The notes under the pieces are model-generated. The model had not been told where the DNA came from. It did not search any database and was given only the letters and a program-made list of their open reading frames with translations. DNA of 64,000 nt. It comes from Oscillospiraceae bacterium (GTDB lineage Bacteria; Bacillota; Clostridia; Oscillospirales; Acutalibacteraceae). The DNA is taken from NCBI GenBank assembly GCA_015065965.1, contig SVPH01000006.1, positions 1 through 64,000 on the forward strand, in the 5' to 3' direction. The position numbers were made by a program, and so were the translations under genes. This document shows positions 1 through 64,000 of this stretch, one piece after another (position 1 is the first letter of the stretch; each line of letters starts with the position of its first letter).

Positions 1-107
1 ACCTCAGCGGTGCCGACCTCAGCCGTGCCGACCTCAGCGGTGCCGACCTCAGACGTGCCGACCTCAGACGTGCCGACCTCAGCGGTGCCGACCTCAGCGG
101 TGCCGAC
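1..107. repeat. Seven tandem copies of a 15-bp unit, cut by the window edge
   Basis: The unit acctcagcggtgccg repeats seven times with no spacers. Variation is confined to the centre of the unit (agcggt, agccgt, agacgt). The 15-bp period keeps frame: the plus strand reads PTSAV/PTSDV, and one minus frame reads EVGTA/EVGTS. Identical units plus in-frame point variants suggest slippage expansion of a coding repeat. It is not a CRISPR because the repeats directly abut one another. The array continues out of the window, so its full copy number is unknown. Confidence 0.9.
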
Positions 108-228
108 CTCGATTTCTCTTGTTGGCCCCTTTGGTGCGGCGGTCTCAAGGTCAAAACCGATAAACGCCTTGCTTGCCAACTCGCATATCACCTTTGTTCT
201 ATGCAGTGTGAAGATGAGGAATATATAA
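1..228 (+). CDS. Possible C-terminal part of a pentapeptide-repeat-bearing protein; strand uncertain
   Basis: Frame 1 is open from the window edge to a TAA at 226-228. It encodes PTS[AD]V repeats followed by about 40 non-repetitive residues. The next small ORF begins two bases later, which fits a co-directional early operon. However, a minus-strand frame is also open from about position 190 leftwards. That frame begins MASKAFIGFDLETAAP if a TTG with an upstream AAAGG is used, then reads EVGTA repeats, and it looks at least as protein-like. The true coding strand cannot be settled from this fragment. No function is recognised in either reading. Confidence 0.3.
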   Translation, partial: TSAVPTSAVPTSAVPTSDVPTSDVPTSAVPTSAVPTSISLVGPFGAAVSRSKPINALLANSHITFVLCSVKMRNI

Positions 229-230
229 AG

Positions 231-314
231 ATGCGCAATTCAATCCTCGGTTTTGCTAATCAGTTCCACAGAGTTAATGAATGCGGCATTCTTGAGAAAA
301 CGGAGGAAAAGTAA
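231..314 (+). CDS. Very small early ORF (27 aa), hypothetical
   Basis: ATG at 231 to TAA at 314 encodes MRNSILGFANQFHRV and a short acidic/basic tail. A GAGG about 11 bases upstream could serve as ribosome binding site. The next ORF starts immediately after the stop, as in tightly packed phage early regions. It is too short for family assignment and absent from the ORF track. Confidence 0.3.
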   Translation: MRNSILGFANQFHRVNECGILEKTEEK

Positions 315-452
315 TTGAATGTGCCAAAAGAGATATACGAGATAATTGATTACATAAATGAGCAGAAATCCCTGCACAGACAAAAGAATTATTTTTCGCC
401 CTTGCAGAATCTGCGGTTAACATCAGTATCGGCGCGTGCGCACCGGAGGTAG
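315..452 (+). CDS. Small early ORF (45 aa), TTG start, hypothetical
   Basis: A TTG at 315 lies 8 bases after a good GGAGG Shine-Dalgarno that sits inside the preceding ORF. The product begins LNVPKEIYEIIDYINEQ, an amphipathic helical start, and ends in a basic stretch. Its stop is followed after six bases by the start of the next small gene, whose Shine-Dalgarno overlaps this stop. The packing supports a real gene, but no homology is recognised. Confidence 0.4.
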   Translation: MNVPKEIYEIIDYINEQKSLHRQKNYFSPLQNLRLTSVSARAHRR

Positions 453-458
453 CCCACA

Positions 459-617
459 ATGTTTGAAGTTAAATATATTTTGCTTCGTGCGAGCGGAGAA
501 AGATGGTTTGTTGTCGGCGAATATACAGACCCCGTTGAACTTGCCACTGCGGCATATACATGTGGACTTGAAAAACAAAAAATAAGAATAGACAGGGTTG
601 GTGAAATTGATGTTTAG
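459..617 (+). CDS. Small early phage protein (52 aa), hypothetical
   Basis: ATG at 459 follows GGAGGT at 446-451 with ideal spacing. The product begins MFEVKYILLRASGERWFVVGEY and reads like a small beta-rich domain. It overlaps the start of the next zinc-ribbon gene by a few bases. It is below the ORF-track length cut-off, so the track misses it. Function is unknown. Confidence 0.55.
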   Translation: MFEVKYILLRASGERWFVVGEYTDPVELATAAYTCGLEKQKIRIDRVGEIDV

Positions 618-1056
618 ATATGAATGCCATAATTGCGGCAAAAAATTTGAACAGCCTGACATTGTGCAGGAAAGACACGGCCTTGGTTACCCTCCGTATG
701 AAGATGTCACAGTATGCCCGTATTGTCACGGCTATTTCGAAGAAATGCAGAAGTGTGAGATTTGCGGTGAGTATTTCTGTGAAGATGAGATAGAGTATGG
801 TGTTTGTCATGAGTGTGTTGAAAAGAATCTGACAGTTGATAATTGTTATCGATGGGGCGAAGATTGCAAAGAAAAAATCGAAATCAACGGTTTTCTTCGT
901 GCAGTTTATTCCGATACCAATATAGAACGTCTACTGCTTAAGAATTTCAAAGAAACTTGTCTGTATCAAAAAATTGTGTGTCAATCGTTTGTTAACACTG
1001 ATTATTCGTGGTTTGCAGATAAGTTGAAGGAGGAACATAATGCCGAAGAGTTTTGA
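610..1056 (+). CDS. Zinc-ribbon early phage protein
   Basis: About 148 aa. The N-terminal half has several CxxC knuckles: CHNCGKKF, CPYCHGYF, CEICGEYFCEDE and CHECV. These suggest two or more treble-clef or zinc-ribbon sites. The C-terminal half is helical and has no recognised motif. I prefer ATG 610 to the TTG at 598 given in the track, because the longer form only adds three residues and overlaps more of the previous gene. Lying in the early operon, it could be a nucleic-acid-binding or host-interaction protein, but nothing in the sequence fixes that. It overlaps the next gene by 17 bases. Confidence 0.75.
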   Translation: MFRYECHNCGKKFEQPDIVQERHGLGYPPYEDVTVCPYCHGYFEEMQKCEICGEYFCEDEIEYGVCHECVEKNLTVDNCYRWGEDCKEKIEINGFLRAVYSDTNIERLLLKNFKETCLYQKIVCQSFVNTDYSWFADKLKEEHNAEEF

Positions 1057-1264
1057 AAACGGTGTTAGTTTTTACACTGAAGGCACAGCGAAAATATCAA
1101 TTTTCTTTCCCGAAAATGATGTTCGCTGTATATGGTGTCCGTTCTGCCGTTCTGAAAGCGAATTAGGGCGGTTTTGGTGTAGGTTGACTAATCATATGGT
1201 CTATAACCCAAACTATGCAGAATTGCCCGAATTCTGCCCCATAACATTAAAAAAGGAGGAATAA
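1040..1264 (+). CDS. Small cysteine-rich early phage protein
   Basis: 74 aa. ATG at 1040 lies behind AAGGAGGA inside the 3' end of the previous gene. The sequence contains CIWCPFCRSE, a later CRLT and FCPI, so four or more cysteines are spaced as in a small zinc-binding fold. Similar small proteins are common before the recombination ATPase in Firmicutes phage early operons. No activity can be assigned. Confidence 0.75.
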   Translation: MPKSFENGVSFYTEGTAKISIFFPENDVRCIWCPFCRSESELGRFWCRLTNHMVYNPNYAELPEFCPITLKKEE

Positions 1265-1266
1265 AA

Positions 1267-1890
1267 ATGGGAGAACCTGTTTTGGTTTACGGAAAATCAG
1301 GCAGCGGTAAAAGTCGCTCTCTTAAAAACTTCGCAGAAGATGAAATTTTTCTCATAAATGTTGTGTCAAAACGACTGCCGTTTCAGAAGCAGTTTAAATA
1401 TATTCTCAAAAGCAGAAACTATGCAACCATCAAATCTCAACTTTCAAAAATGAGTTGTAAAGTTGCAGTAATTGACGATGCAGGCTACTTGCAGACAAAC
1501 ACATTTATGAACGGGCATAGCGCACCTAAAAAAGGCAGCAACACATTTGATTTATTCAATCAGATAGGCGATGAGTTCTGGGATTTGGTTTTGTTTGTCA
1601 AAGAACAGTTGCCCGAAGATGTGATAGTTTACTTCACTATGCACGAAATCAGCAATGATATTGGTGAAGTTAAAGTAAGAACAATCGGAAAGTTGCTTGA
1701 TGAAAAGGTTTGCATTGAAGGTATGTTCACGATATGCCTTCACTGTATGACCGACGGCACAAAGCACTTTTTTAAGACTCAGGGTGGAACAAATGACATT
1801 GCGAAATCCCCAGAAGATATGTTTGAACTTGAAATAGAAAACGACTTGAAAGCGGTTGATAACCGTATCCGCGAATTTTGGAATTTTTAA
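1267..1890 (+). CDS. Phage P-loop ATPase, RecA-like/Sak4-type candidate
   Basis: 207 aa. A Walker A, YGKSGSGKS, lies at residues 8-16, followed by a Walker B-like VAVIDDAGYL near residue 75. The size and position, directly before an SSB-like protein and a nuclease, match phage AAA/RecA-like ATPases that support recombination or single-strand annealing (Sak4 group). Strong AAGGAGGA precedes the ATG. The three-gene order ATPase, SSB-like protein, nuclease suggests a phage recombination module. The Sak4 label is inferred from size and neighbours; a plain AAA ATPase call is safe. Confidence 0.8.
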   Translation: MGEPVLVYGKSGSGKSRSLKNFAEDEIFLINVVSKRLPFQKQFKYILKSRNYATIKSQLSKMSCKVAVIDDAGYLQTNTFMNGHSAPKKGSNTFDLFNQIGDEFWDLVLFVKEQLPEDVIVYFTMHEISNDIGEVKVRTIGKLLDEKVCIEGMFTICLHCMTDGTKHFFKTQGGTNDIAKSPEDMFELEIENDLKAVDNRIREFWNF

Positions 1891-1910
1891 TTTAAAGGAG
1901 ATAAAGAACT

Positions 1911-2438
1911 ATGAAAAAAATTGACTGGGCAAACGTAAAAGAAGCAACAGGTAACTCACTTGAGCCGGGCGGATATGTCTGCGGCATTACAAGCGTTGAG
2001 GATTTTCCCGACAAGGAATATCTCCGCTTTGAGTTTGACATTGCAGAAGGCGAGCACATTAACTATTACAGACAGTTGAATGAAAGCAAAGGCTTTTGGG
2101 GCGGTTCTTTCATTAAATCCTATAAAGAAAAGGCGTTATCTTTCTTCAAACAAATGCTTGTCTGCTTTGAAAAGTCAAATGCAGGGTTTAAGTTTGTTGA
2201 CGATGAAAAGACATTTAAACGTAAACTTATTGGCCTTGTTCTCAGCGAAGAAGAGTATGTTAAAAATAGCGGTGAAGTCGGCATCCGTCTTTATGTTTCG
2301 GCGTTTAAAACGGTTGATGAAATCCGCAAGGGCGATTTTAAAATTGAGCCTCTCAAAACGCTTTCAGATTTATCTACACCCGCTCCTGCATATAACGATA
2401 TTCCTCTTCCCGATGACGATGATCTTCCCTTCGCTTAA
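1911..2438 (+). CDS. SSB-like single-stranded DNA-binding protein with acidic tail
   Basis: 175 aa, beginning MKKIDWANVKEATG. The middle is beta-rich, as in the DUF669-type phage proteins that often accompany recombination ATPases. The C-terminus is a long acidic stretch ending DDDDLPFA, which closely resembles the acidic tip with terminal Pro-Phe by which bacterial SSBs recruit partner proteins. Here one Ala follows the Phe. The likely role is coating single-stranded DNA during phage replication or recombination. RBS AAAGGAG is well placed. Family assignment rests on motif and neighbours, not a search. Confidence 0.75.
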   Translation: MKKIDWANVKEATGNSLEPGGYVCGITSVEDFPDKEYLRFEFDIAEGEHINYYRQLNESKGFWGGSFIKSYKEKALSFFKQMLVCFEKSNAGFKFVDDEKTFKRKLIGLVLSEEEYVKNSGEVGIRLYVSAFKTVDEIRKGDFKIEPLKTLSDLSTPAPAYNDIPLPDDDDLPFA

Positions 2439-2449
2439 TAGGTGAGCAA

Positions 2450-3100
2450 ATGAAATTTCATTATACAAAAAAAGAATACAGTGAACTCATAAAACACATG
2501 CGTATCGTTTGTCAGACTAACGAAAAATCTAACGAACATATTTTAAGTTATTTTGACCGCTCGGGAATTGAGTATGTAAACCGCTCTATTCCCGAGGGCG
2601 ATTACAGTTTGATGATAAAAGCGTGCCCGGAACTCGGCTTTCCTCTCGATACATATTTTTATGATGAAATATTTATTGAGCGCAAAAACAGTTTACAGGA
2701 ACTTGCAAGCAGCCTTTACGGTCAAAAAGAAACGCCTGCTTATGTCGGCAGCGTTTTGGAAGAACTCAAATCGCAAAAAGTTTATTCTTCGCTAAAAACC
2801 GCATCGATTATCAGAGAAATGAAACAGGAGTTTTCTGTTTATGATGATGCGTTTTTACGGGAATTGAAACGAGCGATAAATAAACCGTATAAATTTCTTT
2901 TAATAGAACACCCAAGCGGATTAGATGGAATTCTCAGGCATGAATATCCAAATCAATATAGCAAATCTTCCTTTTGGGGGGCAGTGCATTCGATTGAAAT
3001 AAAATATGGTTTGAACATTAAATTCATTTCAAAAGAAAATATGGGTCTTGAGATATATACGTTGTGTAAAGGTATTCTTAACACATTGATTGTTAGGTAG
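2450..3100 (+). CDS. ERCC4-domain nuclease
   Basis: 216 aa. The region SIPEGDYSLMIKA followed by IFIERKNSLQELASSLYG matches the XPF/ERCC4 nuclease signature (GDY, then ERK with a downstream helix). The ERK lies near residue 84. Such phage proteins are predicted structure-specific endonucleases and commonly sit between recombination and replication genes. The C-terminal third (HPSGLDGILRHEYPNQ, SFWGAVHSIEIKYG) matches the pattern of an ERCC4 core fold. RBS and an 11-base gap to the previous gene indicate one operon. Confidence 0.8.
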   Translation: MKFHYTKKEYSELIKHMRIVCQTNEKSNEHILSYFDRSGIEYVNRSIPEGDYSLMIKACPELGFPLDTYFYDEIFIERKNSLQELASSLYGQKETPAYVGSVLEELKSQKVYSSLKTASIIREMKQEFSVYDDAFLRELKRAINKPYKFLLIEHPSGLDGILRHEYPNQYSKSSFWGAVHSIEIKYGLNIKFISKENMGLEIYTLCKGILNTLIVR

Positions 3101-3108
3101 GTGCAAAA

Positions 3109-3591
3109 ATGCTTGAAACAGGATATATAAAATTGCATCGCTCAATCCTGAATTGGGAATGGTACGGTGATACCGTTACAAAAAGTTTGTTTTTGCATTT
3201 GCTTCTGACAGTCAATATAAAAGATGCACGATGGCAAGGAGTTGATGTTCCGAGGGGGGCAAGGGTATGTTCTTTGACAACCTTATCCGAGGAAACGGGA
3301 TTTTCTGTCAAACAAATTCGGGTCAGCCTTGATAAACTGATTGGGACAGGCGAAGTGACAAGGTCAAAATTCCCGAAATTTTCAATAATTTCAATACAAA
3401 ATTGGAATAAATTTCAGACCGAGGGCAGGCAACAGGGCACAGGAAGGGCACAGAGCAGGGCACTCGAAGGGCAACAGAATAAGAATAATAAGAAAAAAGA
3501 AGATAAAATAGATACTAAAAAAGTATCTATTTTATCCGGCGAAGAAGGAAGTGTTTACCGTGAGGTCGGAGCAAACGATTGGGATGATTAA
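3109..3591 (+). CDS. Phage replication protein with N-terminal winged helix (DnaD-like N-terminus)
   Basis: 160 aa, opening LETGYIKLHRSILNWEWYGD, the usual start of Firmicutes phage replisome-organiser proteins. A winged-helix segment follows (LTTLSEETGFSVKQIRVSLDKLIGTGEVTR, given here in parts). The tail is Gln/Lys-rich and low complexity, and a C-terminal DnaD domain is missing. The likely role is origin recognition or helicase loading, given the adjacent dnaB. The end overlaps the helicase start. Function is inferred from domain and neighbours. Confidence 0.7.
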   Translation: MLETGYIKLHRSILNWEWYGDTVTKSLFLHLLLTVNIKDARWQGVDVPRGARVCSLTTLSEETGFSVKQIRVSLDKLIGTGEVTRSKFPKFSIISIQNWNKFQTEGRQQGTGRAQSRALEGQQNKNNKKKEDKIDTKKVSILSGEEGSVYREVGANDWDD

Positions 3592-4867
3592 CGAAATTTT
3601 TTTTGTTGATAATCAACTTGAAAAAGCGATAATCGGTGAAATGCTCCTTGATACAGATGCCTTGCGAAATGCTCTTGATAAACTTCAAATATCGGATTTT
3701 TCGGTTCATCAATATAAGCGGATTTTTGAAACAGCAGTAATTCTTGATAATGAAGGTAAAACAATCGACCCCTTGGTTATCGTCGGCAGATTTCCGACAA
3801 ACGAAAAGGGCAATGTCAAGAATCTCTTATATAGTTGTGTAAACGAAACGGTAAGCACAGCAGCATATGCAGAACATATTGATATGCTTAAACGCATATC
3901 AGCACGCCGAAAGGCTTATCAAAAAATTATGATGATTAGCGGGGCTATAGAGGAAGATGCTGACCCCGAAAGCATACAAAGTCTTGTTGATGATTTGGCA
4001 ATCAACATGGGCTTTGGCGAAAAGAAAGTTGAAATTAACTCTCTGCAGGGTTTTAATCGCTTTGTTGACAGTATAGGACAAAAAAAGGAATATTTTCGTA
4101 CAGGACTTAATGCTCTCGATAAGCAGATAAAAATAGGCAAAGGTCATTTTTTTGTTATCGGCGCAAGACCATCGCAGGGCAAAACGGCATTATCTTTGCA
4201 AATGGCCGTCAGTATGGCGGAACGGCACAAAGTGCTGTACTTCAGTTTTGAAACATCTGCGAACAGATTATATGAACGAATAATAGCAAGGGTGGCTAAC
4301 GTTGACTATGGTAAGATTGTTAACGGTACATTATCTGATGCTGACATAGAAAAAATAAAAAAACTACAGCCATATTTTGATGCAATAAACCTTGTAACAG
4401 TTGAAGCAGCAGGAATGACGGTTGAGCAAATAAAAGCAATGGCAATAAAGCATCATGCAGAAATTATTTTTGTTGACTATCTTGGTTTGGTGTTGACATC
4501 GGCCCCTGTCAATAATTCTTATGAAAGAACAACACAAATTTCAATGGCCTTACATAACATGGCTCAAAAGACGGGAATTGCGGTTGTTGCCTTATGTCAG
4601 TTGAGTAGGCAAGCAAACAGGACAGAACCTGATATGACGGCATTGAGAGATAGCGGACAGATTGAACAAGATGCGGATGAGGTTTTGTTCATTCACACTC
4701 CGGATGAAGAATCTGAAAGGCGGCATGAAAAGAAACTAATTGTCGCAAAGAACAAAGATGGCGAAAGCGGAACTTTTATCGCAGTTGAATTTATCGGAAA
4801 ATATCAGCGTTTCCAAAGACCGTTTGAAACTGAGGAAGAATACACCGATATTCCGTTTGTGGAGTGA
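3560..4867 (+). CDS. dnaB: Replicative DNA helicase, DnaB family
   Basis: About 435 aa. The N-terminal DnaB domain (NQLEKAIIGEMLLD) precedes a RecA-type motor with Walker A ARPSQGKTALSLQMA and Walker B IIFVDYLGLV. The conserved segment ALRDSGQIEQDADEVLF follows. The track start (GTG 3551) abuts the Shine-Dalgarno; GTG 3560 has correct spacing to AGAAGGA, so I use it, and ATG 3584 is a further option. The protein would unwind phage DNA ahead of the fork. The next gene encodes a partial second copy of this motor. Confidence 0.93.
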   Translation: MRSEQTIGMINEIFFVDNQLEKAIIGEMLLDTDALRNALDKLQISDFSVHQYKRIFETAVILDNEGKTIDPLVIVGRFPTNEKGNVKNLLYSCVNETVSTAAYAEHIDMLKRISARRKAYQKIMMISGAIEEDADPESIQSLVDDLAINMGFGEKKVEINSLQGFNRFVDSIGQKKEYFRTGLNALDKQIKIGKGHFFVIGARPSQGKTALSLQMAVSMAERHKVLYFSFETSANRLYERIIARVANVDYGKIVNGTLSDADIEKIKKLQPYFDAINLVTVEAAGMTVEQIKAMAIKHHAEIIFVDYLGLVLTSAPVNNSYERTTQISMALHNMAQKTGIAVVALCQLSRQANRTEPDMTALRDSGQIEQDADEVLFIHTPDEESERRHEKKLIVAKNKDGESGTFIAVEFIGKYQRFQRPFETEEEYTDIPFVE

Positions 4868-4869
4868 CT

Positions 4870-5505
4870 ATGACAAAGAAAGAAAAAGCAAAATATCAGA
4901 AATTTGTAACGTTTTGTATGCGAGAAAAACAAACTGTCCTGTTTAACGGACACGAATACAGAGCAGAAAGAATGTGCTTTGGGTTTAACCCTAACGGACA
5001 CGAATACATTGTTGTTGAGTTGGCAGACCTTAACGGCTGTGACAGTTCAATAACCGCAGGTCTTGACCTTGTAATGGTCAATGCCGCAGGAATGAGCGTT
5101 TCACAGATGCAGAGCATCGCCATTCAGCAGAAGGCTGATGTGATGTTCGTTGACTATATGGGACTTGTCAACAGCGGTAAAGATAATCTGTCACCGTATG
5201 AAAGAGCATCGCAGATATCGGTTGCGTTGCACACCCTTGCACAGTCGCAGAAAATAACCGTGTTTGCACTCTGTCAACTCAACCGTATGGGAAAAAGCGA
5301 ACCCGATATGACATCGCTCAGAGATTCGGGACAGATTGAGCAGGATGCTGATGCTATTATTCTTTTGTCAACACCCGATGACAGTGAGGAAAAAAGACAC
5401 ATCAAAAAACTGGTAATAGCCAAGAACAAAGAGGGCGAATGCAGAGAGGCTGAAATCTGCTTCAAAGGCGAATATCAACGCTTCTATTCACTTGTGGAGG
5501 AATAA
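4870..5505 (+). CDS. Chimera: small phage domain fused to a Walker A-less DnaB C-terminus
   Basis: About 211 aa. Residues 1 to about 65 (MTKKEKAKYQKF to LNGCDSSI) are unrelated to DnaB and read like an independent small phage protein. From about residue 68 the sequence follows the upstream helicase: NAAGMSVSQMQSIAIQ versus EAAGMTVEQIKAMAIK, then Walker B VMFVDYMGLV, QLNR, and LRDSGQIEQDADAIIL. Walker A and the whole N-terminal domain are absent, so it should not hydrolyse ATP alone. The two DnaB copies are clearly diverged at the DNA level, so this is not a recent duplication. It may be a relic of recombination or a helicase modulator. It overlaps the dnaB stop region and retains a full reading frame. 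Confidence 0.85.
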   Translation: MTKKEKAKYQKFVTFCMREKQTVLFNGHEYRAERMCFGFNPNGHEYIVVELADLNGCDSSITAGLDLVMVNAAGMSVSQMQSIAIQQKADVMFVDYMGLVNSGKDNLSPYERASQISVALHTLAQSQKITVFALCQLNRMGKSEPDMTSLRDSGQIEQDADAIILLSTPDDSEEKRHIKKLVIAKNKEGECREAEICFKGEYQRFYSLVEE

Positions 5506-5508
5506 CGA

Positions 5509-5922
5509 ATGATATATGAACAGATACGCAGTTATGCCAAGTTCGGCGAAGAATTGCCGAGAAACGCAACGGCAGCGGACAGAATGGCATATCACAGTTT
5601 AATGCCGATTATTGACTGTTACCGTAAGAGAATTTTAAACGCAGAACAAACCAAAGCGGAAGAATGCAAGGTCAGAGCGTTATACAACGAACTTTCAAAT
5701 ACCGAAGGCAGATTGAGGGCGATGTATACAAGTCAGCAGGAGTTTCTCCGCAAGGCTGAAATGGAACTGACGGCGATTGTGAAAGATGTCAAGCCCGGTG
5801 CGGATTTTGTTGACCTGTTCAAAAGAGCAATGCAGATTATTTCATATTTTGAAGGACAACCCCACAGCGTTGAACTGAAGAATATTGAGAAGAAATTGAA
5901 GAAGGTGGAAGAACATCAATGA
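5509..5922 (+). CDS. Helical early phage protein, hypothetical
   Basis: 137 aa, almost entirely helical by inspection, with a coiled-coil-like centre (RILNAEQTKAEECKVRALYNEL) and a Lys/Glu-rich end (NIEKKLKKVEEHQ). GGAGG precedes the ATG, and it begins three bases after the previous stop. Its 3' end overlaps the next gene by four bases, typical of translational coupling. No family is recognised. Confidence 0.7.
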   Translation: MIYEQIRSYAKFGEELPRNATAADRMAYHSLMPIIDCYRKRILNAEQTKAEECKVRALYNELSNTEGRLRAMYTSQQEFLRKAEMELTAIVKDVKPGADFVDLFKRAMQIISYFEGQPHSVELKNIEKKLKKVEEHQ

Positions 5923-6173
5923 AGTGCGTGGCATCGGATAAATCTCTGACCGAGCGGATTCGGAAAGAAGAGCGTGATAATGCGGTCAAGGCGATTATGG
6001 TAAACCTTGCACTTGCCGCCTGCGATAAATGCAGGCTGAGCAAGAAAACAGCCGAAAAACTTGTTAAAGAAACGATATACGGTGTGGAAACGCATAACCG
6101 TGGTGAGGTCACGCTTGCTGAAAAAGAGCAGGTGTTTGAAGAAGAGTACGGCATCAGATTTCATTGGGGGTGA
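5919..6173 (+). CDS. Small early phage protein, hypothetical
   Basis: 84 aa, starting with the ATGA overlap of the previous stop. The sequence MKCVASDKSLTERIRKEERDNAVKAIMVNLALAA is split here only for description; it is helical with a CDKC pair around residue 36. Position between replication genes and the methyltransferase suggests an early accessory protein. No function is recognised. Confidence 0.6.
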   Translation: MKCVASDKSLTERIRKEERDNAVKAIMVNLALAACDKCRLSKKTAEKLVKETIYGVETHNRGEVTLAEKEQVFEEEYGIRFHWG

Positions 6174-6178
6174 GTTTA

Positions 6179-6406
6179 TTGAGCAGCAATAACAAACTTT
6201 CCGCAATCTGCCGTAAATGCTTTTACCGCCGATGTGACCGCAGCGACAAATTCTATAACGGCAATTCCCGTTGGGATAGCAGATGCGCATACCTTGAACT
6301 GACAGGAGAATTAAGAGGCTGCACACCCACTGACAGCGAATGCGCAAAATTCAAACCCCGGACAAGCACAAAAAGCCTGACGGGGAAACGGCAGATGATT
6401 AAGTGA
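6179..6406 (+). CDS. Small cysteine-rich early phage protein
   Basis: About 75 aa. I choose TTG 6179, placed after GGGGGTGAG, over the earlier TTG 6164 in the track. Cysteines occur as CRKCFYRRCDR, CAYLE, GCTPTDSEC. The pattern of at least five cysteines suggests a metal-binding knuckle. Its stop is followed directly by the Shine-Dalgarno of the methyltransferase. Function unknown. Confidence 0.6.
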   Translation: MSSNNKLSAICRKCFYRRCDRSDKFYNGNSRWDSRCAYLELTGELRGCTPTDSECAKFKPRTSTKSLTGKRQMIK

Positions 6407-6416
6407 GGTGAACACA

Positions 6417-7205
6417 TTGAAAAAGATAAAAACTGAACTCTATAACGATAATTTTCAGAATTACAAGAGATACGGTATACCCAAAGCGCAACTTGTAATT
6501 GCTGATATTCCCTATAACGTAGGTACTAACTTCTACGGTTCTAATCCTATGTGGTATAACGGTGGCGATAATAGGAATGGCGAGAGCAAATTGGCGGGTA
6601 AAGCGGCGTTTAACACAGATTTTAATTTTAACATAGCAGAATACTTTCACTTCTGTAATAAATTACTTAAAAAGGAACCTGCAAAAAGTAATGGCAGGGG
6701 TAAATCTTCAGATGCACCATGCATGATTGTGTTCTGTGCTTTTGAACAGATACAGACGGTTATTAAGTATGCCGAAAAGTATGGTTTTAAGCATAATATT
6801 CCGCTTATATTCTGTAAGAACTATAGCCCTCAAGTCTTAAAAGCAAATATGCGCATTTGCGGAGCAACTGAATATGCGCTCGTTTTATACCGGGACAAGT
6901 TGCCGAAATTCAGAAACGGTGGACACATGGTGTTCAATTGGTTTGAGTGGAAGCGCGACAGCACAAAGGAATATCCGAAAATTCATCCGGCACAAAAGCC
7001 TGTAAATGTTCTCAAACGCTTAATAGAGATATTTACGGATGAAGGTGATGTTGTTATTGATCCTTGCGCCGGGAGCGGTTCAACGCTTCGTGCAGCCCGC
7101 GAACTCGGCAGAAGCAGTTACGGCTTTGAAGTATCAAAAGATTTCTACCGTAAAGCAACAACAGAAATGCTCAAAGAAGAAAATGAGCAATTAACATTCA
7201 ATTAA
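6417..7205 (+). CDS. DNA adenine-N6 methyltransferase, beta-type motif order
   Basis: About 262 aa. The catalytic motif IV appears first as DIPY (ADIPYNVG, a variant of DPPY). The SAM-binding motif I DPCAGSGST comes near the C-terminus, preceded by the motif X-like HPAQKPV. This IV-then-I order is that of beta-class amino-methyltransferases. TTG 6417 follows GAGGTG, so I prefer it to GTG 6408, which lies in the Shine-Dalgarno itself. No restriction enzyme is adjacent, so it is an orphan phage methylase, likely protecting phage DNA or regulating. Target sequence is not predictable. Confidence 0.88.
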   Translation: MKKIKTELYNDNFQNYKRYGIPKAQLVIADIPYNVGTNFYGSNPMWYNGGDNRNGESKLAGKAAFNTDFNFNIAEYFHFCNKLLKKEPAKSNGRGKSSDAPCMIVFCAFEQIQTVIKYAEKYGFKHNIPLIFCKNYSPQVLKANMRICGATEYALVLYRDKLPKFRNGGHMVFNWFEWKRDSTKEYPKIHPAQKPVNVLKRLIEIFTDEGDVVIDPCAGSGSTLRAARELGRSSYGFEVSKDFYRKATTEMLKEENEQLTFN

Positions 7206-7296
7206 ACCAACCCCACCGCTTCGGCACAACTTAATATTCAAAGAAAACTTTATATTTACACACTCTCACCCGGAGCGGCGGGGATAAGGAGGAATT

Positions 7297-7464
7297 ATGG
7301 ATAATACCGTAATAATTACTTTTGAAAAGGAATACGCAGAGGAACTTCTCTCGGCAGTAAAATCGGTTATCAAGCACGATAACAAAGAAAACTTCCTGAC
7401 CGCTGATGAATTCGAAACCCTCAGCAATCTTGAAGAAACTCTTTTTATAAAGATAGGTGGATAG
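7297..7464 (+). CDS. Small acidic phage protein (55 aa), hypothetical
   Basis: ATG 7297 lies behind a strong AAGGAGGA. The product starts MDNTVIITFEKEYAEELLSAV and is acidic and helical. It is shorter than the ORF-track cut-off and is missing there. Its stop overlaps the Shine-Dalgarno region of the radical-SAM gene, implying coupling. The 90-base gap before it contains a GC-rich stretch but no convincing feature. Confidence 0.65.
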   Translation: MDNTVIITFEKEYAEELLSAVKSVIKHDNKENFLTADEFETLSNLEETLFIKIGG

Positions 7465-7465
7465 G

Positions 7466-8308
7466 ATGAAAAGAATAATTCGCGTGTTTCCTCGCAAAAC
7501 ATCGTACACACCCAATGATGATATGGCTTTTATAGGAATGCCGACTTTACTTATTCCCGAGCATGATGAGATACATATTTCCTGCACTTTCACATGGGAT
7601 AGGTTATACTGCGAAGAACTTGCGTTTCAGTGGGAAGGCAGAACAAACAAACCCGTAAAACTCGGGGGTCCTGCTTTTGGCAGCGTTGCAGAAGACTTTA
7701 AGCAGGGTATGTATATAAAGAAAAACATTATATTTACAACAAGAGGTTGCAATAACAATTGCCCATGGTGCGGAGTTCCTAACATCGAAGGTAAACTTAA
7801 AGAATTACCGATATGTGAGGGAAATGTAATTCAGGATAATAATTTTCTCCAAGCAAGCCGCCGTCACAAAGACGAGGTTTTTGAAATGCTTAAACATCAA
7901 AAAGCAATCTGCTTCAAAGGTGGACTTGAAGCAGATTTGATTGATGACCATTTTATAAACGGCATATCTGATTTGAGAATATCGGAATTATGGCTTGCAT
8001 GTGATACCGATGCAAGATTGCCCGGATTTAAAAAGGCTTGTGAAAAACTGTCTAAGGCGGGTTTTAACAGAGAGAAAATAAAATGCTATGTTCTTTCTTA
8101 CGGCAAAGACAGAGACAAGGATGAGGCAAGGGCAAGAGCAGTTTACGAATCGGGGGCAATGCCTTTTGTTCAGTTGTATAGAGATTTTTCTGATAAGAAA
8201 ACCTTATACGATGCAGATTGGAACGCTTGGGCAAGAATGTGGCAAAGACCTGCAGCAACAATAGCACATATGGAAAAAGGTACAGATTATAAGGCGTTTA
8301 AAACATGA
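7466..8308 (+). CDS. Phage-encoded radical SAM-type protein
   Basis: About 280 aa. The segment FTTRGCNNNCPWCGV (around residue 95) carries CxxxCxxC, the radical-SAM iron-sulfur cluster motif. The downstream pattern FKGGLEADL and ISELWLACDTD fits strands of a partial TIM barrel. A roughly 90-residue N-terminal extension precedes the motif. ATG 7466 is preferred to the 7457 start in the track. It lies next to an adenine methyltransferase, so a nucleic-acid or nucleotide modification role is possible. The substrate cannot be told from sequence. Confidence 0.8.
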   Translation: MKRIIRVFPRKTSYTPNDDMAFIGMPTLLIPEHDEIHISCTFTWDRLYCEELAFQWEGRTNKPVKLGGPAFGSVAEDFKQGMYIKKNIIFTTRGCNNNCPWCGVPNIEGKLKELPICEGNVIQDNNFLQASRRHKDEVFEMLKHQKAICFKGGLEADLIDDHFINGISDLRISELWLACDTDARLPGFKKACEKLSKAGFNREKIKCYVLSYGKDRDKDEARARAVYESGAMPFVQLYRDFSDKKTLYDADWNAWARMWQRPAATIAHMEKGTDYKAFKT

Positions 8309-8317
8309 GTGCTTTAA

Positions 8318-8545
8318 TCACTCCTTCGGATCCCGTTCAACAGCCTTTAAGTTGTATATAGGTTTCCAATCAAGGCATTGTCCGCAGCGGTCACAGTAAC
8401 TTTGAAAGAAACGCTCGATGATGACATTGCACCGGGGACAGCGAGGAAACGCATAACCATAAGGCAGTTTTGAAATCTCGGTAACACTCATTGGTGTTCT
8501 GTAAGAGATTGCTTCTTCGGCTGTGATTTTTTTTACTTTTTTCAT
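8318..8545 (-). CDS. Small zinc-ribbon protein on the opposite strand
   Basis: About 75 aa from an ATG at 8545, after AGTAGGT; the upstream ATG at 8566 is an alternative. It contains CPRCNVIIERFFQSYCDRCGQC, a two-knuckle zinc ribbon. It is the only minus-strand gene in the early half of the prophage and lies tail-to-tail with the radical-SAM gene. It could be an independently expressed accessory gene. No function is recognised. Confidence 0.7.
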   Translation of the reverse strand: MKKVKKITAEEAISYRTPMSVTEISKLPYGYAFPRCPRCNVIIERFFQSYCDRCGQCLDWKPIYNLKAVERDPKE

Positions 8546-8632
8546 AGAAATACCTACTTTCATCATTATTTAATAATTAATGACGAAAATCGGTAAATGT
8601 TTCATTTTTTATTTTAAAAGGAGAAAACATTA

Positions 8633-9025
8633 ATGCGCAGATACATACCCCGCCAATACGAAATAAGCAAGAACAAGTATATTGAACTGAATGCCTTTTG
8701 CCGCCAATATAAAGAGTTCAAACAGGGCCTTAATGAATGCTATGGATTGTCTGCTACGGTGCTAAGCGATATACCCAAAGCAGGCAGCCGCACTTCAACG
8801 GTAGAAAGTACGGCTGAACGAGCGGATAAATATCAACGCAAAATAGATTTAATTGAAAGCACGGTAAAAAGTGTTTGCGGAGCGGATAAGGGGCTATATC
8901 CTTATCTGCTCAAGTGTGTAACTGAGGGTATTGCGTGGGAATATAATGCGGGTGTTCCATGCGGCAGAAGCAAATATTATCTGCTCAGGAGAAAGTTTTT
9001 CTTTGAACTTAGTCAAAAACGATAA
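8633..9025 (+). CDS. ArpU/RinA-like late regulator candidate
   Basis: 130 aa, MRRYIPRQYEISKNKYIELNAF at the start (quoted in part). It is basic at both ends with a C-terminal helical segment GRSKYYLLRRKFFFEL that could be a DNA-binding helix-turn-helix. Small proteins of this size and sequence style sit just before the terminase in many Firmicutes phages and act as late-operon transcription activators (ArpU/RinA). AAAGGAG is well placed. The assignment is from position and general resemblance, not a strong motif. Confidence 0.55.
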   Translation: MRRYIPRQYEISKNKYIELNAFCRQYKEFKQGLNECYGLSATVLSDIPKAGSRTSTVESTAERADKYQRKIDLIESTVKSVCGADKGLYPYLLKCVTEGIAWEYNAGVPCGRSKYYLLRRKFFFELSQKR

Positions 9026-9114
9026 AAGGGGATAACACAGGGGCGCAATAATCTGCTATAATAGTTATTGTAGACAGTTGACGATGTTCTTCTTTTGTTT
9101 TCTCCTTCTATAAA

Positions 9115-9153
9115 AGCACCCTGAAGGCTCTGCGCCTTTGGGGTGTAATTTTT
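9115..9153 (+). terminator. Hairpin between early and late operons
   Basis: The sequence gcaccctgaaggc, a short loop, then gcctttggggtgt forms a long stem with a few G-U pairs, followed by aattttta. It separates the early block from the terminase operon. The 210-base gap around it also holds a possible TATAAT at 9057-9062 but no good -35 box, so the late promoter is not clearly identified. Confidence 0.6.
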
Positions 9154-9238
9154 ATTAATAAATATTTGTTGATGCTGCCATAGCGAGCAGCGAGGGATAG
9201 GGGCGGGATATATACGTTGATAAGAGAGGTGGTGACAA

Positions 9239-10804
9239 TTGGCACTTAATGACAGACAAGAAAGATTTTGCAGAGAGTATCTGCAGGATTATAACGCTAC
9301 GCAGGCGGCTATAAGAGCGGGCTATTCAAAAAAGACTGCCGGATCCATTGGCAGTGAGAACATGAAGAAACCTGAAATCCTCGCCCGCGTGCGCAAATTA
9401 CAAGAAGAAAAAAGAGCGGCGCTTGCTGTTAGTATGGATATGATTGTCACCGAAATAGTGGATACTTACCGTGAATGCAGAAAAACAAAGGATGCATACG
9501 GTGCTCTTAAGGCTCTTGGGATGCTTGAAGAACATATTAAAGAGATCCCTGAAACGAAAGATGAAATATATCGAATTGACCCTCTTATTATTGCAGATGG
9601 TTTTGCAAGTGTACGCCGTGACATGCTTAATTACAGGCACACCGAATATATTCTGCCGGGCGGCAGAGGTTCAACCAAATCTTCGTTCTTTTCGATTGAA
9701 GGTATAGAAATATTAAAAAATAACCCGCAGATGCATTGGCTTGTTCTCAGACAAGTCGGAAATACTCTGCGAGATTCTGTTTATAATCAAATCATATGGG
9801 CGATAGATACTCTCGGATTAAATGATGAATTTGAAATGAAAGTTTCTCCGCTTGAAATTACATATAAACCAACGGGTCAGAAGATATATTTCCGCGGAGC
9901 GGATGATCCTATGAAAATCAAATCAATTAAAGTGCCGTTTGGATATATCGGCATTTTGTGGTTTGAGGAACTTGACCAGTTTAAAGGCGCTGAGAGTGTA
10001 CGAAGCATTGAACAGTCGGCAATCAGAGGCGGCGATAAGGCATATATATTAAAATCTTTTAACCCACCTAAGACAGCCAATAACTGGGCTAATCAGTATA
10101 TTAAAATACCAAAAGATAGCCGCCTTGTTCACCATTCGACTTATAAAGATGTCCCGCCCGAGTGGCTCGGCAAGGTGTTTATTGATGAAGCGGAATTTCT
10201 TAAATCCGTTAATCCGCAGGCATATGAGCACGAATATGAAGGCATAGCCAACGGAACGGGCGGAGCGGTTTTTGATAATGTTGAATGTAGAGAAATTACG
10301 AACAGAGAAATAGAAAACTTTGACCGAATATTTCGCGGTGTAGACTGGGGCTGGTTCCCTGACCCTTATCATTATGCCGCTATGCATTATGACTCTGCGC
10401 GGCTCACGCTTTATATTTTTGACGAATACCGATGTAATAAGAAAAGCAACCGCGAAACGGCGGATATTCTCATAAAAGAAAAGCATGTTCCGCTTAACGA
10501 AACAATAACCTGCGACAGCGCTGAAGAAAAAAGCGTAGGCGATTACAAAAGTTACGGATTAACCGCAAGAGGAGCGGAGAAAGGCCCGGGCAGCGTTGAG
10601 TATTCAATGAAGTGGCTGCAATCGCTCAGAAAGATAGTGATTGACCCTGTAAGATGCCCTGAAACTGCAAAAGAATTCCTTGCGTATGAATACGAAAAGG
10701 ACAAGGAAGGCAACATTATCAGCGGTTATCCCGATGCAGACAACCATTCTATTGATGCAGTGCGTTACGCAATGTCACCCGTATGGAAACGGAGAGGAAA
10801 ATAA
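9239..10804 (+). CDS. Fused small-large terminase
   Basis: 521 aa from TTG 9239. Residues 1 to about 100 (LNDRQERFCREYLQDYNATQAAIRAGYS in part) are a terminase small subunit with its DNA-binding helix-turn-helix. From about residue 130 the sequence becomes a PBSX-type large subunit: ATPase GGRGSTKSS, then GILWFEELDQF as Walker B region, then the nuclease half with GVDWGWFPDPYH and DADNHSIDAVRYAM. Normally these are two genes; here they share one uninterrupted frame. It would recognise, cut and translocate phage DNA into proheads. It heads the late operon and overlaps the next start by one base. Confidence 0.92.
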   Translation: MALNDRQERFCREYLQDYNATQAAIRAGYSKKTAGSIGSENMKKPEILARVRKLQEEKRAALAVSMDMIVTEIVDTYRECRKTKDAYGALKALGMLEEHIKEIPETKDEIYRIDPLIIADGFASVRRDMLNYRHTEYILPGGRGSTKSSFFSIEGIEILKNNPQMHWLVLRQVGNTLRDSVYNQIIWAIDTLGLNDEFEMKVSPLEITYKPTGQKIYFRGADDPMKIKSIKVPFGYIGILWFEELDQFKGAESVRSIEQSAIRGGDKAYILKSFNPPKTANNWANQYIKIPKDSRLVHHSTYKDVPPEWLGKVFIDEAEFLKSVNPQAYEHEYEGIANGTGGAVFDNVECREITNREIENFDRIFRGVDWGWFPDPYHYAAMHYDSARLTLYIFDEYRCNKKSNRETADILIKEKHVPLNETITCDSAEEKSVGDYKSYGLTARGAEKGPGSVEYSMKWLQSLRKIVIDPVRCPETAKEFLAYEYEKDKEGNIISGYPDADNHSIDAVRYAMSPVWKRRGK

Positions 10805-11004
10805 TGAGCAAAATAAAACAGTGGTTTTTATACAAATATCTCCCTGCATATTGCAAAGAAAGTCTGACGGAAGAAAATGAGCAACTTCGTAAGAGGGTGC
10901 AGGAACTTATTTCAGAGAAAAAAGAACTCGAATCTTATATAAAAGGCATGCAGAGAGGTTTGAGAGCGGTTAAAAAGATTCAGATAGTTAACAGAGGTGA
11001 TTAA
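10804..11004 (+). CDS. Small coiled-coil protein between terminase and portal
   Basis: 66 aa from ATG 10804, overlapping the terminase stop (TAATGA). Residues 20-50 (EENEQLRKRVQELISEKKEL) form a heptad-like coiled coil. The ORF track begins 21 bases earlier, inside the terminase. Its location suggests a packaging or head accessory protein. No family is recognised. Confidence 0.65.
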   Translation: MSKIKQWFLYKYLPAYCKESLTEENEQLRKRVQELISEKKELESYIKGMQRGLRAVKKIQIVNRGD

Positions 11005-12363
11005 ATGGCCATTCTTTCGGCTTTGTTTAATAATAAAACGAGCGGATTTGAGCAGGCGTTCAATGTTAAGGATATAACATCCCCTGAAATGAAAATTGCA
11101 ATCAAAGATTGTTTTGAACTGTATTACGGTGCGGAAAAACCGAAAGAGGATAACTGTCAGCGCATTCCTGCTTTGGTAGTTAGTAAACTTTATAAAACCA
11201 CCTTTTCGGAATATACCGTTAATGCAGACGGTGATTTTGCAGAGGGTGTCATATCAAAACTCGGTGAAGTCAAGAAAAAAGCAATGCAATATATGCTTGT
11301 CGGCGGTTCTGCTCTGATAAAGCCTGTGCCAAACGGTGACAGGTTTTATTTTTTGCCGGTCCGCCGTGATTGTTTTATTCCTTTGGGCAGAGATGCTGAG
11401 GGTAAATTGACGAGTATCGGAACGGCAGAACAAACAACGGTTAACGGTAAATATTATACCTTGCTCGAGCGCAGAACTGCAGGGGAAAAGTTGCTTATTG
11501 AAAATAAACTTTTTGCTTCGGATTCCGCAAATGATTTGGGTGTGCAAGTGCCGCTGAATTCAATTAAAAAATATGAGAAGTTGCTGCCGAAATTTGAACT
11601 GCCGATTAAGGGTATAGGGCTTGTTGAAATAAAAACACCTATGCTTAATGATGTTGACGGTTCAGAGGACGGTGTTCCCGTCTATGAGCCTGCAGCAGAC
11701 CTTATACACAACATTAATAAAAATGAATATCTGCTTAACAGAGAATTCGAAAACGGCAGGAGCAGGATTATTGCTTCGGGTGATATGTTTGAAAAGACAA
11801 CAAGCGGCGAGAAGATAATCAATGATGATGTATTTGTCGCTCTTGACGAGGACCCGGAAAATGTGGGTATAACCATATTCAGCCCCGAATTGCGCGAACA
11901 AAGTTATCTTAATCGAAAAAATGAGTATCTGCGCAATGTTGAAAGCCTTATAGGTTTAAAGAGAGGTATTCTCTCTGAAGTTGAAGCGGCAGAACGCACG
12001 GCAACCGAGGTGACATCAAGCGAGGGCGATTACAATCTTTCTATAATTGATTTTCAAGAAATTTGGACGAATGCATTGAAAGAAATTGCGGTTCTCTGCG
12101 CAGAACTCGGCAAGATATACCGCATAAAAGGAGCGGTTGACATTGACCCCGAAAAGATATCCGTTGATTGGGGTGACGGTGTTCTTTATAACCGTGACAA
12201 AACATGGCAGGAGTTAAAAGAAATGGTTGCGGCAGGCATGCTCAAGCCCGAAATAGCCGTTGCATGGTATTTTAATCTGCCATGTAAAACAAAGGCTGAT
12301 TTACAGAAAATCCGCGAAAAATATATGCCTGAGATAGAAGATCTTACCGAGGGTGAAGAATAA
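11005..12363 (+). CDS. Phage portal protein
   Basis: 452 aa, directly after the coiled-coil gene and directly before the minor capsid gene, the classical portal position. The sequence has portal-like features: MAILSALFNNK start, GGSALIKPVP, a long helical region NKNEYLLNREFENG, and LRNVESLIGLKRGILSEVE followed by TATEVTSSEGD, the typical wing/stem region of SPP1/Gp6-type portals. It forms the dodecameric entry vertex and docks the terminase. Stop and start overlap the next gene (TAATG). Confidence 0.88.
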   Translation: MAILSALFNNKTSGFEQAFNVKDITSPEMKIAIKDCFELYYGAEKPKEDNCQRIPALVVSKLYKTTFSEYTVNADGDFAEGVISKLGEVKKKAMQYMLVGGSALIKPVPNGDRFYFLPVRRDCFIPLGRDAEGKLTSIGTAEQTTVNGKYYTLLERRTAGEKLLIENKLFASDSANDLGVQVPLNSIKKYEKLLPKFELPIKGIGLVEIKTPMLNDVDGSEDGVPVYEPAADLIHNINKNEYLLNREFENGRSRIIASGDMFEKTTSGEKIINDDVFVALDEDPENVGITIFSPELREQSYLNRKNEYLRNVESLIGLKRGILSEVEAAERTATEVTSSEGDYNLSIIDFQEIWTNALKEIAVLCAELGKIYRIKGAVDIDPEKISVDWGDGVLYNRDKTWQELKEMVAAGMLKPEIAVAWYFNLPCKTKADLQKIREKYMPEIEDLTEGEE

Positions 12364-14018
12364 TGCTTACTCCCGAACAAATTGATGCACTTTCCATCCT
12401 TTCACAGCGAGCAGTTGAGCCGATTATTGAATTTCTGCTTGACGATATAACCCGAAGGATAGCCGAGGCAGGACATTTCACGAGTTCGGCGGCTTATCAG
12501 ATATGGCGAGCACAATCTTTGGGACTAAGCCGAAAGGCTATAGAAAAAGAACTGCAGAAGCGGTTGAAAGTATCAAACAAGGAATTGAAAAAACTGCTTA
12601 GGCAGTCTGCGGAAGTAGGCTATAACTTCGATATGAAAGGTTTTGGCACAAAGGCGATTCCGTTTGAGGAGAATGACAGCCTGCAGCAGATTATAGCGGC
12701 AGCGGTAAAACTTGCCGATAAGGATTTCAAGAATATAACTCAAACACTCGGCTTTTGTGACCCGTACGGCAACTTTAAAGAGTATACCGATGCATACATA
12801 TCATGCTGTGATTTTGCCTTTAATCAGGTTATAACAGGCGCAACGGATTATAATACTGCGATTCGGCGTGCCACAAAAAATCTCGCAGAAAAAGGAATAC
12901 ACACAATAGATTATGAATCGGGCGTGCACACTTCGCTTGAAGCCGCGGTAAGGCGCAACATTATGGGCGGTTTAGGTTTGATGCAGGAGCAGATTTCACA
13001 GCATAATCATGATGCATTCGGTGCCAACGGATGGGAAATATCCGCACATGCTGCATCTGCGCCCGACCATGAAGATATACAGGGCAAGCAGTATACAGAT
13101 GAAGAGTTTGAAACACTTAATAACAGCCTTGTCCGCCGAATCGGCACGTTGAATTGCGGACATGCAGCATTTCCGATTATCCTCGGTGTCAACGAACCGC
13201 AGTATACGCAGGAACAACTTGATAAGTTCAAAGAGGATAATAAGAAAGGCGTTACTTATAACGGCAAACATTACACATCATATGAAGCAACGCAGAAACA
13301 ACGGCAAATAGAACGTGCCACACGCCGTCAGAAACGGCGTGTGTTGGTTGCCGAGAGTTCGGGCGATAAAGATAGGCTCTTAACCTCGCAAATCAAATTA
13401 AGGCGTTTAAACGAAGAATACAGGAGGTATTCAAAAGCGGTTAATTTGCCGACACAGCATGAAAGATTACAAATTGCAGGGTTTGGTAAGAAACAGGCTG
13501 CACAGGCAACGGGAGCGGCTAATAAATATTATAACGAGTGGTCAAAATCTATCGGTGTAAAAGATTCAGTGAAAACTCTTGACAAATATTACGATATAAA
13601 GTATACTACTCCTCCTCGGTACGAATTACTAAAACAGTATGCAAAAGATGTTGAATCCGGATGGATATCTCCGTTGTCAGGATTTGATAACTATGAGAAT
13701 CTTTATAACCGAATTCAAACTGAAATTGTTAGTAAAGAAGCGGCAAACGGCACTATTATTCAGGGTCAGGTTCCTCACTTTATGCAACGAGTAATAGGTA
13801 CAATGGTTGATCCTGAAAAACTAAAAAAGGATTTGCGAATTATTCGCCGTTCAGGTGTTAATATTGACGATATTTCCGATGCTTTGTTTAATCCTGAAAA
13901 AATAGGTCCTGTTTTGATAAGAAGTACGGGGCAAAAAAGTGTAAAGTTCATTGGGAAGAACTGTGCTGTTTCAATTAATCCTGATACAGGTTATTTAATT
14001 CAGACAAATCCGATATAA
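12363..14018 (+). CDS. Minor capsid protein with probable C-terminal toxin domain
   Basis: 551 aa. Residues 1 to about 370 match the phage minor capsid 2 family: ILSQRAVEPIIEFLLDDI, GTLNCGHAAFPI, and YEATQKQRQIERA followed by a basic helix. The last 90 residues differ in style and end AVSINPDTGYLIQTNPI, resembling the closing strands of barnase-EndoU-colicin-RelE-like (BECR) nucleases fused to phage head proteins. Polymorphic toxins on phage MuF-type head proteins are known. The following small gene is a candidate immunity gene. The nuclease fold is inferred from the tail motif and architecture. Confidence 0.8.
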   Translation: MLTPEQIDALSILSQRAVEPIIEFLLDDITRRIAEAGHFTSSAAYQIWRAQSLGLSRKAIEKELQKRLKVSNKELKKLLRQSAEVGYNFDMKGFGTKAIPFEENDSLQQIIAAAVKLADKDFKNITQTLGFCDPYGNFKEYTDAYISCCDFAFNQVITGATDYNTAIRRATKNLAEKGIHTIDYESGVHTSLEAAVRRNIMGGLGLMQEQISQHNHDAFGANGWEISAHAASAPDHEDIQGKQYTDEEFETLNNSLVRRIGTLNCGHAAFPIILGVNEPQYTQEQLDKFKEDNKKGVTYNGKHYTSYEATQKQRQIERATRRQKRRVLVAESSGDKDRLLTSQIKLRRLNEEYRRYSKAVNLPTQHERLQIAGFGKKQAAQATGAANKYYNEWSKSIGVKDSVKTLDKYYDIKYTTPPRYELLKQYAKDVESGWISPLSGFDNYENLYNRIQTEIVSKEAANGTIIQGQVPHFMQRVIGTMVDPEKLKKDLRIIRRSGVNIDDISDALFNPEKIGPVLIRSTGQKSVKFIGKNCAVSINPDTGYLIQTNPI

Positions 14019-14030
14019 GGAGTAATAAAA

Positions 14031-14237
14031 ATGGAAAAATACAATATGTCTTCAAGTTCAAGGGCTTTTTTAAATAAAAATTTTCCTGAATTTTTTGAAT
14101 ACGAAACATTAAGGGATGCGTTGCTTGCACTTGATGATTATATTATACTGAATGGTCTTGACAAAAACGACAATATGACTGATTTCGGTCACGAGGCACA
14201 GAGCGTATATGATGAAATTTATATGTGCAATGAATAA
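14031..14237 (+). CDS. Candidate immunity protein for the capsid-linked toxin
   Basis: 68 aa with RBS AAGGAG, starting 12 bases after the minor capsid gene. It is small and acidic (DALLALDDYIILNGLDKNDN) with a final short helix QSVYDEIYMCNE. This size, charge and position fit an immunity protein neutralising a basic RNase domain. It is followed by terminator-like hairpins, so it is transcribed with the toxin gene. No family is recognised; the role is inferred only from position and composition. Confidence 0.55.
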   Translation: MEKYNMSSSSRAFLNKNFPEFFEYETLRDALLALDDYIILNGLDKNDNMTDFGHEAQSVYDEIYMCNE

Positions 14238-14250
14238 TGAAATGTTTGAG

Positions 14251-14285
14251 AAAGCACTTTGCAATTAAACGCAAGGTGCTTTTCT
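14251..14285 (+). terminator. Intrinsic terminator after the toxin/immunity pair
   Basis: AAAGCACTTTGC and GCAAGGTGCTTTT flank an eight-base loop and are followed by a T-rich run. Two further hairpins lie in the same 240-base gap: agccgaa/ttcggct at about 14350-14383 followed by attttta, and gccgcc/ggtggc at about 14414-14430 followed by ttttt. Such a cluster inside a phage late operon is unusual and may reduce read-through or modulate capsid expression. Confidence 0.75.
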
Positions 14286-14480
14286 TATACCCAAAAGTGG
14301 TTTTATAACCATGATTTTGAGATTTTTTCACAATATAATAACCAAAAACAGCCGAATTTGATGCTTGTGCATTGATTTCGGCTATTTTTATATCCATTTT
14401 CACACAGTCAAAACAGCCGCCTTGAGGGTGGCTTTTTGTATATATGAGAGGTAGAGCCTCAGAAAGGAGAGTTGAGATAG

Positions 14481-15071
14481 ATGCTCAATTCAAAAAGACC
14501 CGCACTTATACCCAATATTCAGTTGTTCGCTGAAGATGACCCCGAACCCGGCAATGCGCCTCCCGCACCTGCGGCAGACCCTGCGCCTGCACCGGGCGGC
14601 AAAGTATTCTCCGAAGATTATGTGCGCACTCTTCGCAATGAATCCGCAGGTCACAGAACGGCAGCCAAGAAATATGAAGCGGCACTCAAAACCGTATTCG
14701 GTCTTGATGCAAATGCGGAGTTAGGTGATGACCTTGAGGGTCACATTAATGCTCTTAATCAGAAAAACGAGGCTGCGCAGCAGAATGCACTGAAAAAGGC
14801 AAATGACCGCCTTATAGCCGCTGAAATTCGTAACCTTGATGGTTATGACCATAAGTTGCTCTTAAAGGTTATAGATCTTTCAAAGGTCACAGTCGATGAT
14901 AACGGCGAAGTAAAGGGACTCAGCGAAGCGATAAAGGCCGCTGAGACAGAATACCCCGCCGTTAAGAAAACAGAAACTCCGCCTTATGCAGGCGGCACAG
15001 GCTCAACGCCCCCGGCAGGAGATAACAATCCTTTTGCTTTCAATTTCACGGGCGTAAGAGCAAAAAAATAA
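14481..15071 (+). CDS. Phage scaffold protein
   Basis: 196 aa. The start PNIQLFAEDDPEPG followed by a Pro/Ala-rich linker is typical of Firmicutes phage scaffold proteins. The middle is helical and charged (NESAGHRTAAKKYEAALK, LNQKNEAAQQNALKKAND), and the C-terminus is Gly/Pro-rich with a basic tip VRAKK. Located immediately before the capsid gene. It would guide prohead assembly and be removed. RBS AGAAAGGAGAG is strong. Confidence 0.8.
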   Translation: MLNSKRPALIPNIQLFAEDDPEPGNAPPAPAADPAPAPGGKVFSEDYVRTLRNESAGHRTAAKKYEAALKTVFGLDANAELGDDLEGHINALNQKNEAAQQNALKKANDRLIAAEIRNLDGYDHKLLLKVIDLSKVTVDDNGEVKGLSEAIKAAETEYPAVKKTETPPYAGGTGSTPPAGDNNPFAFNFTGVRAKK

Positions 15072-15093
15072 CGAATAAGGAAGGTAAGAAATT

Positions 15094-15978
15094 ATGCCCG
15101 CAGTAAACTATGCAGTACAGTATTCACAGGCCCTTGACCAGGCATATCCCAACGTGCTCCACTTTGCGAAGTATCGCAGCACGGCAAACGATTCCCGTTA
15201 CAGATGGGTTAATGCCAATACAATTGAGGTTCCCTCAATCAGCACCACAGGCCGTGTTGACGGTGACAGAGACACCATCGGCACAGCAAAGCGCAACCAC
15301 AGCAATGCATGGGTGCCCCTGACTCTTACAAACCACAGAAAGTGGTCAACTCTTGAGCACCCCATGAACATTGACGAAACAAATCAGGTGCTTTCCATTC
15401 AGAATATCACCAAGGTATTCAACGAAACACAGAAATTCCCTGAAATGGATGCTTATTTCATTTCAAAGGTTTATGCAGATTGGATTGCCGCCGGCAAGTC
15501 CGCCGATACCACTGCCATTACGGTGGAAAATGTTCTTTCTATTTTCGATGCCATGATGGAAAGAATGGATGAAAAGAACGTTCCTCAGAGCGGCAGAATC
15601 CTCAGCGTAACTCCTCCTATCAACAAAATTATCAAGAATGCCAAGGAACTTTCACGCTTTATCAATAACGGCGATACTTCCGTTAAGCGCACAGTTCACG
15701 ATATTGACGATGTTGAAATTGAGGTTATTCCCTCTGACCTCATGAAAACCGTATATGACTTCACAGAAGGTTATGTGGCAGGCGAGGGCGCAAAGCAGAT
15801 TAATATGTTCCTCGGTCATCCTTCGGCAACAATTACCCCCGAAAAATACAGTTTTGCTCAACTTGATGCCCCCAGCGCAGGTTCAGAGGGTAAATATGTT
15901 TATTTCGAAGAGAGTTACGACGATACGTTTATTCTCAAAAACAAAATTGATGCTATCGAATTCAACATCGAAGCATAA
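15094..15978 (+). CDS. Major capsid protein
   Basis: 294 aa, MPAVNYAVQYSQALDQAYPN at the start, following the scaffold gene with AAGGAAGG upstream. It has the composition of an HK97-like capsid protein: VEVPSISTTGRVDGDRD-type extended N-arm, a helical central segment KFPEMDAYFISKVYADWI, and a C-terminal beta-rich region. Codon use is biased to frequent codons, consistent with high expression. Position between scaffold and connector genes makes the call firm, though the exact family is not clear by eye. Confidence 0.85.
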   Translation: MPAVNYAVQYSQALDQAYPNVLHFAKYRSTANDSRYRWVNANTIEVPSISTTGRVDGDRDTIGTAKRNHSNAWVPLTLTNHRKWSTLEHPMNIDETNQVLSIQNITKVFNETQKFPEMDAYFISKVYADWIAAGKSADTTAITVENVLSIFDAMMERMDEKNVPQSGRILSVTPPINKIIKNAKELSRFINNGDTSVKRTVHDIDDVEIEVIPSDLMKTVYDFTEGYVAGEGAKQINMFLGHPSATITPEKYSFAQLDAPSAGSEGKYVYFEESYDDTFILKNKIDAIEFNIEA

Positions 15979-15992
15979 CAGGAGGCTGTTTT

Positions 15993-16208
15993 ATGGTACT
16001 TGTTCAGAGAGCAAATAAACAACTCAGAATTCCCGAAGAAAGGCTCAAAGAATATGAGCAGCAGGGTTATAAGCGTGTGGTGCCCGATGATTCGCCTAAA
16101 TTCATTTGCCCCGTATGCGGCAAGGAATACAGGAGCGAGAACGCTCTTGAAAAGCACATTAAGAAGGAACACACCGATAACAGCAGTGACGATACTCCCG
16201 AGGAGTGA
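15993..16208 (+). CDS. Small head-region protein with a C2H2 zinc finger
   Basis: 71 aa. The centre reads FICPVCGKEYRSENALEKHIKKEH: two cysteines two apart, a 12-residue spacer, and two histidines four apart, a classical C2H2 finger. The N-terminal part (RIPEERLKEYEQQGYKRV) is a short helical motif seen in head-tail adaptor leaders. The C-terminus is acidic. It follows capsid by 14 bases with AGGAGG. DNA or protein binding is possible; role in virion or host is unknown. Confidence 0.75.
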   Translation: MVLVQRANKQLRIPEERLKEYEQQGYKRVVPDDSPKFICPVCGKEYRSENALEKHIKKEHTDNSSDDTPEE

Positions 16209-16213
16209 TGCGA

Positions 16214-16561
16214 ATGCCCGGCTATGATTTTTACTGCACCGAATTCCACGGCGGCAGTATTCCGAGCGAAGATTTCTGCGCATATGCTTCCCGAGCAGAA
16301 CAGGAAATAAAGCGCCTTGAAAGGCTTTACACGGTAACGGGCACAGAAAGCGAGCGCAAACTTGCTGTTTGTGCCGTTGCCGATGTTCTTTATTATTTTG
16401 ATTGTGCATTAAGCGGAGCAGTGGTGAAAAGCGTATCTATAGGCAGTGTTTCCGAATCGGGGATGGATATAGATACAAGCACCAAGGCTCAGAAAAAAGA
16501 GATTTACCGTGCGGCATGCTTGCATCTTGAAATTTACAGAGGAGTGAAAAGTTGTGGTTAA
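16214..16561 (+). CDS. Head-tail connector protein (Gp6-like)
   Basis: About 115 aa. ATG 16214 gives eight-base spacing to GAGGAG; GTG 16205 and ATG 16208 are alternatives. The helical region SRAEQEIKRLERLYTVTG and a later KEIYRAACLHLEIYRG match connector proteins that sit below the portal. The location right after capsid supports this. It overlaps the next start by eight bases. Confidence 0.7.
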   Translation: MPGYDFYCTEFHGGSIPSEDFCAYASRAEQEIKRLERLYTVTGTESERKLAVCAVADVLYYFDCALSGAVVKSVSIGSVSESGMDIDTSTKAQKKEIYRAACLHLEIYRGVKSCG

Positions 16562-16934
16562 ATTTCAAAAGCCTAAAGCCCCTCTTAATTATACACTTTG
16601 CAATCAAACCGTAACTGTGTACCGTGCAACATTTGAGGGGGGATTTTCGTGCGAAAAAACGTTATATTATAACAGAGCCTTTCTCGATTTCAAAAAGGTG
16701 CAGAACGTGGATAAAACAGGCAGCAAGGAGAGTAACTCTTTTCTGCTTGTTATCCGCGGTAACGCCGATTTGAAGTCGAAAGATAAAGTCCTGCTCGGAA
16801 TCGGAGCGGATATAACTACCCGTGAGGAATGGGCGAAGTTTATCCCGGCAAACCGAGCGGGGCTTGTCGTTATTGAAACGGTTGACCCGAAATATTATCG
16901 GGGTGAAATATGCCATGTGGAGGCGAGCGGATAA
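16554..16934 (+). CDS. Head closure / minor structural protein
   Basis: 126 aa, beta-rich: NYTLCNQTVTVYRATFEGGF, FLLVIRGNADLKSKDKVLLG, and YYRGEICHVEASG at the end. Small beta-barrel proteins of this size between connector and Gp10-like genes usually act as head-closure proteins. GTG start with GGAG upstream. Its TAA overlaps the next ATG. Assignment is by order and style. Confidence 0.6.
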   Translation: MVKFQKPKAPLNYTLCNQTVTVYRATFEGGFSCEKTLYYNRAFLDFKKVQNVDKTGSKESNSFLLVIRGNADLKSKDKVLLGIGADITTREEWAKFIPANRAGLVVIETVDPKYYRGEICHVEASG

Positions 16935-17371
16935 TGGCAAAGGATGCTATTGAACTTGCTAACCTGCCGAACGGCACAAAGGCTTATTTGAGACTTAATT
17001 CAATTGATAAGATTCTGAAGGATAAAGGTCTTGATGCAAACGGTTCGGTGCAGGCTTTTCACACAAACAATGTCATGCGCAGAATGAAAAAGTATATGCC
17101 GTACAGAACTGGCGCAACAATTAAGGTGATGATTGCACAAACAAACATCAGAAAGCCTTATATCATTCTCGATGTGCCGTATGGCAAATATCTTTATTAC
17201 GGTAAAGTTATGGTAGGTAAACCGCCCAAAACCGTAACGGATATTCCGCTTAAATATACAACAACGAAACATCCGCTTGCGGGTCCGTTCTGGGATAGGC
17301 GGCTTTCTGCTGCGGAGGGTGCAGTTCTTGCCCGTGAATTACAACGATTCATCAACAGGAGGAGCGGATAA
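16934..17371 (+). CDS. Minor capsid / Gp10-like tail completion protein
   Basis: About 145 aa from ATG 16934 (the track begins upstream at 16910). It contains MRRMKKYMPYRTGATIKV and YGKYLYYGKVMVGKPPK, then HPLAGPFWDRRLSAAEG, the typical pattern of HK97 gp10-like or minor capsid 2 proteins that connect head and tail. Position in the connector block supports it. Ends nine residues before the next gene with a basic tip. Confidence 0.72.
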   Translation: MAKDAIELANLPNGTKAYLRLNSIDKILKDKGLDANGSVQAFHTNNVMRRMKKYMPYRTGATIKVMIAQTNIRKPYIILDVPYGKYLYYGKVMVGKPPKTVTDIPLKYTTTKHPLAGPFWDRRLSAAEGAVLARELQRFINRRSG

Positions 17372-17815
17372 ATGACAGACCTTGAAAAGGTAAGGGAATG
17401 GATAAAAACGTTTCCCAAGTTTGACGGTATTTCGGAATTCAATGTTGATTATACCGATAATATCCCCGCAAACGGCGGCATTTTTCCGTCGGGGCTTGTT
17501 GAAATAAGCCGCGTTGAGGATGTTATCGGTAATGTAACGGTTGAAAATCAATATAATTTCGGTTTGTATTATGTTTTTTCAAAAGCCCCTGAGGATGATA
17601 TCGGAGCGGCTTTGAATGCAGACTGGATTATGGAGTTTCAGCAGTGGGTGCAGGAACAGAGCATTCTCGGTAAAGCGCCTACGTTCGGAAATACAGGTGA
17701 AAAAGAAAAAGCATCAGCACAAAACGGTGTGCTTTATGATGCGGATATTGAGGGAGTTGCAACTTATATGGTGCAACTCTCTTTTAATTTCAAAAAGAAA
17801 TATGAGGTGAAATAA
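17372..17815 (+). CDS. Tail terminator / minor capsid C-type protein
   Basis: 147 aa starting directly after the previous stop. MTDLEKVREWIKTFP starts the protein, and a beta-rich middle (YNFGLYYVFSKAPEDD) ends in MVQLSFNFKKKYEVK. Such proteins before the major tail gene typically form the tail terminator ring. The call rests on gene order. Confidence 0.65.
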   Translation: MTDLEKVREWIKTFPKFDGISEFNVDYTDNIPANGGIFPSGLVEISRVEDVIGNVTVENQYNFGLYYVFSKAPEDDIGAALNADWIMEFQQWVQEQSILGKAPTFGNTGEKEKASAQNGVLYDADIEGVATYMVQLSFNFKKKYEVK

Positions 17816-17817
17816 AA

Positions 17818-18312
17818 ATGGCACTTGAAAACGGAGCAAAATATGAGCGTAAATACCTTGCTCATTATATTGATGCGGCTTTCAATTCAACAACGCCCAA
17901 TTATACAAGATTGGGTAAGGACCTTGAAGAGTATTCCATTGCTCTTAACCCTGAGGTCGAAACCAAAACAAACATTTTGGGCGAGAGTTCAACAAATGTT
18001 AAGGGTTATGCGCCTCAGGGCAGCGTAAGCACTTATTATGCATACAAAGGTGATCCCCTTTATACACAACTCAAGAAAATCATTGACGAAAGACTTACAG
18101 GCAACGGTGTTCAGACAACCGTTGTTGATGTTGTTGTTGATGATGAAGGCAATGTTGAATCTGCATACCGTGAAAATGCGGTTGTAGTTCCTCAGAGCAT
18201 CGGCGGTTCAGACGGCATTCAGATTCCCTTTGAAATCTACTATGTCGGCGAAAGAACAAAGGGCACGTTTGATGTCTCAAAGAAAACATTCACGGCTGAT
18301 ACAGCATCTTAA
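17818..18312 (+). CDS. Major tail tube protein
   Basis: 164 aa. The sequence MALENGAKYERKYLAHYIDA, then SSTNVKGYAPQGSVSTYYAYKGD and IPFEIYYVGERTKGTFDV matches phage major tail proteins. It lies directly before the tail assembly chaperone pair. It would polymerise into the tail tube. RBS GAGGTGAAA present. Confidence 0.8.
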   Translation: MALENGAKYERKYLAHYIDAAFNSTTPNYTRLGKDLEEYSIALNPEVETKTNILGESSTNVKGYAPQGSVSTYYAYKGDPLYTQLKKIIDERLTGNGVQTTVVDVVVDDEGNVESAYRENAVVVPQSIGGSDGIQIPFEIYYVGERTKGTFDVSKKTFTADTAS

Positions 18313-18347
18313 TCAATATTCTTTGATGTCGAGAAAGGAAATAAATC

Positions 18348-18806
18348 ATGGAAAAACTTATAATCAGCACAGGCTTAAAACGCTATGAAGTCAATGACAA
18401 CGGAGCAATATTCAGTTTTAATCCTACGGACGCTAACCTTTATGCACGCTTTTTGCGTATGCGCGATGCGGTTATGAAAATCGGCGAGGATATTGAAACC
18501 GCAAGAGCGGAAATTGATGTTGACACCGAGGAAGGTCTTGAAAAATGTGCGTTTGCACTTGAAGAAGCAGATAAAAAGGCTAAAAAAGCCCTTACGGAGT
18601 GTTTCGGCACAAACAATGATTTTGATGCTATCTTTGACGGCACAAACGCTTTTTCGATGACCGATACGGGTAATTGGGTTATTACGAATTTTATAACAGC
18701 GATAACACCGATTATCGAAAAAGAGGTTGCAGCATATACAAAAGAAAAAGCAAAAAGGCAGGCGGCCAAGGTTAAGCAGAATAAGGTTAAGAGGTCAAAA
18801 AAATGA
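18348..18806 (+). CDS. Tail assembly chaperone, first gene
   Basis: 152 aa, helical, with DIETARAEIDVDTEEGLEKC and a strongly basic end [16 protein letters not shown]-type. Its position between tail tube and Gp15/tape-measure genes is that of the first tail chaperone (gpG-like). The next gene overlaps by four bases, so translation is coupled; no slippery frameshift site is evident and the second protein has its own ATG. Confidence 0.65.
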   Translation: MEKLIISTGLKRYEVNDNGAIFSFNPTDANLYARFLRMRDAVMKIGEDIETARAEIDVDTEEGLEKCAFALEEADKKAKKALTECFGTNNDFDAIFDGTNAFSMTDTGNWVITNFITAITPIIEKEVAAYTKEKAKRQAAKVKQNKVKRSKK

Positions 18807-19366
18807 TATGGGGTTTACCCGATAAAATAGAAGTTGGCGGCATTGAGTATGCCGTTAATGCTGATTATAGGGATATTCTTGATATTATAGAACAACTCGA
18901 TAATCCCGAAGAACCCCGAGAGATTTGCCTTTACTGCGCTATGGCTATGTTTTATGAGGATTTCTTTGAAATGCCCTCAGATGCATATGCAGAAGCGGCA
19001 GAACTGATGATATGGTTCATCAATTGCGGCGAAAACGATGAGCAGGAGCAGCAACCTCCGCAAAAGCAGATTGATTGGCAGCAGGACGGATTGCTTATTG
19101 CTGCCGATATCAATAAGGTAGCAGGGTGCGATGTTCGTGCCGTTGAGTTTCTGCATTGGTGGACTTTCATGGCTTATTTTATGGGTATCGGCGAGGGGCA
19201 ACTTTCAACGGTTGTTGCGATACGCGACAAACTCAGAAAAGGTAAGCCCCTTGACGATTGGGAAAAAGAATATTACCGCAAAAATAAAAGCCGTGTAGAC
19301 CTCAAAAAGAGGTACACGGCTGATGAACTTGCGGAGAGAGAAAGGATTAATGAAATACTTGGTTAG
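18803..19366 (+). CDS. Phage Gp15-family protein (second tail chaperone)
   Basis: 187 aa. Opens with [19 protein letters not shown], the usual Gp15 family start. It contains [32 protein letters not shown], here cited in part, a conserved family block, and ends [15 protein letters not shown]. Gp15-like proteins pair with the upstream chaperone and precede tape measure. Ends converge with a minus-strand gene, overlapping its stop by four bases. Confidence 0.8.
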
Positions 19367-19758
19367 GCAACCGGTATATTATATTTATCTTTGAAACCGC
19401 CTCCGAGAATTCGGAAAAGGTCAATTATTGTTCCGACAAGGAACAGACCGCCGGTTAAAAGATAAAGGATACCTTTGCCGGTTTTGCCGACATAAAAATA
19501 ATGCAAACCGCCAATGCCAAAGAAACCAATAAGACAGAGGATTAAGGCTGTCATTTTGCTTTTAGGCTGTCTGACAAATCCTGTGTTGTTGGTATTGGTG
19601 TTTGTGTTTGTGTTGTTATTAGTATTGATTATAGTTATTGGCGGTGTGTTTTGGACTTGCTGAGTTTTGTTCTGATTGAAGTTATCGGTAGCAACTCCGC
19701 AAGCGGGGCAAACAACAGCGGCGTTATCTATTTCTTTGCCGCAATTCTTACAAAACAT
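19363..19758 (-). CDS. Zinc-ribbon plus TM2-domain membrane protein on opposite strand
   Basis: 131 aa. N-terminal [21 protein letters not shown] is a zinc ribbon. An Asn/Thr repeat linker (NTNNNTNTNTNTNN) follows, then two transmembrane helices with [17 protein letters not shown], the TM2 domain with the preceding [16 protein letters not shown]. It runs against the late operon, sitting between the Gp15 and tape measure genes. RBS AAGGAGGA is strong. It is likely an independently expressed host-type moron gene; TM2 proteins have no settled function. Confidence 0.88.
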
Positions 19759-19861
19759 AGAAAACTCCTCCTTTTTCTCTAAAATAATACAAAAAAATTA
19801 AAAAGTCAATATAAAAATGTGTCACCCGTTATTACGGGTGATTTTTTTACACCTATAAAAG

Positions 19862-22318
19862 GTGGTGGGACAAATAAAATCAGACGGAAAAGTGGTAATT
19901 TCTACTAAACTTGATAATACAGGGCTGAAAGCGGGATTGCAGGGGCTTAAATCAGCCCTTGTAGGTATAGGCAGTGCAATAGGTGTTGCCTTTGGTGTTT
20001 CTGCGCTTATAAATTTCGGCAAAGAGGCAATAAACCTTGCATCTGATTTGCAGGAAGTGCAAAACGTTGTTGATGTTGCTTTTGGCTCTATGTCAACGGA
20101 AGTTGATAAATTTGCAAAAAATGCAATAAAACAGTTTGGCTTATCGGAAACGGTAACAAAAAGGTATATGGGCACATTTGGTGCAATGTCAAAATCTTTC
20201 GGATATTCTGTTCAGGAAGCGTATCAGCAAGCGGCTGCGTTAACGGGGCTTGCAGGTGATGTTGCATCTTTTTATAACCTCAGCGTGGATGAAGCGTATA
20301 CCAAACTCAAAGCCGTATATACGGGAGAAACCGAGGCTTTAAAAGAACTCGGTGTTGTAATGACACAAACTGCTCTTGATGAATTCGCAATGGCCAACGG
20401 ATTCGGCAAAACAACAAAGGCAATGACGGAGCAGGAAAAGGTTGCGCTTAGGCTTGCGTTTGTTCAGCATTCATTATCTGCGGCGGCAGGCGACTTTGCA
20501 AGAACCTCTGACAGTTGGGCGAACCAAACAAGGGTGCTAAACCTCCAGTTTGAAAGCCTGAAAGCGGCAATCGGCACGGGATTGATTCAGGTGTTTACGC
20601 CTGTGCTTAAAATGCTGAATCAACTCTTGGCAACGCTTATTAACCTTGCAAACAAGTTTAAAGAGGTTACGGCAATTTTATTCGGTAAACAGGTTTTACC
20701 GTCAAGTGCTGCAGAAGGAGTAACGGCTCTTGCTGATGCCGAGGAACAACTTGCCGAATCAACAGATAAGGCTACAGAAGCGGCAAAACGCTCACTTGCA
20801 GGATTTGATAAACTGAATAAACTCGGCGATGACGAAAACGCATCTGCAAGCACGGTAAGCGCTGGCGGTTTGAGTGGTTCTATGGGCGATGTAACATGGA
20901 ACACTGAGGATGCTCAAGATTCTGCTACAAATCTTGAAAGGGCTTTAGATCGCTTAAAAGAAAAGTTTAACAGTTTTACAGAATGGCTTAAGAGTTCTGA
21001 TTTTGGCTCGGGATTTGAAAACCTCAAAGAGACGGCAAGTACAATAGGTGCTGCATTTACAAACGCCTTTGACGAAGCGAAACCGCAAATTCAAGCCACG
21101 CTTGATGGTATAAAAACCATGTTCGGTACAGCAGGTTCAACTATCGTAACGGTGTTTGGCGGTGCATTTGAAACAGTAACGAAAAACATCAGCGATTGGG
21201 CTGCTGAAAATCAACCTGAAATAGAACAGGCGTTGAGCGGCACAATTGATATTTTAACAGGTGCATTCGATACAATATCTACTGTTGTAACAGATGTATT
21301 TGAAATTATAAGCGAAAAATGGGAAGAGTACGGCCAACCAATTGTTGATTGGGTGTCAAAGGCTGTTCTTGATATTCATAGTCGGTTACTTGAACTTTAC
21401 AACGATATCATTGTTCCTATTCTCAGTGAGGCTCTTGATTGGGTCAATCGGATTTGGGATGAAAATCTCAAAGAGGTTGTTGATGAGGTAATAGGATTTG
21501 TCGGAAGAATAGGGGAATGGCTTGGCATTATGTATGAGGAAAAGATTAAGCCCATAATTGATTGGCTTATGACTTATGTTGTGCCAATTGTAAAAACAGT
21601 TCTCTCAAATATTCAAGACACATTTTTTATTGTCGTAAACTTCATATCGAATACTATAAAAAATCTGCTTAAAGTGATTAACGGTATTATAGATTTTCTT
21701 GTAGGCATCTTTACAGGAGATTGGGACAGGGCATGGCAAGGGATAAAAAATATTTTCTCTGCGGTTAAAGATTGGTTCAATGCAGTAATTGAAACGATTA
21801 AGGAAATATTCAAAACAAAATTTAACGCTGTCAAAAATACTGTTATAGGCATTTTTGATGCTATTAAATCTGCAGTCAGGGAAAAAATCAATGCTATGCT
21901 TGACAACGTTGAGGGCATGGTAAACGGAATTATAAGCGGAATAAACTGGCTTATCCGTAAACTCAATTCTCTTGGAGATATTCAAATGCCGGAGATTCTT
22001 GGCGGCGGAACAATAGGTTTTAATCTTAAAGAGTTATCGACTATATCAATTCCTCGCCTTGCAAAAGGTGCTGTTATTCCTGCAAACCGTGAATTCCTTG
22101 CAGTTCTCGGTGACCAAAAGAACGGCAGAAACCTTGAATTTCCCGAAAATCTGTTAAGGCAGATTGTAAGAGAAGAGAGCGGCTCAGGTAAACATAACAG
22201 AGTTCCGTTTGTTATTCAACTTATTCTTAACGGCAAGGTCATCGGCGAAGAGGCTGTTGAATATGTCAACGGTGTTATAAGGAAAACGGGCAAATCGCCC
22301 ATTAAGCAGGGAGGATAA
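19862..22318 (+). CDS. Tail tape measure protein
   Basis: 818 aa. GTG start behind AAAGGTGG. The N-terminal region has GIGSAIGVAFGVSALINF, a hydrophobic segment. Helical, Ala-rich repeats and coiled coils fill the middle, and the C-terminal third alternates hydrophobic helices such as NGIIDFLVGIFTGDWDRAWQG. Its size and position after the chaperones define it. It sets tail length and is threaded through the tail tube. The end GTIGFNLKELSTISIPRLAKG is a typical tape-measure C-terminal segment. Confidence 0.9.
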   Translation: MVGQIKSDGKVVISTKLDNTGLKAGLQGLKSALVGIGSAIGVAFGVSALINFGKEAINLASDLQEVQNVVDVAFGSMSTEVDKFAKNAIKQFGLSETVTKRYMGTFGAMSKSFGYSVQEAYQQAAALTGLAGDVASFYNLSVDEAYTKLKAVYTGETEALKELGVVMTQTALDEFAMANGFGKTTKAMTEQEKVALRLAFVQHSLSAAAGDFARTSDSWANQTRVLNLQFESLKAAIGTGLIQVFTPVLKMLNQLLATLINLANKFKEVTAILFGKQVLPSSAAEGVTALADAEEQLAESTDKATEAAKRSLAGFDKLNKLGDDENASASTVSAGGLSGSMGDVTWNTEDAQDSATNLERALDRLKEKFNSFTEWLKSSDFGSGFENLKETASTIGAAFTNAFDEAKPQIQATLDGIKTMFGTAGSTIVTVFGGAFETVTKNISDWAAENQPEIEQALSGTIDILTGAFDTISTVVTDVFEIISEKWEEYGQPIVDWVSKAVLDIHSRLLELYNDIIVPILSEALDWVNRIWDENLKEVVDEVIGFVGRIGEWLGIMYEEKIKPIIDWLMTYVVPIVKTVLSNIQDTFFIVVNFISNTIKNLLKVINGIIDFLVGIFTGDWDRAWQGIKNIFSAVKDWFNAVIETIKEIFKTKFNAVKNTVIGIFDAIKSAVREKINAMLDNVEGMVNGIISGINWLIRKLNSLGDIQMPEILGGGTIGFNLKELSTISIPRLAKGAVIPANREFLAVLGDQKNGRNLEFPENLLRQIVREESGSGKHNRVPFVIQLILNGKVIGEEAVEYVNGVIRKTGKSPIKQGG

Positions 22319-22321
22319 ACT

Positions 22322-22705
22322 ATGGTAGCGGCAAAAATAAAAAGAAAGTCGGACAGTACATGGCTTGACTTGCCAACACCTGTGGTTATGACCCCTGCGG
22401 TCAACGCTCTTGACAGTTCCAAATCGGGCAGAGATAACAACACAGGTGCGATGTTTCGGGATAAGATAGCGGAAAAGCAAAGTTATATCGTTACCTTCCC
22501 TTTTGGATTGAACAATACTCAGGTCGCAAAAATTCTGCAAATCGTTATGGAAAGTGAGTTTAACCTTTACTGCCCAAATCCCAAAACAGGAACCTATGAT
22601 ACAAAAACATTCTATACAGCAACGGTAACGCCTGATATTCATCATATCGAAAGTGAAAATCTGTGGTATTACAATGAATTTTCTTTTGAGGCGGTGGAAA
22701 TGTAA
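22322..22705 (+). CDS. Small tail protein after tape measure (distal-tail-like)
   Basis: 127 aa, beta-rich: STWLDLPTPVVMTPAVNAL, YIVTFPFGLNNTQVAKIL, WYYNEFSFEAVEM. It starts three bases after the tape measure stop and overlaps the next gene's ATG. Position corresponds to a distal tail or baseplate hub adaptor. No clear family motif is visible. Confidence 0.6.
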   Translation: MVAAKIKRKSDSTWLDLPTPVVMTPAVNALDSSKSGRDNNTGAMFRDKIAEKQSYIVTFPFGLNNTQVAKILQIVMESEFNLYCPNPKTGTYDTKTFYTATVTPDIHHIESENLWYYNEFSFEAVEM

Positions 22706-25539
22706 TGTATAAAATAACAGACACAACGCTTAAGAGCGGCGTTTACAATGCGCTTACCGCTCAGACAAGAGAATTCTGTCACAGGCTTTCTTTCGGAGTG
22801 GGTACGGGCGCAAACTTTTTAAAGCAAATCGGCTTTGAAAAAGGCATTACAAAAATCGAAATATCGCAGGAGGGCAACGGCGACAGCAGCGGGCTTGTAT
22901 TGGGCGGTTGCTGCGCTTCTTCCTGCATTGCCGAGTTTTATAACCCCGATAAAACTTGTAACTATAACGGCAAAACCATGTTTGTTGAATGCGGTGTTAA
23001 ATATCCGTTTGATGTATCGTATACGGAGAAGAGCGGATATTATCATACACCAAACGGCAAATTTATAGAAACTGAAACGATATATTCAAAAGTTACAAAT
23101 CTTATCCCCGTATTTGAAGGGGATATTTTTGTTTATACGGGCAGAGGCGAAGACGGAGCGGCATCAGTGCTTTGGTATGATGCGAACAAAAACTTTTTAT
23201 CGGGAGCGGAATATGCAAGCGACTCGGGCGATCATGTTACAACTGTAACCGTTGAACCGCCTGCAGGTGCTGAATGGGTAAGGTTTCAGTCTTTTGATTA
23301 TGATTCCGAACTCACTCTTGAAGTAAGCAAATCGAGCGAAGGCTTTTATTATATCCCTTGCGGATATTATAAGGTCGATAAACCCGAAACCGATGATGAT
23401 TGGAACACCGTAAAAGTAACGGCTTATGACGGCGTTGACGAAATGAGCGGAAAATGGAACACAAATCTTTCAATGCCGAGCACTGCATATCTCTTAATCA
23501 AAGAGGTTGCAGACAAATATAATTTTGAACTTGATATTGGAAGTGCTGTTCTCAGCACAATGCAGAGCCGCACAGTGACCGAATCCGAAGCGCTTACACT
23601 TACATCTTATACAGAGAGAGAAGTGTGCGGATTCTTGGCAGGACTTTTCGGCGCAAACGCAAGGATGAATACTGTCGGCAAACTTGCGGTTAAGCGATAT
23701 GCGTATGTTCCGGAGGATGAATTTACGGTTACCGCCGATGTTCAGTGGCAGAACGGATTCAAGAAAACCGCCGAAAATGAATTTGTTATTAATTCAATAA
23801 CCTCTGGCATTGATGATGCCGTGTTCACCGCAGGAACGGGTAGGGGAATAAGTTTTGCGAACCCTATCATTACCGAAGCGGAAATATCTGAAATCTACAA
23901 CATATATGCAGGCGCAAGTTTTCAGCCTTCAACATGTGAATGGAGAGGCAATCCCTGCGTTGAATGCGGCGATACCGTTTATGTAACCGATAAGAACGGC
24001 AAATCGTATACGGTGTTTGTAGCAAGTCAAGATATAGATATGACTGGTGGATTGTCAATTAATACGCAATGCCCGGGCGGCGATGCGGATATTTCCTTTG
24101 ATACCGTTGATGAACGCACAAGGGCGGCGCTTAATAAGCAGAAAACCGAACTGCAAAAAGCAATTGAGAAAGCCACCGACATAATCACCCAAACCGAGGG
24201 GAGCATATTTGAACTTATTCCCGTTAACCCTGATGACCCGACACAGGGCAATTCGGGATGGAAACTGTATTCGGCGATTAATAAGAATGTTATTATGGCC
24301 AATTCAAGCGGCATCGGCTTCAGTTCTGACGGCGGAAAGACAATGAATGCTGCGGCGATATATATTGATGAAAACGGGCAAGGTCATATCAATGCAAACG
24401 AAGTTGTGTTTGACAATCTTACGGCAGGAGCAATCCAAACGGGTGTACTAAAGTCTATAAAAGGAACTGCATACTTTGACCTTGATAACAATTTGTTTCA
24501 AGTAGGTGCTACGGATTACTATACACAAATAGCATCAGGCGCAATTACACAATATGCTTTTGGGGGTGCATTAGTTGGTGGTTTAGTTCCTCTTGGTTCT
24601 TCAAGCGAAAGAGATATTTCACTTTATTACAACACTTACAGTTCGGGTGAGCAAAAAGTTACAGGTGTTGGTATACACGCACGAAACCCGGATAAAACAT
24701 ATGACTTGTTGGCAAGGTTTAACAAGGAAAAAGCACTAATAAATACTTCACTAACAATAAGTAACGGTGTTATTACAACCGAAAATGGCAATACGTTTGC
24801 AGGGTTAACTCACACCCGAACAATTGAAAGAAATAACGTTGTTTCTTCAGCAAAAATAAAAGTGGGCGTTGGCGATTGGAGTGATGTTTATGCTCCGATT
24901 GATTCCAAGTACATGATTTATGGTGGTCTTATATTTAAAATTTACGAAGGCAAACCATATTACACATCAACGTTAGCATCAACAAACAGCGTTCCTATGA
25001 CTGAATGGATAGACCCAAAGGGTTCTACAGCGTTAAAAATTAGTTTTTATTATAATTCATGGGGGTATGCTTTCTTTGATTTTGTATATAAAACAAAAGA
25101 GCAAATAGGAACAAGTTATTATTACGTTGCATCAGATAAATTTTTAAAATCTACAAAAGGTACTTTAGACCAAACCGAGGGATATTATTCTGGAGAATTT
25201 GCAATTCCCGAAAACGCTGCTTTGATTGCGATTTGGGCGAAGCCTGAAAATGCGGCATCAAACTATTGGGTAGGTTGGAGAAACGTTAAAGGCGGTTTAT
25301 ATTTGGGTGCTAAATTTAGCGCGTCTTTACAACTTTCAGATAGTAACGATAGCATTTTATCCCGCATTGATGTTATTGATTCGGAAGGTGAGGCATGTGG
25401 CGCGTTGCGTATAAAAACCCAAAGCGGCACATCAAGTCTTTTAGAATTGGGTAGCAGTGAATTATGGTATGACGGTGTAGGTATATTAGGTAAACTATCT
25501 GACCTTGACGATAGATTATCTGCTTTAGAAAATCAATAA
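22705..25539 (+). CDS. Tail tip / baseplate protein with receptor-binding C-terminus
   Basis: 944 aa. The first part (TLKSGVYNALTAQTREF, then a Cys pair CCASSC) and a domain IPVFEGDIFVYTGRGEDGAASVLWYD give an adhesin-like beta module near residues 130-205. A tail-associated region follows with GIDDAVFTAGTGRG. A helix ERTRAALNKQKTELQKAIEKA splits it from the C-terminal part, which is more AT-rich and carries beta-rich repeats, ending LSDLDDRLSALENQ in a short coiled coil. It is likely the tail tip with a variable host-recognition end. The base composition shift suggests modular exchange. Confidence 0.75.
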   Translation: MYKITDTTLKSGVYNALTAQTREFCHRLSFGVGTGANFLKQIGFEKGITKIEISQEGNGDSSGLVLGGCCASSCIAEFYNPDKTCNYNGKTMFVECGVKYPFDVSYTEKSGYYHTPNGKFIETETIYSKVTNLIPVFEGDIFVYTGRGEDGAASVLWYDANKNFLSGAEYASDSGDHVTTVTVEPPAGAEWVRFQSFDYDSELTLEVSKSSEGFYYIPCGYYKVDKPETDDDWNTVKVTAYDGVDEMSGKWNTNLSMPSTAYLLIKEVADKYNFELDIGSAVLSTMQSRTVTESEALTLTSYTEREVCGFLAGLFGANARMNTVGKLAVKRYAYVPEDEFTVTADVQWQNGFKKTAENEFVINSITSGIDDAVFTAGTGRGISFANPIITEAEISEIYNIYAGASFQPSTCEWRGNPCVECGDTVYVTDKNGKSYTVFVASQDIDMTGGLSINTQCPGGDADISFDTVDERTRAALNKQKTELQKAIEKATDIITQTEGSIFELIPVNPDDPTQGNSGWKLYSAINKNVIMANSSGIGFSSDGGKTMNAAAIYIDENGQGHINANEVVFDNLTAGAIQTGVLKSIKGTAYFDLDNNLFQVGATDYYTQIASGAITQYAFGGALVGGLVPLGSSSERDISLYYNTYSSGEQKVTGVGIHARNPDKTYDLLARFNKEKALINTSLTISNGVITTENGNTFAGLTHTRTIERNNVVSSAKIKVGVGDWSDVYAPIDSKYMIYGGLIFKIYEGKPYYTSTLASTNSVPMTEWIDPKGSTALKISFYYNSWGYAFFDFVYKTKEQIGTSYYYVASDKFLKSTKGTLDQTEGYYSGEFAIPENAALIAIWAKPENAASNYWVGWRNVKGGLYLGAKFSASLQLSDSNDSILSRIDVIDSEGEACGALRIKTQSGTSSLLELGSSELWYDGVGILGKLSDLDDRLSALENQ

Positions 25540-25553
25540 CAGGTGGTGAAAAC

Positions 25554-25730
25554 ATGATAGAAAAACTTGAAGCAAAACTTGCGGAAATACGCACACAAAA
25601 AGACAGAGCGACAGCAACCCTTAATGCGCTTGTGGGCGCGGAACAGGTGCTTTTGCAACTTATTGAAGAATGCAGAGCCGAAAACAAAGCCGAAAGCGAG
25701 GTGAAGCCCGATGAGAACGTTCAGAATTGA
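25554..25730 (+). CDS. Small coiled-coil protein between tail tip and spike
   Basis: 58 aa (too short for the track). ATG 25554 follows CAGGTGG. The product MIEKLEAKLAEIRTQKDRA is a strong coiled coil with a highly acidic/basic pattern, ending in the overlap with the tail spike start at 25711. Many siphoviruses have such a small trimerisation or adaptor ORF here. Function is inferred only from position. Confidence 0.6.
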   Translation: MIEKLEAKLAEIRTQKDRATATLNALVGAEQVLLQLIEECRAENKAESEVKPDENVQN

Positions 25731-28700
25731 TTTTACTCAGGACAGACCCTGTCTTGACGGCTGTTTCATGGGGCGAATCGGTGAACATAACGCAACTGAG
25801 GTTGTTATTACACCGCCTGAGGTTCTTGCCGAAAACGAGGCCGTAACAAACTATGTAATCGCTTTCTCAACAGGTGGCATGGTAATTCATTCCGAGTCGC
25901 TTGAAAAGGCTGAAACGGTCTCTGTGCCGCTTTGGCAGCAACTTACAAAACATCCTGTAATCGGCATTCAACTCGAAGCCTATGATGATGCAGGAGAGTT
26001 TATCGGCAAGAGCGAATACATAAGCGGATTGCGCTTTCTTCCTTCAGCTGACGGCAATTGTGTTCCGTCAGACACCGATAACCCCGATTTTATATCGCTG
26101 TATCTTAAAACAAAGCATTTTCATGAAAACAAGGAAACGCTCGATAAGTTCAGCGAGGATGAGAGCGGAAATCTTTTGTATGATAAAAAACCGATTGAAG
26201 GTGGCGGCAGCGGTGCAGGACTAACAGATGAACAGGCGGCAGAAATCGCAGCCAACACCGAAGCAAGGCATACTCACGACAACAAAGATTTGCTTGATAA
26301 ATTAAAAAAGGCGCAATATGCAGGAACACAACGATATGTTTTTGATGAAGGGAACGGCAAATTTTACGCACTTGCAACCCCCTCTGACATACCGCCCGCA
26401 CTTTCAACAGATTGGGTATCAAACATTCTTGCCAATCCTGATGTTCAGGGTAGTGTATCAGAATCTGCTCATGTTTCAACAGCAGGTCTTAGACTTATTT
26501 CTGAAAAAATAGCAAAGGTAAATGAAGCGATATCCGCCCAAACGCATTGGCGATTTGAACTTGTTGAAGCACTCCCCGAAACAGGAGCGGAAAATGTTAT
26601 CTATCTTGTTCCGAATTCTTCTGAAGGCTCAAATGTGTATGACGAATATATCTTTGTTAATGAGGCGTTTGAAATCATCGGCAGTACGGCTATCGATTTG
26701 ACAGACTATGCTAAAACTGAGGATATACCTACTAAAACAAGCCAACTGACCAATGATAGCGGGTTTATTACATCTGACTATATTAATGTTAAAGACTACG
26801 GCGCAGTCGGTGACGGTGTAACCGATGATACAGCGGCGATTAAGGCGGCTGTTAAAGCAGTTCCTGAAAACGGAACACTTTATTTCCCTGTTGGTGTTTA
26901 CAGGGTCGATAACATCATGCTGAAAAGCAATATGAATGTCAAAGGTGACGGAAAAGGCAGTGTTATCAAACTAAACGATAATGCTCCCTTAACTAACGTT
27001 GAGGAATTCGATGATTATTGGAACAACTGTTTTACTATTTATCAAATCAGTAACGTGACGATTGAAGATATTTCCCTTGATGGCAACAAGGAAAACAACT
27101 CAGCAACAGGCGCGGCAACCGATTATAGATTAAACGGCGTGATTATACAAGAGTCAACCGATATTATCCTTAACCGCATTTACGCTTACAATAACGGCTA
27201 TCATGGTTGCATTATGAGTGACGATGTATACCGAGTTGAAATTTCCGACAGCGAATTTTATAACAACGGTTTTCGACCTTTTCACGGTCACGGAACTATT
27301 GTCGATTGCAAATTTGTTAACAACCGTTGCGTTAACAACGGCTTAGGCGTGAACGGTGACACAACAACAGGTTTTGACGGTATCTTTTTCTTTGATGATT
27401 GCCAAAGGCTGTTGATTGACGGCAACTATGTTGAAACCAATACTAATGCAGGTGTTGATTTGGGTGGCTCGGTGCTTGGTAGCGGCAGTGATACGGGCGA
27501 ATATAAGGGCAGTTCAAACATCATTGTTTCAAACAACATAATCAAGAAAACCGACACATCAACCAAAACTCCTGCTGGCATTCAACTTATTCCTGCATTG
27601 CTCGATAAGGTGACAATCGAAGGCAACACAATTATGGATTGTCGCTTTGGTATTCGTGGTCAAGAAAGCAGTTATAGTCCGTTAGGGTCGTATATCAATA
27701 TTTGCAACAATGTTTTTAGAACAACTTACGGAATTCATTGCCCTGTTGCTTTAAAATATGCAAATATCAGCAATAATCAGTTTGTTACTTGCCCTGAAGG
27801 TGGCATAATTCTTGCTGGTGCAACCGACACACAAATTATAGGCAATATGTTTGAAACAATTGGCGCTTGGACTTCGACAATGGATAAAGATGGCATTGTA
27901 TTAAACAATTGTAAGCGAACTGTGATTTCAAGTAATCGTTTCTATAACAAAAGTTCGGGTCATTGGGCGCAGTACGGAATTAAAGAAAAAGGCGCAACAG
28001 ATGTTACACTTGTTTCAAGCAACATATTCCAAGATATGGCGATTGCTCCGTATCTTTTCGTTGGCGCTGGTTCTAAGGCTGTTAATAATATGATTAACGG
28101 CGTTATGGAAAGCGAGGTTGAAACCGCACTTGCCGAAGCAAAAGCAAACGGAGAGTTTGACGGCGTTGGCATTGCAAGCGTTAAGCAAACAACAACAAGT
28201 TCTGCTGATAACGGCGTAAATGTCATAACAGTAACGCTTACTGACGGTACAACTTCGGCTTTTGAAGTTCGCAACGGTTCAAAAGGCAGCACGGGTGCTT
28301 CGGGTGGTTCAACAAGCGCCATAGAAATATTGTCAAAATCAGGCGGTTATTGGAATATACAAGGCAAGTGGGATGATATTGATACAATCGCCTCAAAATA
28401 CACAGATGCTATTCCTGTTACAGAAGGTCAAAAATACACTTACACAGGTTATGGAATGCATCAGGGCGCAAGCATATTGTGGTATTCAAGTTACACATCA
28501 GATGAAGTCTTTACGCTATTGTCATATGAACAATATAATGATGGCGGTTCAACGGGTAACGCTCAAACGGCGGTTGTTACTGTTCCCACAGGTGCGAAAT
28601 ACGCTCGTTTCTGTTCATATTCTTATGGTACGCCTGTTTTGTCGGTATCTGCTTATGAAGAACAATCGGCAACAAGTGTTTTAGCAGGCAAAAAAATAGT

Positions 28701-29358
28701 TTATGACGGCGACAGTATATGTGAAAGCAGGCTGAGCGGAGCAGAATCCAACGGTGGCGCATATGCCAAACTAATTGCAGACAAAACAGGAAGTACATAT
28801 ACAAACCTTGCAGTCAGCGGTGCAAGACTTACAACAAGAACTGACGGCGGTCATTCAGTTGTAGATAATCTCGCAAATCTGCCGACAGACGGTGATTTAT
28901 ATTGCTTTGAGGGTGGAATCAACGATTATTGGAATCTTGATGTGCCTCTTGGAACATGGGATACGCATAATCTTGATGGAGTGCTGGACACAACAACAGT
29001 CTGCGGTGCGTTGGAAACTATCTTCCGTCATGCTCTCAACAATTTTGTCGGCAAGCCGATTTGTTTTGTTATAACCCACAAAATTCAAACAACCGCATTC
29101 TATGAAAATGATAAAGGCACAACCTTCGAGGCTTATCATGATGCAATGGTCGGAATCTGTAAAAAATATTCCATACCCTATTATGATGCTTTTTCGGAAA
29201 GTGGTCTGAATGGTTGGAATGATACTCAGAACAATGCGTATTTGACAGCAAACAGTAATGGAACGCCTGACGGCACTCACCCGAACGAAGAAGGCTATAA
29301 GCGTTATTATGTGCCTCAACTCATTTCACTGTTTGAGCGCATTATGCCGAGGGAATAA
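25711..29358 (+). CDS. Tail spike: baseplate anchor, pectate-lyase-type beta helix and SGNH esterase
   Basis: 1215 aa. N-terminus MRTFRIDFTQDRPCLDG anchors to the baseplate. At about residue 358, VKDYGAVGDGVTDDTAAI begins a pectate_lyase_3-type right-handed beta helix (repeating N-x-I/V-x-x-N patterns up to about residue 790). A beta-module IPVTEGQKYTYTGYGMHQGASILWYS follows. The C-terminus is an SGNH hydrolase: block I YDGDSICES, block III GGINDYW, block V DGTHPNEEGYKRYY. Together this suggests binding and enzymatic trimming of a host surface polysaccharide, with depolymerase and deacetylase activity. Confidence 0.88.
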   Translation: MRTFRIDFTQDRPCLDGCFMGRIGEHNATEVVITPPEVLAENEAVTNYVIAFSTGGMVIHSESLEKAETVSVPLWQQLTKHPVIGIQLEAYDDAGEFIGKSEYISGLRFLPSADGNCVPSDTDNPDFISLYLKTKHFHENKETLDKFSEDESGNLLYDKKPIEGGGSGAGLTDEQAAEIAANTEARHTHDNKDLLDKLKKAQYAGTQRYVFDEGNGKFYALATPSDIPPALSTDWVSNILANPDVQGSVSESAHVSTAGLRLISEKIAKVNEAISAQTHWRFELVEALPETGAENVIYLVPNSSEGSNVYDEYIFVNEAFEIIGSTAIDLTDYAKTEDIPTKTSQLTNDSGFITSDYINVKDYGAVGDGVTDDTAAIKAAVKAVPENGTLYFPVGVYRVDNIMLKSNMNVKGDGKGSVIKLNDNAPLTNVEEFDDYWNNCFTIYQISNVTIEDISLDGNKENNSATGAATDYRLNGVIIQESTDIILNRIYAYNNGYHGCIMSDDVYRVEISDSEFYNNGFRPFHGHGTIVDCKFVNNRCVNNGLGVNGDTTTGFDGIFFFDDCQRLLIDGNYVETNTNAGVDLGGSVLGSGSDTGEYKGSSNIIVSNNIIKKTDTSTKTPAGIQLIPALLDKVTIEGNTIMDCRFGIRGQESSYSPLGSYINICNNVFRTTYGIHCPVALKYANISNNQFVTCPEGGIILAGATDTQIIGNMFETIGAWTSTMDKDGIVLNNCKRTVISSNRFYNKSSGHWAQYGIKEKGATDVTLVSSNIFQDMAIAPYLFVGAGSKAVNNMINGVMESEVETALAEAKANGEFDGVGIASVKQTTTSSADNGVNVITVTLTDGTTSAFEVRNGSKGSTGASGGSTSAIEILSKSGGYWNIQGKWDDIDTIASKYTDAIPVTEGQKYTYTGYGMHQGASILWYSSYTSDEVFTLLSYEQYNDGGSTGNAQTAVVTVPTGAKYARFCSYSYGTPVLSVSAYEEQSATSVLAGKKIVYDGDSICESRLSGAESNGGAYAKLIADKTGSTYTNLAVSGARLTTRTDGGHSVVDNLANLPTDGDLYCFEGGINDYWNLDVPLGTWDTHNLDGVLDTTTVCGALETIFRHALNNFVGKPICFVITHKIQTTAFYENDKGTTFEAYHDAMVGICKKYSIPYYDAFSESGLNGWNDTQNNAYLTANSNGTPDGTHPNEEGYKRYYVPQLISLFERIMPRE

Positions 29359-29371
29359 GTGAGGTGAGGAA

Positions 29372-29653
29372 GTGAGCGCAGAAATAAAAGTTGCAATTAT
29401 TTCAGGCGTTGTGAGTATCGTTACAAGCCTAATTACTCTCGTAGGTGTTGTGATTAGCAACAACAAATCAAAAGCGGATGTTCAAAAAAAACTTGAAATA
29501 GGGCAAGCGGTTACAGATACAAAAATTGAAGAGTTGACCCGTGAAGTCAGAGAACATAACGGGTTCGCTCGCAGGATGCCTGTGGTGGAAGAGCAAATCA
29601 AAGTTGCCAATCACAGGATTGAAGATCTTGAAGGATTTCACAAACCAAATTGA
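29372..29653 (+). CDS. XhlA-like lysis accessory protein
   Basis: 93 aa. An N-terminal hydrophobic helix (VAIISGVVSIVTSLITLVGVVIS) is followed by a coiled coil (KLEIGQAVTDTKIEELTREVREHN). This is the usual architecture of XhlA/hemolysin-like proteins next to holins. GTG start behind GTGAGG. Precedes the holin-endolysin gene. Family call is by architecture. Confidence 0.7.
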   Translation: MSAEIKVAIISGVVSIVTSLITLVGVVISNNKSKADVQKKLEIGQAVTDTKIEELTREVREHNGFARRMPVVEEQIKVANHRIEDLEGFHKPN

Positions 29654-29666
29654 AAGGATGATACAA

Positions 29667-30578
29667 GTGAAAATCAATAAAGAAAAAGTAAAGGATATCG
29701 CCATCAGAGCGTTAAAGACCTTCATTCAGGCTTTTCTCTCTGCAATATCGGTTGATGCGCTGTTTGGCGTAACCGATTTTGACAATCTCAAAAAGGTGCT
29801 TATCAGCATTTTGATTGCTGCCACTGCCGCAGGAATTTCGGCAGTGTGGAACATGGCGCAGGACATGCTCCGTACATACTTTGCGGGTAAGGGCGCAGGC
29901 ACAATGAGTTTTGATGCGTTCATCAAGAAGTATCTCGGTAAGGCTACAGATTATGACGGCAGTTGCGAAGCACAGTGCGTGGATCTTATCAAAATGTATT
30001 TCAAATATGTACTCGGTATCATACCAAAGGCGATCGGCAATGCTCATGCGTATTTTGATAACTTCGCTCTGCATGCTTTCCTCAATAAGAATTTTGTGAG
30101 GATAAAGAATTCGCCAAAGTTTGTGCCGATGAAAGGTGATGTCTGCGTATGGTCAAAGAAGATGAATAAATACGGTCATGTGGCCATTGCAACGGGCGAG
30201 GGGAACACAAGTTACTTTGATAGCGTTGATATGAACTGGGGCAGTAAAGAAGCACGGTACATCACGCACAATTATGATTATTTCCTTGGTGTTCTTCGCC
30301 CGATAGACCGAACGAATATTGACGGCTTGAAACTTTGCAGAGTTAAAAAAGCGGTGAATGTGCGCAGAGGACCTGGCACAAACTTTAAGCGTGTGTATTT
30401 CCATGAGTTTACCGCATATCAGCAGGAGCAGGTGCTTGCCAACAACGGCAAGGCTGCGAATAATGATTTCCCCAAGGGAATGCTTGTTGAGGTCTACGAA
30501 ACAAAAGGCTCATGGTACAAAATCAGCGAAACAGAGGAAATGTGGGTACATAAGAATTATGTTAATCAACTTGGTTAA
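29667..30578 (+). CDS. Holin-like membrane domain fused to CHAP endolysin with SH3
   Basis: About 303 aa from GTG 29667 (GAAAGG nine bases upstream; ATG 29658 is an alternative). Residues 10-65 contain two hydrophobic segments, IRALKTFIQAFLSAISVD and VLISILIAATAAGISAVW, matching r1t-type holins. A CHAP hydrolase follows, with CEAQCVDLIKMYF (catalytic Cys region), GDVCVW and YGHVAIATG (His). The C-terminus VRRGPGTNFKRVYFHE is an SH3-like wall-binding domain. Normally holin and endolysin are separate. The fusion suggests a membrane-tethered lysin. Confidence 0.85.
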   Translation: MKINKEKVKDIAIRALKTFIQAFLSAISVDALFGVTDFDNLKKVLISILIAATAAGISAVWNMAQDMLRTYFAGKGAGTMSFDAFIKKYLGKATDYDGSCEAQCVDLIKMYFKYVLGIIPKAIGNAHAYFDNFALHAFLNKNFVRIKNSPKFVPMKGDVCVWSKKMNKYGHVAIATGEGNTSYFDSVDMNWGSKEARYITHNYDYFLGVLRPIDRTNIDGLKLCRVKKAVNVRRGPGTNFKRVYFHEFTAYQQEQVLANNGKAANNDFPKGMLVEVYETKGSWYKISETEEMWVHKNYVNQLG

Positions 30579-30598
30579 AACTGCGGTTTTTAACTAAG
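30574..30598 (+). terminator. Weak hairpin after the endolysin
   Basis: TTAAAAC and GTTTTTAA flank a four-base loop just past the stop codon. AT-rich stem, so strength is doubtful. Confidence 0.4.
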
Positions 30599-30643
30599 TT
30601 AATACTTTAAAATACTCTAAACTTCTTTAAAGTAGGTGATAGT

Positions 30644-30814
30644 ATGATACACTTCATCATTTCTGTTCTCGGAATATATATCGGTATGTTCCTTGAAAAT
30701 CCCGTTGAATTCTTAATTGATGTCATCGGCGCAACGTTCTCGCCTGCTACGGCAGAAGCGGTTGGTTATAACATATGTAATGCTATGGAATTGTTCCTTT
30801 CGGGGTTTACTTAA
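30644..30814 (+). CDS. Small hydrophobic protein (56 aa)
   Basis: ATG 30644 lies behind AGTAGGTGAT. The start MIHFIISVLGIYIGMFLENPV gives a single membrane-spanning helix, and a second hydrophobic portion follows. Missing from the track because of length. Located after the lysis cassette, it may be a second holin or a lysis regulator, but nothing decides this. Confidence 0.55.
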   Translation: MIHFIISVLGIYIGMFLENPVEFLIDVIGATFSPATAEAVGYNICNAMELFLSGFT

Positions 30815-30899
30815 CTGCGCTGTAAAATAAATCACTCCTTTGCAACATATAGTATTTGACATAAATAACACCTTTCAAATTAATAAAAATTATAAATTT

Positions 30900-30953
30900 A
30901 CCGCCGAGGGTTCTCTGATTGTCAGATTACTCTCGGCGGTTTTACCTTTTTTT
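30900..30953 (+). terminator. Strong terminator ending the lysis operon
   Basis: ACCGCCGAG and CTCGGCGGT form a nine-pair GC-rich stem with a 23-base loop, followed by TTTACCTTTTTTT. It isolates the late operon from the accessory genes at the prophage edge. Confidence 0.85.
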
Positions 30954-31032
30954 GGTAAAAACTTAAAAAACGACCGATTTTATTGCTGGATAACTATATA
31001 TTGTGTATGTATGATTAAAGGAAGTGTAAAAT

Positions 31033-31824
31033 ATGTCTAAAGAACAAAAAATCTGTAAAAAATTACAATTTTTTTTGAAAAAAGTCTTGTCAAAGAAAAC
31101 AAAACGAGATATAATACACCTAACTTTTTACATAGAAAATGGAAAAGTTAAAAAGTACAGGGTAAAAATCAGCAATTCTCCCAACCCCAAACAGGAAATA
31201 CCTTCCTCCGTAGTCAATGACTTCGGCCATGTTTTTCCGTGGGAGAAAAAAGAAGAAAAGGGAGTACATATGACAAACGTTTTAGATGCCGCAAAATTTA
31301 TTATTCAGTTATACTATAAGACTGGAGAAAAATACCATTGCAACAGAACGAAAGTTGAAAAACTTTTAGCAATAGCCAATCTTGTTGCGTTTAAAAATAA
31401 CGACAGACTTTTTGACGATGAGATTTGGGTGAACCGATGCGGTGTTGGAATTCCGATTTTGTCACATTTTTTGTTTAGCGACATAATCGAAGGTAAAGAG
31501 AACGACAGTTCAAAAATTATTGATAGTTCTGAAATAGACAACAATAATCAATTCCCTATTATTTACAATTTATACTCTTCTATAGGACCAAAAGAACAAG
31601 AATTATTAAAAAGTGTGTTTCTTGAGTTTGGCGCATACGATCCATTAATTCTTGGACAAGCATTTGATGAGTTTAAAAATGAAATAAATGTTGATAATCT
31701 GTTAAGCCAAGAGCATCCACTGTTGGATAAAGAAAGAGCATATGCTTTTTTTAATAGCATTTCAATGAGACAACAAATAAAAAATAATATTATCGTTAAA
31801 TACATAGTTAACTATGATTATTAA
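31033..31824 (+). CDS. Panacea/SocA-like (DUF4065) antitoxin-type protein
   Basis: 263 aa in the track. The core MTNVLDAAKFIIQLYY, then a helix TKVEKLLAIANLVAFKN, and DDEIWVNRCGVGIPILSHF follow the Panacea/SocA pattern of an N-terminal helix, a conserved helical block and a Gly-Pro-like loop. An internal ATG at 31270 has a strong AAGGGAG and would start exactly at that domain (185 aa), so the 79-residue N-terminal extension may be real or an alternative. Panacea proteins usually neutralise a neighbouring toxin. The downstream gene is the candidate partner. AT-rich compared with the phage late genes. Confidence 0.65.
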   Translation: MSKEQKICKKLQFFLKKVLSKKTKRDIIHLTFYIENGKVKKYRVKISNSPNPKQEIPSSVVNDFGHVFPWEKKEEKGVHMTNVLDAAKFIIQLYYKTGEKYHCNRTKVEKLLAIANLVAFKNNDRLFDDEIWVNRCGVGIPILSHFLFSDIIEGKENDSSKIIDSSEIDNNNQFPIIYNLYSSIGPKEQELLKSVFLEFGAYDPLILGQAFDEFKNEINVDNLLSQEHPLLDKERAYAFFNSISMRQQIKNNIIVKYIVNYDY

Positions 31825-31894
31825 GGTGTGATGAATCATCGCTATTGGAAATGATTTTGCCAAATCAATAAGTGCGTTTTGCTCGCTAATTTTA

Positions 31895-32929
31895 ATGAAA
31901 AATGATATTTCTGATTTAGTTATAACTCAGGAAGAAATAAACTATATTTCAAGCATCAAGGATTATTATTGTAATAAAAAAATTGATAGTTTTTTCAAAA
32001 CTAATATAGAGAGGTTTAACACCTTAGTTAATAAATGTTGTGATAAATTATCCAAAGAAAAAGCAGCAAAAGGACTTACTCCATATTCTTTCTATAGTGA
32101 AGTTGTTTTTAATGCTTATAAGAACAAATTTAAAGCGGAGTGTAAATCTAAATATGGTTGTGATTTACCATATTATTTGGAGACCGTTTTTGGATGGATA
32201 TCTTTAAAATGTGAAAACTTTCAAAGTATGTCTGCATATTTGCTTAGTTATACGCAAATTTCAAGAGAGATTAATTTGGCAGACATTAATAAACAAATGA
32301 AAGACTTTGGTGATAATGTCAAGAAAAAAGAAGAAGAATTAGATAAAAAAATTAAAGAAACAGACGAAAAATTATCTGAGTCAGAAAAGCAAATGACTGA
32401 GAGGAGCGTAACAATTCTCGGCATTTTTGCAGCAATAGTTTTGACTTTTAATTCAGGGTTAACTTTTTCATCTACGGTCCTTCAAAATTTGATCAATTCC
32501 AACATTTACCGCGCAATAATAATTACAATTGTTCTTGGTCTGATTATTGCTAATGTTTTGTTAGGTTTATTTTACTATCTTGATCATGTGATTGAGAAAA
32601 GTGAAAAAAAGAGAAGAAAAATTAAGTCGATTATTCCAATGATAATTCTGAATATTATTTTGGCTGTTATGTTGGCATTTACAGTTCATGCGTGGGACAT
32701 TAGTTTTGTGGAAAACCGAGGCTATGTAAAAAATGACGAACCTCAAACAACTCAGGTGGAAGAAACAACAGTAGCTGAATCTACAGAAAAATTAGAGAAT
32801 ACTGGTGTTTTGGAAGAAGCAACGATATATGCTGAAATAACAGTTATATCAGTAGAACGTGAGGAAAAGGTTGAAACAACAACAGTTGCCGAAGAATCAA
32901 CGACCTGTTTTATTGATGTTACCCCATAA
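31895..32929 (+). CDS. Coiled-coil, two- or three-helix membrane protein; possible toxin partner
   Basis: 344 aa. An N-terminal helical domain (about 130 residues) is followed by a charged coiled coil (KKKEEELDKKIKETDEKLSE). Two or three transmembrane helices follow: ILGIFAAIVLTFNSGL, AIIITIVLGLIIANVLLGLFYYL, and MIILNIILAVMLAF. The tail is Glu/Thr-rich (TTQVEETTVAEST). No ribosome binding site is clear before ATG 31895; the frame is open upstream to 31835, where AAGGTG precedes rare ATC/ATT codons. Adjacent to a Panacea-like gene at the prophage edge. It could be a membrane toxin or superinfection exclusion protein; no family is recognised. Confidence 0.65.
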   Translation: MKNDISDLVITQEEINYISSIKDYYCNKKIDSFFKTNIERFNTLVNKCCDKLSKEKAAKGLTPYSFYSEVVFNAYKNKFKAECKSKYGCDLPYYLETVFGWISLKCENFQSMSAYLLSYTQISREINLADINKQMKDFGDNVKKKEEELDKKIKETDEKLSESEKQMTERSVTILGIFAAIVLTFNSGLTFSSTVLQNLINSNIYRAIIITIVLGLIIANVLLGLFYYLDHVIEKSEKKRRKIKSIIPMIILNIILAVMLAFTVHAWDISFVENRGYVKNDEPQTTQVEETTVAESTEKLENTGVLEEATIYAEITVISVEREEKVETTTVAEESTTCFIDVTP

Positions 32930-32935
32930 ATTTAT

Positions 32936-32974
32936 AAGCAGTTGAAGAAACAATCTTCAACTGCTTTTGTTTTG
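32936..32974 (+). terminator. Terminator after the accessory pair
   Basis: AGCAGTTGAAGA and TCTTCAACTGCT form a 12-pair perfect stem with a five-base loop, followed by TTTTGTTTT. It ends the accessory operon before the attachment region. Confidence 0.9.
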
Positions 32975-33032
32975 ATAGGGTAATAGTAGTCATAATTATA
33001 TCTTTTTACAATTAGCACCGATAAGGAGTTTT

Positions 33033-33053
33033 TGACTTGCATCTGACTTGCAT
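33033..33053. repeat. Direct repeat TGACTTGCAT x2 near the prophage right end
   Basis: TGACTTGCAT occurs at 33033-33042 and again at 33044-33053, an 11-base period. It lies between the last phage gene and the tRNA-fMet gene. Tandem 10-bp repeats here resemble arm-type integrase or excisionase sites near att. No integrase is in the window, so the role is inferred. Confidence 0.6.
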
Positions 33054-33166
33054 AATAGATTTTTTTACGCAAAAATGGCACAAATAGCAAAAATACAGCG
33101 CGAGAAAAACAAAAAGAAAAAACCTCGAAACCCTATATTTATCAAGGATTTCAAGGCTTTTTCTAT

Positions 33167-33242
<76 letters not shown>

Positions 33243-33267
33243 ATATCTAATTGTTAAGTGCTTTATA

Positions 33268-33295
33268 ATTATACACACTTTTTCAGAAATGTCAA
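33268..33295 (-). promoter_or_regulatory. Promoter of tRNA-fMet
   Basis: Read on the minus strand: TTGACA, 16 bases, TATAAT, ending about 25 bases before the tRNA 5' end. Consensus quality is high, as usual for tRNA promoters. Confidence 0.8.
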
Positions 33296-33411
33296 GGACT
33301 TTTCATAAAAAAGATAAAATATTTTTTGTTCACTTGCGTTTGTTTATATTGTATGCTTCTTAAAGGTAAATATGCACAGTTTTTCAGACAAAGGTTATGC
33401 TTTTCTGCCGA

Positions 33412-33441
33412 TTGACATAAAAACTTCTGCTGTGGTATTAT
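33412..33441 (+). promoter_or_regulatory. Promoter of the symporter operon
   Basis: TTGACA at 33412-33417, 18 bases, TATTAT at 33436-33441, about 40 bases before the symporter start. The 240-base gap between tRNA and this gene holds this promoter and the divergent tRNA promoter. Confidence 0.7.
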
Positions 33442-33489
33442 TATTTTATATATAGTCTACTTTTACTGTCTGAAAGAGAGATGATAAAA

Positions 33490-34995
33490 ATGTCCGCTGC
33501 TGTCAAGGAGAGGGAAGTACCTGTTGAACAAAACGAAAAACGATATGTCCGTCCGCGTGAGATTGCGGCTTATGCGCTGACTTCTTACGGAATTAACAAC
33601 CTTACTTCATTTATAGGCTCAACAAAGCAATATTTCATGATGAGTTTTATGGGTCTTACAGGTAAGCAATACGGTCTGCTCGGAACAATTTCAACCGTGT
33701 GGGATGCTCTTGATGATCCTATTTCCGGTGTTGTAATTGACCGATTCAGAACGAGATGGGGCAGACTTCGTCCGTTTCTTGTTTTGTCAATGCCGTTCTG
33801 GGCTATTACTTCAATACTGTTTTACGTTGTTCCCAATAACTTCACCTCGATGCAGACTTTTGTTTATGCTCTTGTTGCAACGATACTTTACGGAATAGGT
33901 TTTTCTTATCTGAGCGGTTGGGAACTTTTGCTTTATAACATGACACCTAACACGGGTGAAAGAGGCACGCTTATTGCAACGCAGAAATTCGTTAACCTTT
34001 TCACTTGGCTGCCTTCGCTTGTGCCTGTGTTTGTCGACTTTGTTCCGGGAGTAACAAAAAACGCAATTACTCAACCCGAAGTATACAGAGGATTTTCTGT
34101 GTTTTTTGTTCTGATTGCAGCAGGTGCTGCTGTTTACGGCTTTTTTGTGATGAAAGAGCGTGTTACCATAGCATCTAAAGATGAAATCAAACAGACCAGC
34201 CTTTGGCGCTCGGTCAAGTCAATCATAAAGTGCCGTCCTCTTTGGGCGCTGCTTGTTTCAAGTTTCTTTGGCGGAATCAAAGGCGTTGGCGGTGCATCGG
34301 AGGATTTCTTCTGGCTTAACTGCACGGGAAGACTTTCAAACCGTCTGCTATGCAGCCTGTTTACAGGTATTCCCAACTATGTAATAACTCCTGTTGCGCC
34401 TTCAATTATCCGCAAATTCGGGCTCAGAACAACTGCGATTTCGGCGGGTATTTTCAGCGGTGTGGCGTACACATTGCTTTACTTTATCGGCTACAAACCT
34501 ACAGGTAACTATTGGCTCGATTTTGTTATTGTTACGGTAGGTCTTACGGTGTGCGGTCTTCCCAATCACATTATGGGCGTATGCGATCCGCTTCTTAAAG
34601 GCGATATGTATGACTATCTTGAATGGCAGAACGGTATACGCAACGAGGGTATTGTCAATGCGGTTTCAAGTTATGTAAATAAACTTTCGTCGAGCGTTCA
34701 TGCTTTGCTTTCAGGTGTTGTTTTTGATTGGATCAAGTTTACACCGCAGAAGGATATTTTCGGCAACATTGTACCTCATACTAATCCCAAGGTACTCAAA
34801 GGAATATGGGGAATTTTCTGCCTTGCACCTGCGGTTGCAAGATACGGTTACGGACTTGCTTTGTTCCTTTTCAATGTTCACGGAAAAACCAAAGAAAGAA
34901 TGCTTATAGAACTTACGGAGCACAGAAATGCAAGAACAGAAGCCAAAAAGCAGGCTCTTGCAGAACTTGAGAATACGGAGAAAACAGATGGTTAA
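33490..34995 (+). CDS. GPH-family sugar/cation symporter (MFS)
   Basis: About 501 aa from ATG 33490 (the upstream ATG 33481 abuts GAGAG; both possible). Twelve hydrophobic segments and the motif LDDPISGVVIDRFRTRWGRLRPF, here quoted in part, are hallmarks of glycoside-pentoside-hexuronide symporters. It probably imports an oligosaccharide or glycoside with Na+ or H+. It overlaps the next gene (a glycoside-hydrolase-like protein) by eight bases, so import and hydrolysis are coupled. Substrate is not predictable from sequence. Confidence 0.88.
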   Translation: MSAAVKEREVPVEQNEKRYVRPREIAAYALTSYGINNLTSFIGSTKQYFMMSFMGLTGKQYGLLGTISTVWDALDDPISGVVIDRFRTRWGRLRPFLVLSMPFWAITSILFYVVPNNFTSMQTFVYALVATILYGIGFSYLSGWELLLYNMTPNTGERGTLIATQKFVNLFTWLPSLVPVFVDFVPGVTKNAITQPEVYRGFSVFFVLIAAGAAVYGFFVMKERVTIASKDEIKQTSLWRSVKSIIKCRPLWALLVSSFFGGIKGVGGASEDFFWLNCTGRLSNRLLCSLFTGIPNYVITPVAPSIIRKFGLRTTAISAGIFSGVAYTLLYFIGYKPTGNYWLDFVIVTVGLTVCGLPNHIMGVCDPLLKGDMYDYLEWQNGIRNEGIVNAVSSYVNKLSSSVHALLSGVVFDWIKFTPQKDIFGNIVPHTNPKVLKGIWGIFCLAPAVARYGYGLALFLFNVHGKTKERMLIELTEHRNARTEAKKQALAELENTEKTDG

Positions 34996-37201
34996 TTTTA
35001 AGAAATTTAAAATATTTGCGGAAACAGAACAAGCGTTAAAAGCGGCGGAACTGTTTTCGCTTGAAATAAAAGACAGAACGGGCACGGAGCCGTCTTTGTG
35101 CAGTAAAGATGAAGCGAATTTTTTGTTTGTTGCCGATGATGAAATAAGCCGCGACGGATATAAAATTGACTGTTCAAAGGATTCGGTTTGTATCAGCGCA
35201 AGCGGTATAAGAGGTTTCATTTTCGGATTCGGAATGTTTTTGAGAAAGATTGTTCCCGTGTGCGGTGTGCCTGTACTTGTTGAGGATATTTCGGGCAGTT
35301 ATAACCCCGACAAGGTTATCAGAGGGCATCAGATCGGATACAGAACAACGCCAAACACCTATGATGCATGGTCTTATGACGACTATCGCAGATATTACCT
35401 TGATATGATGTTTTTCGGAACGAATACCGTTGAACACATTCCGTATGAAAGAGGTGTTTCAAAGCGAAACAGGCTTATGAAATATGATGAGGAAGAATTC
35501 CTTGTCAGAGCATCGTCAATGGCAGATGAATTTGACCTTGATGTTTCACTTTGGCATCCGAACAATGACGGCGAAACAGTTGAGTTCGCTGCTGAGAGAA
35601 GAGGCAGACTCTATGAAACTGTTCCGAGGCTCGATGTTGTATTTCCTCCCGGAGGAGATCCCGGTGAGTTTTCGGCGGATGAATTCGTTCTCAGATGTAA
35701 AGAAATTTCAAAGGCACTCAAAAAGGTGCATCCCAATGCTCAGATGTGGCCTTCTGCTCAGCAGCCGCATTCGCAGCCTGCATGGGGAGAAGATTTTATT
35801 GCGGAAATGGAAAAACAGCCTGATGAAATTGACGGGGTAATAACAGGTCCCAACCATGCTTTTGACCTTGAAACTCTCCGCCGCAGGCTGCCGTCAAAAT
35901 ATCCTATAAGGCTTTATCCCGATATAACTCATAATGTGCGCTGCGAATACCCCGTCCATTTTGACAGGGATGACTGGCACTTTGCTCTTACAACGGGTCT
36001 GAGCCGCGAATGCACAAATCCCAGACCGCGCGAATACCGCCTTATCCACCGTTTGACGCGCCGCTATGTTGTCGGCTCGGTCAGTTATTCCGAAGGAATT
36101 ACCGATGATGTCAACAAGATGGTTTGGGCAGATATGGATTTCTTCCCCGATTGCGATTTAAGAACGACACTGCTTGACTACGCGCGCCTGTTCTTTTACG
36201 GAGCAGACCCTGATGAAATAGCGGATGGCATACTTGCACTTGAACTCAACTGGCAATGCGACCCTGCAGAAAATCCGACTATTGACAGAACTTTTGAAAC
36301 ATTTGAACTTCTTAATTCAAAATATACTTTCCTTGCTGATAACTGGCGATTCCTGCAACTGCTTATGCGAGCCAAGTGTGACTGGGTGCTTAGGCACAGA
36401 AGGCTTTTTGAACTTAATCTCATAAGGCTTGCCGAAAAGGAGATAAAAAGCGGAAATCTTGTCACGGCAAAAGAAATCCTTGATGCCGATTATGATGAGC
36501 AATATAAAAAAGAAAGAGCGGATATTACCGCTCTTGCACAGAAGTTGTTTGCTCTTATCGGCCTTCAGAGTGATATTGAAAATTACTGCGCCGATAATTG
36601 GGAGAGGGGAGCAATCCTTGAAACCATCGACCTGCCCGTAACGGACAGAAAATGGCTTCTCGGCAGGCTTGATACCGCTTATAATTCAACTGACCCTGTT
36701 TCATACATAAAAAAAATCATAAACCGCAATAAGGTCAGAAGCGATGAATATTATTTCTCTGTTGCTCTGAACGGTCTTGAGGAATGCGGAGTTTTGCAGA
36801 ACGGCGAAATCTATATGAATTTCCAAGGTGACAGACCCAATGTTAATACCGGAGAAATGCCTGTTGCCATGTTCAAGGTTTATGATAATCTGACCTTTAA
36901 ATGCAAGGTTGGCGGTCTTGATTATAACGGAGATTACAAACTGAAAATTACATATATGAGCAAGAAGAGTGATTCTTCCGCTCACCATAAAATTACTGCA
37001 AACGGATATATCATCTATGAGGGTGCGCAGTTCGGCGGTGAGAAGGATGAAGAGTTTGATGCCGCAATGCTTGCTCCCGGTTTTGAAACGGCATCTTATG
37101 TAATCCCCAAATCAGTTATTCAAAACGGTTGTATTGACCTTGAATTCAGCGAACCCGATATGGGCGTCATGTTCAGCGAATTTCGGATTACACATGAATA
37201 A
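34988..37201 (+). CDS. Putative glycoside hydrolase-like protein, large (737 aa)
   Basis: 737 aa from ATG 34988; the track start at 34928 lies inside the symporter gene. The N-terminal 80 residues with GIRGFIFGFGMFLRKI resemble the small alpha/beta domain preceding catalytic barrels in GH20-like and GH67/115-like enzymes. A central barrel-like region includes YERGVSKRNRLMK, WHPNNDGETVEF and VHPNAQMWPSAQQPHSQPAW. A beta domain ends the protein. No signal peptide, so cytoplasmic. Overlap with the GPH symporter argues that it hydrolyses the imported glycoside. The family is not decided by eye. Confidence 0.65.
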   Translation: MVNFKKFKIFAETEQALKAAELFSLEIKDRTGTEPSLCSKDEANFLFVADDEISRDGYKIDCSKDSVCISASGIRGFIFGFGMFLRKIVPVCGVPVLVEDISGSYNPDKVIRGHQIGYRTTPNTYDAWSYDDYRRYYLDMMFFGTNTVEHIPYERGVSKRNRLMKYDEEEFLVRASSMADEFDLDVSLWHPNNDGETVEFAAERRGRLYETVPRLDVVFPPGGDPGEFSADEFVLRCKEISKALKKVHPNAQMWPSAQQPHSQPAWGEDFIAEMEKQPDEIDGVITGPNHAFDLETLRRRLPSKYPIRLYPDITHNVRCEYPVHFDRDDWHFALTTGLSRECTNPRPREYRLIHRLTRRYVVGSVSYSEGITDDVNKMVWADMDFFPDCDLRTTLLDYARLFFYGADPDEIADGILALELNWQCDPAENPTIDRTFETFELLNSKYTFLADNWRFLQLLMRAKCDWVLRHRRLFELNLIRLAEKEIKSGNLVTAKEILDADYDEQYKKERADITALAQKLFALIGLQSDIENYCADNWERGAILETIDLPVTDRKWLLGRLDTAYNSTDPVSYIKKIINRNKVRSDEYYFSVALNGLEECGVLQNGEIYMNFQGDRPNVNTGEMPVAMFKVYDNLTFKCKVGGLDYNGDYKLKITYMSKKSDSSAHHKITANGYIIYEGAQFGGEKDEEFDAAMLAPGFETASYVIPKSVIQNGCIDLEFSEPDMGVMFSEFRITHE

Positions 37202-37205
37202 AAAA

Positions 37206-37246
37206 ACACAGACAGCACGGTCATGCGCTGTCTGTGTTTTTGCTTT
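37206..37246. terminator. Bidirectional terminator
   Basis: ACACAGACAGC and GCTGTCTGTGT form an 11-pair stem with A-rich 5' and T-rich 3' flanks, serving both converging operons. Confidence 0.9.
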
Positions 37247-38898
37247 TAATTGTATTTTCTTGCGATTTTAAGGGTCGTTGTCTTGGGAAACTCGTCATCA
37301 CGGATTTTTGTTTTGTTAATGTTTTTGAAAGAAGGCATTGTTCTGTTGAACGCCGTAACATCACTGTTCAGGTGTTCTCTTGCATCGGGATAGTCTTCTT
37401 CGTTAAGGAAAAATTCGCCGACTATCTTTCTGTCTTCCTGATAAACAAGAACCTCTTTTATATACGGGATAGCGGTCATAAGTTTTTCTTCAAGTTCTTC
37501 CGGTGAAACATTTTTGCCGTTTGAAAGAACTATTAGGTTTTTCTTTCTGCCTACCATAAAGAGGAAACCGTCTTTATCTATTCTGCCGAAGTCACCGGTT
37601 TTAAACCATTCGCCGTCAAACGCTTCTGCAGTTGCTTCAGGGTCGCCGTAATAGCCGACCATAACATTTGTACCCTTAACATAAATTTCGCCCACGCCGT
37701 CTTCGTCGGGATCGACAATCTTGATTTCGCAGCAATCAAGCGGGGTGCCGACGCTTCCGAATTTGAATTTGCCCGGATGGTTACATGTGATAACTGGTGA
37801 GCATTCAGTAAGACCGTAGCCGTTGAAAACATCAATACCGAGGTCATAAAGACCTTTTTCGTATTTTGGGTCAAGGTATGCACCGCCGCAAATAATCATG
37901 TCAAGATTTCCGCCGAGGTTATCAATAACCATTTTGAAAATCTTTCTGCGCACATCAATACCGAGTTTCATTAAAACATTGCTGATTTTAAGACCTTTTT
38001 TGAGCAATTCTTCTTTGCCCATTTTTCTTGCCGTTTTCCATACTTTATCATAGATTGTTTCAACAACAAGGGGAACACCTGTGAAGTTATAAGGCTTAAA
38101 ATTAACGATATCTTTCTGGATATCCTTAAGACTGTCGCAGAGATATCCCCATTCAACAACAATATATGTTGCAAAAAGTGCGCTTACCCATGAAAGAGTG
38201 TGGTTGAGAGGGAGAAATGCAATTGCGTGTCTGCCGGTAAGAACACGGCAGGATGATGAGCAGTTGCTTGCAACGTTTTTGTGCGTGAGCATAACACCTT
38301 TGCTTTTGCCTGTTGTACCTGATGTGAAAACAATGCAGGCAAGGTCATTGGGCGCGATTTCAACTTTGTCAAATGAATCGTCGCCGTCCGCAATGAGTTT
38401 TGCGCCTGCATCCTTTATTGTATCGAAATCATCAATGTTGAAATATTCTTTAACGGGAACAGCGGGATTTTTTTTGAAATTTTCAACCATTTTTGCGTAT
38501 TTGGGTGAATACACAAGTGCATCGCAGTCACAGCGGATAAGTTGATCTTCAAGTTCATCTTCGCCAAGTTTACTGTCCATGGGAACGGAAACATTGCCGC
38601 CGACAACGGTTGCGTAGTATGCGTGAGCCCATTCTATTCTGTTTTCTGCAATAATTGCAATTTTGCTTTTGTTTTTGAAACCTCTTGAGAAGAAGTATGT
38701 TCCGAGCGAACTGATTATCTGCCAGGTTTGGTTATAGTTGTTTTCCTGAAGATTTTTATTTTTATCGAGGAACATGAACTGTTTTTTGTCGCCGCCTGCA
38801 GCAGTTCCCTTAACAATTATTTCTCTTATGGTTTGATATTCGGGTATTACAACTTTAACTTGGTTTTTGTGCGCTTTTTTGGCCATTTCTCTTTCCAT
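37246..38898 (-). CDS. AMP-dependent acyl-CoA synthetase/ligase
   Basis: 550 aa. The adenylate-forming motif FTSGTTGKSKGVMLTHKN and the later NGYGLTECSP, TGDFGRID and C-terminal TTTLKIARKY (catalytic Lys) show an intact adenylation enzyme, long-chain fatty acid or related acid CoA ligase. Two starts (ATG 38898 and 38886) are in frame; the second has better spacing to AAAGGA. A separate promoter lies upstream, so it is monocistronic. Activity would be ATP-dependent acyl-AMP then acyl-CoA formation; the chain length is not predictable. Confidence 0.88.
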   Translation of the reverse strand: MEREMAKKAHKNQVKVVIPEYQTIREIIVKGTAAGGDKKQFMFLDKNKNLQENNYNQTWQIISSLGTYFFSRGFKNKSKIAIIAENRIEWAHAYYATVVGGNVSVPMDSKLGEDELEDQLIRCDCDALVYSPKYAKMVENFKKNPAVPVKEYFNIDDFDTIKDAGAKLIADGDDSFDKVEIAPNDLACIVFTSGTTGKSKGVMLTHKNVASNCSSSCRVLTGRHAIAFLPLNHTLSWVSALFATYIVVEWGYLCDSLKDIQKDIVNFKPYNFTGVPLVVETIYDKVWKTARKMGKEELLKKGLKISNVLMKLGIDVRRKIFKMVIDNLGGNLDMIICGGAYLDPKYEKGLYDLGIDVFNGYGLTECSPVITCNHPGKFKFGSVGTPLDCCEIKIVDPDEDGVGEIYVKGTNVMVGYYGDPEATAEAFDGEWFKTGDFGRIDKDGFLFMVGRKKNLIVLSNGKNVSPEELEEKLMTAIPYIKEVLVYQEDRKIVGEFFLNEEDYPDAREHLNSDVTAFNRTMPSFKNINKTKIRDDEFPKTTTLKIARKYN

Positions 38899-38925
38899 CC
38901 TTTACAATTTGACAACAACTGTAAC

Positions 38926-38954
38926 AGTATAACGCATGGATGTTAAAATTTCAA
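38926..38954 (-). promoter_or_regulatory. Promoter of the acyl-CoA ligase
   Basis: On the minus strand TTGAAA, 17 bases, TATACT, ending about 30 bases before the gene start. Confidence 0.75.
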
Positions 38955-38986
38955 TATTTAATTATCAAATAAATGTTTCTGAAATG

Positions 38987-40267
38987 TTAAAAAGTCTTTA
39001 TGTTTTTTCTTTTTAAAAAATCCTGATAAAGTTGTTCTTTTCTTTCATTTGTATACTCGTATGCCCAAAGGCTGTAAATTCCGTGAAAATCTTCAAATGT
39101 TTCATCAGGATAAATTTTTGTCTGACCGAATTTATAGGGCAGTGGAATTTCAACCGTGCCGTTTGAGGCGATATGATATTCTTTTGCAATGTCAACGGCA
39201 ACTCGGTTTGCTTCCTGTCTTGGAAATTCTTCGTCAAACTTGATGACGGTTACCGCAAACAAAGCACAGGGAGCATCTGCAAGGCGATAAAATTCGGGCG
39301 AAGTGCCTGTATGTCCGTGATGCGAAACCTGCACAATGTCGCATTTAAGATAATCGCCCCAGCGTGGAACAATAACCTTGTCGCTTTCAACAGCCGAATC
39401 ACCGGGAAAAAGCACTTTGCTGCCCTCGGCAAACATCATCAGCGAGGTCGAGGAATTGTTATAATCTGCAATGGAATTCGGGTATACATCTTCGTGAGTG
39501 CAAAGCACAACAAACTCAAGATTTCTTATGTAAAAATGCTGACCTGCATGGAGATTGATGCATTTAATATCGGGGTTTTCATGCATTGTTCTTTCGAATT
39601 TTGCCGTTACCGATTTGTTGCATTCATCCCAGTTCATGTTATCTCTGTGTGTAACGGGAGGAAAGTTATAATAAACCGCTTCAATTTCAATTTCATCACG
39701 GTGGAAATCTATTACATCAAGGAATTTTGAAACATGATCGTCATGACTGTGTGAGAAAAACCAGCCGGCAACAACAGGTTTTTTACCGTTCGAGAGTTTT
39801 TTTAGAAAGTCAACGATTCTTTTGTCATCGTTAACCGAATACATATGAGCGCTGTCTATAACGAAGAAACTTCCGTCACAGCAGCGTACAATATAACACA
39901 TACCGCAATCTATAAGGCTGTGATCAACTTCAAACTGCCATAAAGCGGTCTGATGTGTTACGGGACAGTTTTCGGGTTCTTTGTTGAAAAGATTCGTATT
40001 CGGGTCTGCAACTATGCGCATTTTCTGCTCGTTTTCGCAGAAATAAATATGCATGATTTTGTCTGATATATATGTTCTGAAGCAACAGTTTTTAACTTCG
40101 TGGCAGTCATAGAGTATGCACCCGCAACGCTCTGCAAAATTGCATTGCAGATCAAACTCTTCTTTTGTGCAGTTTTCGAAAAGGAGCATTTCGCAGCCTT
40201 TTCCGCAGTCATATCTGCCGAAAGGTTCTTTTGCAATAAGTTCAATTCCTCCGAATGTGTTTCCCAT
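38987..40267 (-). CDS. Metallo-beta-lactamase-fold hydrolase
   Basis: 426 aa. FSHSHDDHVSKFL near residue 170 is the HxHxDH metal motif of the MBL fold, with VSHHGHTGTSPEFY as the later His block and FPGDSAVESDK as the metal Asp. N-terminal 130 residues are an additional domain with many cysteines (CNFAERCGC, CGMCYIVRCC). RBS AAAGGAAA. It resembles ComEC-like or general MBL hydrolases; substrate not known. Confidence 0.8.
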   Translation of the reverse strand: MGNTFGGIELIAKEPFGRYDCGKGCEMLLFENCTKEEFDLQCNFAERCGCILYDCHEVKNCCFRTYISDKIMHIYFCENEQKMRIVADPNTNLFNKEPENCPVTHQTALWQFEVDHSLIDCGMCYIVRCCDGSFFVIDSAHMYSVNDDKRIVDFLKKLSNGKKPVVAGWFFSHSHDDHVSKFLDVIDFHRDEIEIEAVYYNFPPVTHRDNMNWDECNKSVTAKFERTMHENPDIKCINLHAGQHFYIRNLEFVVLCTHEDVYPNSIADYNNSSTSLMMFAEGSKVLFPGDSAVESDKVIVPRWGDYLKCDIVQVSHHGHTGTSPEFYRLADAPCALFAVTVIKFDEEFPRQEANRVAVDIAKEYHIASNGTVEIPLPYKFGQTKIYPDETFEDFHGIYSLWAYEYTNERKEQLYQDFLKRKNIKTF

Positions 40268-40292
40268 GAGAATTTCCTTTCGAAATAAGATT

Positions 40293-41645
40293 TTATCTGT
40301 CTGTTAAATTCCGTATCCATTTTTTGCTTACAAAGCGGTGTGTGCTGAGAATGATTTTTATAATATCTTCGCAAAGATACATTGCAATGATAAGATAAAC
40401 AAAATCAACCTTTGCCACAAGGCCGAGGTAAGCAACTGCAGGAACGCCGAGAAGATAGAGTGAAATCATGTCGTAAGCAATGCCTATTTTAGTGTCGCCG
40501 CCTGCACGGAAAGTGCCTACTATCAAAGTGTAAGGAATGTTTCTGAAGGGCAGCCACAGGCAGTAAACCAGAATAAGATTTGATGCAAGGTCAAATGCTG
40601 CCTGCGTTTCGATGTTGAGAAGTGAAAGAAGCGGATTGCGCACCGAAGCAAGCAATGCACCTGTGATAATTCCGATTATCGGAGTCATGATAACAAATTT
40701 TTTGGCAAGTTTATATGCGCCTTTTTCATCGCCTTCTCCGATGGTCTTACCGGTCATTATGGAGCATGCATGGCATATACCGACAAAGAAAACAAACGCA
40801 ACTTGCTCAATTGAACTGAAGATTGTATATCCGGCATAATTTTCGCTGCCTTGCCTTGCAAAAACCATGGCATATATATTTGTGCCGATTGCCCACGCAA
40901 CTTCGTTGAAAACAACAGGCAGGCATACTACCGAAAAACGGCGGAAGAAATTTTTGGTAAGAGTAAAAAAATCTTTGATTTTTGCGTTGTAAATATCTTT
41001 TGATGTGCGCAGAACTATGAAAAGAAGAACAGATTGCAAAGCGGTTGAGGTCAGCGTTGCTATTGCTGCACCTTTTATTCCGAGAGCAGGGAAACCTAAT
41101 TTTCCGTTAATCAGTATGAAGTTCAGCGTTGTGTTGGCAGCAACTGAAATGAAAGAGGTGAACAGTGGCGGATTAACTCTTTCCGTCGCTCTGAGTGCAA
41201 CGCATGTAATTTGGTTGAATGCGCTGAATATGCTCATAAATGCAACTATTCGCATATACTGAGCAGCGGTATCAATAACAGGTTGCTCGCTTGTGAATAC
41301 CCTTATAAGTTGAGCAGGGAAGAAGAACATTGCAAAGGTAAATGTTACCGCAACCGCTGAAGCAAAAATCAATGCAATTCCGTATGATTTGCGGATATTT
41401 TCTTTTTCTTTTGCACCCCAGAACTGCGAAATCATCGCTGCAGTGCCGGATGAGATTCCGAAATAGAAAAGGTTCATCAGGAATATCCATCTTGATGAAA
41501 CACCTATGGCGGATACAACAACATTGCCAAGCCCTGTTACCATTGCGGTATCAACAAGTTGTGCGCATGAAACAAGCAGTTGCTGCATTGCTATAGGCAA
41601 AGCGAGTTTTGCCATGTTTTTGAAGAAGTTTTTTTGATAACTCAT
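40293..41645 (-). CDS. MATE-family multidrug/toxin exporter
   Basis: About 450 aa from ATG 41645 (the track start at 41708 has no better RBS; AAGACAGGT sits upstream of 41645). Twelve hydrophobic segments with the MATE start KLALPIAMQQLLVSCAQLVDT and GTAAMISQFWGAKEKEN, GLGNVVVSAIGVS. The protein would export cationic compounds by Na+/H+ antiport. Lies 25 bases after the MBL gene's start in the same orientation, so they may be co-transcribed. Confidence 0.9.
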   Translation of the reverse strand: MSYQKNFFKNMAKLALPIAMQQLLVSCAQLVDTAMVTGLGNVVVSAIGVSSRWIFLMNLFYFGISSGTAAMISQFWGAKEKENIRKSYGIALIFASAVAVTFTFAMFFFPAQLIRVFTSEQPVIDTAAQYMRIVAFMSIFSAFNQITCVALRATERVNPPLFTSFISVAANTTLNFILINGKLGFPALGIKGAAIATLTSTALQSVLLFIVLRTSKDIYNAKIKDFFTLTKNFFRRFSVVCLPVVFNEVAWAIGTNIYAMVFARQGSENYAGYTIFSSIEQVAFVFFVGICHACSIMTGKTIGEGDEKGAYKLAKKFVIMTPIIGIITGALLASVRNPLLSLLNIETQAAFDLASNLILVYCLWLPFRNIPYTLIVGTFRAGGDTKIGIAYDMISLYLLGVPAVAYLGLVAKVDFVYLIIAMYLCEDIIKIILSTHRFVSKKWIRNLTDR

Positions 41646-41752
41646 AAAAATACCTGTCTTAAAATTTTTAACGAATAATAGTATATTTACAAATTCATCA
41701 AAAGTCAATAAATTAAATATATTAAATATAGATTAATAATGAAAACTAACTA

Positions 41753-41781
41753 TTGATTTTTAAAAATTTCTGCTGTATAAT
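41753..41781 (+). promoter_or_regulatory. Promoter of the DapA-family gene
   Basis: TTGATT at 41753, 17 bases, TATAAT at 41776, about 45 bases before the start codon. Divergent from the MATE gene. Confidence 0.8.
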
Positions 41782-41825
41782 GCAGAATTGAGCGAAAGCC
41801 AAATAACAACAAGAAGGTGCATTAT

Positions 41826-42719
41826 ATGTCACAGTTCAACGAATTTTCCGGCGTTTATTCTCTGCTTCTTACTCCTTTTAATTGGGACAGAACAATTGAT
41901 TACAAAGCATATGAAGAATATGTTGCATGGCAGGCTGCGTTTAAGCCCCAGCATCTTTTCGCGGTTTGCGGTTCTTCAGAAATGACAGAACTTACTCCCG
42001 AAGAGAGAATAAAGTGTGCAGGCCTTGCGGTAAAAAATTCAAACGGAGTGCCCGTTTTTGCAACCGCAAACCTTGCAGCAGATTATAACGATCAGATAGA
42101 AGAAATGAAAAAACTTGAGCAACAGGGTGTTGCAGGTCTTGTTTTTGTAACAAAGGGCATGTGCAATAAGCCTGATGAGATGTTTGATTACATGACATCT
42201 CTTGCTTCCAACACAGAACTTCCTATTATTCTTTATGAGTTCCCCGGTCTCAGACCGCATCTTATGGACTGCATAACATACGGCAAACTTGCTGCAACAG
42301 GTAAGTTCAAGGGTATAAAGGATACAACATGCAAAATGCCTGAGATTGAAGCAAAGATTGCTGTTCAGGGCGATTCAAATGTTCTTCAGGCTAATATTCC
42401 TTTCCTTTACGATGCATATCTTAAAGGTGCAAGAGGCGTTATTGCAACACCTACATCCTGCGGCGCAGGTCTCTTTGTTAAAATGTGGGATGAATTCACA
42501 AAGGGTGACCTTGAAGCAGCCAGAAAGACTCATCAGCACATCATTGCGCTTGATAACTGCATTGATTCAGGTTTCTGTGCAAGTGCAAAATATCTTGTAG
42601 GTCTGCAGGGTGTCAACATGAAGTGGTACACAAGAGGCAGTCATGATCTCGGTCCTGCAAGAATGAGATCAATCGAAGTATGGTATGACTGGGCCAAGGA
42701 AGAAGGCATCCTTAAATAA
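41826..42719 (+). CDS. DapA-family (dihydrodipicolinate synthase/NAL) aldolase
   Basis: About 297 aa from ATG 41826 (AGAAGGTG upstream). TIM-barrel of the DHDPS/N-acetylneuraminate lyase superfamily. The Schiff-base Lys lies in FKGIKDTTCKMPE, the Tyr in ILYEFPG. The usual NIP and GxTGE motifs are altered, so it is unlikely to be true DapA; a keto-acid sugar aldolase or a related lyase is more likely. It has its own promoter and is followed by a PP2C gene after 25 bases. Confidence 0.85.
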   Translation: MSQFNEFSGVYSLLLTPFNWDRTIDYKAYEEYVAWQAAFKPQHLFAVCGSSEMTELTPEERIKCAGLAVKNSNGVPVFATANLAADYNDQIEEMKKLEQQGVAGLVFVTKGMCNKPDEMFDYMTSLASNTELPIILYEFPGLRPHLMDCITYGKLAATGKFKGIKDTTCKMPEIEAKIAVQGDSNVLQANIPFLYDAYLKGARGVIATPTSCGAGLFVKMWDEFTKGDLEAARKTHQHIIALDNCIDSGFCASAKYLVGLQGVNMKWYTRGSHDLGPARMRSIEVWYDWAKEEGILK

Positions 42720-42744
42720 TTAAGCAAAACATACGGGGGATAGT

Positions 42745-44217
42745 ATGAAAAAACTCAGGGCTAACGTGTGCGCCGTAACTCATGCGGGCAGGATACGAAA
42801 AGAGAATGAGGATAACTATAATTTAAACGGAAGAATGACATCTACCGGTGACCTTAAGAAGGGTTCAGCATTTGTACAGAGTATGACAGAGCCTTTCCAT
42901 CTTGCTGTCTGTGACGGAATGGGCGGTGAAAATTACGGTGAACTTGCATCGGGTATAGCGGTTGAAACTATTGCAGCGCATGCTTCAAATGTATATGAGA
43001 GCGGCGAGGATTTCAGTTTTGCAATTTCAAACTGCCTTGATGATGCAAATAACCGTATTTGCGCTGAAATCAATGCAAGAGGTAAGCGCATGGGAACAAC
43101 TCTTGCGTCAATTTATGCCGTTAAGGGTAAAATCTATTGCGTCAACATCGGTGATACAAGGGTTTATCATTATTCAAAGGGTATTCTTGAGCAAATCAGT
43201 TTTGACCACACTCATGCGCAGACCATTGTCGATGCGGGTGAAGTTTCTCAGGACAATATAAGTCAGATTCCCGACGCAAAAAGGCTCACACGACATCTCG
43301 GCGTTTTCCCTGAGGAAGGCAGTCTTTCTCCCAATATCAGCGTTATTGACGATGTTGATGACGGCGATGTTATCCTTCTTTGCAGTGACGGTCTGACCGA
43401 TATGGTTGATGACAGCGAGATAACCGCTATTCTCTCAACGGGTGAAAATGCGCAGACAGTTGCCAGCAAACTTATCCGTAAGGCACTTGAAAAAGGCGGC
43501 AAGGATAATGTTACAGTTATGACTGCGTTTATAAATGTTGAGGAAACAGCGATATTTACTCCAATAGCGGCAGCAATGGTTGGCGAAAGCGATGCAGACT
43601 ATGAGGAAGAATACCGCAACAGTTTCGGTTCAAATCAAATGCCTGATGAAGAAAACTATGTTTCTCCTTATGCCAACGCAGATGCAAGGGCATATAAAAA
43701 GCCTGTTGACAAAGCCAAAATAATGAAGATTGCAGGCATAGCGATTGCGGCGGTAGCAGTTGTTTTGATAGCGGCGCTTATCATTAAAGCGTTTGTTGTC
43801 GGCGGTGATGACGATGATGATAATACTACGAGTTCAGGCACAACAAGCGCTGTTAATACATATCCGCAGTATGTTGCCCCGAATATAATAGAAACATGGG
43901 ATATGCAGTCCACTACTGAAAGCACAACAGAGGAAACATCCACCACAACTACCACCAAGAAGCAAACTACAACAAAGAAAAAGGTAACTACCACCAAAAA
44001 GAAAACAACTACCACAAAGAAGGCTACAACCACCAAAAAGCCTGAAACCACAACCGAACCCGTAACAGAAGCCACAACAGTGGCAGATAACACAACAAAT
44101 ACCGTTGCGGATACGGAAACCACTACAGGCAGTGAGGAAACTTCAAGTACAACTTCTGCTGAATCCACAACTGCGGAACAGCAGAGTGAAAACAGCGGAG
44201 AATCCTCTGAAACATAA
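42745..44217 (+). CDS. PP2C protein phosphatase with TM helix and Thr/Lys-rich outer tail
   Basis: 490 aa. The PP2C catalytic domain (1-275) shows RKENEDNYN, VCDGMGGENYGE, NIGDTRVYH and LCSDGLTDMVDD metal-binding motifs. A linker leads to one transmembrane helix (IAAVAVVLIAALIIKAFVVGG), then a long Thr-rich tail with TTTKK repeats. The catalytic domain is cytoplasmic and the tail is outside. It opposes Ser/Thr kinases of the PrkC type, but no such kinase is in the window. Confidence 0.9.
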   Translation: MKKLRANVCAVTHAGRIRKENEDNYNLNGRMTSTGDLKKGSAFVQSMTEPFHLAVCDGMGGENYGELASGIAVETIAAHASNVYESGEDFSFAISNCLDDANNRICAEINARGKRMGTTLASIYAVKGKIYCVNIGDTRVYHYSKGILEQISFDHTHAQTIVDAGEVSQDNISQIPDAKRLTRHLGVFPEEGSLSPNISVIDDVDDGDVILLCSDGLTDMVDDSEITAILSTGENAQTVASKLIRKALEKGGKDNVTVMTAFINVEETAIFTPIAAAMVGESDADYEEEYRNSFGSNQMPDEENYVSPYANADARAYKKPVDKAKIMKIAGIAIAAVAVVLIAALIIKAFVVGGDDDDDNTTSSGTTSAVNTYPQYVAPNIIETWDMQSTTESTTEETSTTTTTKKQTTTKKKVTTTKKKTTTTKKATTTKKPETTTEPVTEATTVADNTTNTVADTETTTGSEETSSTTSAESTTAEQQSENSGESSET

Positions 44218-44235
44218 ATGTAATTTATATGAAAA

Positions 44236-44269
44236 AACCTCGGAGCGTTATTTGCTCCGAGGTTTTTGG
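44236..44269. terminator. Bidirectional terminator after PP2C gene
   Basis: AACCTCGGAGC and GCTCCGAGGTTTTT form an 11-pair stem with seven-base loop. Confidence 0.9.
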
Positions 44270-44274
44270 TTTTG

Positions 44275-45213
44275 TCAGATTTTGGAAAGCGACCAAGTTG
44301 CGATATCTTCATAAACCTTTGCTCTGTCAATTTCGTTAAGAATTTCATGGCGCATACCTTTATAAAGTTTAATGGTTACATCATTTTTACCAGCCTGAAT
44401 AAGGTCGTTATGTATCTGCTTAACACCTTTACCGTATGAACCTACAGGGTCTTCTTCACCTGCTGTTAAAAGAACGGGAAGATTGTTTTTGCACATGTCA
44501 GCATACCAATCCTTGCCTGAAACTTTGTTGAGAATTGTAAATAAGTCTTTATAGCCTGCTGCAGTAAATAAGAATCCGCAGTATTTGTCTTCGATGTATT
44601 TTTTTACAATATCTTCATCGGTTGTAAGCCAGTCAAAAGGAGTTTTCGGGTTTTGGACCTTATTGTTATAAGGACCAAAAGCGATTTTGTTTATGAATTC
44701 GCTGCGGTGCTTGCTGCCTTTTGATTTGGCGATGATACCTGCAAGACGGATTGCAATGGGTGCGGCAGGGTTTTTACCGCTTGTGCCGCAGAAAATTGCC
44801 GCTTTGATTTTTGGGTCATTTCCGTAGCGGCGAATATATTCTCTTGCAATGAACGAACCCATGCTGTGACCGAAAAATACAATCGGAGCATCGGGAAATT
44901 CTTTTTTTATCATTTCTGTAAGTGCTCTTTCGTCTTCAACGAATGAATTCCAGCCCATACTTTCGCCAAAATAGCCGAGTTCTTTATCGGATTTAACGGA
45001 TTTACCGTGACCGATATGGTCATCAACAAGAACAGCAAAGCCTTTTTCGCAAAGATATTTTGCAAAATCCTCATATCTTTCACCATGCTCAGCCATACCG
45101 TGAACAATCTGAAAAACAGCCTTTACGCCGTCAGACGGCATCCAGCACCTTGCAAAAACATTTGCAACTCCTGATTTTGACGGGATGGAATATTCTTTTC
45201 TGATGATTTCCAT
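44275..45213 (-). CDS. Alpha/beta hydrolase, lysophospholipase/monoacylglycerol-lipase-like
   Basis: 312 aa. HGMAEHGERYEDFAKYL is the oxyanion-hole region and GHSMGSFIAREY holds the nucleophile Ser (GxSxG). Asp is likely in LTAGEEDPVGSYGKG, and His in MRHEILNE. This is the monoacylglycerol lipase/lysophospholipase type. It starts 12 bases after BioY, so both are in one operon. Substrate unknown. Confidence 0.85.
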   Translation of the reverse strand: MEIIRKEYSIPSKSGVANVFARCWMPSDGVKAVFQIVHGMAEHGERYEDFAKYLCEKGFAVLVDDHIGHGKSVKSDKELGYFGESMGWNSFVEDERALTEMIKKEFPDAPIVFFGHSMGSFIAREYIRRYGNDPKIKAAIFCGTSGKNPAAPIAIRLAGIIAKSKGSKHRSEFINKIAFGPYNNKVQNPKTPFDWLTTDEDIVKKYIEDKYCGFLFTAAGYKDLFTILNKVSGKDWYADMCKNNLPVLLTAGEEDPVGSYGKGVKQIHNDLIQAGKNDVTIKLYKGMRHEILNEIDRAKVYEDIATWSLSKI

Positions 45214-45225
45214 TGTATCAACTCC

Positions 45226-45759
45226 TTATTTTAATTTCGTGAATAATACAAGCCGTTTTCTGAGCGTTATTCCGAGCGCAGAAGCGGCTGAAATTTTGAT
45301 AATGTCACCTATAACAAACGGTACAACGCATACCGTTACGGCGGAAATGAAGCGGCTGCCCGTTTGAATCATATACCAAAGTGTACCGATAATCCAACAT
45401 ATTATCGTGCCGAGGATCATACTTAGAGGATAAATCCATTTTTTGTTTTCAAATTTACCGACAAGTAAACCGATGATGGCAGCACATGGAATGTAACCGA
45501 GTATATATCCGCCAGTTACTCCTGCAATAATATGAAATCCTCCGCGGAAAGCAGAAAATACAGGTAAACCTGCTGCACCGAGCAGAATATAAATAGTAAT
45601 AGCACATGCGGAAATTCTGACATTAACCGTGCAAGCCGTTATGTAAATTGCAAAAGTTGCAAGTGATATGGGAATCGTTCCTGTCGGCAAGGAAAAAGGT
45701 GCGATGAGGCATATTATTGCAGCCATAATGCCGGTAAATGCTATTTTGTGTACTTTCAT
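45226..45759 (-). CDS. bioY: Biotin transporter substrate-binding component BioY
   Basis: 177 aa, about six hydrophobic helices with FSLPTGTIPISLATFAIYI, LGAAGLPVFSAFRGGFHIIAGVTGGYILGY quoted in part, the BioY signature block. It is the S component of an ECF biotin transporter or acts alone. A TGTAAAG-N8-CTTTACA inverted repeat lies about 25 bases upstream of its start and could be an operator. It precedes an alpha/beta hydrolase gene. Confidence 0.92.
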   Translation of the reverse strand: MKVHKIAFTGIMAAIICLIAPFSLPTGTIPISLATFAIYITACTVNVRISACAITIYILLGAAGLPVFSAFRGGFHIIAGVTGGYILGYIPCAAIIGLLVGKFENKKWIYPLSMILGTIICWIIGTLWYMIQTGSRFISAVTVCVVPFVIGDIIKISAASALGITLRKRLVLFTKLK

Positions 45760-45784
45760 TAATAACCTCTGGTTTTGATAATTG

Positions 45785-45806
45785 TGTAAAGTGAATAAAC
45801 TTTACA
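45785..45806. promoter_or_regulatory. Inverted repeat before bioY, possible biotin operator
   Basis: TGTAAAG, eight bases, CTTTACA, a perfect seven-base inverted repeat 25 bases upstream of bioY. It resembles the half sites of BirA-type operators, but the spacing is shorter than the usual 14-16 bases. A biotin repressor link is inferred from the neighbouring gene. Confidence 0.45.
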
Positions 45807-45813
45807 AATTTGT

Positions 45814-46761
45814 TTAATTATATGTGCTTATCATAGTGTTTTTAATAATATCAACGGCTTTTATGCCTGAGTTTCTGTAACATGAAAGAATTGCTCCGAG
45901 TTCCGGCGTAAAGTTTAATAACTTTACATTATTGAAATTTTTCTTCGAGAGATAATTCTTGAACTTTCTTCTGAAAAACTGATTATTCTGGAAAACTCCG
46001 CCCCAAAGTCCGATTGGAATGCTTTCATTTTTATCTTTAAGAAGGCTTAATACGGTTTTTGAAAGCAGTTTTGCTTCGGTATCAATAATTTCAATGGCAG
46101 TTGCATCGCCGTTTTCTGCGCAATGCATAACCTCTTTTGCAAATGAAGCGATTGTTTTACGGCTGACGGTTTTTTCGTAGAATAAATCAATCAGTTCGTA
46201 TATATTATTGATAGAGAAGAATTCAAGGCATTTATCGGTAAGTGCAGTTTTTTGCTCGCTGCCTTCAGCGGCCCTTATTGCATTTTTTATTGCATTTATG
46301 GCAATTGAATATCCGCTGCCTTCATCGCCGAGTATGTAGCCGAAACCGCCTGCGTGGCTTATTGTGCCGTCGGCATTGCGGCAAACAGCCATGGACCCTG
46401 TGCCGCTTATAACAACTGAACATTCGCCTTCGGTATCCATTGCTTCAAGTGCAACAAACAAGTCGGAATCCATAATAATCTGTTTGCTTTTAATTATTCC
46501 GCGGCAGAAGCGATTTGTTTCTTCTGCGGTTGCTCTTTCACATAATGCAGACATACCTATAACAGTGCAGTCAAACTCTTTTTGCGAAAGTTGATTTATA
46601 ATATCATCCATTGCTTTTCTTGCACTTTCCATGCCTACGGAGTAATAATTTATGCTTTCTCCGCAAACTTTGCATATAAATTCACCTTTTTCATTAAAGA
46701 CAACAGCGGTTGTTTTGCTTCCGCCGCCGTCTATGCCGAGAAAATATTTGTTTTCTGCCAT
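45814..46761 (-). CDS. BadF/BadG/BcrA/BcrD ATPase-family protein; GlcNAc-kinase-like
   Basis: 315 aa. N-terminal FLGIDGGGSKTTAVV is the phosphate-1 motif of the ASKHA fold, then VVISGTGSMAV and GYILGDEGSGYSIAINAI, as in N-acetylglucosamine kinases of this family. It likely phosphorylates an amino sugar; the benzoyl-CoA reductase role is unlikely without partner genes. RBS AAAGGAGG. Followed by bioY after 54 bases. Confidence 0.82.
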   Translation of the reverse strand: MAENKYFLGIDGGGSKTTAVVFNEKGEFICKVCGESINYYSVGMESARKAMDDIINQLSQKEFDCTVIGMSALCERATAEETNRFCRGIIKSKQIIMDSDLFVALEAMDTEGECSVVISGTGSMAVCRNADGTISHAGGFGYILGDEGSGYSIAINAIKNAIRAAEGSEQKTALTDKCLEFFSINNIYELIDLFYEKTVSRKTIASFAKEVMHCAENGDATAIEIIDTEAKLLSKTVLSLLKDKNESIPIGLWGGVFQNNQFFRRKFKNYLSKKNFNNVKLLNFTPELGAILSCYRNSGIKAVDIIKNTMISTYN

Positions 46762-46899
46762 GGCAGCCTCCTTTAAACGGTTAGGTTGAATTTACAAACC
46801 GTACATTAATTTTTCTCACCCTGTCAACATATGGATATTAGAATATAATCAGAAAATACAAGAGATTGATATAGATATTTTACGGAAAGGAACGATTTT

Positions 46900-47361
46900 A
46901 TGAGTAAAAACAATAAAGCCCCATGCGTAATGGTGTGTGTTACTCCTCAACAGTCATGCAGGCGCCTGATTGAAGCAGGAGCACGGATTGCAAAAGAAGA
47001 AAATTTACCTCTTGCCGTTATCAGTGTTTTTAAGGAAAAAAACGGTTTTAATGCAAATGAGGGCGGAGCACTTGAAAACCTTTTTGAGTGCGCAAAAAAG
47101 GTTGATGCAAATATGAATATTTATTTTAATGACAGCCCCGCGCTTGTTGTTGCCGTTTCAGCAAAGAAGAATAATGCTTCAACGCTTGTTACGGGTTTTC
47201 CTGCCGAAGGCAGCAGCGGCTTTATCGCAAGAATTCATGAGATTCTGCCTGAATTGCCTATAACCATGGTTGATAACGAATCAAGTGAATATAAGATTAT
47301 ACCTGTTGATAAGCAGGAACTTGATAAGGCAAAAAATCTGAATACAAGTTCAGTTCATTGA
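46900..47361 (+). CDS. Usp/KdpD-N-like protein
   Basis: 153 aa. VMVCVTPQQSCRRLIEAGARIAKEENLPLAV (in part) is the universal-stress-protein-like start as in KdpD input domains: a beta strand then a nucleotide-binding helix. The second half is a Rossmann-like SAKKNNASTLVTGFPAEG. No histidine kinase is adjacent. Role as small nucleotide-binding stress protein is inferred. It converges with recG and overlaps its stop by 12 bases. Confidence 0.7.
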   Translation: MSKNNKAPCVMVCVTPQQSCRRLIEAGARIAKEENLPLAVISVFKEKNGFNANEGGALENLFECAKKVDANMNIYFNDSPALVVAVSAKKNNASTLVTGFPAEGSSGFIARIHEILPELPITMVDNESSEYKIIPVDKQELDKAKNLNTSSVH

Positions 47362-49380
47362 AATTCCTCCGCTGAAAAGGCGGTTGACGGCATTTCTCAG
47401 TAAAACATACTCCTCGCCCGTAAGGGCGGGGTTTTTTTTCAGCAGTTCAGATGCTGCTGCGTGAGTTTCTCTTATTGCCTCGCCGTCAGTCATCATATCG
47501 GCTATTTTCAGTTCAGGCAAACCGTGTTGACGCGAACCGAAGAAATCGCCGGGTCCTCTCAGTTTTAAATCTTCATCTGCTATTTTAAAGCCGTCTGTTG
47601 TGGATGCAAGGATTTTGAGCCTTTGTGAAGTTACATCATTCCGGGCATCCGAAATCATGATACAGGTTGATTTTTCCGTTCCTCTGCCAATTCTTCCTCT
47701 TAACTGATGAAGTTGTGAAAGACCGAAGCGTTCGGCATTTTCAATTACCATTATAACGGCATTCGGAACATCTATGCCGACTTCAATAACCGTTGTTGAA
47801 ACCAGCAGTTGAGTTTCACCTGATGAAAAGGAATCCATGACTGCTTTTTTCTCGGCAGGTTTCATTTTTCCATGGAGTAACCCAACGCTGAACCCCTTGA
47901 AAAATCCGTCAGCAAGGTCTTTGTAAAGTTCTGTTGCGGCAGTCAGTTCGCTTGCTTCGTTTTCGGCAACAAGCGAGCAGACGATGTAGCCCTGTCTGCC
48001 TTCACAGAGATGTTTTTTGACATATCCGTATGCGCGTTCACGGATTTCTGTGCTGACAAGGTATGTTTCGGTTTTTTGCCTGCCTTTTGGCATCTCATCA
48101 AGTATGCTGAGGTCAAGGTCGCCGTAAATAATAAGTGCAAGCGTTCTTGGGATGGGTGTTGCCGACATAACAAGCGTGTGCGGATTAATACCTTTTGAAC
48201 TGAGAGAACCTCGCTGGTTAACGCCAAAGCGGTGCTGTTCGTCAGTTACCGCAAGACCGAGATTTTTGAATTCAACATCCTTTTGAATCAGTGCGTGTGT
48301 ACCGATTACAAGGGATATTTCGCCGCTCTTAAGGGCGGCTTTTGTTTTTTTCTTTTCTGCAGTAGGGGTTGAGCCTGTCAGCAGACCAATATTTATATCT
48401 GTATTTTCAAACATTTTTGCAAGTGTATTATAATGCTGCGCTGCAAGCACTTCTGTAGGCGCCATAAGAGCGCTTTGAAAGCCGTTTTTGGCGCAGTTAT
48501 AAATCAGTGCAGCACTTACGGCGGTTTTTCCTGAGCCTACATCACCTTGCAGAAGCCTGTTCATCGGAACATTCTTTTTCATATCTTCTGCTGCCTGAGA
48601 TATTGCTCTTTTCTGTGCTTTTGTAAGTTCAAAGGGAAGCAACGACATGAATTCACCTGTGCAGTCATTCGGCATTTCAGCGGCTGTTGAGCGGCGGTTC
48701 TTGCTTTTTAAACGCATAAGACCGAGTTCAAGCAGGAAAAGTTCTTCAAAAATCAGCCTTCTTCTTGCTTCGCTCAGCAAATCTTCGCTTTCGGGGAAAT
48801 GAATGTTATGCAGTGCTTGCTTTATGCCCATAAGGCAATAATTGTTTCTTATATCTTCAGGCAACGGGTCACTGAAAGAATCGCATACAGAAAACGCCGT
48901 TTTAACAAGTTTTTCGATTGCCCTTGAATTCAGGCCTGCCGTTTGCGGATAGATGGGTCTCATTTTTTTGCTGCCGTCGTATTCTTCAAATTCGGGCGAT
49001 ACCATGGATTTGTAATAACCCTTGCCTGTGATTTTGCCTAAGAAAAGATATTCTTTGCCTTGCTCAAGTTTTTCTGCGGCATATTTATTGTTAAAAAAAG
49101 TGATGTCCAGAAGTGTTTCGCCGTCGGTAACTTCTGTCTTGTAAAGTGTCATGCCTTTACGAATTTTGTGTTCACGGCATCTTGTACCGACAATTGCTTT
49201 GATGCAGACAGTTTCATTCATCGGAGCATCGGATATTGAACTGATTTTGCTCCAATCTTCATATATTCTCGGGTAAAAGGTCAGCAAATCCCAGAGGGTG
49301 AAAATTCCGAGTTTCGCCAGCATGGCGGCACGTTTTTCACCCACACCTTTCAGATATTTGATGCTTGCGTTGAATTCCAT
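47350..49380 (-). CDS. recG: ATP-dependent DNA helicase RecG
   Basis: 676 aa, full-length. OB-fold wedge domain at the N-terminus, then superfamily-2 helicase motifs: Walker A GDVGSGKTAVSAAL, DEQHRFG, MSATPIPRTLAL, and QLRGRIGRG. Its C-terminus includes GPGDFFGSRQHGLP, conserved in RecG. It unwinds stalled forks and Holliday junctions. Start codon overlaps the preceding DAK-domain gene by 31 bases. Confidence 0.96.
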   Translation of the reverse strand: MEFNASIKYLKGVGEKRAAMLAKLGIFTLWDLLTFYPRIYEDWSKISSISDAPMNETVCIKAIVGTRCREHKIRKGMTLYKTEVTDGETLLDITFFNNKYAAEKLEQGKEYLFLGKITGKGYYKSMVSPEFEEYDGSKKMRPIYPQTAGLNSRAIEKLVKTAFSVCDSFSDPLPEDIRNNYCLMGIKQALHNIHFPESEDLLSEARRRLIFEELFLLELGLMRLKSKNRRSTAAEMPNDCTGEFMSLLPFELTKAQKRAISQAAEDMKKNVPMNRLLQGDVGSGKTAVSAALIYNCAKNGFQSALMAPTEVLAAQHYNTLAKMFENTDINIGLLTGSTPTAEKKKTKAALKSGEISLVIGTHALIQKDVEFKNLGLAVTDEQHRFGVNQRGSLSSKGINPHTLVMSATPIPRTLALIIYGDLDLSILDEMPKGRQKTETYLVSTEIRERAYGYVKKHLCEGRQGYIVCSLVAENEASELTAATELYKDLADGFFKGFSVGLLHGKMKPAEKKAVMDSFSSGETQLLVSTTVIEVGIDVPNAVIMVIENAERFGLSQLHQLRGRIGRGTEKSTCIMISDARNDVTSQRLKILASTTDGFKIADEDLKLRGPGDFFGSRQHGLPELKIADMMTDGEAIRETHAAASELLKKNPALTGEEYVLLRNAVNRLFSGGISMN

Positions 49381-50282
49381 TGATTTGCTCCGTTTTGGTT
49401 TTGCAACCTCATATTGTCTATTTTTACATCGCTCAGTTCGCCTAACTCAAGTGCTTTGCCTATTGCTTTATCAGGGTCGTTCGTATGAACGTGGACCTTG
49501 ATTATTCCCGAATGCTCTGCAACGGCGGGGCAGTCACCGATTTCTGAAAGAAAGTTTCTGAAGAGTTTTAAATCCGCATTATTTGATCCGTTTATCAAAA
49601 ACTCCGTGCAATATATGAATTTGATTTCGGAATCACTTACAACCGGTTGCTTTTTTTCTTCGGTTTTTATGAAGGTAATATTTTTTTGTGATTCAAGCAT
49701 ACCTTCCATTATATAAACCAATCCCTGTCCGCCTGCGTCAACAAAGCCGTGTTTTTTCAGCATCGGCAGAAGATTTGGTGTTGATTTAAGAGAAACTCTT
49801 GCACCGTTTACCGCTTCAATAAAAGTTTCTTGAGCGCTTTTGCCCTTGGAGGCGGCTGAAATTGCTTTTGAAGCAGCAAGACGGATAACCGTCAGAATCG
49901 TACCCTCCATAGGTTTATCTATTGCGGAATATGCTTCGTTACAGCCTGCTTCAAGTCCTTTTGCAAGCGAGAGCGCATCTATAAACTCAAGATCTTTGAC
50001 ACTTTGGGCAAAGCCTTTGAAAATGAGGGAAAAGATAACGCCGGAGTTGCCTCTTGCGCTGCGAAAAAGTTCGCCTGCAATTCTGTCTGCAAGTTCACCT
50101 GCTGCCATTTCAGGCAAGTGCTTGATTTTTTCTGCGCAGCCTGTAAGTGTAAGGGACAGATTTGTACCTGTATCGCCGTCGGGGACAGGGAAAACATTGA
50201 TTGAGTTAACTTCAGCGGTGTGTTTTGCAATGTTTTCTGCACCGCTGATAAATGAGTTTTTAAGTATTTCGGAACTTATCAT
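49350..50282 (-). CDS. Short DAK/DhaL-domain protein (FakA/YloV-like, lacks C-terminal domain)
   Basis: 310 aa. VFPVPDGDTGTNLSLTL is the DhaL motif with metal/ATP-binding Asp. SARGNSGVIFSLIFKGFA and DAGGQGLVYIMEG are typical. A central domain is present with IKVHVHTNDPDKAIGKAL. Full-length FakA/YloV proteins have about 550 residues, so the final third (EDD/DegV-like) is missing here. It overlaps recG, matching the yloV-recG synteny of Firmicutes. It may still phosphorylate fatty acids with a partner, but the missing domain is notable. Confidence 0.85.
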   Translation of the reverse strand: MISSEILKNSFISGAENIAKHTAEVNSINVFPVPDGDTGTNLSLTLTGCAEKIKHLPEMAAGELADRIAGELFRSARGNSGVIFSLIFKGFAQSVKDLEFIDALSLAKGLEAGCNEAYSAIDKPMEGTILTVIRLAASKAISAASKGKSAQETFIEAVNGARVSLKSTPNLLPMLKKHGFVDAGGQGLVYIMEGMLESQKNITFIKTEEKKQPVVSDSEIKFIYCTEFLINGSNNADLKLFRNFLSEIGDCPAVAEHSGIIKVHVHTNDPDKAIGKALELGELSDVKIDNMRLQNQNGANQWNSTQASNI

Positions 50283-50324
50283 AATATATCATCCTTTCGC
50301 AGATATATTATGGCAAGTTTTTCT

Positions 50325-51794
50325 TTATTTAAAACTCCATGTTTCAATATCGTAAAAAACATCGCTGTCGCAGCACGCATAGTCAGCCTGCATGGCATTG
50401 GTGTATGATGCTGCAGCGTTTCTGTAACAAAGGGGAATAAGCGGCAAATCTTCGTTGAAGGTATTCACGAAGTCCATGAGTTCACAACTGCCGTTTCTCA
50501 ACTGAGCATATCTCTGAACCGATTGGCAATCAGGGCTTATGCCGTAGCCTTCCGCACCGCCGAGGATTGGACTTAAATCCATATTAGGCGAAAGTCTGAT
50601 TTCACCGATATACATATCATATGAATTGATTTCAATTGCTTCAGTATAATATTGCGGTTCATAATCCTTGAGTTTAACCGTAAAACCGAGTTCGGTAAGA
50701 TATTCCGAAATGAATTGTGCGGTTTCAAGTTTGAATTGATTTTCTTTGTTGACAAGCAGTGAAACTTCCTGCTGAGAAATATCAACGCCGGATAATTCTA
50801 TCAGTTCTCGTGCTTTATCCATGTCCGCTGAAATAATAAGGTCCTTTGATGCGAGCATATGCCAGTCGGGATTAAACGGCGAATACGCTGCTCTTGCATG
50901 CCCTTGAAATGCGGTTGCTGTTATTTCTTTTCGGTCAACTGCAAGATTGATTGCCTGACGGATAAGTTGGTTTGAGAAAATCTCATTTGCTGAGTTGAAT
51001 GCAAGGTACACAAAATTATTGATTCCCATATCAACGGTGTGTGCGTTAATTCTGGAGTAAGTTCCGCTGCTCAAATCATTGTAATAGAAACCGGTGTTGC
51101 CGATTTCAAGGCTGCTCTCAACAGAATTATTGTCTCTTACGGGGACAAGCATAATTGTTTTGATTATCGGATTAAATCCCGATTTTTTGCTGTTGACAAC
51201 AAGATAGATTGTTTCGCCCGAAATTTGAGACATGTATCTGCCTGAGCCTGCGGGCAGTTCGCCCTCGGAACCGTTTTTGACTATTGGGAATGTCAAACAG
51301 GCGAGAGCATAAGGGTCTGCGTTTTCGAGTGTAAATACAAGCATGTTTGATGCGGATATGCTCACAGACAGAAAATTTCTCAGCCTTTCGGAATAACAAG
51401 GTGATTCTTTGGCTTTATTAAATGAATAAGCAACATCGTTTGCCGTCAGTGCAGTACCGTCTGAAAACTGAGCGGTGTTGAGCGTGACATTGATTGAATT
51501 GCCGCTGACGATTGAACTTTTTGCGATAACGGGAATCGGCTGATAAGCCTTGTCCAGTTTATAAAGACCGTCATAAACAAGCCCGAGAATCTGAATGTTT
51601 GCACTCATTGTGCAGGTAAAAGGATCAAGCGTATCGGCTTTTGAATAAGCAAGTTTAAGTGTGTTAAGCGAGCCTTCGTTAAGGTTTGACACTATATGAG
51701 GGTCATCTGCGGACGGCTCCTTCGTGGTGTCACATCCGTAAAACACTGTGCAGAGTAAAGATAATATAAGAACCAAAGCGGCGATTTTTTTCAT
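50325..51794 (-). CDS. ABC transporter substrate-binding lipoprotein, peptide type (SBP_bac_5)
   Basis: 489 aa. N-terminal MKKIAALVLILSLLCTVFYGC is a lipoprotein signal peptide with Cys at the lipobox. The SBP_bac_5 features include YSKADTLDPFTCTMSANI and IRQAINLAVDRKEITA. No permease or ATPase gene is adjacent, so it is an orphan binding protein. It likely binds oligopeptides or nickel. Seven bases after TcdA's stop in the same direction. Confidence 0.88.
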   Translation of the reverse strand: MKKIAALVLILSLLCTVFYGCDTTKEPSADDPHIVSNLNEGSLNTLKLAYSKADTLDPFTCTMSANIQILGLVYDGLYKLDKAYQPIPVIAKSSIVSGNSINVTLNTAQFSDGTALTANDVAYSFNKAKESPCYSERLRNFLSVSISASNMLVFTLENADPYALACLTFPIVKNGSEGELPAGSGRYMSQISGETIYLVVNSKKSGFNPIIKTIMLVPVRDNNSVESSLEIGNTGFYYNDLSSGTYSRINAHTVDMGINNFVYLAFNSANEIFSNQLIRQAINLAVDRKEITATAFQGHARAAYSPFNPDWHMLASKDLIISADMDKARELIELSGVDISQQEVSLLVNKENQFKLETAQFISEYLTELGFTVKLKDYEPQYYTEAIEINSYDMYIGEIRLSPNMDLSPILGGAEGYGISPDCQSVQRYAQLRNGSCELMDFVNTFNEDLPLIPLCYRNAAASYTNAMQADYACCDSDVFYDIETWSFK

Positions 51795-51800
51795 TTTATT

Positions 51801-52505
51801 TCACCTTAAATCAAGAATTATTTTGCCTGCCATTATCATGCCTGCAACAGGCGGAACAAACGGAAGGCTTGCAGGGGTCTGCCGTTTGCCCGAGTCTTCG
51901 CTTGATTGAGCAGGCTTCACGGGTTCTTCGGGTGACCATACAACATTGAGTTTTTTTATACCTCTTTTTCTAAGTTCCGTACGCATAACCCTGCAAAGCG
52001 GACAGCCGCTTGTTTTGAAAATATCGGAAACCGTGAAAAGGGAAGGATTGAATTTATTGCCCGTGCCCATGCAGGAAATCATAGGTATGCCGAGTTGCTG
52101 TGATTTGACGGCAAGGTCGATCTTAGCGCTTACGGTGTCAATTGCATCGGCGATATAGTCATATTTTTCAAGGGAGAATTCATCTGAATTTTCGGGCAGA
52201 TAGAATTTTTGGAGAGCAATGACTTCGCAAAGGGGATTGATATCAAGAATTCGCTCTTTCACAACTTCAACTTTAGGTTTGCCAACTGTTGAATGCAGTG
52301 CACAAAGTTGACGGTTGATGTTGGTGACAGAAACGGTGTCATTATCAACGAGCGTAATTTTGCCTATTCCTGCTCTTGCGAGCGCTTCTGCAGTGTATGA
52401 GCCGACTCCGCCAAGCCCGAAAAGGATGACGTTTTTGCCTGCAAGATTTGCTGTTGAATCTTTGCCCAGCATCATTTCCGTTCTCAAAAACTGTGAATGC
52501 TCCAC
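51801..52505 (-). CDS. tcdA: tRNA threonylcarbamoyladenosine dehydratase TcdA
   Basis: 234 aa with GTG start. ThiF/E1-like Rossmann motif GLGGVGSYTAEALARAG, then VDNDTVSVTNINRQ and CPLCRVMR, with the C-terminal VVWSPEEP typical of TcdA. It makes cyclic t6A at position 37 of tRNAs. The thiF gene in the thi operon is a distinct paralogue. Co-directional with the downstream SBP gene. Confidence 0.9.
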   Translation of the reverse strand: MEHSQFLRTEMMLGKDSTANLAGKNVILFGLGGVGSYTAEALARAGIGKITLVDNDTVSVTNINRQLCALHSTVGKPKVEVVKERILDINPLCEVIALQKFYLPENSDEFSLEKYDYIADAIDTVSAKIDLAVKSQQLGIPMISCMGTGNKFNPSLFTVSDIFKTSGCPLCRVMRTELRKRGIKKLNVVWSPEEPVKPAQSSEDSGKRQTPASLPFVPPVAGMIMAGKIILDLR

Positions 52506-52588
52506 TTATCTGCACCTCTCCATACTAATACATAATATATAATACAACAAAACTGCCCTTATTGTAAACCATATTTTTAATTTTAATA

Positions 52589-52617
52589 TTGTATTTTTTC
52601 GCAAATTAATATATAAT
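52589..52617 (+). promoter_or_regulatory. Promoter of ychF
   Basis: TTGTAT at 52589, 17 bases, TATAAT at 52612. About 35 bases before the ychF ATG with AAAGGA. Confidence 0.75.
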
Positions 52618-52653
52618 GTTTGAGTTAATAACTCAGCGAAAGGATATTTTAAA

Positions 52654-53748
52654 ATGAAACTCGGTATAGTTGGTCTGCCCAATGTCGGCAAGAGCACACT
52701 TTTCAATGCAATAACAAACGCAGGCGCTCAGTCTGCAAACTATGCTTTCTGTACAATCGAACCCAACGTAGGCGTTGTTTCAGTGCCCGATGAAAGGCTC
52801 GATAAACTTGCAGAACTTTATAATCCCGTTAAAATCACCCCTGCATTTATCGAATTTGTTGATATCGCAGGTCTTGTAAGAGGTGCATCAAAGGGTGAGG
52901 GTCTCGGCAATAAGTTCCTCTCTCATATCCGTGAGGTTGATGCTGTTATCCATGTTGTGCGTTGTTTTGAGGATGATGATATCGTTCATGTTGATGCAAC
53001 AATTGACCCTGAAAGAGATATTGAAACAATCAACCTTGAACTTATTCTTTCCGATATCGAAATGGTTGAGCGCAGAATTGACCGTGTAACAAAGGCGATG
53101 AAGGGTGATAAAACCCTTGCAAGCGAACTCGAATTCCTTAAAAGACTTCAGCAGTCGCTTGAAGATAATGTTCCCGCAAGAAACCTTGAATGCGATGAGA
53201 ATGAAAAGGCATGGCTTGCCGAAATTGCACTTCTTACCGCAAAACCCGTTATTTATGCGTGTAATATGAGCGAGAGCGATTTTGCTGGCGGTCTTGATAA
53301 TAATGCACACTATAAGAAGGTTTGCACTATTGCTGAGGCAGAGGGCAGCGAGGTTCTTCCTATTTGCGCTGAACTTGAAGCACAGATTGCTTCCCTTGAG
53401 AAAGAAGAAAAAGAGATGTTCCTTGAGGAACTCGGTGTTGAATCGGGCGGTCTTGATTTGCTTGTCAAAAAGAGTTATGCGCTTCTCGGCCTTATTTCTT
53501 ACCTTACCGCAGGTCAGCCCGAAGTAAGAGCATGGACTATTACAAAAGGCACAAAAGCACCTCAGGCTGCAGGCAAAATCCACAGCGATTTTGAAAGAGG
53601 CTTTATCAGAGCAGAAGTTATCGCTTATGAAGACCTCATTGAACTCGGTTCAATTGCTGCGGCAAAGGAAAAGGGCCTTGTAAGAAGTGAAGGCAAGGAA
53701 TATGTTATGAAAGACGGCGATGTTGTTCTTTTCAGATTCAATGTATAA
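52654..53748 (+). CDS. ychF: Ribosome-binding ATPase YchF
   Basis: 364 aa, full-length. [19 protein letters not shown] is the P loop, [17 protein letters not shown] the G3 region, and ACNMSESD (NxxE) the altered G4 that selects ATP. The C-terminal TGS-like domain ends [10 protein letters not shown]. It hydrolyses ATP and binds ribosomes. Own promoter, and followed by a hairpin. Confidence 0.97.
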
Positions 53749-53762
53749 TTTAAAATGCAAAT

Positions 53763-53809
53763 AAATCACACTCCCTGTGGAAAGATACACAGGGAGTGTG
53801 ATTTTTTTT
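53763..53809 (+). terminator. Perfect hairpin after ychF that overlaps the next gene's ribosome binding site
   Basis: AAATCACACTCCCTGTG and CACAGGGAGTGTGATTT form a 17-pair stem with an eight-base loop and a T8 tail, a strong intrinsic terminator. Its 3' arm contains AGGGAG, the only plausible Shine-Dalgarno for the penicillin-binding protein's TTG at 53808. The hairpin could thus also hide the ribosome binding site. Confidence 0.9.
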
Positions 53810-55400
53810 GAAGAAACGTGCAGCAGTGGTTTTAGGAATTCTTGTTTTTGTGTTTGGAGTCATAGGTGTCAGAATCGGTTATATAACAACCGATGTCAAG
53901 CAGGCGGCTGTTCCGCAGTCTGCAATGACAATAGACATTGAAACACTGAGAGGAACAATCTATGATTGCAACTTGCAGCCTCTGACCAACGGAGAAACAT
54001 CTGTTTATGTTGCCGCAAAGCCTTCGGGGTATGCTCTCGGTCAGATAAAAGGTAAGGTTTTGCCTGAGGTGTTTGAATCAGTTCTTGAACGCATGTCAAC
54101 GGGTAAGCCCGTTGCGGTTAAAGTGGATTCTTCAGTTGTATCCAGTAAGGATATCAAGGAAATTAAAGTGCCTGAGAGATATGATTCATCTTCGCTCGCA
54201 TGCCATGTTATCGGTTACCTTAACGGTGAAGGCCACGGTGTAAGCGGAATTGAAAAATCTTTTGACAGTTTGCTGTTGCGAGGAACATCAACTGTCAGCG
54301 TTAGGTTTTCCTCCAATGCAAAGGGCAGAGTAATGCTCGGTGAAGAAATTGTTGTAACAGGTAACGGAATGCCGAAAAGCGGCGTTGTGTTGACTATTGA
54401 TAAAAATATACAGGCAATAACCGAAAAAGCGCTCGATGATTCAGGCGCAGACTGTGCGGCTGCAGTTGTAATTGAAATTGAAAGCGGAGCAATAAGAGCA
54501 TGTGTTTCAAGACCGATTTTTGATCAGAATAACATTGCACAAAGTCTTGATGATGAAAAATCACCGCTTATCAACAGGGCGTTTTTACCGTTCACTGTAG
54601 GATCGGTTTTTAAACCCGTTGTTGCCGCTGCTGCCCTTGAAAACGGAATTGACAAAAATTTTGAATATAACTGTACAGGCAGTGTGACATACAACGGTGT
54701 AACATTCAATTGCCACAAAAAGGAAGGGCACGGCATCCTTGATATGTCGGGTGCTGTTGCACAATCATGCAACACTTATTTTATCGCTCTTGCACTTGAA
54801 ACGGGAGCGGATAATGTTTTGAAAACTGCTGAAAAATTCGGCTTTGGAAAAGAAACCGTTTTTTCGAACGGAATTAAAGCAGCCGCCGGATATCTGCCCG
54901 AATTGAACGAACTTGATTCAAAAGCATCGGTGGCAAATATATCGTTCGGTCAGGGTTTGCTTCTTGCAACACCGGTTCAAATTTGCGCGGTTATGGCGGC
55001 AATAGCAAGGGGAGGCGTATATACAGAACCGTATCTGATTGAGGGAGAAACAGATGAAAACGGCGATTTTGTTCAAATCAGATCATACGGAGAGCGAAAA
55101 CAAATCATTTCTGTTGAATCAGCAGATCTTTTGAAAGGGTTTCTTGAAAGAGTTATAAAAGAAGGCAGCGGAAGCCGTGCATCAAGTGATTTTGTATCTG
55201 CAGCCGGCAAAACTGCAACCGCACAGACAGGCAAAACAGAAAACGGCGAAGAAATATATAATGCATGGTTTGCAGGTTATTTTCCTGCGGATAATCCCAG
55301 GTTTGCAGTTGCAATTTTAAAAGAAAATGGCGGAGAGGGTGCGGTGAGTTGTGCTCCTGTTTTTAAAGAAATTGCCGAAAATTGCAGACAATATTACTAA
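53808..55400 (+). CDS. Class B penicillin-binding protein (PBP2/SpoVD-like transpeptidase)
   Basis: 530 aa from TTG 53808. N-terminal TM helix (VVLGILVFVFGVIGVRIGY). The transpeptidase motifs are GSVFKP (Ser266-x-x-Lys269), SCN at 320-322, and GKTATAQTG at 467 on, where the usual KTG is KTA. A dimerisation domain is short. It crosslinks peptidoglycan in division or sporulation. The Shine-Dalgarno lies in the stem of the upstream hairpin. PBP of this type normally sits with mur/spo genes; here it stands alone. Confidence 0.9.
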   Translation: MKKRAAVVLGILVFVFGVIGVRIGYITTDVKQAAVPQSAMTIDIETLRGTIYDCNLQPLTNGETSVYVAAKPSGYALGQIKGKVLPEVFESVLERMSTGKPVAVKVDSSVVSSKDIKEIKVPERYDSSSLACHVIGYLNGEGHGVSGIEKSFDSLLLRGTSTVSVRFSSNAKGRVMLGEEIVVTGNGMPKSGVVLTIDKNIQAITEKALDDSGADCAAAVVIEIESGAIRACVSRPIFDQNNIAQSLDDEKSPLINRAFLPFTVGSVFKPVVAAAALENGIDKNFEYNCTGSVTYNGVTFNCHKKEGHGILDMSGAVAQSCNTYFIALALETGADNVLKTAEKFGFGKETVFSNGIKAAAGYLPELNELDSKASVANISFGQGLLLATPVQICAVMAAIARGGVYTEPYLIEGETDENGDFVQIRSYGERKQIISVESADLLKGFLERVIKEGSGSRASSDFVSAAGKTATAQTGKTENGEEIYNAWFAGYFPADNPRFAVAILKENGGEGAVSCAPVFKEIAENCRQYY

Positions 55401-55458
55401 AACAAATGCAAATGTTTTATACAAAATGCCAAAAATTGGGTAAAAAGCCATTTTTCTA

Positions 55459-55487
55459 TTGAAAAAATATTGCATTTGGAATATAAT
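55459..55487 (+). promoter_or_regulatory. Promoter of the small DUF6514-like gene
   Basis: TTGAAA at 55459, 17 bases, TATAAT at 55482. A perfect inverted repeat GTGACG-CAT-CGTCAC (55490-55504) lies right after the -10 box, around the expected start of transcription, and could be an operator. Confidence 0.7.
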
Positions 55488-55523
55488 ATGTGACGCATCG
55501 TCACTTCGACGTGAAAAGGGGTT

Positions 55524-55730
55524 ATGAAATTGTATAAAATGCAATGTAAAGAAATTGAGATAGAAGGAGAATCGCGAACGCTTTGCGGCATATCGGATGA
55601 GAGCGGTTTTTTCTGCGAATTTACTGATGATTTAGAAGAGGCGCATAGAACCGTTGAACTCCTCAACAAAAATAAGATCGAGCCTTGTCATGTTTATGAT
55701 ATTATTGAGGATTTGTTCTATTCGGGATGA
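55524..55730 (+). CDS. Small DUF6514-like protein
   Basis: 68 aa. MKLYKMQCKEIEIEGESRTL start, then CGISDESGFFCEFTDDLEEAHRTVELLNKN. Resembles small Clostridia proteins of the DUF6514 group. AAAAGGGG precedes the ATG. Has its own promoter with an adjacent inverted repeat. Function unknown. Confidence 0.65.
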   Translation: MKLYKMQCKEIEIEGESRTLCGISDESGFFCEFTDDLEEAHRTVELLNKNKIEPCHVYDIIEDLFYSG

Positions 55731-55796
55731 GATAATTGAAACAAAAAATTCTGAAAAACAAATAAAAAATAATTTAAAAAATTTTTGAAAAAACCC

Positions 55797-55825
55797 TTGA
55801 CAATACCATTCTACTTTGCTATAAT
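55797..55825 (+). promoter_or_regulatory. Promoter of the tRNA-Leu genes
   Basis: TTGACA at 55797, 17 bases, TATAAT at 55820, a consensus promoter 30 bases before the first tRNA-Leu. Confidence 0.88.
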
Positions 55826-55854
55826 AGGCAACGTTCCGAGCGAACAAAAGATAT

Positions 55855-55938
55855 GCGAGAGTGGCGGAATCGGCAGACGCGCACGTTTGAGCGGCGTGTG
55901 GTAATCCCGTACGGGTTCAAGTCCCGTCTCTCGCACCA
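55855..55938 (+). tRNA. tRNA-Leu (GAG)
   Basis: Acceptor GCGAGAG pairs with CTCTCGC, followed by A and CCA. The D-arm tggcggaatcggcagacgc is typical of tRNA-Leu. The anticodon loop reads TTGAGCG between CACGT and GCGTG, so the anticodon is GAG. Position 37 would be C, unusual since a purine is the rule. T-arm ACGGG TTCAAGT CCCGT. Confidence 0.88.
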
Positions 55939-55939
55939 G

Positions 55940-55968
55940 GAGGATTCCGCAAGGAATCCTCTTTTTAA
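55940..55968 (+). terminator. Hairpin between the two tRNA-Leu genes
   Basis: GAGGATTCC and GGAATCCTC with a GCAA tetraloop, then TTTTT. It would end the first tRNA transcript, so the second tRNA may have its own weak promoter or be read through. Confidence 0.85.
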
Positions 55969-56039
55969 TAAGCGGAATTAAGCACAGTGCTCCGCCTCGG
56001 CTGCCCGACCGTGTAAAATTTACGGGCAAAACAGAATAT

Positions 56040-56126
56040 GCGGATATGGCGGAATTGGCAGACGCGTTAGATTCAGGTTCTAATGAATGCAAGTTCGTGC
56101 AGGTTCAAGTCCTGTTATCCGCACCA
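56040..56126 (+). tRNA. tRNA-Leu (CAG)
   Basis: Acceptor GCGGATA pairs with TATCCGC, then A and CCA. Anticodon stem TTAGA/TCTAA encloses TTCAGGT, giving CAG. The variable arm is long, as expected for Leu. The track ORF 55811-56092 on the minus strand is a false ORF across both tRNAs. Confidence 0.92.
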
Positions 56127-56133
56127 TAGTACT

Positions 56134-56176
56134 AATGCCGTATTGATACAATTTGTGTCGATATGGCATTTTTTTC
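56134..56176 (+). terminator. Terminator after tRNA-Leu (CAG)
   Basis: AATGCCGTATTGATACA and TGTCGATATGGCATT pair with some G-U pairs, then T7. Confidence 0.8.
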
Positions 56177-56273
56177 TTTATAAATCTTCAATTATAACAC
56201 ATCTGCTGTACTGATTAATGTACTTTTGATATGTTATAATTTTGCTCATCAAATTATAAAAAGGAGATTTATA

Positions 56274-56639
56274 ATGGAAAACAGAATTGTTATTTATCAA
56301 ATTTTTAACGGAGAAACAACACCTCTGCCCGAAAGAACACCGCAAGAGAAAATTGAAATTGCGTGTGCCGAAATGGTTGGCGGAGTGTATTTCACAACAG
56401 CAAAAGAACTTGAAGAATATGTTGAAAAAACAAGAAATGAAAAGTATTTGAGAAAGCAGAAAATGAGGGCATACAGAGAGAATTGCGGACTTTTGATTGA
56501 TGAAGCCGCAACCTTGCTCGGAATATCAAAAACATACCTTGTTAAAATTGAAAACGGTGAAAAAGACCCGACTCTCGAATTAGCCTTGAAAATCGCAAAG
56601 TTTTATAAAACAACGGTTGATGAATTGTTTGTAACATGA
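56274..56639 (+). CDS. XRE-family regulator
   Basis: 121 aa from ATG 56274 (AAAAGGAG upstream; the track start 56226 lies earlier). The C-terminal half is a helix-turn-helix: MRAYRENCGLLIDEAATLLGISKTYLVKIENGEK in part, of HTH_3 type. The N-terminal 55 residues may be an effector or interaction part. An extended -10 promoter (TGTTATAAT at 56232-56240) lies upstream. It leads a three-gene operon with an Mrr-like nuclease and a HEPN-like protein, so it is likely its regulator. Confidence 0.8.
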   Translation: MENRIVIYQIFNGETTPLPERTPQEKIEIACAEMVGGVYFTTAKELEEYVEKTRNEKYLRKQKMRAYRENCGLLIDEAATLLGISKTYLVKIENGEKDPTLELALKIAKFYKTTVDELFVT

Positions 56640-56682
56640 TACAATATAAGAAATTATTTTATTTTGCGAAGGCGGCTGTTGT

Positions 56683-57297
56683 ATGCGAAAAAAAGATGAT
56701 TTATGGATGGGATTTCTTGTAATCGCAGGAATCCCTTTGCTTCTTATTTTAGAATATCCATTTGAGTTGTTGATAATATTGATAGCTATTGCTTTGATTA
56801 TCGTTTTAGCATTATTAATAAAAAATAGTGAAGGTCCTAGAAGATTAAAAAAAGCAAACAAGTTATCAGCGGCAACAAGCAAATCAGAAATTAAAATAGG
56901 TGTGTATAATCAACTTGAGATTATAGACGCAATGAAAGGTTCAGAATTTGAGACATTCGTTGTAGAATTGTTAAAATGTAATGGTTTTTCTAACGTTTCT
57001 CAAACCAAATTAAGCGGAGATTTTGGTGTTGATGTTATTGGATTTAAAGATAACAAAAAATACGTTTTTCAATGTAAACGATTTAAGGGGAAATTGGGGC
57101 TAAAACCCATTCAAGAAGCATATGCAGGAAAGAGGCATTATCGAGCAGATGAAGCAGTGGTTGTTACAAATTCTGAATTTACAAAAGCAGCAATGGAGCT
57201 TGCATCAGATACTGATATAATTTGTTGCGATAGAAATCAGCTAACTAAACTTTTAGAAAACTATGTCATACTAAAAAATAATATAAATGTGAAGTAA
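56683..57297 (+). CDS. Membrane-anchored Mrr-like restriction endonuclease
   Basis: 204 aa. Two hydrophobic N-terminal helices (GFLVIAGIPLLLILEYPFELLIILIAIALI in part) anchor it. The Mrr_cat domain contains GSEFETFVVELLKCNGF, then LSGDFGVDVIGF and YVFQCKRF, giving the D...QxK catalytic pattern of PD-(D/E)xK nucleases. Mrr-like enzymes cut modified DNA. It follows the XRE gene by 43 bases. A role in defence against phage DNA is inferred from family and context. Confidence 0.85.
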   Translation: MRKKDDLWMGFLVIAGIPLLLILEYPFELLIILIAIALIIVLALLIKNSEGPRRLKKANKLSAATSKSEIKIGVYNQLEIIDAMKGSEFETFVVELLKCNGFSNVSQTKLSGDFGVDVIGFKDNKKYVFQCKRFKGKLGLKPIQEAYAGKRHYRADEAVVVTNSEFTKAAMELASDTDIICCDRNQLTKLLENYVILKNNINVK

Positions 57298-57313
57298 GCA
57301 CAGGAGATGTTTT

Positions 57314-57898
57314 ATGGACGATGAGTATTTTCGAAGATATGCAAAATTACGTGAAATGGTCATGGCGTGTTATGTAGATTATACCATTTTACAAGGAATT
57401 AAGAACTATAATGATGGTTCTGATAAAACAGGAAAAACACCAAACTGTTTTTTTGGAATAATCAATCATCATTGCATATTGACAAAAGAACATTTGGCTT
57501 TAACTTTGTGGAAATTAACTGACACTCAGGATAAATCAAACACGCTTGTTACACTTAACACATACTTAAGAAAAGAATATAAAGTGAATATTCCTATTCT
57601 GTCAAAAGATAATAGAGAATATCGTGACAAACAACTTACGCCAATACGAAAAAAGATGCTTGCACATAATGATATAGAGAATAGTGGTGTTGTGCTGTAT
57701 ATTGATGAACTTTTCAAGTATTTAGAAGATGTAAAAAAAGCTTTGAATAACCTGTGCTTAGAAAAGATTGATGATCGAGTAAAGCCGATATTGGACACTG
57801 AAATTTTTAATATGGGAGCAAGCTATCAAATCAATCAACATTTGATGTATTTACATCTTTCTGCTTTATATGAAGATGATGCAGGAGATTCAAACTGA
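57314..57898 (+). CDS. AbiU2/HEPN-like protein
   Basis: 194 aa, wholly helical. The segment RDKQLTPIRKKMLAHNDIE contains R-x5-H (RKKMLAH), the HEPN RNase motif, in the AbiU2-like arrangement. It starts 16 bases after the nuclease gene and ends before a terminator. HEPN proteins are common RNases in toxin-antitoxin and abortive infection systems. Assignment is by motif; the partner would be the adjacent XRE or nuclease genes. Confidence 0.65.
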   Translation: MDDEYFRRYAKLREMVMACYVDYTILQGIKNYNDGSDKTGKTPNCFFGIINHHCILTKEHLALTLWKLTDTQDKSNTLVTLNTYLRKEYKVNIPILSKDNREYRDKQLTPIRKKMLAHNDIENSGVVLYIDELFKYLEDVKKALNNLCLEKIDDRVKPILDTEIFNMGASYQINQHLMYLHLSALYEDDAGDSN

Positions 57899-57942
57899 TT
57901 TCAATAATTGTATCAAAACCGTCCATCTTTGCCAAACAGTAT

Positions 57943-57990
57943 AAATCCGAACCTTATGCCAATCGGCGAAGGGTTCGGATTTGTTCTTTT
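57943..57990 (+). terminator. Terminator of the XRE-Mrr-HEPN operon
   Basis: AAATCCGAACC and GGTTCGGATTT form an 11-pair stem with T-rich tail. Confidence 0.88.
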
Positions 57991-58054
57991 TCTGAACGGT
58001 TTATAAAATGAAAAACGAGGGTAGTTTTATCGGCTACCCTCATTTTACGTTGGT

Positions 58055-58213
58055 TTATTCTGATTGTTTAGTCTTCCACTTTTCGAAGATTGCTTTGCCT
58101 TCTTCACTTTCGCAGAAGCTGATTATGTCCGGAAGCAAGGTTCTCACCAATGCATCCATTACGTCTTCCGATATGCCCGAAATCATTTCGGACGGCTTAT
58201 TGTTTTCAGCCAC
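58055..58213 (-). CDS. Small minus-strand ORF (52 aa), hypothetical
   Basis: GTG at 58213 to TAA at 58055. The product starts MAENNKPSEMISGISEDV and ends FEKWKTKQSE, a helical acidic protein. AGGAG lies 16 bases upstream, longer than ideal. A GAGGGTAG/CTACCCTC hairpin with T-rich minus-strand flank (58017-58041) follows its stop. The plus-strand track ORF 58008-58268 is likely its shadow. Not in the ORF track because of size. Confidence 0.55.
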   Translation of the reverse strand: MAENNKPSEMISGISEDVMDALVRTLLPDIISFCESEEGKAIFEKWKTKQSE

Positions 58214-58505
58214 GGAAATTGGTTTTGTTCTCCTTTCTGAGCTTTGTCAGATAGGAGGTTCCTTATGAAAGATCATTTACTCATCTATATTTTAATTTTT
58301 TGTCAAACTTTTTTCATCGTTGCAAATCGACTGATTTTTTACAACTTGAAATTCAGCCATTAGAACAATAGAATCGCAAAATCGAGGTTACAGGTCAAAC
58401 TATACGCACTCCTCGATTACCGCACTTTCAATCCCTTATATATCAACGATTCCAAAGCCTGCTTTTTCTACGTTTTTCAAACTATTAAAAGGAGTTTTTT
58501 TATTT

Positions 58506-58763
58506 ATGATTAATAGCATTATTTCTTGTGAATTTAATATCGATACTGCCTGTGTTGAAGTCAAGCTCACCGACGGTTCAATGGTGTCAATCGACTGCAT
58601 CGCCGTTGAAAACGAATACACAAACAATATGTACGAAACATCAGAACTTGACTTTCTTATCTACAACGAGCCTATGAGTTATGTCAGACTACTGCTCAGC
58701 GGTAAGATGGAAGAATATCTGCTAAATAATACAGATTACACACCATTATCAGATATGAGATAA
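58506..58763 (+). CDS. Small DUF6061-like protein
   Basis: 85 aa after AAAAGGAG. MINSIISCEFNIDTACVEVKL, then DGSMVSIDCIAVENEY and SYVRLLLSGKMEEYL. Matches small Clostridia proteins of DUF6061 style. A 240-base gap before it has only an AATCGAGG/CCTCGATT inverted repeat (58380-58418). Function unknown. Confidence 0.65.
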   Translation: MINSIISCEFNIDTACVEVKLTDGSMVSIDCIAVENEYTNNMYETSELDFLIYNEPMSYVRLLLSGKMEEYLLNNTDYTPLSDMR

Positions 58764-58769
58764 AATTTT

Positions 58770-58812
58770 GCAGGCAACATTTATACTGAATGTTGCCTGC
58801 TATTTTTTATTT
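58770..58812 (+). terminator. Terminator after the DUF6061-like gene
   Basis: GCAGGCAACATT and AATGTTGCCTGC form a 12-pair stem, followed by TATTTTTTATTTTT. Confidence 0.9.
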
Positions 58813-58829
58813 TTAATTGAAATTCAAAA

Positions 58830-60266
58830 TCAAGTTATTTTAAATGCATGATTCATCGGACCTGAATCCTTTCCCAAATCAAGCATTGCGGAAAGAGCTC
58901 CCGAAATATAATCCTTTGCATTTCGTATTGATTCATCAAGGGATAATCCCTTAGCAAGATTTGATGCGATAGCTGACGAAAGAGTGCATCCTGTTCCATG
59001 GGTATTGGGGTTGTTTATTCTTTTGCCTTCAAACCATTTAAATTTGCCGTTTGAATAAAGAAGGTCGTTTGCATCGTTGATACTGTGCCCGCCTTTAAGC
59101 AAAACGGCACATCCGTATTTGTCTCCGATTAACTTTGCGACATTCAGCATATTTTCCTTACTCTGTATTTTTTCACCCGATAAAACTTCTGCTTCGGGAA
59201 TGTTCGGAGTTACAACCGTTGCAATCGGCAAAAGTTCCTCGATAAGAGTTTGCACCGCATCGGTTTTCATCAGTTCTGAACCGCTTGTTGCAACCATAAC
59301 GGGATCAACTACGATATTTTTGGTATTATAAAATTTCAGCCTTTCAGCAATAACAGAAATAAGTTCCGACGATGAAACCATACCGAGTTTAACTGCATCG
59401 GGATAAATATCTTCAAATACCGCATCAATTTGTTCCTTTAAAAATTCGGGTGAAGATTCGGATATTGCAAAAACGCCCATTGTGTTTTGTGCAGTCAGGG
59501 CGGTAATTGCACTCATTGCATAAACGCCATTCATAGTCATTGTTTTAATATCTGCTTGAATTCCTGCACCGCCGCTGCAATCACTTCCTGCTATTGAAAG
59601 TGCGGTTTTCATCGGAGCGGCAAATTTCCAGAATCCTTGCATATCCGTATAATCTGTTATGTAATAATCGCAAAGAGATTTTATTTCAGCCTGATTTTCT
59701 TCGGATTTATCGTAAATCGCAACCACTCTAAATCCGTCTTTCTTAGCTGTTCTTATAGCATAAATTGCATCCTCAAAAACGAATGTATCTTCTTTCGGAG
59801 TAGCAAGATGCCTTAATGCTTCACGGTATATATCGGGTTCATCCTTGCTGTGACCGACGGAGGTGCAAGTAAAGATTTCCGAAAAACATTCTTTTATTCC
59901 GCATCTTTCAAGCGCCGCTTCAACAAGATATTTGTCAGTTGCAGTCGCTATGCACATTTTCACACCGATATTGTGAAGATGCTTTATAAAATCATAAACA
60001 CCCGTTTTCAGCTGAACCTCATTTATGTAATATTTTTCAACCATACGGTTTACACCGTCCATTATTTCGTCAACCGAAAGAGTAACACCGTATTCGCTTT
60101 TATAATAACAAGCCGCATTATAAAGACTCATTGTTTTGAAGGTTTCATTCAGGTTTTCTTTCGGCTTGTATCCGATTGAACGAAGATAAATTTCACCGAT
60201 TGTGTCCCATACAAACATTGAGTCAAAAAGCGTACCGTCAAGGTCGAATATTGCACCTTTAATCAT
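58830..60266 (-). CDS. thiD: Fusion: HAD phosphatase plus HMP/HMP-P kinase ThiD
   Basis: 478 aa. Residues 1-213 are a HAD hydrolase: FDLDGTLFDS (motif I), ATATDKY (motif II), and FEDAIYAIRTAKKDG (motif IV). From residue 219 (MKTALSIAGSDCSGGAGIQAD) a complete ThiD follows, with GGHSINDANDLLY and HGTGCTLSSAIA. No Shine-Dalgarno precedes the internal ATG, so it is a true fusion. The HAD part may be a thiamine phosphate or pyrimidine phosphate phosphatase. Last gene of the thi operon, overlapping thiE by eight bases. Confidence 0.92.
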   Translation of the reverse strand: MIKGAIFDLDGTLFDSMFVWDTIGEIYLRSIGYKPKENLNETFKTMSLYNAACYYKSEYGVTLSVDEIMDGVNRMVEKYYINEVQLKTGVYDFIKHLHNIGVKMCIATATDKYLVEAALERCGIKECFSEIFTCTSVGHSKDEPDIYREALRHLATPKEDTFVFEDAIYAIRTAKKDGFRVVAIYDKSEENQAEIKSLCDYYITDYTDMQGFWKFAAPMKTALSIAGSDCSGGAGIQADIKTMTMNGVYAMSAITALTAQNTMGVFAISESSPEFLKEQIDAVFEDIYPDAVKLGMVSSSELISVIAERLKFYNTKNIVVDPVMVATSGSELMKTDAVQTLIEELLPIATVVTPNIPEAEVLSGEKIQSKENMLNVAKLIGDKYGCAVLLKGGHSINDANDLLYSNGKFKWFEGKRINNPNTHGTGCTLSSAIASNLAKGLSLDESIRNAKDYISGALSAMLDLGKDSGPMNHAFKIT

Positions 60267-60897
60267 TTTTTATCAAATCCTTTGCAAGTGAAAGTAACGT
60301 TTCGGCTTCGGTTTTCGGGTCATCAGATTTCATAATTGCCGAAACAACACAGATTCCTGAAATGCCTATGCCTTTAAGAATATCAAGGTTATCTTTATTA
60401 AGACCGCCGATTGCGTTGACAGGAATAGGCACGGCTTTTGTTATTGCATCAAGAGTTTCGGTTGAAGTGAGAACTGTTACAACCTTGGTAGTTGTAGGAT
60501 AAATTGCACCCACTCCGAGATAATCCGCACCTTGTTTATAAGCTTCTTGTGCCCATGGTACGGTTTTGGCGGTAGCACCTACAATTTTATCATCGCCCAT
60601 CAGCTTTCTTGCAACAGCAACGGGCATATCGCTTGCACCGACGTGAACACCTTCCGCATCAATTGCAAGTGCAACGTCAACTCTGTCATCGATAATAAGA
60701 GGCACATTATATCTTTTTGTAATTTCGTGTACCTTTTCCGCAAGCTCGATATATTCACGGGTAGACTTTTCCTTTTCACGAAGCTGAAGAAGTGTTGCTC
60801 CGCCTTTGAGTGCTTGTTCAACACGACAGAGGAATTCTTCTTCCGTGTAATTGGTGCTGTCAGTTATAAAATATAAAGTCGGATCAAAAATTTTCAT
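60259..60897 (-). CDS. thiE: Thiamine phosphate synthase ThiE
   Basis: About 212 aa from ATG 60897, which has GAGGT seven bases upstream; the ATG at 60903 and track start 60927 are alternatives. TIM barrel with LLQLREKEKSTREY, IDDRVDVALAIDAEGVHVG and GATAKTVPWAQEA, then NAIGGLNKDN. Joins HMP-PP to thiazole phosphate. It follows thiH by 10 bases. Confidence 0.94.
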   Translation of the reverse strand: MKIFDPTLYFITDSTNYTEEEFLCRVEQALKGGATLLQLREKEKSTREYIELAEKVHEITKRYNVPLIIDDRVDVALAIDAEGVHVGASDMPVAVARKLMGDDKIVGATAKTVPWAQEAYKQGADYLGVGAIYPTTTKVVTVLTSTETLDAITKAVPIPVNAIGGLNKDNLDILKGIGISGICVVSAIMKSDDPKTEAETLLSLAKDLIKND

Positions 60898-60907
60898 ATT
60901 CATTACC

Positions 60908-62161
60908 TCACACATACAGATAATCATTCAGAACGGGTTGCAGACCTTCATCGGCAATGTCCTGATACATCTTATCAAGACTGCGGTTATCATCAATTTC
61001 AAACTGCTCGTCGCCCTGAACGCCGTCGGTTTCTTTGCCTGAATATTTGCTTTCGTGGTCACCGATACCTGTTGAAACACCTGCTGAAACCTTTGTTGCG
61101 GCAATCTTTACAATACCGTTTCTGAACTCGGCACTCTCTCGGGAAGATACCGTAATTCCCACATACGGCAAAAAGATACGGTATGCACAAAGCACCTGAC
61201 AAAGCTGCTTTTCGTGAACATCCAAAGGATTGATCTTATCATTGTTGATGATCGGTCTGAGTCTTGGACAGGATAGTGACATTTCAGCATGAGGGTACTT
61301 TCTCTGCAGATAATAGACATGCAATGCACTTGCCAAGGCATCCTTACGGAATTCAGAAAGTCCGAGCAAAGCCGAAAATGCAACACCTCTCATACCGCCA
61401 CGGAGCGCTCTTTCCTGCGCATCAAAACGGTAAGGCCAAACACGCTTGTGACCGAGCAGATGCAGCTTTTCATATTTATCGGCATCGTATGTTTCCTGAA
61501 ATACCGTTACGTAGTCTGCACCGCATTCGTGAAGATATCTGTATTCATCGGTGTTTACGGGATAAATTTCAAGTCCGACCATACGGAAATATTTTCTTGC
61601 CAGTTTACACGCTTCACCGATATATTCAACGTTACTCTGGCCTCTGCTTTCGCCTGTGAGAATCAGAATTTCCTCCATACCGCTGTCTGCAATAACCTTC
61701 ATCTCTTTTTCAATCTGTTCCATTGAAAGTTTCATACGCTTGATATGGTTATAGCAGTTAAAACCGCAATAAACACAGTAATTTTCACAGTAGTTTGCTA
61801 TGTAAAGAGGTGTAAACAGATAGACGGTGTTTCCGAAGTGTTTGCTTGTTTCGAGTCTTGCACGTTCAGCCATTTGCTCAAGAAACGGTTCTGCCGCAGG
61901 GGAGAGAAGAGCTTTAAAATCATCTATCGTACAAGTATTGTGTTCCAATGCCGCCTTAACATCATCGGCAGTATATTCTGAATAATCATAGGAGTTCATC
62001 TGTGCCATAACGTTTTTACAAACATCCGACTCGATTATCTCCATACCGCTCATATATTCCATATGGTTTTTACGGAATGAAGGGTCGCTTTCGAGTCTGT
62101 GCTTTTTCTCAAGTGCTTCGGAAGAAAGATACTCCGAATCTACAAAAAATTGATTTTCCAT
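60908..62161 (-). CDS. thiH: 2-iminoacetate synthase ThiH
   Basis: 417 aa. Radical-SAM cluster motif CENYCVYCGF (CxxxCxxC), preceded by YIAN, and ILILTGESRGQSNVEYI, typical of ThiH. It cleaves tyrosine to yield dehydroglycine for thiazole formation, the anaerobic route replacing ThiO. Presence of ThiH rather than ThiO indicates an anaerobe. Confidence 0.95.
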   Translation of the reverse strand: MENQFFVDSEYLSSEALEKKHRLESDPSFRKNHMEYMSGMEIIESDVCKNVMAQMNSYDYSEYTADDVKAALEHNTCTIDDFKALLSPAAEPFLEQMAERARLETSKHFGNTVYLFTPLYIANYCENYCVYCGFNCYNHIKRMKLSMEQIEKEMKVIADSGMEEILILTGESRGQSNVEYIGEACKLARKYFRMVGLEIYPVNTDEYRYLHECGADYVTVFQETYDADKYEKLHLLGHKRVWPYRFDAQERALRGGMRGVAFSALLGLSEFRKDALASALHVYYLQRKYPHAEMSLSCPRLRPIINNDKINPLDVHEKQLCQVLCAYRIFLPYVGITVSSRESAEFRNGIVKIAATKVSAGVSTGIGDHESKYSGKETDGVQGDEQFEIDDNRSLDKMYQDIADEGLQPVLNDYLYV

Positions 62162-62170
62162 ATTTTCTCC

Positions 62171-62941
62171 TTAATCTCTGAGGAAACCTGTCAGAGGGTC
62201 GGAAGCTGATGCTCCTCGTGTTAATACTCTGCCAAGTCCCGCAAGGTAAGCCTTTCGTCCTGCTTCAATTGCGTTCTTGAATGCAGAAGCCATCATAGGC
62301 AGGTCACCTGCAGTTGCGAGGGCGGTGTTTGCCATAATTGCCGCCGCGCCAATTTCCATTGCTTCGCATGCTTGTGAAGGTCTGCCGATGCCTGCGTCTA
62401 CAATGATTGGTAAATCGATTTCATCAATGAGAATCTGTATAAATTCTTTTGTTGCAAGACCTTTGTTTGAACCGATAGGTGAAGCGAGCGGCATTACTGA
62501 AGCGGCACCAGCATTCACAAGGTCACGGGCAATGTTAAGGTCGGGATACATATACGGCATAACAACAAAGCCTTCATTTGCAAGAATATCCGTTGCTTTG
62601 ATTGTTTCCTGATTATCGGGAAGCAGATATTTGGAATCACGCATAATCTCAATTTTTACAAAATTACCGCAACCGAGTTCTCTTGCAAGACGGGCAATAC
62701 GCACAGCTTCTTCCGCATTTCTTGCACCGCTTGTATTGGGGAGCAGAGTAATTCCCTCGGGAATGTAATCGAGAATGCTTTCCTGTTCTTTTGTATTCGC
62801 ACGGCGTACTGCAAGAGTAATAATTTCTGCACCTGCATCCTTAACAGCCGCTTCAATGAGTTTCATTGAGTATTTACCCGAGCCGAGAATAAAACGTGAG
62901 TTGAATTCGTGTCCGCCGATTATGAGTTTATCATTGTTCAT
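62171..62941 (-). CDS. thiG: Thiazole synthase ThiG
   Basis: 256 aa. [14 protein letters not shown] is the N-terminal signature, TLAVRRAN contains the catalytic Lys-region strand, and [22 protein letters not shown] is the phosphate-binding block. TIM barrel that assembles the thiazole ring from ThiS-thiocarboxylate, DXP and dehydroglycine. Confidence 0.96.
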
Positions 62942-62958
62942 AGTTTTTCCTTCTTTCT

Positions 62959-63612
62959 TTAAGTTTCAAATTGTTCAGTCAGAATTCGGAGTACGGTATG
63001 TGCCTGATGCGCAGCACAGAGCATCACACGGGAGGCAACAAGACTTCCTGCTTCTGACACATCACTTGCTCCGTCACCGCAGATATAAAAATGCTTTGAT
63101 ATTCTTCGTGTCTGAATGGTATTGGCACTGCCGAATCCAGCCATGCCCGATGCGGCGACCAGATACTTTTCAGGCATTCTTTCAAGCACAAGATTCACAA
63201 GCATTGCTTTGCACTCTGCATCGTCAAATGCTTCGCAGATAATATCTGCTTTTTCAAGAAACTCTGCGGCATTATTTTCAGAAATACGAACCTTATGAGT
63301 TTCGATTGCCACATACGGAGCAATTTCCAAAAGGTTTTCCTTCAAAGCCTGCGTTTTGCTCATACCAATCTGATTGGCTTTATATTGCTGTCGGTGTAGG
63401 TTTGTGATGTCAACACTGTCGAAATCAATAAGAATCAGTTTGCCGATACCTGCACGGGCAAGAGCAAAAGCTATATTAGAGCCAAGACCGCCGAGTCCGC
63501 ATATTGCTACGGTTGCGAATTCAAAATTCTTCTGTATCTTTTCACCGTGTCTTTCCGATAAGGCGGCATACCATTCTTCTTTTGTCGGTATCAGCTTAAC
63601 CACCTCCCACAA
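62959..63612 (-). CDS. thiF: ThiS adenylyltransferase ThiF
   Basis: About 217 aa. E1-like Rossmann motif [17 protein letters not shown], then [15 protein letters not shown], and [13 protein letters not shown]. It adenylates the C-terminal Gly of ThiS. The start is unclear: TTG 63612 overlaps thiS by 17 bases; no ideal ATG is seen, so translational coupling is likely. This type lacks the CxxC rhodanese end of E. coli-type ThiF partner ThiI. Confidence 0.92.
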
Positions 63613-63790
63613 AGCTCACAACTTCAATAATGTCACCGTCCTGCAGTAAAGTTTCACCGTATTGAGATTTAAAAACAATGTCACCGTTACGCTCAACTGC
63701 GATTCTTTTCGGGTCGAAATTTGTTGTTGTAAGAAATTCTGAAATTGTTTTTCCTGCAACATTCAGTTCTTTGCCGTTGATTTTTACCAT
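63596..63790 (-). CDS. thiS: Sulfur carrier protein ThiS
   Basis: 64 aa with ubiquitin-like fold. MVKINGKELNVAGKTISEFL start and the required C-terminal Gly-Gly in [19 protein letters not shown] is strong and lies just after the riboswitch terminator. First gene of the operon. Confidence 0.94.
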   Translation of the reverse strand: MVKINGKELNVAGKTISEFLTTTNFDPKRIAVERNGDIVFKSQYGETLLQDGDIIEVVSFVGGG

Positions 63791-63806
63791 AAAAACACCT
63801 CCTGAA

Positions 63807-63848
63807 AAAACAAAAAACGGTAAGCTGCCGATTTGGTAACTTACCGTT
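63807..63848 (-). terminator. Riboswitch terminator before thiS
   Basis: On the minus strand AACGGTAAG, 15 bases, CTTACCGTT, then TTTTGTTTTTT. It ends about ten bases before the thiS Shine-Dalgarno, as expected for a transcription-terminating expression platform. Confidence 0.85.
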
Positions 63849-63879
63849 GAGAAGATGTGTTAAAAAAATAAAGAGTGAC

Positions 63880-63905
63880 GAAAAATCTGAAACAGCTTCA
63901 GATTG
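63880..63905 (-). terminator. Second hairpin in the riboswitch expression platform
   Basis: On the minus strand AATCTGAA-GCTG-TTTCAGATT followed by TTT. It lies between aptamer and the main terminator; it could be a first terminator or part of an antiterminator switch. Confidence 0.6.
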
Positions 63906-63934
63906 ATTCCGCCACGTCGAAACACTTTTATATC

Positions 63935-64000
63935 CAGGCATCCCTACGTTGGCATTATCCAAATCAGGTTATCGGTCGAAGGTTTTACCTTCCTCTCAGC
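63935..64000 (-). promoter_or_regulatory. TPP riboswitch (THI element), 5' end cut by window
   Basis: On the minus strand the aptamer core reads CTGAGAGGAAGG, then GATAACCTGATTTGGATAATGCC and AACGTAGGGATGCC (quoted in parts), all hallmark TPP-aptamer segments. The P1 5' strand is beyond the window. It regulates the thi operon by premature termination when TPP is high. Confidence 0.95.

Follow-up and report, generated by a model that had tools for sequence, protein, structure and literature searches.

The window analysed here is a 64,000-nucleotide stretch at the start of contig SVPH01000006.1 from an Oscillospiraceae bacterium. It starts within a prophage. The left-hand replication module of this prophage runs from a Sak4-like recombinase through SSB-like, ERCC4 nuclease and DnaD-like loader genes to a complete DnaB helicase, dnaB1 (Table 1). 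The dnaB1 ORF as listed begins at a GTG at 3551, and its Walker A motif is GARPSQGKT. Replication is most likely done by dnaB1; since this helicase is complete and a loader gene is present, the phage does not need a second helicase.

Table 1. Positions of the genes and sequence features at the dnaB1 locus (blank cells: nothing recorded)
Feature	Position in window	Strand	Basis or remark
Sak4-like recombinase, left module	1267..1890	+	phrog_2872, E 6.6e-66
SSB-like protein, left module	1911-2438		
ERCC4 nuclease, left module	2450-3100		
DnaD-like helicase loader, left module	3109..3591	+	phrog_2514, E 3.4e-22
dnaB1, complete replicative helicase	3587..4867	+	Pfam: DnaB N-terminal domain and full DnaB_C
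GGAG, Shine-Dalgarno-like (ribosome-binding-like) sequence for the chimera	~4862..4865	+	Read directly
Chimeric ORF, 211 aa, ATG start	4870..5505	+	ORF listing, Pfam
Orphan N-terminal part, residues 1-61 (about 62)	4870..5052	+	No convincing relatives
Recombination breakpoint, where DNA homology to the intact dnaB gene (L085) of genome G002 opens	5050..5056	+	DNA alignment; blastn 5055-5439, 73.6% DNA identity
Second half of DnaB motor: strand before NAAGM, Walker B, LRDSGQIEQDADA, AKNKEG	5056..5487	+	
Downstream gene, 137 aa, family of uncharacterised function	5509..5922	+	Relatives in replication regions of other prophages
Small Cys-containing protein	6182..6406	+	Relative in G034, 41% identity

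The ORF 4870-5505 starts two bases past the dnaB1 stop. The GGAG sequence sits within the last codons of dnaB1, 5 bases ahead of the chimera ATG; to judge by its sequence, it is a plausible ribosome-binding site for the chimera. The ORF is in frame, with no stop and no frameshift. The initial annotation described it as a second gene right after a normal dnaB, carrying the DnaB motor from about NAAGM on, with Walker B and the LRDSGQIEQDADA block kept but without Walker A or an N-terminal domain; Pfam and the sequence both agree with this description.

Motor homology in the chimera spans residues ~63-206, and Pfam aligns residues 65-206 with DnaB_C positions 102-254/255 (E 3.6e-27). This part is homologous to the phage DnaB-like replicative helicases (PF03796 DnaB_C / PF00772 DnaB; phrog_19) and shares Walker B, LRDSGQIEQDADA and AKNKEG with them. 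Walker B (FVDYMGL) and LRDSGQIEQDADA are intact; all of the 19 columns that are invariant among 34 aligned motors are also present in the chimera, including Walker B and the LR(D/E)SGQIEQDAD block.

Unlike these helicases, the chimera does not contain the first half of the motor. There is no Walker A P-loop (GxxxxGKT/S) in its sequence, and the Pfam motor match opens after the P-loop, at position 102. The linker and everything ahead of the strand leading into NAAGM are absent as well; unlike dnaB1, the chimera has no Pfam match to the DnaB N-terminal domain (PF00772). A DnaB-family RecA fold without its P-loop half cannot hydrolyse ATP, and DnaB requires the P-loop half and the linker segment for packing and ring assembly. 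The chimera is predicted to have no ATPase activity alone. An AlphaFold model reproduces the half-motor fold, with pLDDT mostly 80-90 in that part; the best PDB match of the modelled half is the DnaB-like 3bgw, with a TM-score of 0.60 by query length. This predicted half-fold reflects homology and says nothing of whether the half would be stable alone.

The N-terminal part of the chimera is an orphan. Nothing convincing is found for residues 1-65 in the IMG/VR, genome-contig, phage and plasmid collections, or in whole-genome searches of three sets of relatives (148, 394 and 291). The match to phrog_31784 is marginal (E 0.008); weak matches to L132, L137, L138 and MT837593 are unrelated or out-of-frame stretches on inspection. 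The first 65 residues had been attributed to an unrelated small protein. The foreign part is about 62 residues long, and its origin in a small protein is presumptive.

A single-sequence model of the first 67 residues, built without an alignment and of low confidence (mean pLDDT 66), predicts a short helix followed by a beta-meander; the last predicted strand, 61-66, is made of junction residues. A fold search with this model gives no significant match. It is conceivable, though rather doubtful, that the ORF functions through this small N-terminal domain, i.e. that a small phage gene behind dnaB lost its own stop in the crossover and now carries an inert DnaB tail. The ribosome-binding sequence is good and overlaps the dnaB end, and with the strand supplied by the junction residues the domain may be nearly complete; however, a domain of this kind finds neither a convincing relative in the searched collections nor a significant fold match, and the model is of low confidence. 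This possibility is a sub-case of the mosaic junction discussed below and is compatible with it.

Within the orphan part, a sequence of at least 16 bases (TAACGGACACGAATAC) is directly repeated, at 4944-4959 and 4992-5007. The two copies are 48 bases apart and in frame, and the repeat encodes NGHEY twice; this hints at a small internal duplication.

The motor half has a different source. Over the shared part it is about 54% identical to the dnaB1 motor at the amino acid level. The two motor copies are therefore diverged, as had been proposed, but the half is not a copy of its neighbour. Its closest relative is a complete 422-aa DnaB (L085/L114) from the same-genus genome G002, with 70% amino acid identity. 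In a tree of 34 motor halves, the chimera half pairs with this intact DnaB (support 100/98). Duplication of the neighbouring dnaB1 is thus ruled out as the source. The best matches of the half-motor in 394 order genomes lie nearly all within long DnaB frames, which argues that the half is derived from a whole DnaB.

DNA homology to the intact G002 gene sets in abruptly at ~5053 (CGCAGGTCTTGACCTTGTA versus CGCAAGGCTTAATCTTGTT) and runs downstream; to the left of this point, DNA alignment gives no homology to that gene. The breakpoint is consequently located at residue ~62; what follows it is the tail end of another phage dnaB (dnaB2), different from dnaB1. The kin on the two sides differ: on the right it is the intact G002 DnaB, and on the left it is the dnaB1 lineage together with orphan sequence. 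The abrupt start of homology and the different kin support the recombination origin suggested in the initial annotation.

An assembly error that joined two ORFs had been named as the finding that would overturn the observation. The genome assembly is at draft level, with 56 contigs; however, two IMG/VR contigs from different datasets cross the junction with zero differences. Contig 3300024269_004194 covers 463-5591 of the window, junction included, and contig 3300029305_012019 agrees with the window from base 3 on, through the full 11,500 bases fetched. The latter begins at nearly the same base as the window and may share source data with it; the former is a separate record. Since both carry the junction identically, mis-assembly is scarcely credible. 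GC content is 0.39 to the left and about 0.45 across 5000-6400, with the best segment at 4990-6400. This step is not significant, as block shuffles score higher, and it is not counted as evidence for a foreign segment.

Relatives of the downstream gene at 5509 are found in same-genus and same-order genomes, with 24-31% identity in alignment. They lie within prophage replication regions (L121-L123); in L154 (G455), the relative comes after a primase/helicase-type gene. In G034, the relative of the small protein at 6182 lies directly behind a relative of the 5509 gene. Read from sequence alone, this context would fit a right-hand segment that starts inside a helicase gene and carries its normal neighbours along. 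The intact dnaB of L085 has other genes behind it, unlike the window, and a viral-contig search with the L114 DnaB gives no relatives. A parental phage in which the 5509 gene follows dnaB2 did not turn up in the loci examined; for this reason the second parent is only inferred.

Two further features of the 5509 family were observed. Firstly, the gene ahead of the L154 relative (1-1389, G455:C73) combines a Toprim-like part with a DnaB/KaiC-type motor. Secondly, the relative in L122 (4763-5548, G026) is extended at its C-terminus by sequence that resembles replication-initiator types and would link the family to phage replication.

The ORF is most probably a mosaic junction of two phage replication modules, i.e. 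an ordinary recombination scar. The left module, comprising the recombinase, the SSB-like protein, the ERCC4 nuclease, the loader, dnaB1 and the start of a small gene, would have crossed over at ~5053 with an incoming segment that began inside the dnaB of a second phage and extended to the genes that follow. By chance, the end of that dnaB would have landed in the reading frame of the small gene; an in-frame join by chance is expected in 1 of 3 cases. Lacking a P-loop, the resulting DnaB half would have no helicase activity of its own, and it most probably serves no selected role.

An identical final order would result if two complete dnaB genes had once stood in tandem and an internal deletion had cut the N-terminal part of the second, fusing its remainder to a small gene between them. 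Two DnaB lineages are adjacent at the locus, as this requires. However, two complete dnaB genes in tandem were not noticed in any phage of the loci read, and a single crossover is simpler; such a deletion is unlikely.

Small gene fragments are commonly swapped between temperate and defective phages, helped by phage-encoded recombinases (PMC3945230). The recombinase encoded here is Sak4-like, and Sak4 is outside the scope of that study. The window resembles the mosaic junctions of temperate phages (PLoS Genet 2014, PMC3945230) in that a partial gene abuts the module of another lineage and homology starts abruptly inside a gene. In contrast to those junctions, the fragment in the window is in frame with a small ORF and reads as one gene, and its exact donor is inferred. 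The fusion looks like a further instance of known phage mosaicism and not like a new type of regulator. At this one locus it can be seen clearly how the exchange of phage modules makes in-frame chimeric ORFs which resemble new regulators in annotation.

The event had been called old on account of the divergence between the two motors, which is not supported. The 46% difference separates two phage DnaB lineages and dates their split, not the fusion. The half evolves no faster than its intact relative. End branches in the tree are 0.17 for the chimera half and 0.19 for the intact G002 DnaB; relative-rate counts (chimera/intact) for seven outgroups are 6/9, 8/9, 11/11, 10/8, 6/6, 10/8 and 7/4. 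Conserved columns are changed at 2 of 43 positions in the chimera half and at 0-4 in intact DnaBs. Because branch length and relative rates match those of the intact gene, the half appears to have spent most of its branch inside a working helicase. The truncation would then be recent or, less simply, the half would have been constrained since. Between the half-motor and L085, dN is 0.20 and dS is 3.3 (saturated). Low dN/dS as a sign of selection on the half was set aside, as on the preferred reading the truncation came after most of the branch.

The chimera is known from one haplotype. The same chimera was sought in other prophages, as had been proposed, and only identical copies were found; no diverged copy of the fusion was recovered from any phage, plasmid, genome or viral-contig collection searched. 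Since all copies are identical, they do not document a fusion conserved under selection. Nor does a single haplotype, given the 1-in-3 chance of an in-frame join, lend support to the proposal that the event was kept open.

There is no evidence for the earlier suggestion that the product may join or poison the helicase hexamer. A half-motor selected as a regulator or poison of the DnaB ring would act via its retained subunit-interface segment. The conserved residues of the half are intact, and the model of the half can be superposed on DnaB motors of solved structure, which may be taken in favour of such a role. However, the P-loop strand, the helix and the linker are missing, the single haplotype has no counterpart in another phage, and the nearest kin is a normal DnaB with an equal evolutionary rate; a role of this kind is very unlikely. 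An in-frame ORF behind a good ribosome-binding sequence, free of stops and frameshifts, would also be expected of a selected protein. It is nevertheless extremely unlikely that the fusion is a phage-encoded modulator of helicase rings, assembled from a half motor that has no P-loop and a small, new beta domain, with translation coupled to dnaB1. A dominant-negative half-helicase would be interesting if true; nothing in the sequence evidence demands one.

The damaged prophage dnaB genes L168 and L165 are similar to the chimera in that they contain DnaB motor pieces without a complete motor. Unlike the chimera, which is a fusion behind an intact dnaB, both are single genes, damaged by a deletion (L168) and a frameshift (L165). 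In L168 (1535-2299, G123:C2), the N-terminal domain is joined directly to the post-Walker-A motor, with Walker A deleted, and the sequence leaves the family near its end; this ORF looks like a decayed prophage helicase. In L165 (3412-4682, G279:C9), a prophage dnaB is broken into two ORFs at an A8 run, immediately ahead of the motor strand at which the chimera starts. The break reflects either a frameshift or an error in sequencing; slippage is also conceivable. That dnaB splits recurrently at this site was considered on account of L165 (175 aa) and rejected, as L165 has a frameshift at the A8 run and contains no fusion.

The phage family phrog_11530 ('unknown function', 184-position profile) is confined to the second half of the DnaB motor and matches both 4870-5505 and 3587-4867. 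DnaB halves may thus exist as ORFs of their own in some phages, in the form of split genes, introns or scars.

Follow-up and report, generated by a model that had tools for sequence, protein, structure and literature searches.

A 1,808-bp insertion (approximately 1.81 kb, 56126/56127–57934) was found in the window, the 64,000-nucleotide stretch of Oscillospiraceae bacterium DNA analysed here, with precise limits at the encoded CCA of a tRNA-Leu (CAG) gene on one side and that tRNA's own terminator on the other. We put the probability at roughly 70% that it is a small, recombinase-less defence cassette, resembling a cis-mobilizable element (CIME) or a satellite, which is site-specific for the 3′ CCA of tRNA-Leu (CAG) and is moved in trans. 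The insertion, its ends, the empty site, the shared XRE regulator, the varying cargo and the intact Mrr motif were read from the sequence.

Two tRNA-Leu genes preceded the insertion on the forward strand: tRNA-Leu (GAG) at 55855–55938, with its own terminator, and tRNA-Leu (CAG) at 56040–56126, whose encoded 3′ CCA (56124–56126) was the insertion point. The first-pass annotation had placed the genes at an insertion point behind tRNA genes, and this held, with the cassette sitting at the CCA of the second gene. When the genus was searched with window 55480–59000, the empty site was identified in a congener (G615, locus L055), where window position 56128 was joined directly to 57932; the insert was therefore delimited as 1,808 bp, from the tRNA's CCA to a second CCA (57932–57934) that closes it on the right. 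In this congener, the tRNA-Leu CCA was followed immediately by TACAGTATAAATCCGAACC. The predicted empty-site sequence of the window locus is CACCATACAGTATAAATCC, and the predicted circle junction of the window cassette is TTGTATCAAAACCGTCCATCTTTGCC^ATAGTACTAATGCCGTATTGATACAA. The same uninserted order was observed at other tRNA-Leu genes in G614 and G603. The GC content was 31.7% in the insert, compared to 41.1% and 38.9% in the flanks.

The left end (56124–56151, on the forward strand like all window features below) consisted of CCA, 16 nt and TTGATACAA, and the right end (57908–57934) consisted of TTGTATCAA, 15 nt and CCA. TTGATACAA lay inside a terminator hairpin (56134–56170) that stands in for the displaced native terminator of tRNA-Leu (CAG) at 57934–57991. 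This hairpin was brought in by the insert, and the tRNA transcript can now terminate at it. The terminator previously assigned to the three-gene operon was accordingly reassigned: the hairpin at 57934–57991 belongs to tRNA-Leu, which it follows immediately at the G615 empty site, and the cassette's own terminator is instead the one in front of the XRE gene. Further downstream, the region of a DUF6061 ORF (58506–58763), represented by window 58372–58819 and by G000:C48, C49 and C55, was a dispersed multi-copy sequence in the genus.

Only three sizeable ORFs were present in the cassette, none of them encoding a recombinase, and they were confirmed as same-strand genes separated by short gaps. 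The first (56274–56639, ATG start at 56274) encoded a 121-aa XRE-type regulator (HTH_3, 6e-17) with a conserved N-terminal extension of about 60 aa, and was common to four cassettes. The second (56683–57297) encoded a 204-aa protein with two transmembrane segments (hydrophobic stretches within residues ~5–50) and a Mrr_cat PD-(D/E)xK nuclease domain (PF04471, E = 1e-26, 93.8 bits vs. a cutoff of 21), so both the XRE regulator and the membrane-helix Mrr-type nuclease named in the first-pass annotation were recovered. Because the active-site residues of the GVD...QxK motif are kept (D117, Q130 and K132, conserved across ten relatives), the nuclease looks catalytically intact. Compared to Mrr-type nucleases (PF04471, PADLOC PDC-S02), it has the clear Mrr domain in common, whereas the two N-terminal membrane helices are added here. 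Upstream of the XRE gene, a putative promoter (56190–56259) comprised an extended −10 element, TGTTATAAT, at 56232–56240 and two inverted repeats (56190–56203/56228–56241 and 56234–56259), which are candidate XRE operators. For the promoter claimed previously, this extended −10 element was accompanied by a poor −35, and the promoter was absent from the promoter scan list.

The third protein (194 aa, 57314–57898) is likely, although unproven, to be a HEPN protein, tentatively of a divergent AbiU2 type. The R-x5-H motif claimed for it was present (R112-x5-H118), in a segment, IRKKMLAHND, similar to IRDKLLAHND of a clear AbiU2 protein (L140), and R112 and H118 lined up with the AbiU2 R/H in a MAFFT alignment, with shuffled copies scoring as well in the profile test. 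While this motif segment is like that of AbiU2 HEPN proteins, the match to HEPN_AbiU2 (PF18734; E = 0.0093, 15.9 bits) was under the Pfam gathering cutoff of 26.8, and a hidden Markov model of four AbiU2 proteins did not separate the third protein from its shuffled copies. The AlphaFold2 model generated without an alignment had a pLDDT of 38, and searches of solved structures yielded chance matches only. No relative of the HEPN-like protein was detected in 200 family genomes, 391 class genomes, plasmids, phages, IMG/VR or a GTDB scan. The weak matches in class genomes turned out to be unrelated proteins, and the AAA_5 and FliW matches of the third protein were at chance level.

The XRE gene was detected in 4 of the 45 genus genomes, with a different cargo in each; it was absent from the family genomes searched outside the genus, and nothing was found in a GTDB scan with the XRE profile. 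Since the cargo differed in each of the four congeners, the XRE gene belongs to the cassette backbone, and Mrr plus HEPN are one of several interchangeable cargoes. XRE identity among the cassettes was 79–97%, and the upstream region was also shared (G600, G603 and G145). Downstream of the XRE gene, G145 carried an AbiLi-like ATPase (PADLOC, 1.5e-26) and then another two genes, G603 a Mrr_cat protein (5.9e-28) other than that of the window, and G600 a SAP-domain protein. The 26-nt right end of the window was also present in G145 (exact) and G603 (two mismatches), and none was found for G600. The left end was shared among the window, G145 and G600 with three or fewer mismatches; that of G603:C11 was more diverged, with CCA-N16-TTGATACAA kept. 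A further G603 cassette, at tRNA-Met, had both ends without XRE, and its only sizeable gene was a BspA-type LRR gene. At least four compact cassettes, 1.3–3.6 kb in size, had the same layout and different cargo, and some cargoes (the BspA-type LRR gene and the SAP protein) are not known defence genes.

The ends of complete cassettes read CCA-N16-TTGATACAA on the left and (T)TGTATCAA-N15-CCA on the right. When joined, they gave TTGTATCAA-N15-CC^A-N16-TTGATACAA, a partly dyad-symmetric sequence in which the 9-bp inverted arms TTGTATCAA/TTGATACAA are equidistant from the central CC^A of the circle (8/9 in G145). Arm complementarity was 21/26 in the tRNA-Met cassette (0/20000 shuffles), 16/26 in G603:C11 (7/20000), only 13/26 in the window cassette (170/20000) and 11/26 in G145 (985/20000). 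A short core flanked by dyad arms is the form expected of the attP of a large serine recombinase, and the joined site resembles such an attP. In a genus scan for CCA-N16-TTGATACAA, most matches were located at tRNA 3′ ends (Leu, Thr, Ala, Ser, Gln and Met) or recombinase gene ends, with a total close to that of a control pattern, so that the position of the matches is informative and their number is not. At 51 distinct tRNA ends, all matches with one mismatch or none occurred at offset 16; many of these loci had been preselected by the same pattern, and the tRNA-Leu ends recruited only by similarity agreed. For several tRNA-linked copies, a right end was looked for and not found. The idea that every TTGATACAA hairpin at +16 marks an inserted element was rejected: one hairpin was common to the rear of a tRNA-Ala gene in G604 and the rear of a recombinase gene in G591, and a lone left end is therefore not proof of a cassette. 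L133 (reverse strand, 161–277; G601:C57) had a left end only 90 bp from a sequence resembling a right end, with no gene between the two, as if forming an empty mini-element. Another feature, ATCCGAAC, was observed at about +10 behind the CCA of tRNA-Leu and tRNA-Val, as a variant at tRNA-Lys, and also after recombinase genes (L074, L088, L040, L041, L055, L058 and L133), and is possibly a half-site of another integrase group.

The recombinases associated with the ends were of the serine type (Resolvase/Recombinase Pfam). In G145 and G603, the cassette exactly filled the interval from the stop codon of a serine recombinase gene (489 aa; ...CACCATAG) to the terminator of that gene. Relatives of this recombinase were present in 22 of the 45 genus genomes, and nearly all those examined ended in CCA right before the terminator; the contig of an IMG/VR relative ended at the same CCA point. 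When IMG/VR was scanned with the joined-site pattern, IMGVR_UViG_2889618138_000008 was identified, in which a tRNA-Leu gene was followed by a left end of the same kind, an element with tandem serine recombinases, a right end (TTGTATCAAGTTTTGCCACCTTTGCCA) and, directly adjoining, a second element. The second element had a left and a right end of its own, and no recombinase was detected among its ORFs examined. One of two IMG/VR matches to the attP pattern (L149) was within phage coding sequence and was discarded. A right end occurred together with a tandem-type serine recombinase in L151, and a left end was located at tRNA-Leu in L205 and L207. In the L205 element (IMG/VR), which carried tandem serine recombinases at tRNA-Leu, an ORF near the left end resembled a cytosine DNA methylase by eye. 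The tandem arrangement with a recombinase-bearing neighbour was observed in G145, G603 and IMG/VR L153. The two recombinase families that are candidates for the mover shared only about 24–27% identity.

Defence-type genes were also found behind other left ends. In G604, a left end behind tRNA-Thr was followed by an XRE gene, an N6 methylase and a specificity subunit, with a right end that was only suggestive; in G603, a left end behind tRNA-Leu was followed by GmrSD and a DNA methylase, and the right end was not found. A type III-A retron was located upstream of the recombinase in G603. In G603:C11 (L112:345–2811, L054:1906–4720), the type III-A retron (PRTase and RT), the serine recombinase and the XRE-Mrr cassette occurred in a row and make up a compact array of defence genes at a single att site. 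Behind the left end at tRNA-Gln in G609 (L134:524–2188), a 555-aa protein with repeated DUF4379 treble-clef domains was encoded, with a possible nuclease segment noted by eye.

Our inference is that the window cassette serves as an anti-phage module controlled by XRE; its movement, the recombinase involved, regulation, HEPN activity and phage defence are likewise inferred. Besides its own terminator for the tRNA and the XRE regulator of its family, the cassette brings cargo that can be exchanged, in this case the membrane-anchored Mrr nuclease together with a likely HEPN RNase; it would be moved in trans by a large serine recombinase from a co-resident prophage or island. XRE would hold the cargo low until infection; Mrr may then cut DNA at the membrane, RNA may be cleaved by the HEPN protein, and phage growth would be blocked. 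A broader and tentative possibility is a serine-recombinase analogue of integrons, that is, a pool of tiny cassettes, each consisting of the common regulator plus one defence module that can be swapped; phage-encoded recombinases would move them in trans between tRNA 3′ CCA ends and the CCA-ending 3′ tails of recombinase genes.

The view in the first-pass annotation that the layout is defence-like and matches no named system was upheld. A genuine three-gene system, with XRE, Mrr and HEPN acting together, would fit the tight same-strand spacing and the frequency of nuclease and HEPN domains in defence; AbiU2-type HEPN genes also adjoined restriction-modification genes in two of the four clear cases found, and such genes have been reported in restriction-modification operons (PMC3710099). 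It is nevertheless quite improbable, as the neighbourhood survey indicated that the genes do not travel together: the XRE-HEPN pair is not conserved, the same XRE occurring with three other cargoes, Mrr relatives in the family were alone or beside unrelated genes, and a HEPN relative was found nowhere searched, by which the recurring unit proposed earlier is largely refuted.

Two further explanations concern the origin of the cassette and the role of XRE. We regard it as unlikely that the cassette is what decay has left of a larger prophage or island, no longer mobile, with the recombinase and structural genes deleted and the cargo kept by chance. The lack of a recombinase inside it and the prophage-like elements to which relatives of its ends belong are consistent with decay, but the two ends and the three ORFs are all intact, and the recurrence of the compact layout with different cargo is not readily given by random deletion. 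It is rather doubtful that XRE is a mobility or maintenance factor (in excision control, or as an antitoxin to a toxic cargo) instead of a defence regulator: the tRNA-Met cassette has the same ends without XRE, and ordinary autoregulation is suggested by the inverted repeats of its promoter. In favour of such a role are the conserved N-terminal extension and the fact that, in each of the four XRE cassettes, XRE comes directly after the left end irrespective of the cargo.

Rapid turnover of defence genes is well known, but what is exchanged can seldom be made out as clearly as here, with readable ends, an empty site, a shared regulator and different cargoes. Small plug-in units appear to be the form in which these bacteria exchange defence genes. 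Provided that the ends function as proposed, they would offer a sequence signature by which further small defence modules could be located behind tRNA genes even when their proteins are not known beforehand, and would suggest that phage recombinases help to spread anti-phage genes.

No description of such cassettes was found in the open-access literature. CIMEs keep attL and attR without integrase or transfer genes and share their site with recombinase-bearing elements, as tandem neighbours (PMC5704250). The window cassette likewise has intact attL and attR and lacks recombinase and transfer genes, whereas the present cassettes are very small (1.3–3.6 kb), several share one regulator with exchanged cargo, and their arms match a serine-recombinase site at the tRNA CCA. 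The ssrA islands of Dehalococcoides are serine-recombinase elements in tandem arrays at the 3′ end of a tRNA-like gene, some without an integration module, in which the recombinase 3′ end overlaps the att site; they use tmRNA only, with T-loop insertion, a 20-bp repeat and reductive dehalogenases as cargo (PMC3146451). The tandem arrangement with serine-recombinase elements, the members without a recombinase and the recombinase-gene 3′ end at the att site are alike, but the present cassettes use many tRNAs, share only the CCA and carry defence-type cargo. SCC and the Enterococcus cassette chromosome (CcrAB) are serine-recombinase cassettes with variable cargo, of which recombinase-less versions exist; SCC cassettes use one protein gene (rlmH) as insertion site and are much larger. 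The variable cargo and recombinase-less forms are thus alike, and site and size differ. Unlike integron cassettes, the present ones involve neither the tyrosine integrase IntI nor attC; their recombinases are of the serine type, and their ends are dyads at the tRNA CCA. The nearest known kinds are CIMEs and the recombinase-less Dehalococcoides ssrA islands, from which the present cassettes differ in being very small, in sharing one regulator while their defence-type cargo is exchanged, and in using the CCA ends of many tRNAs.
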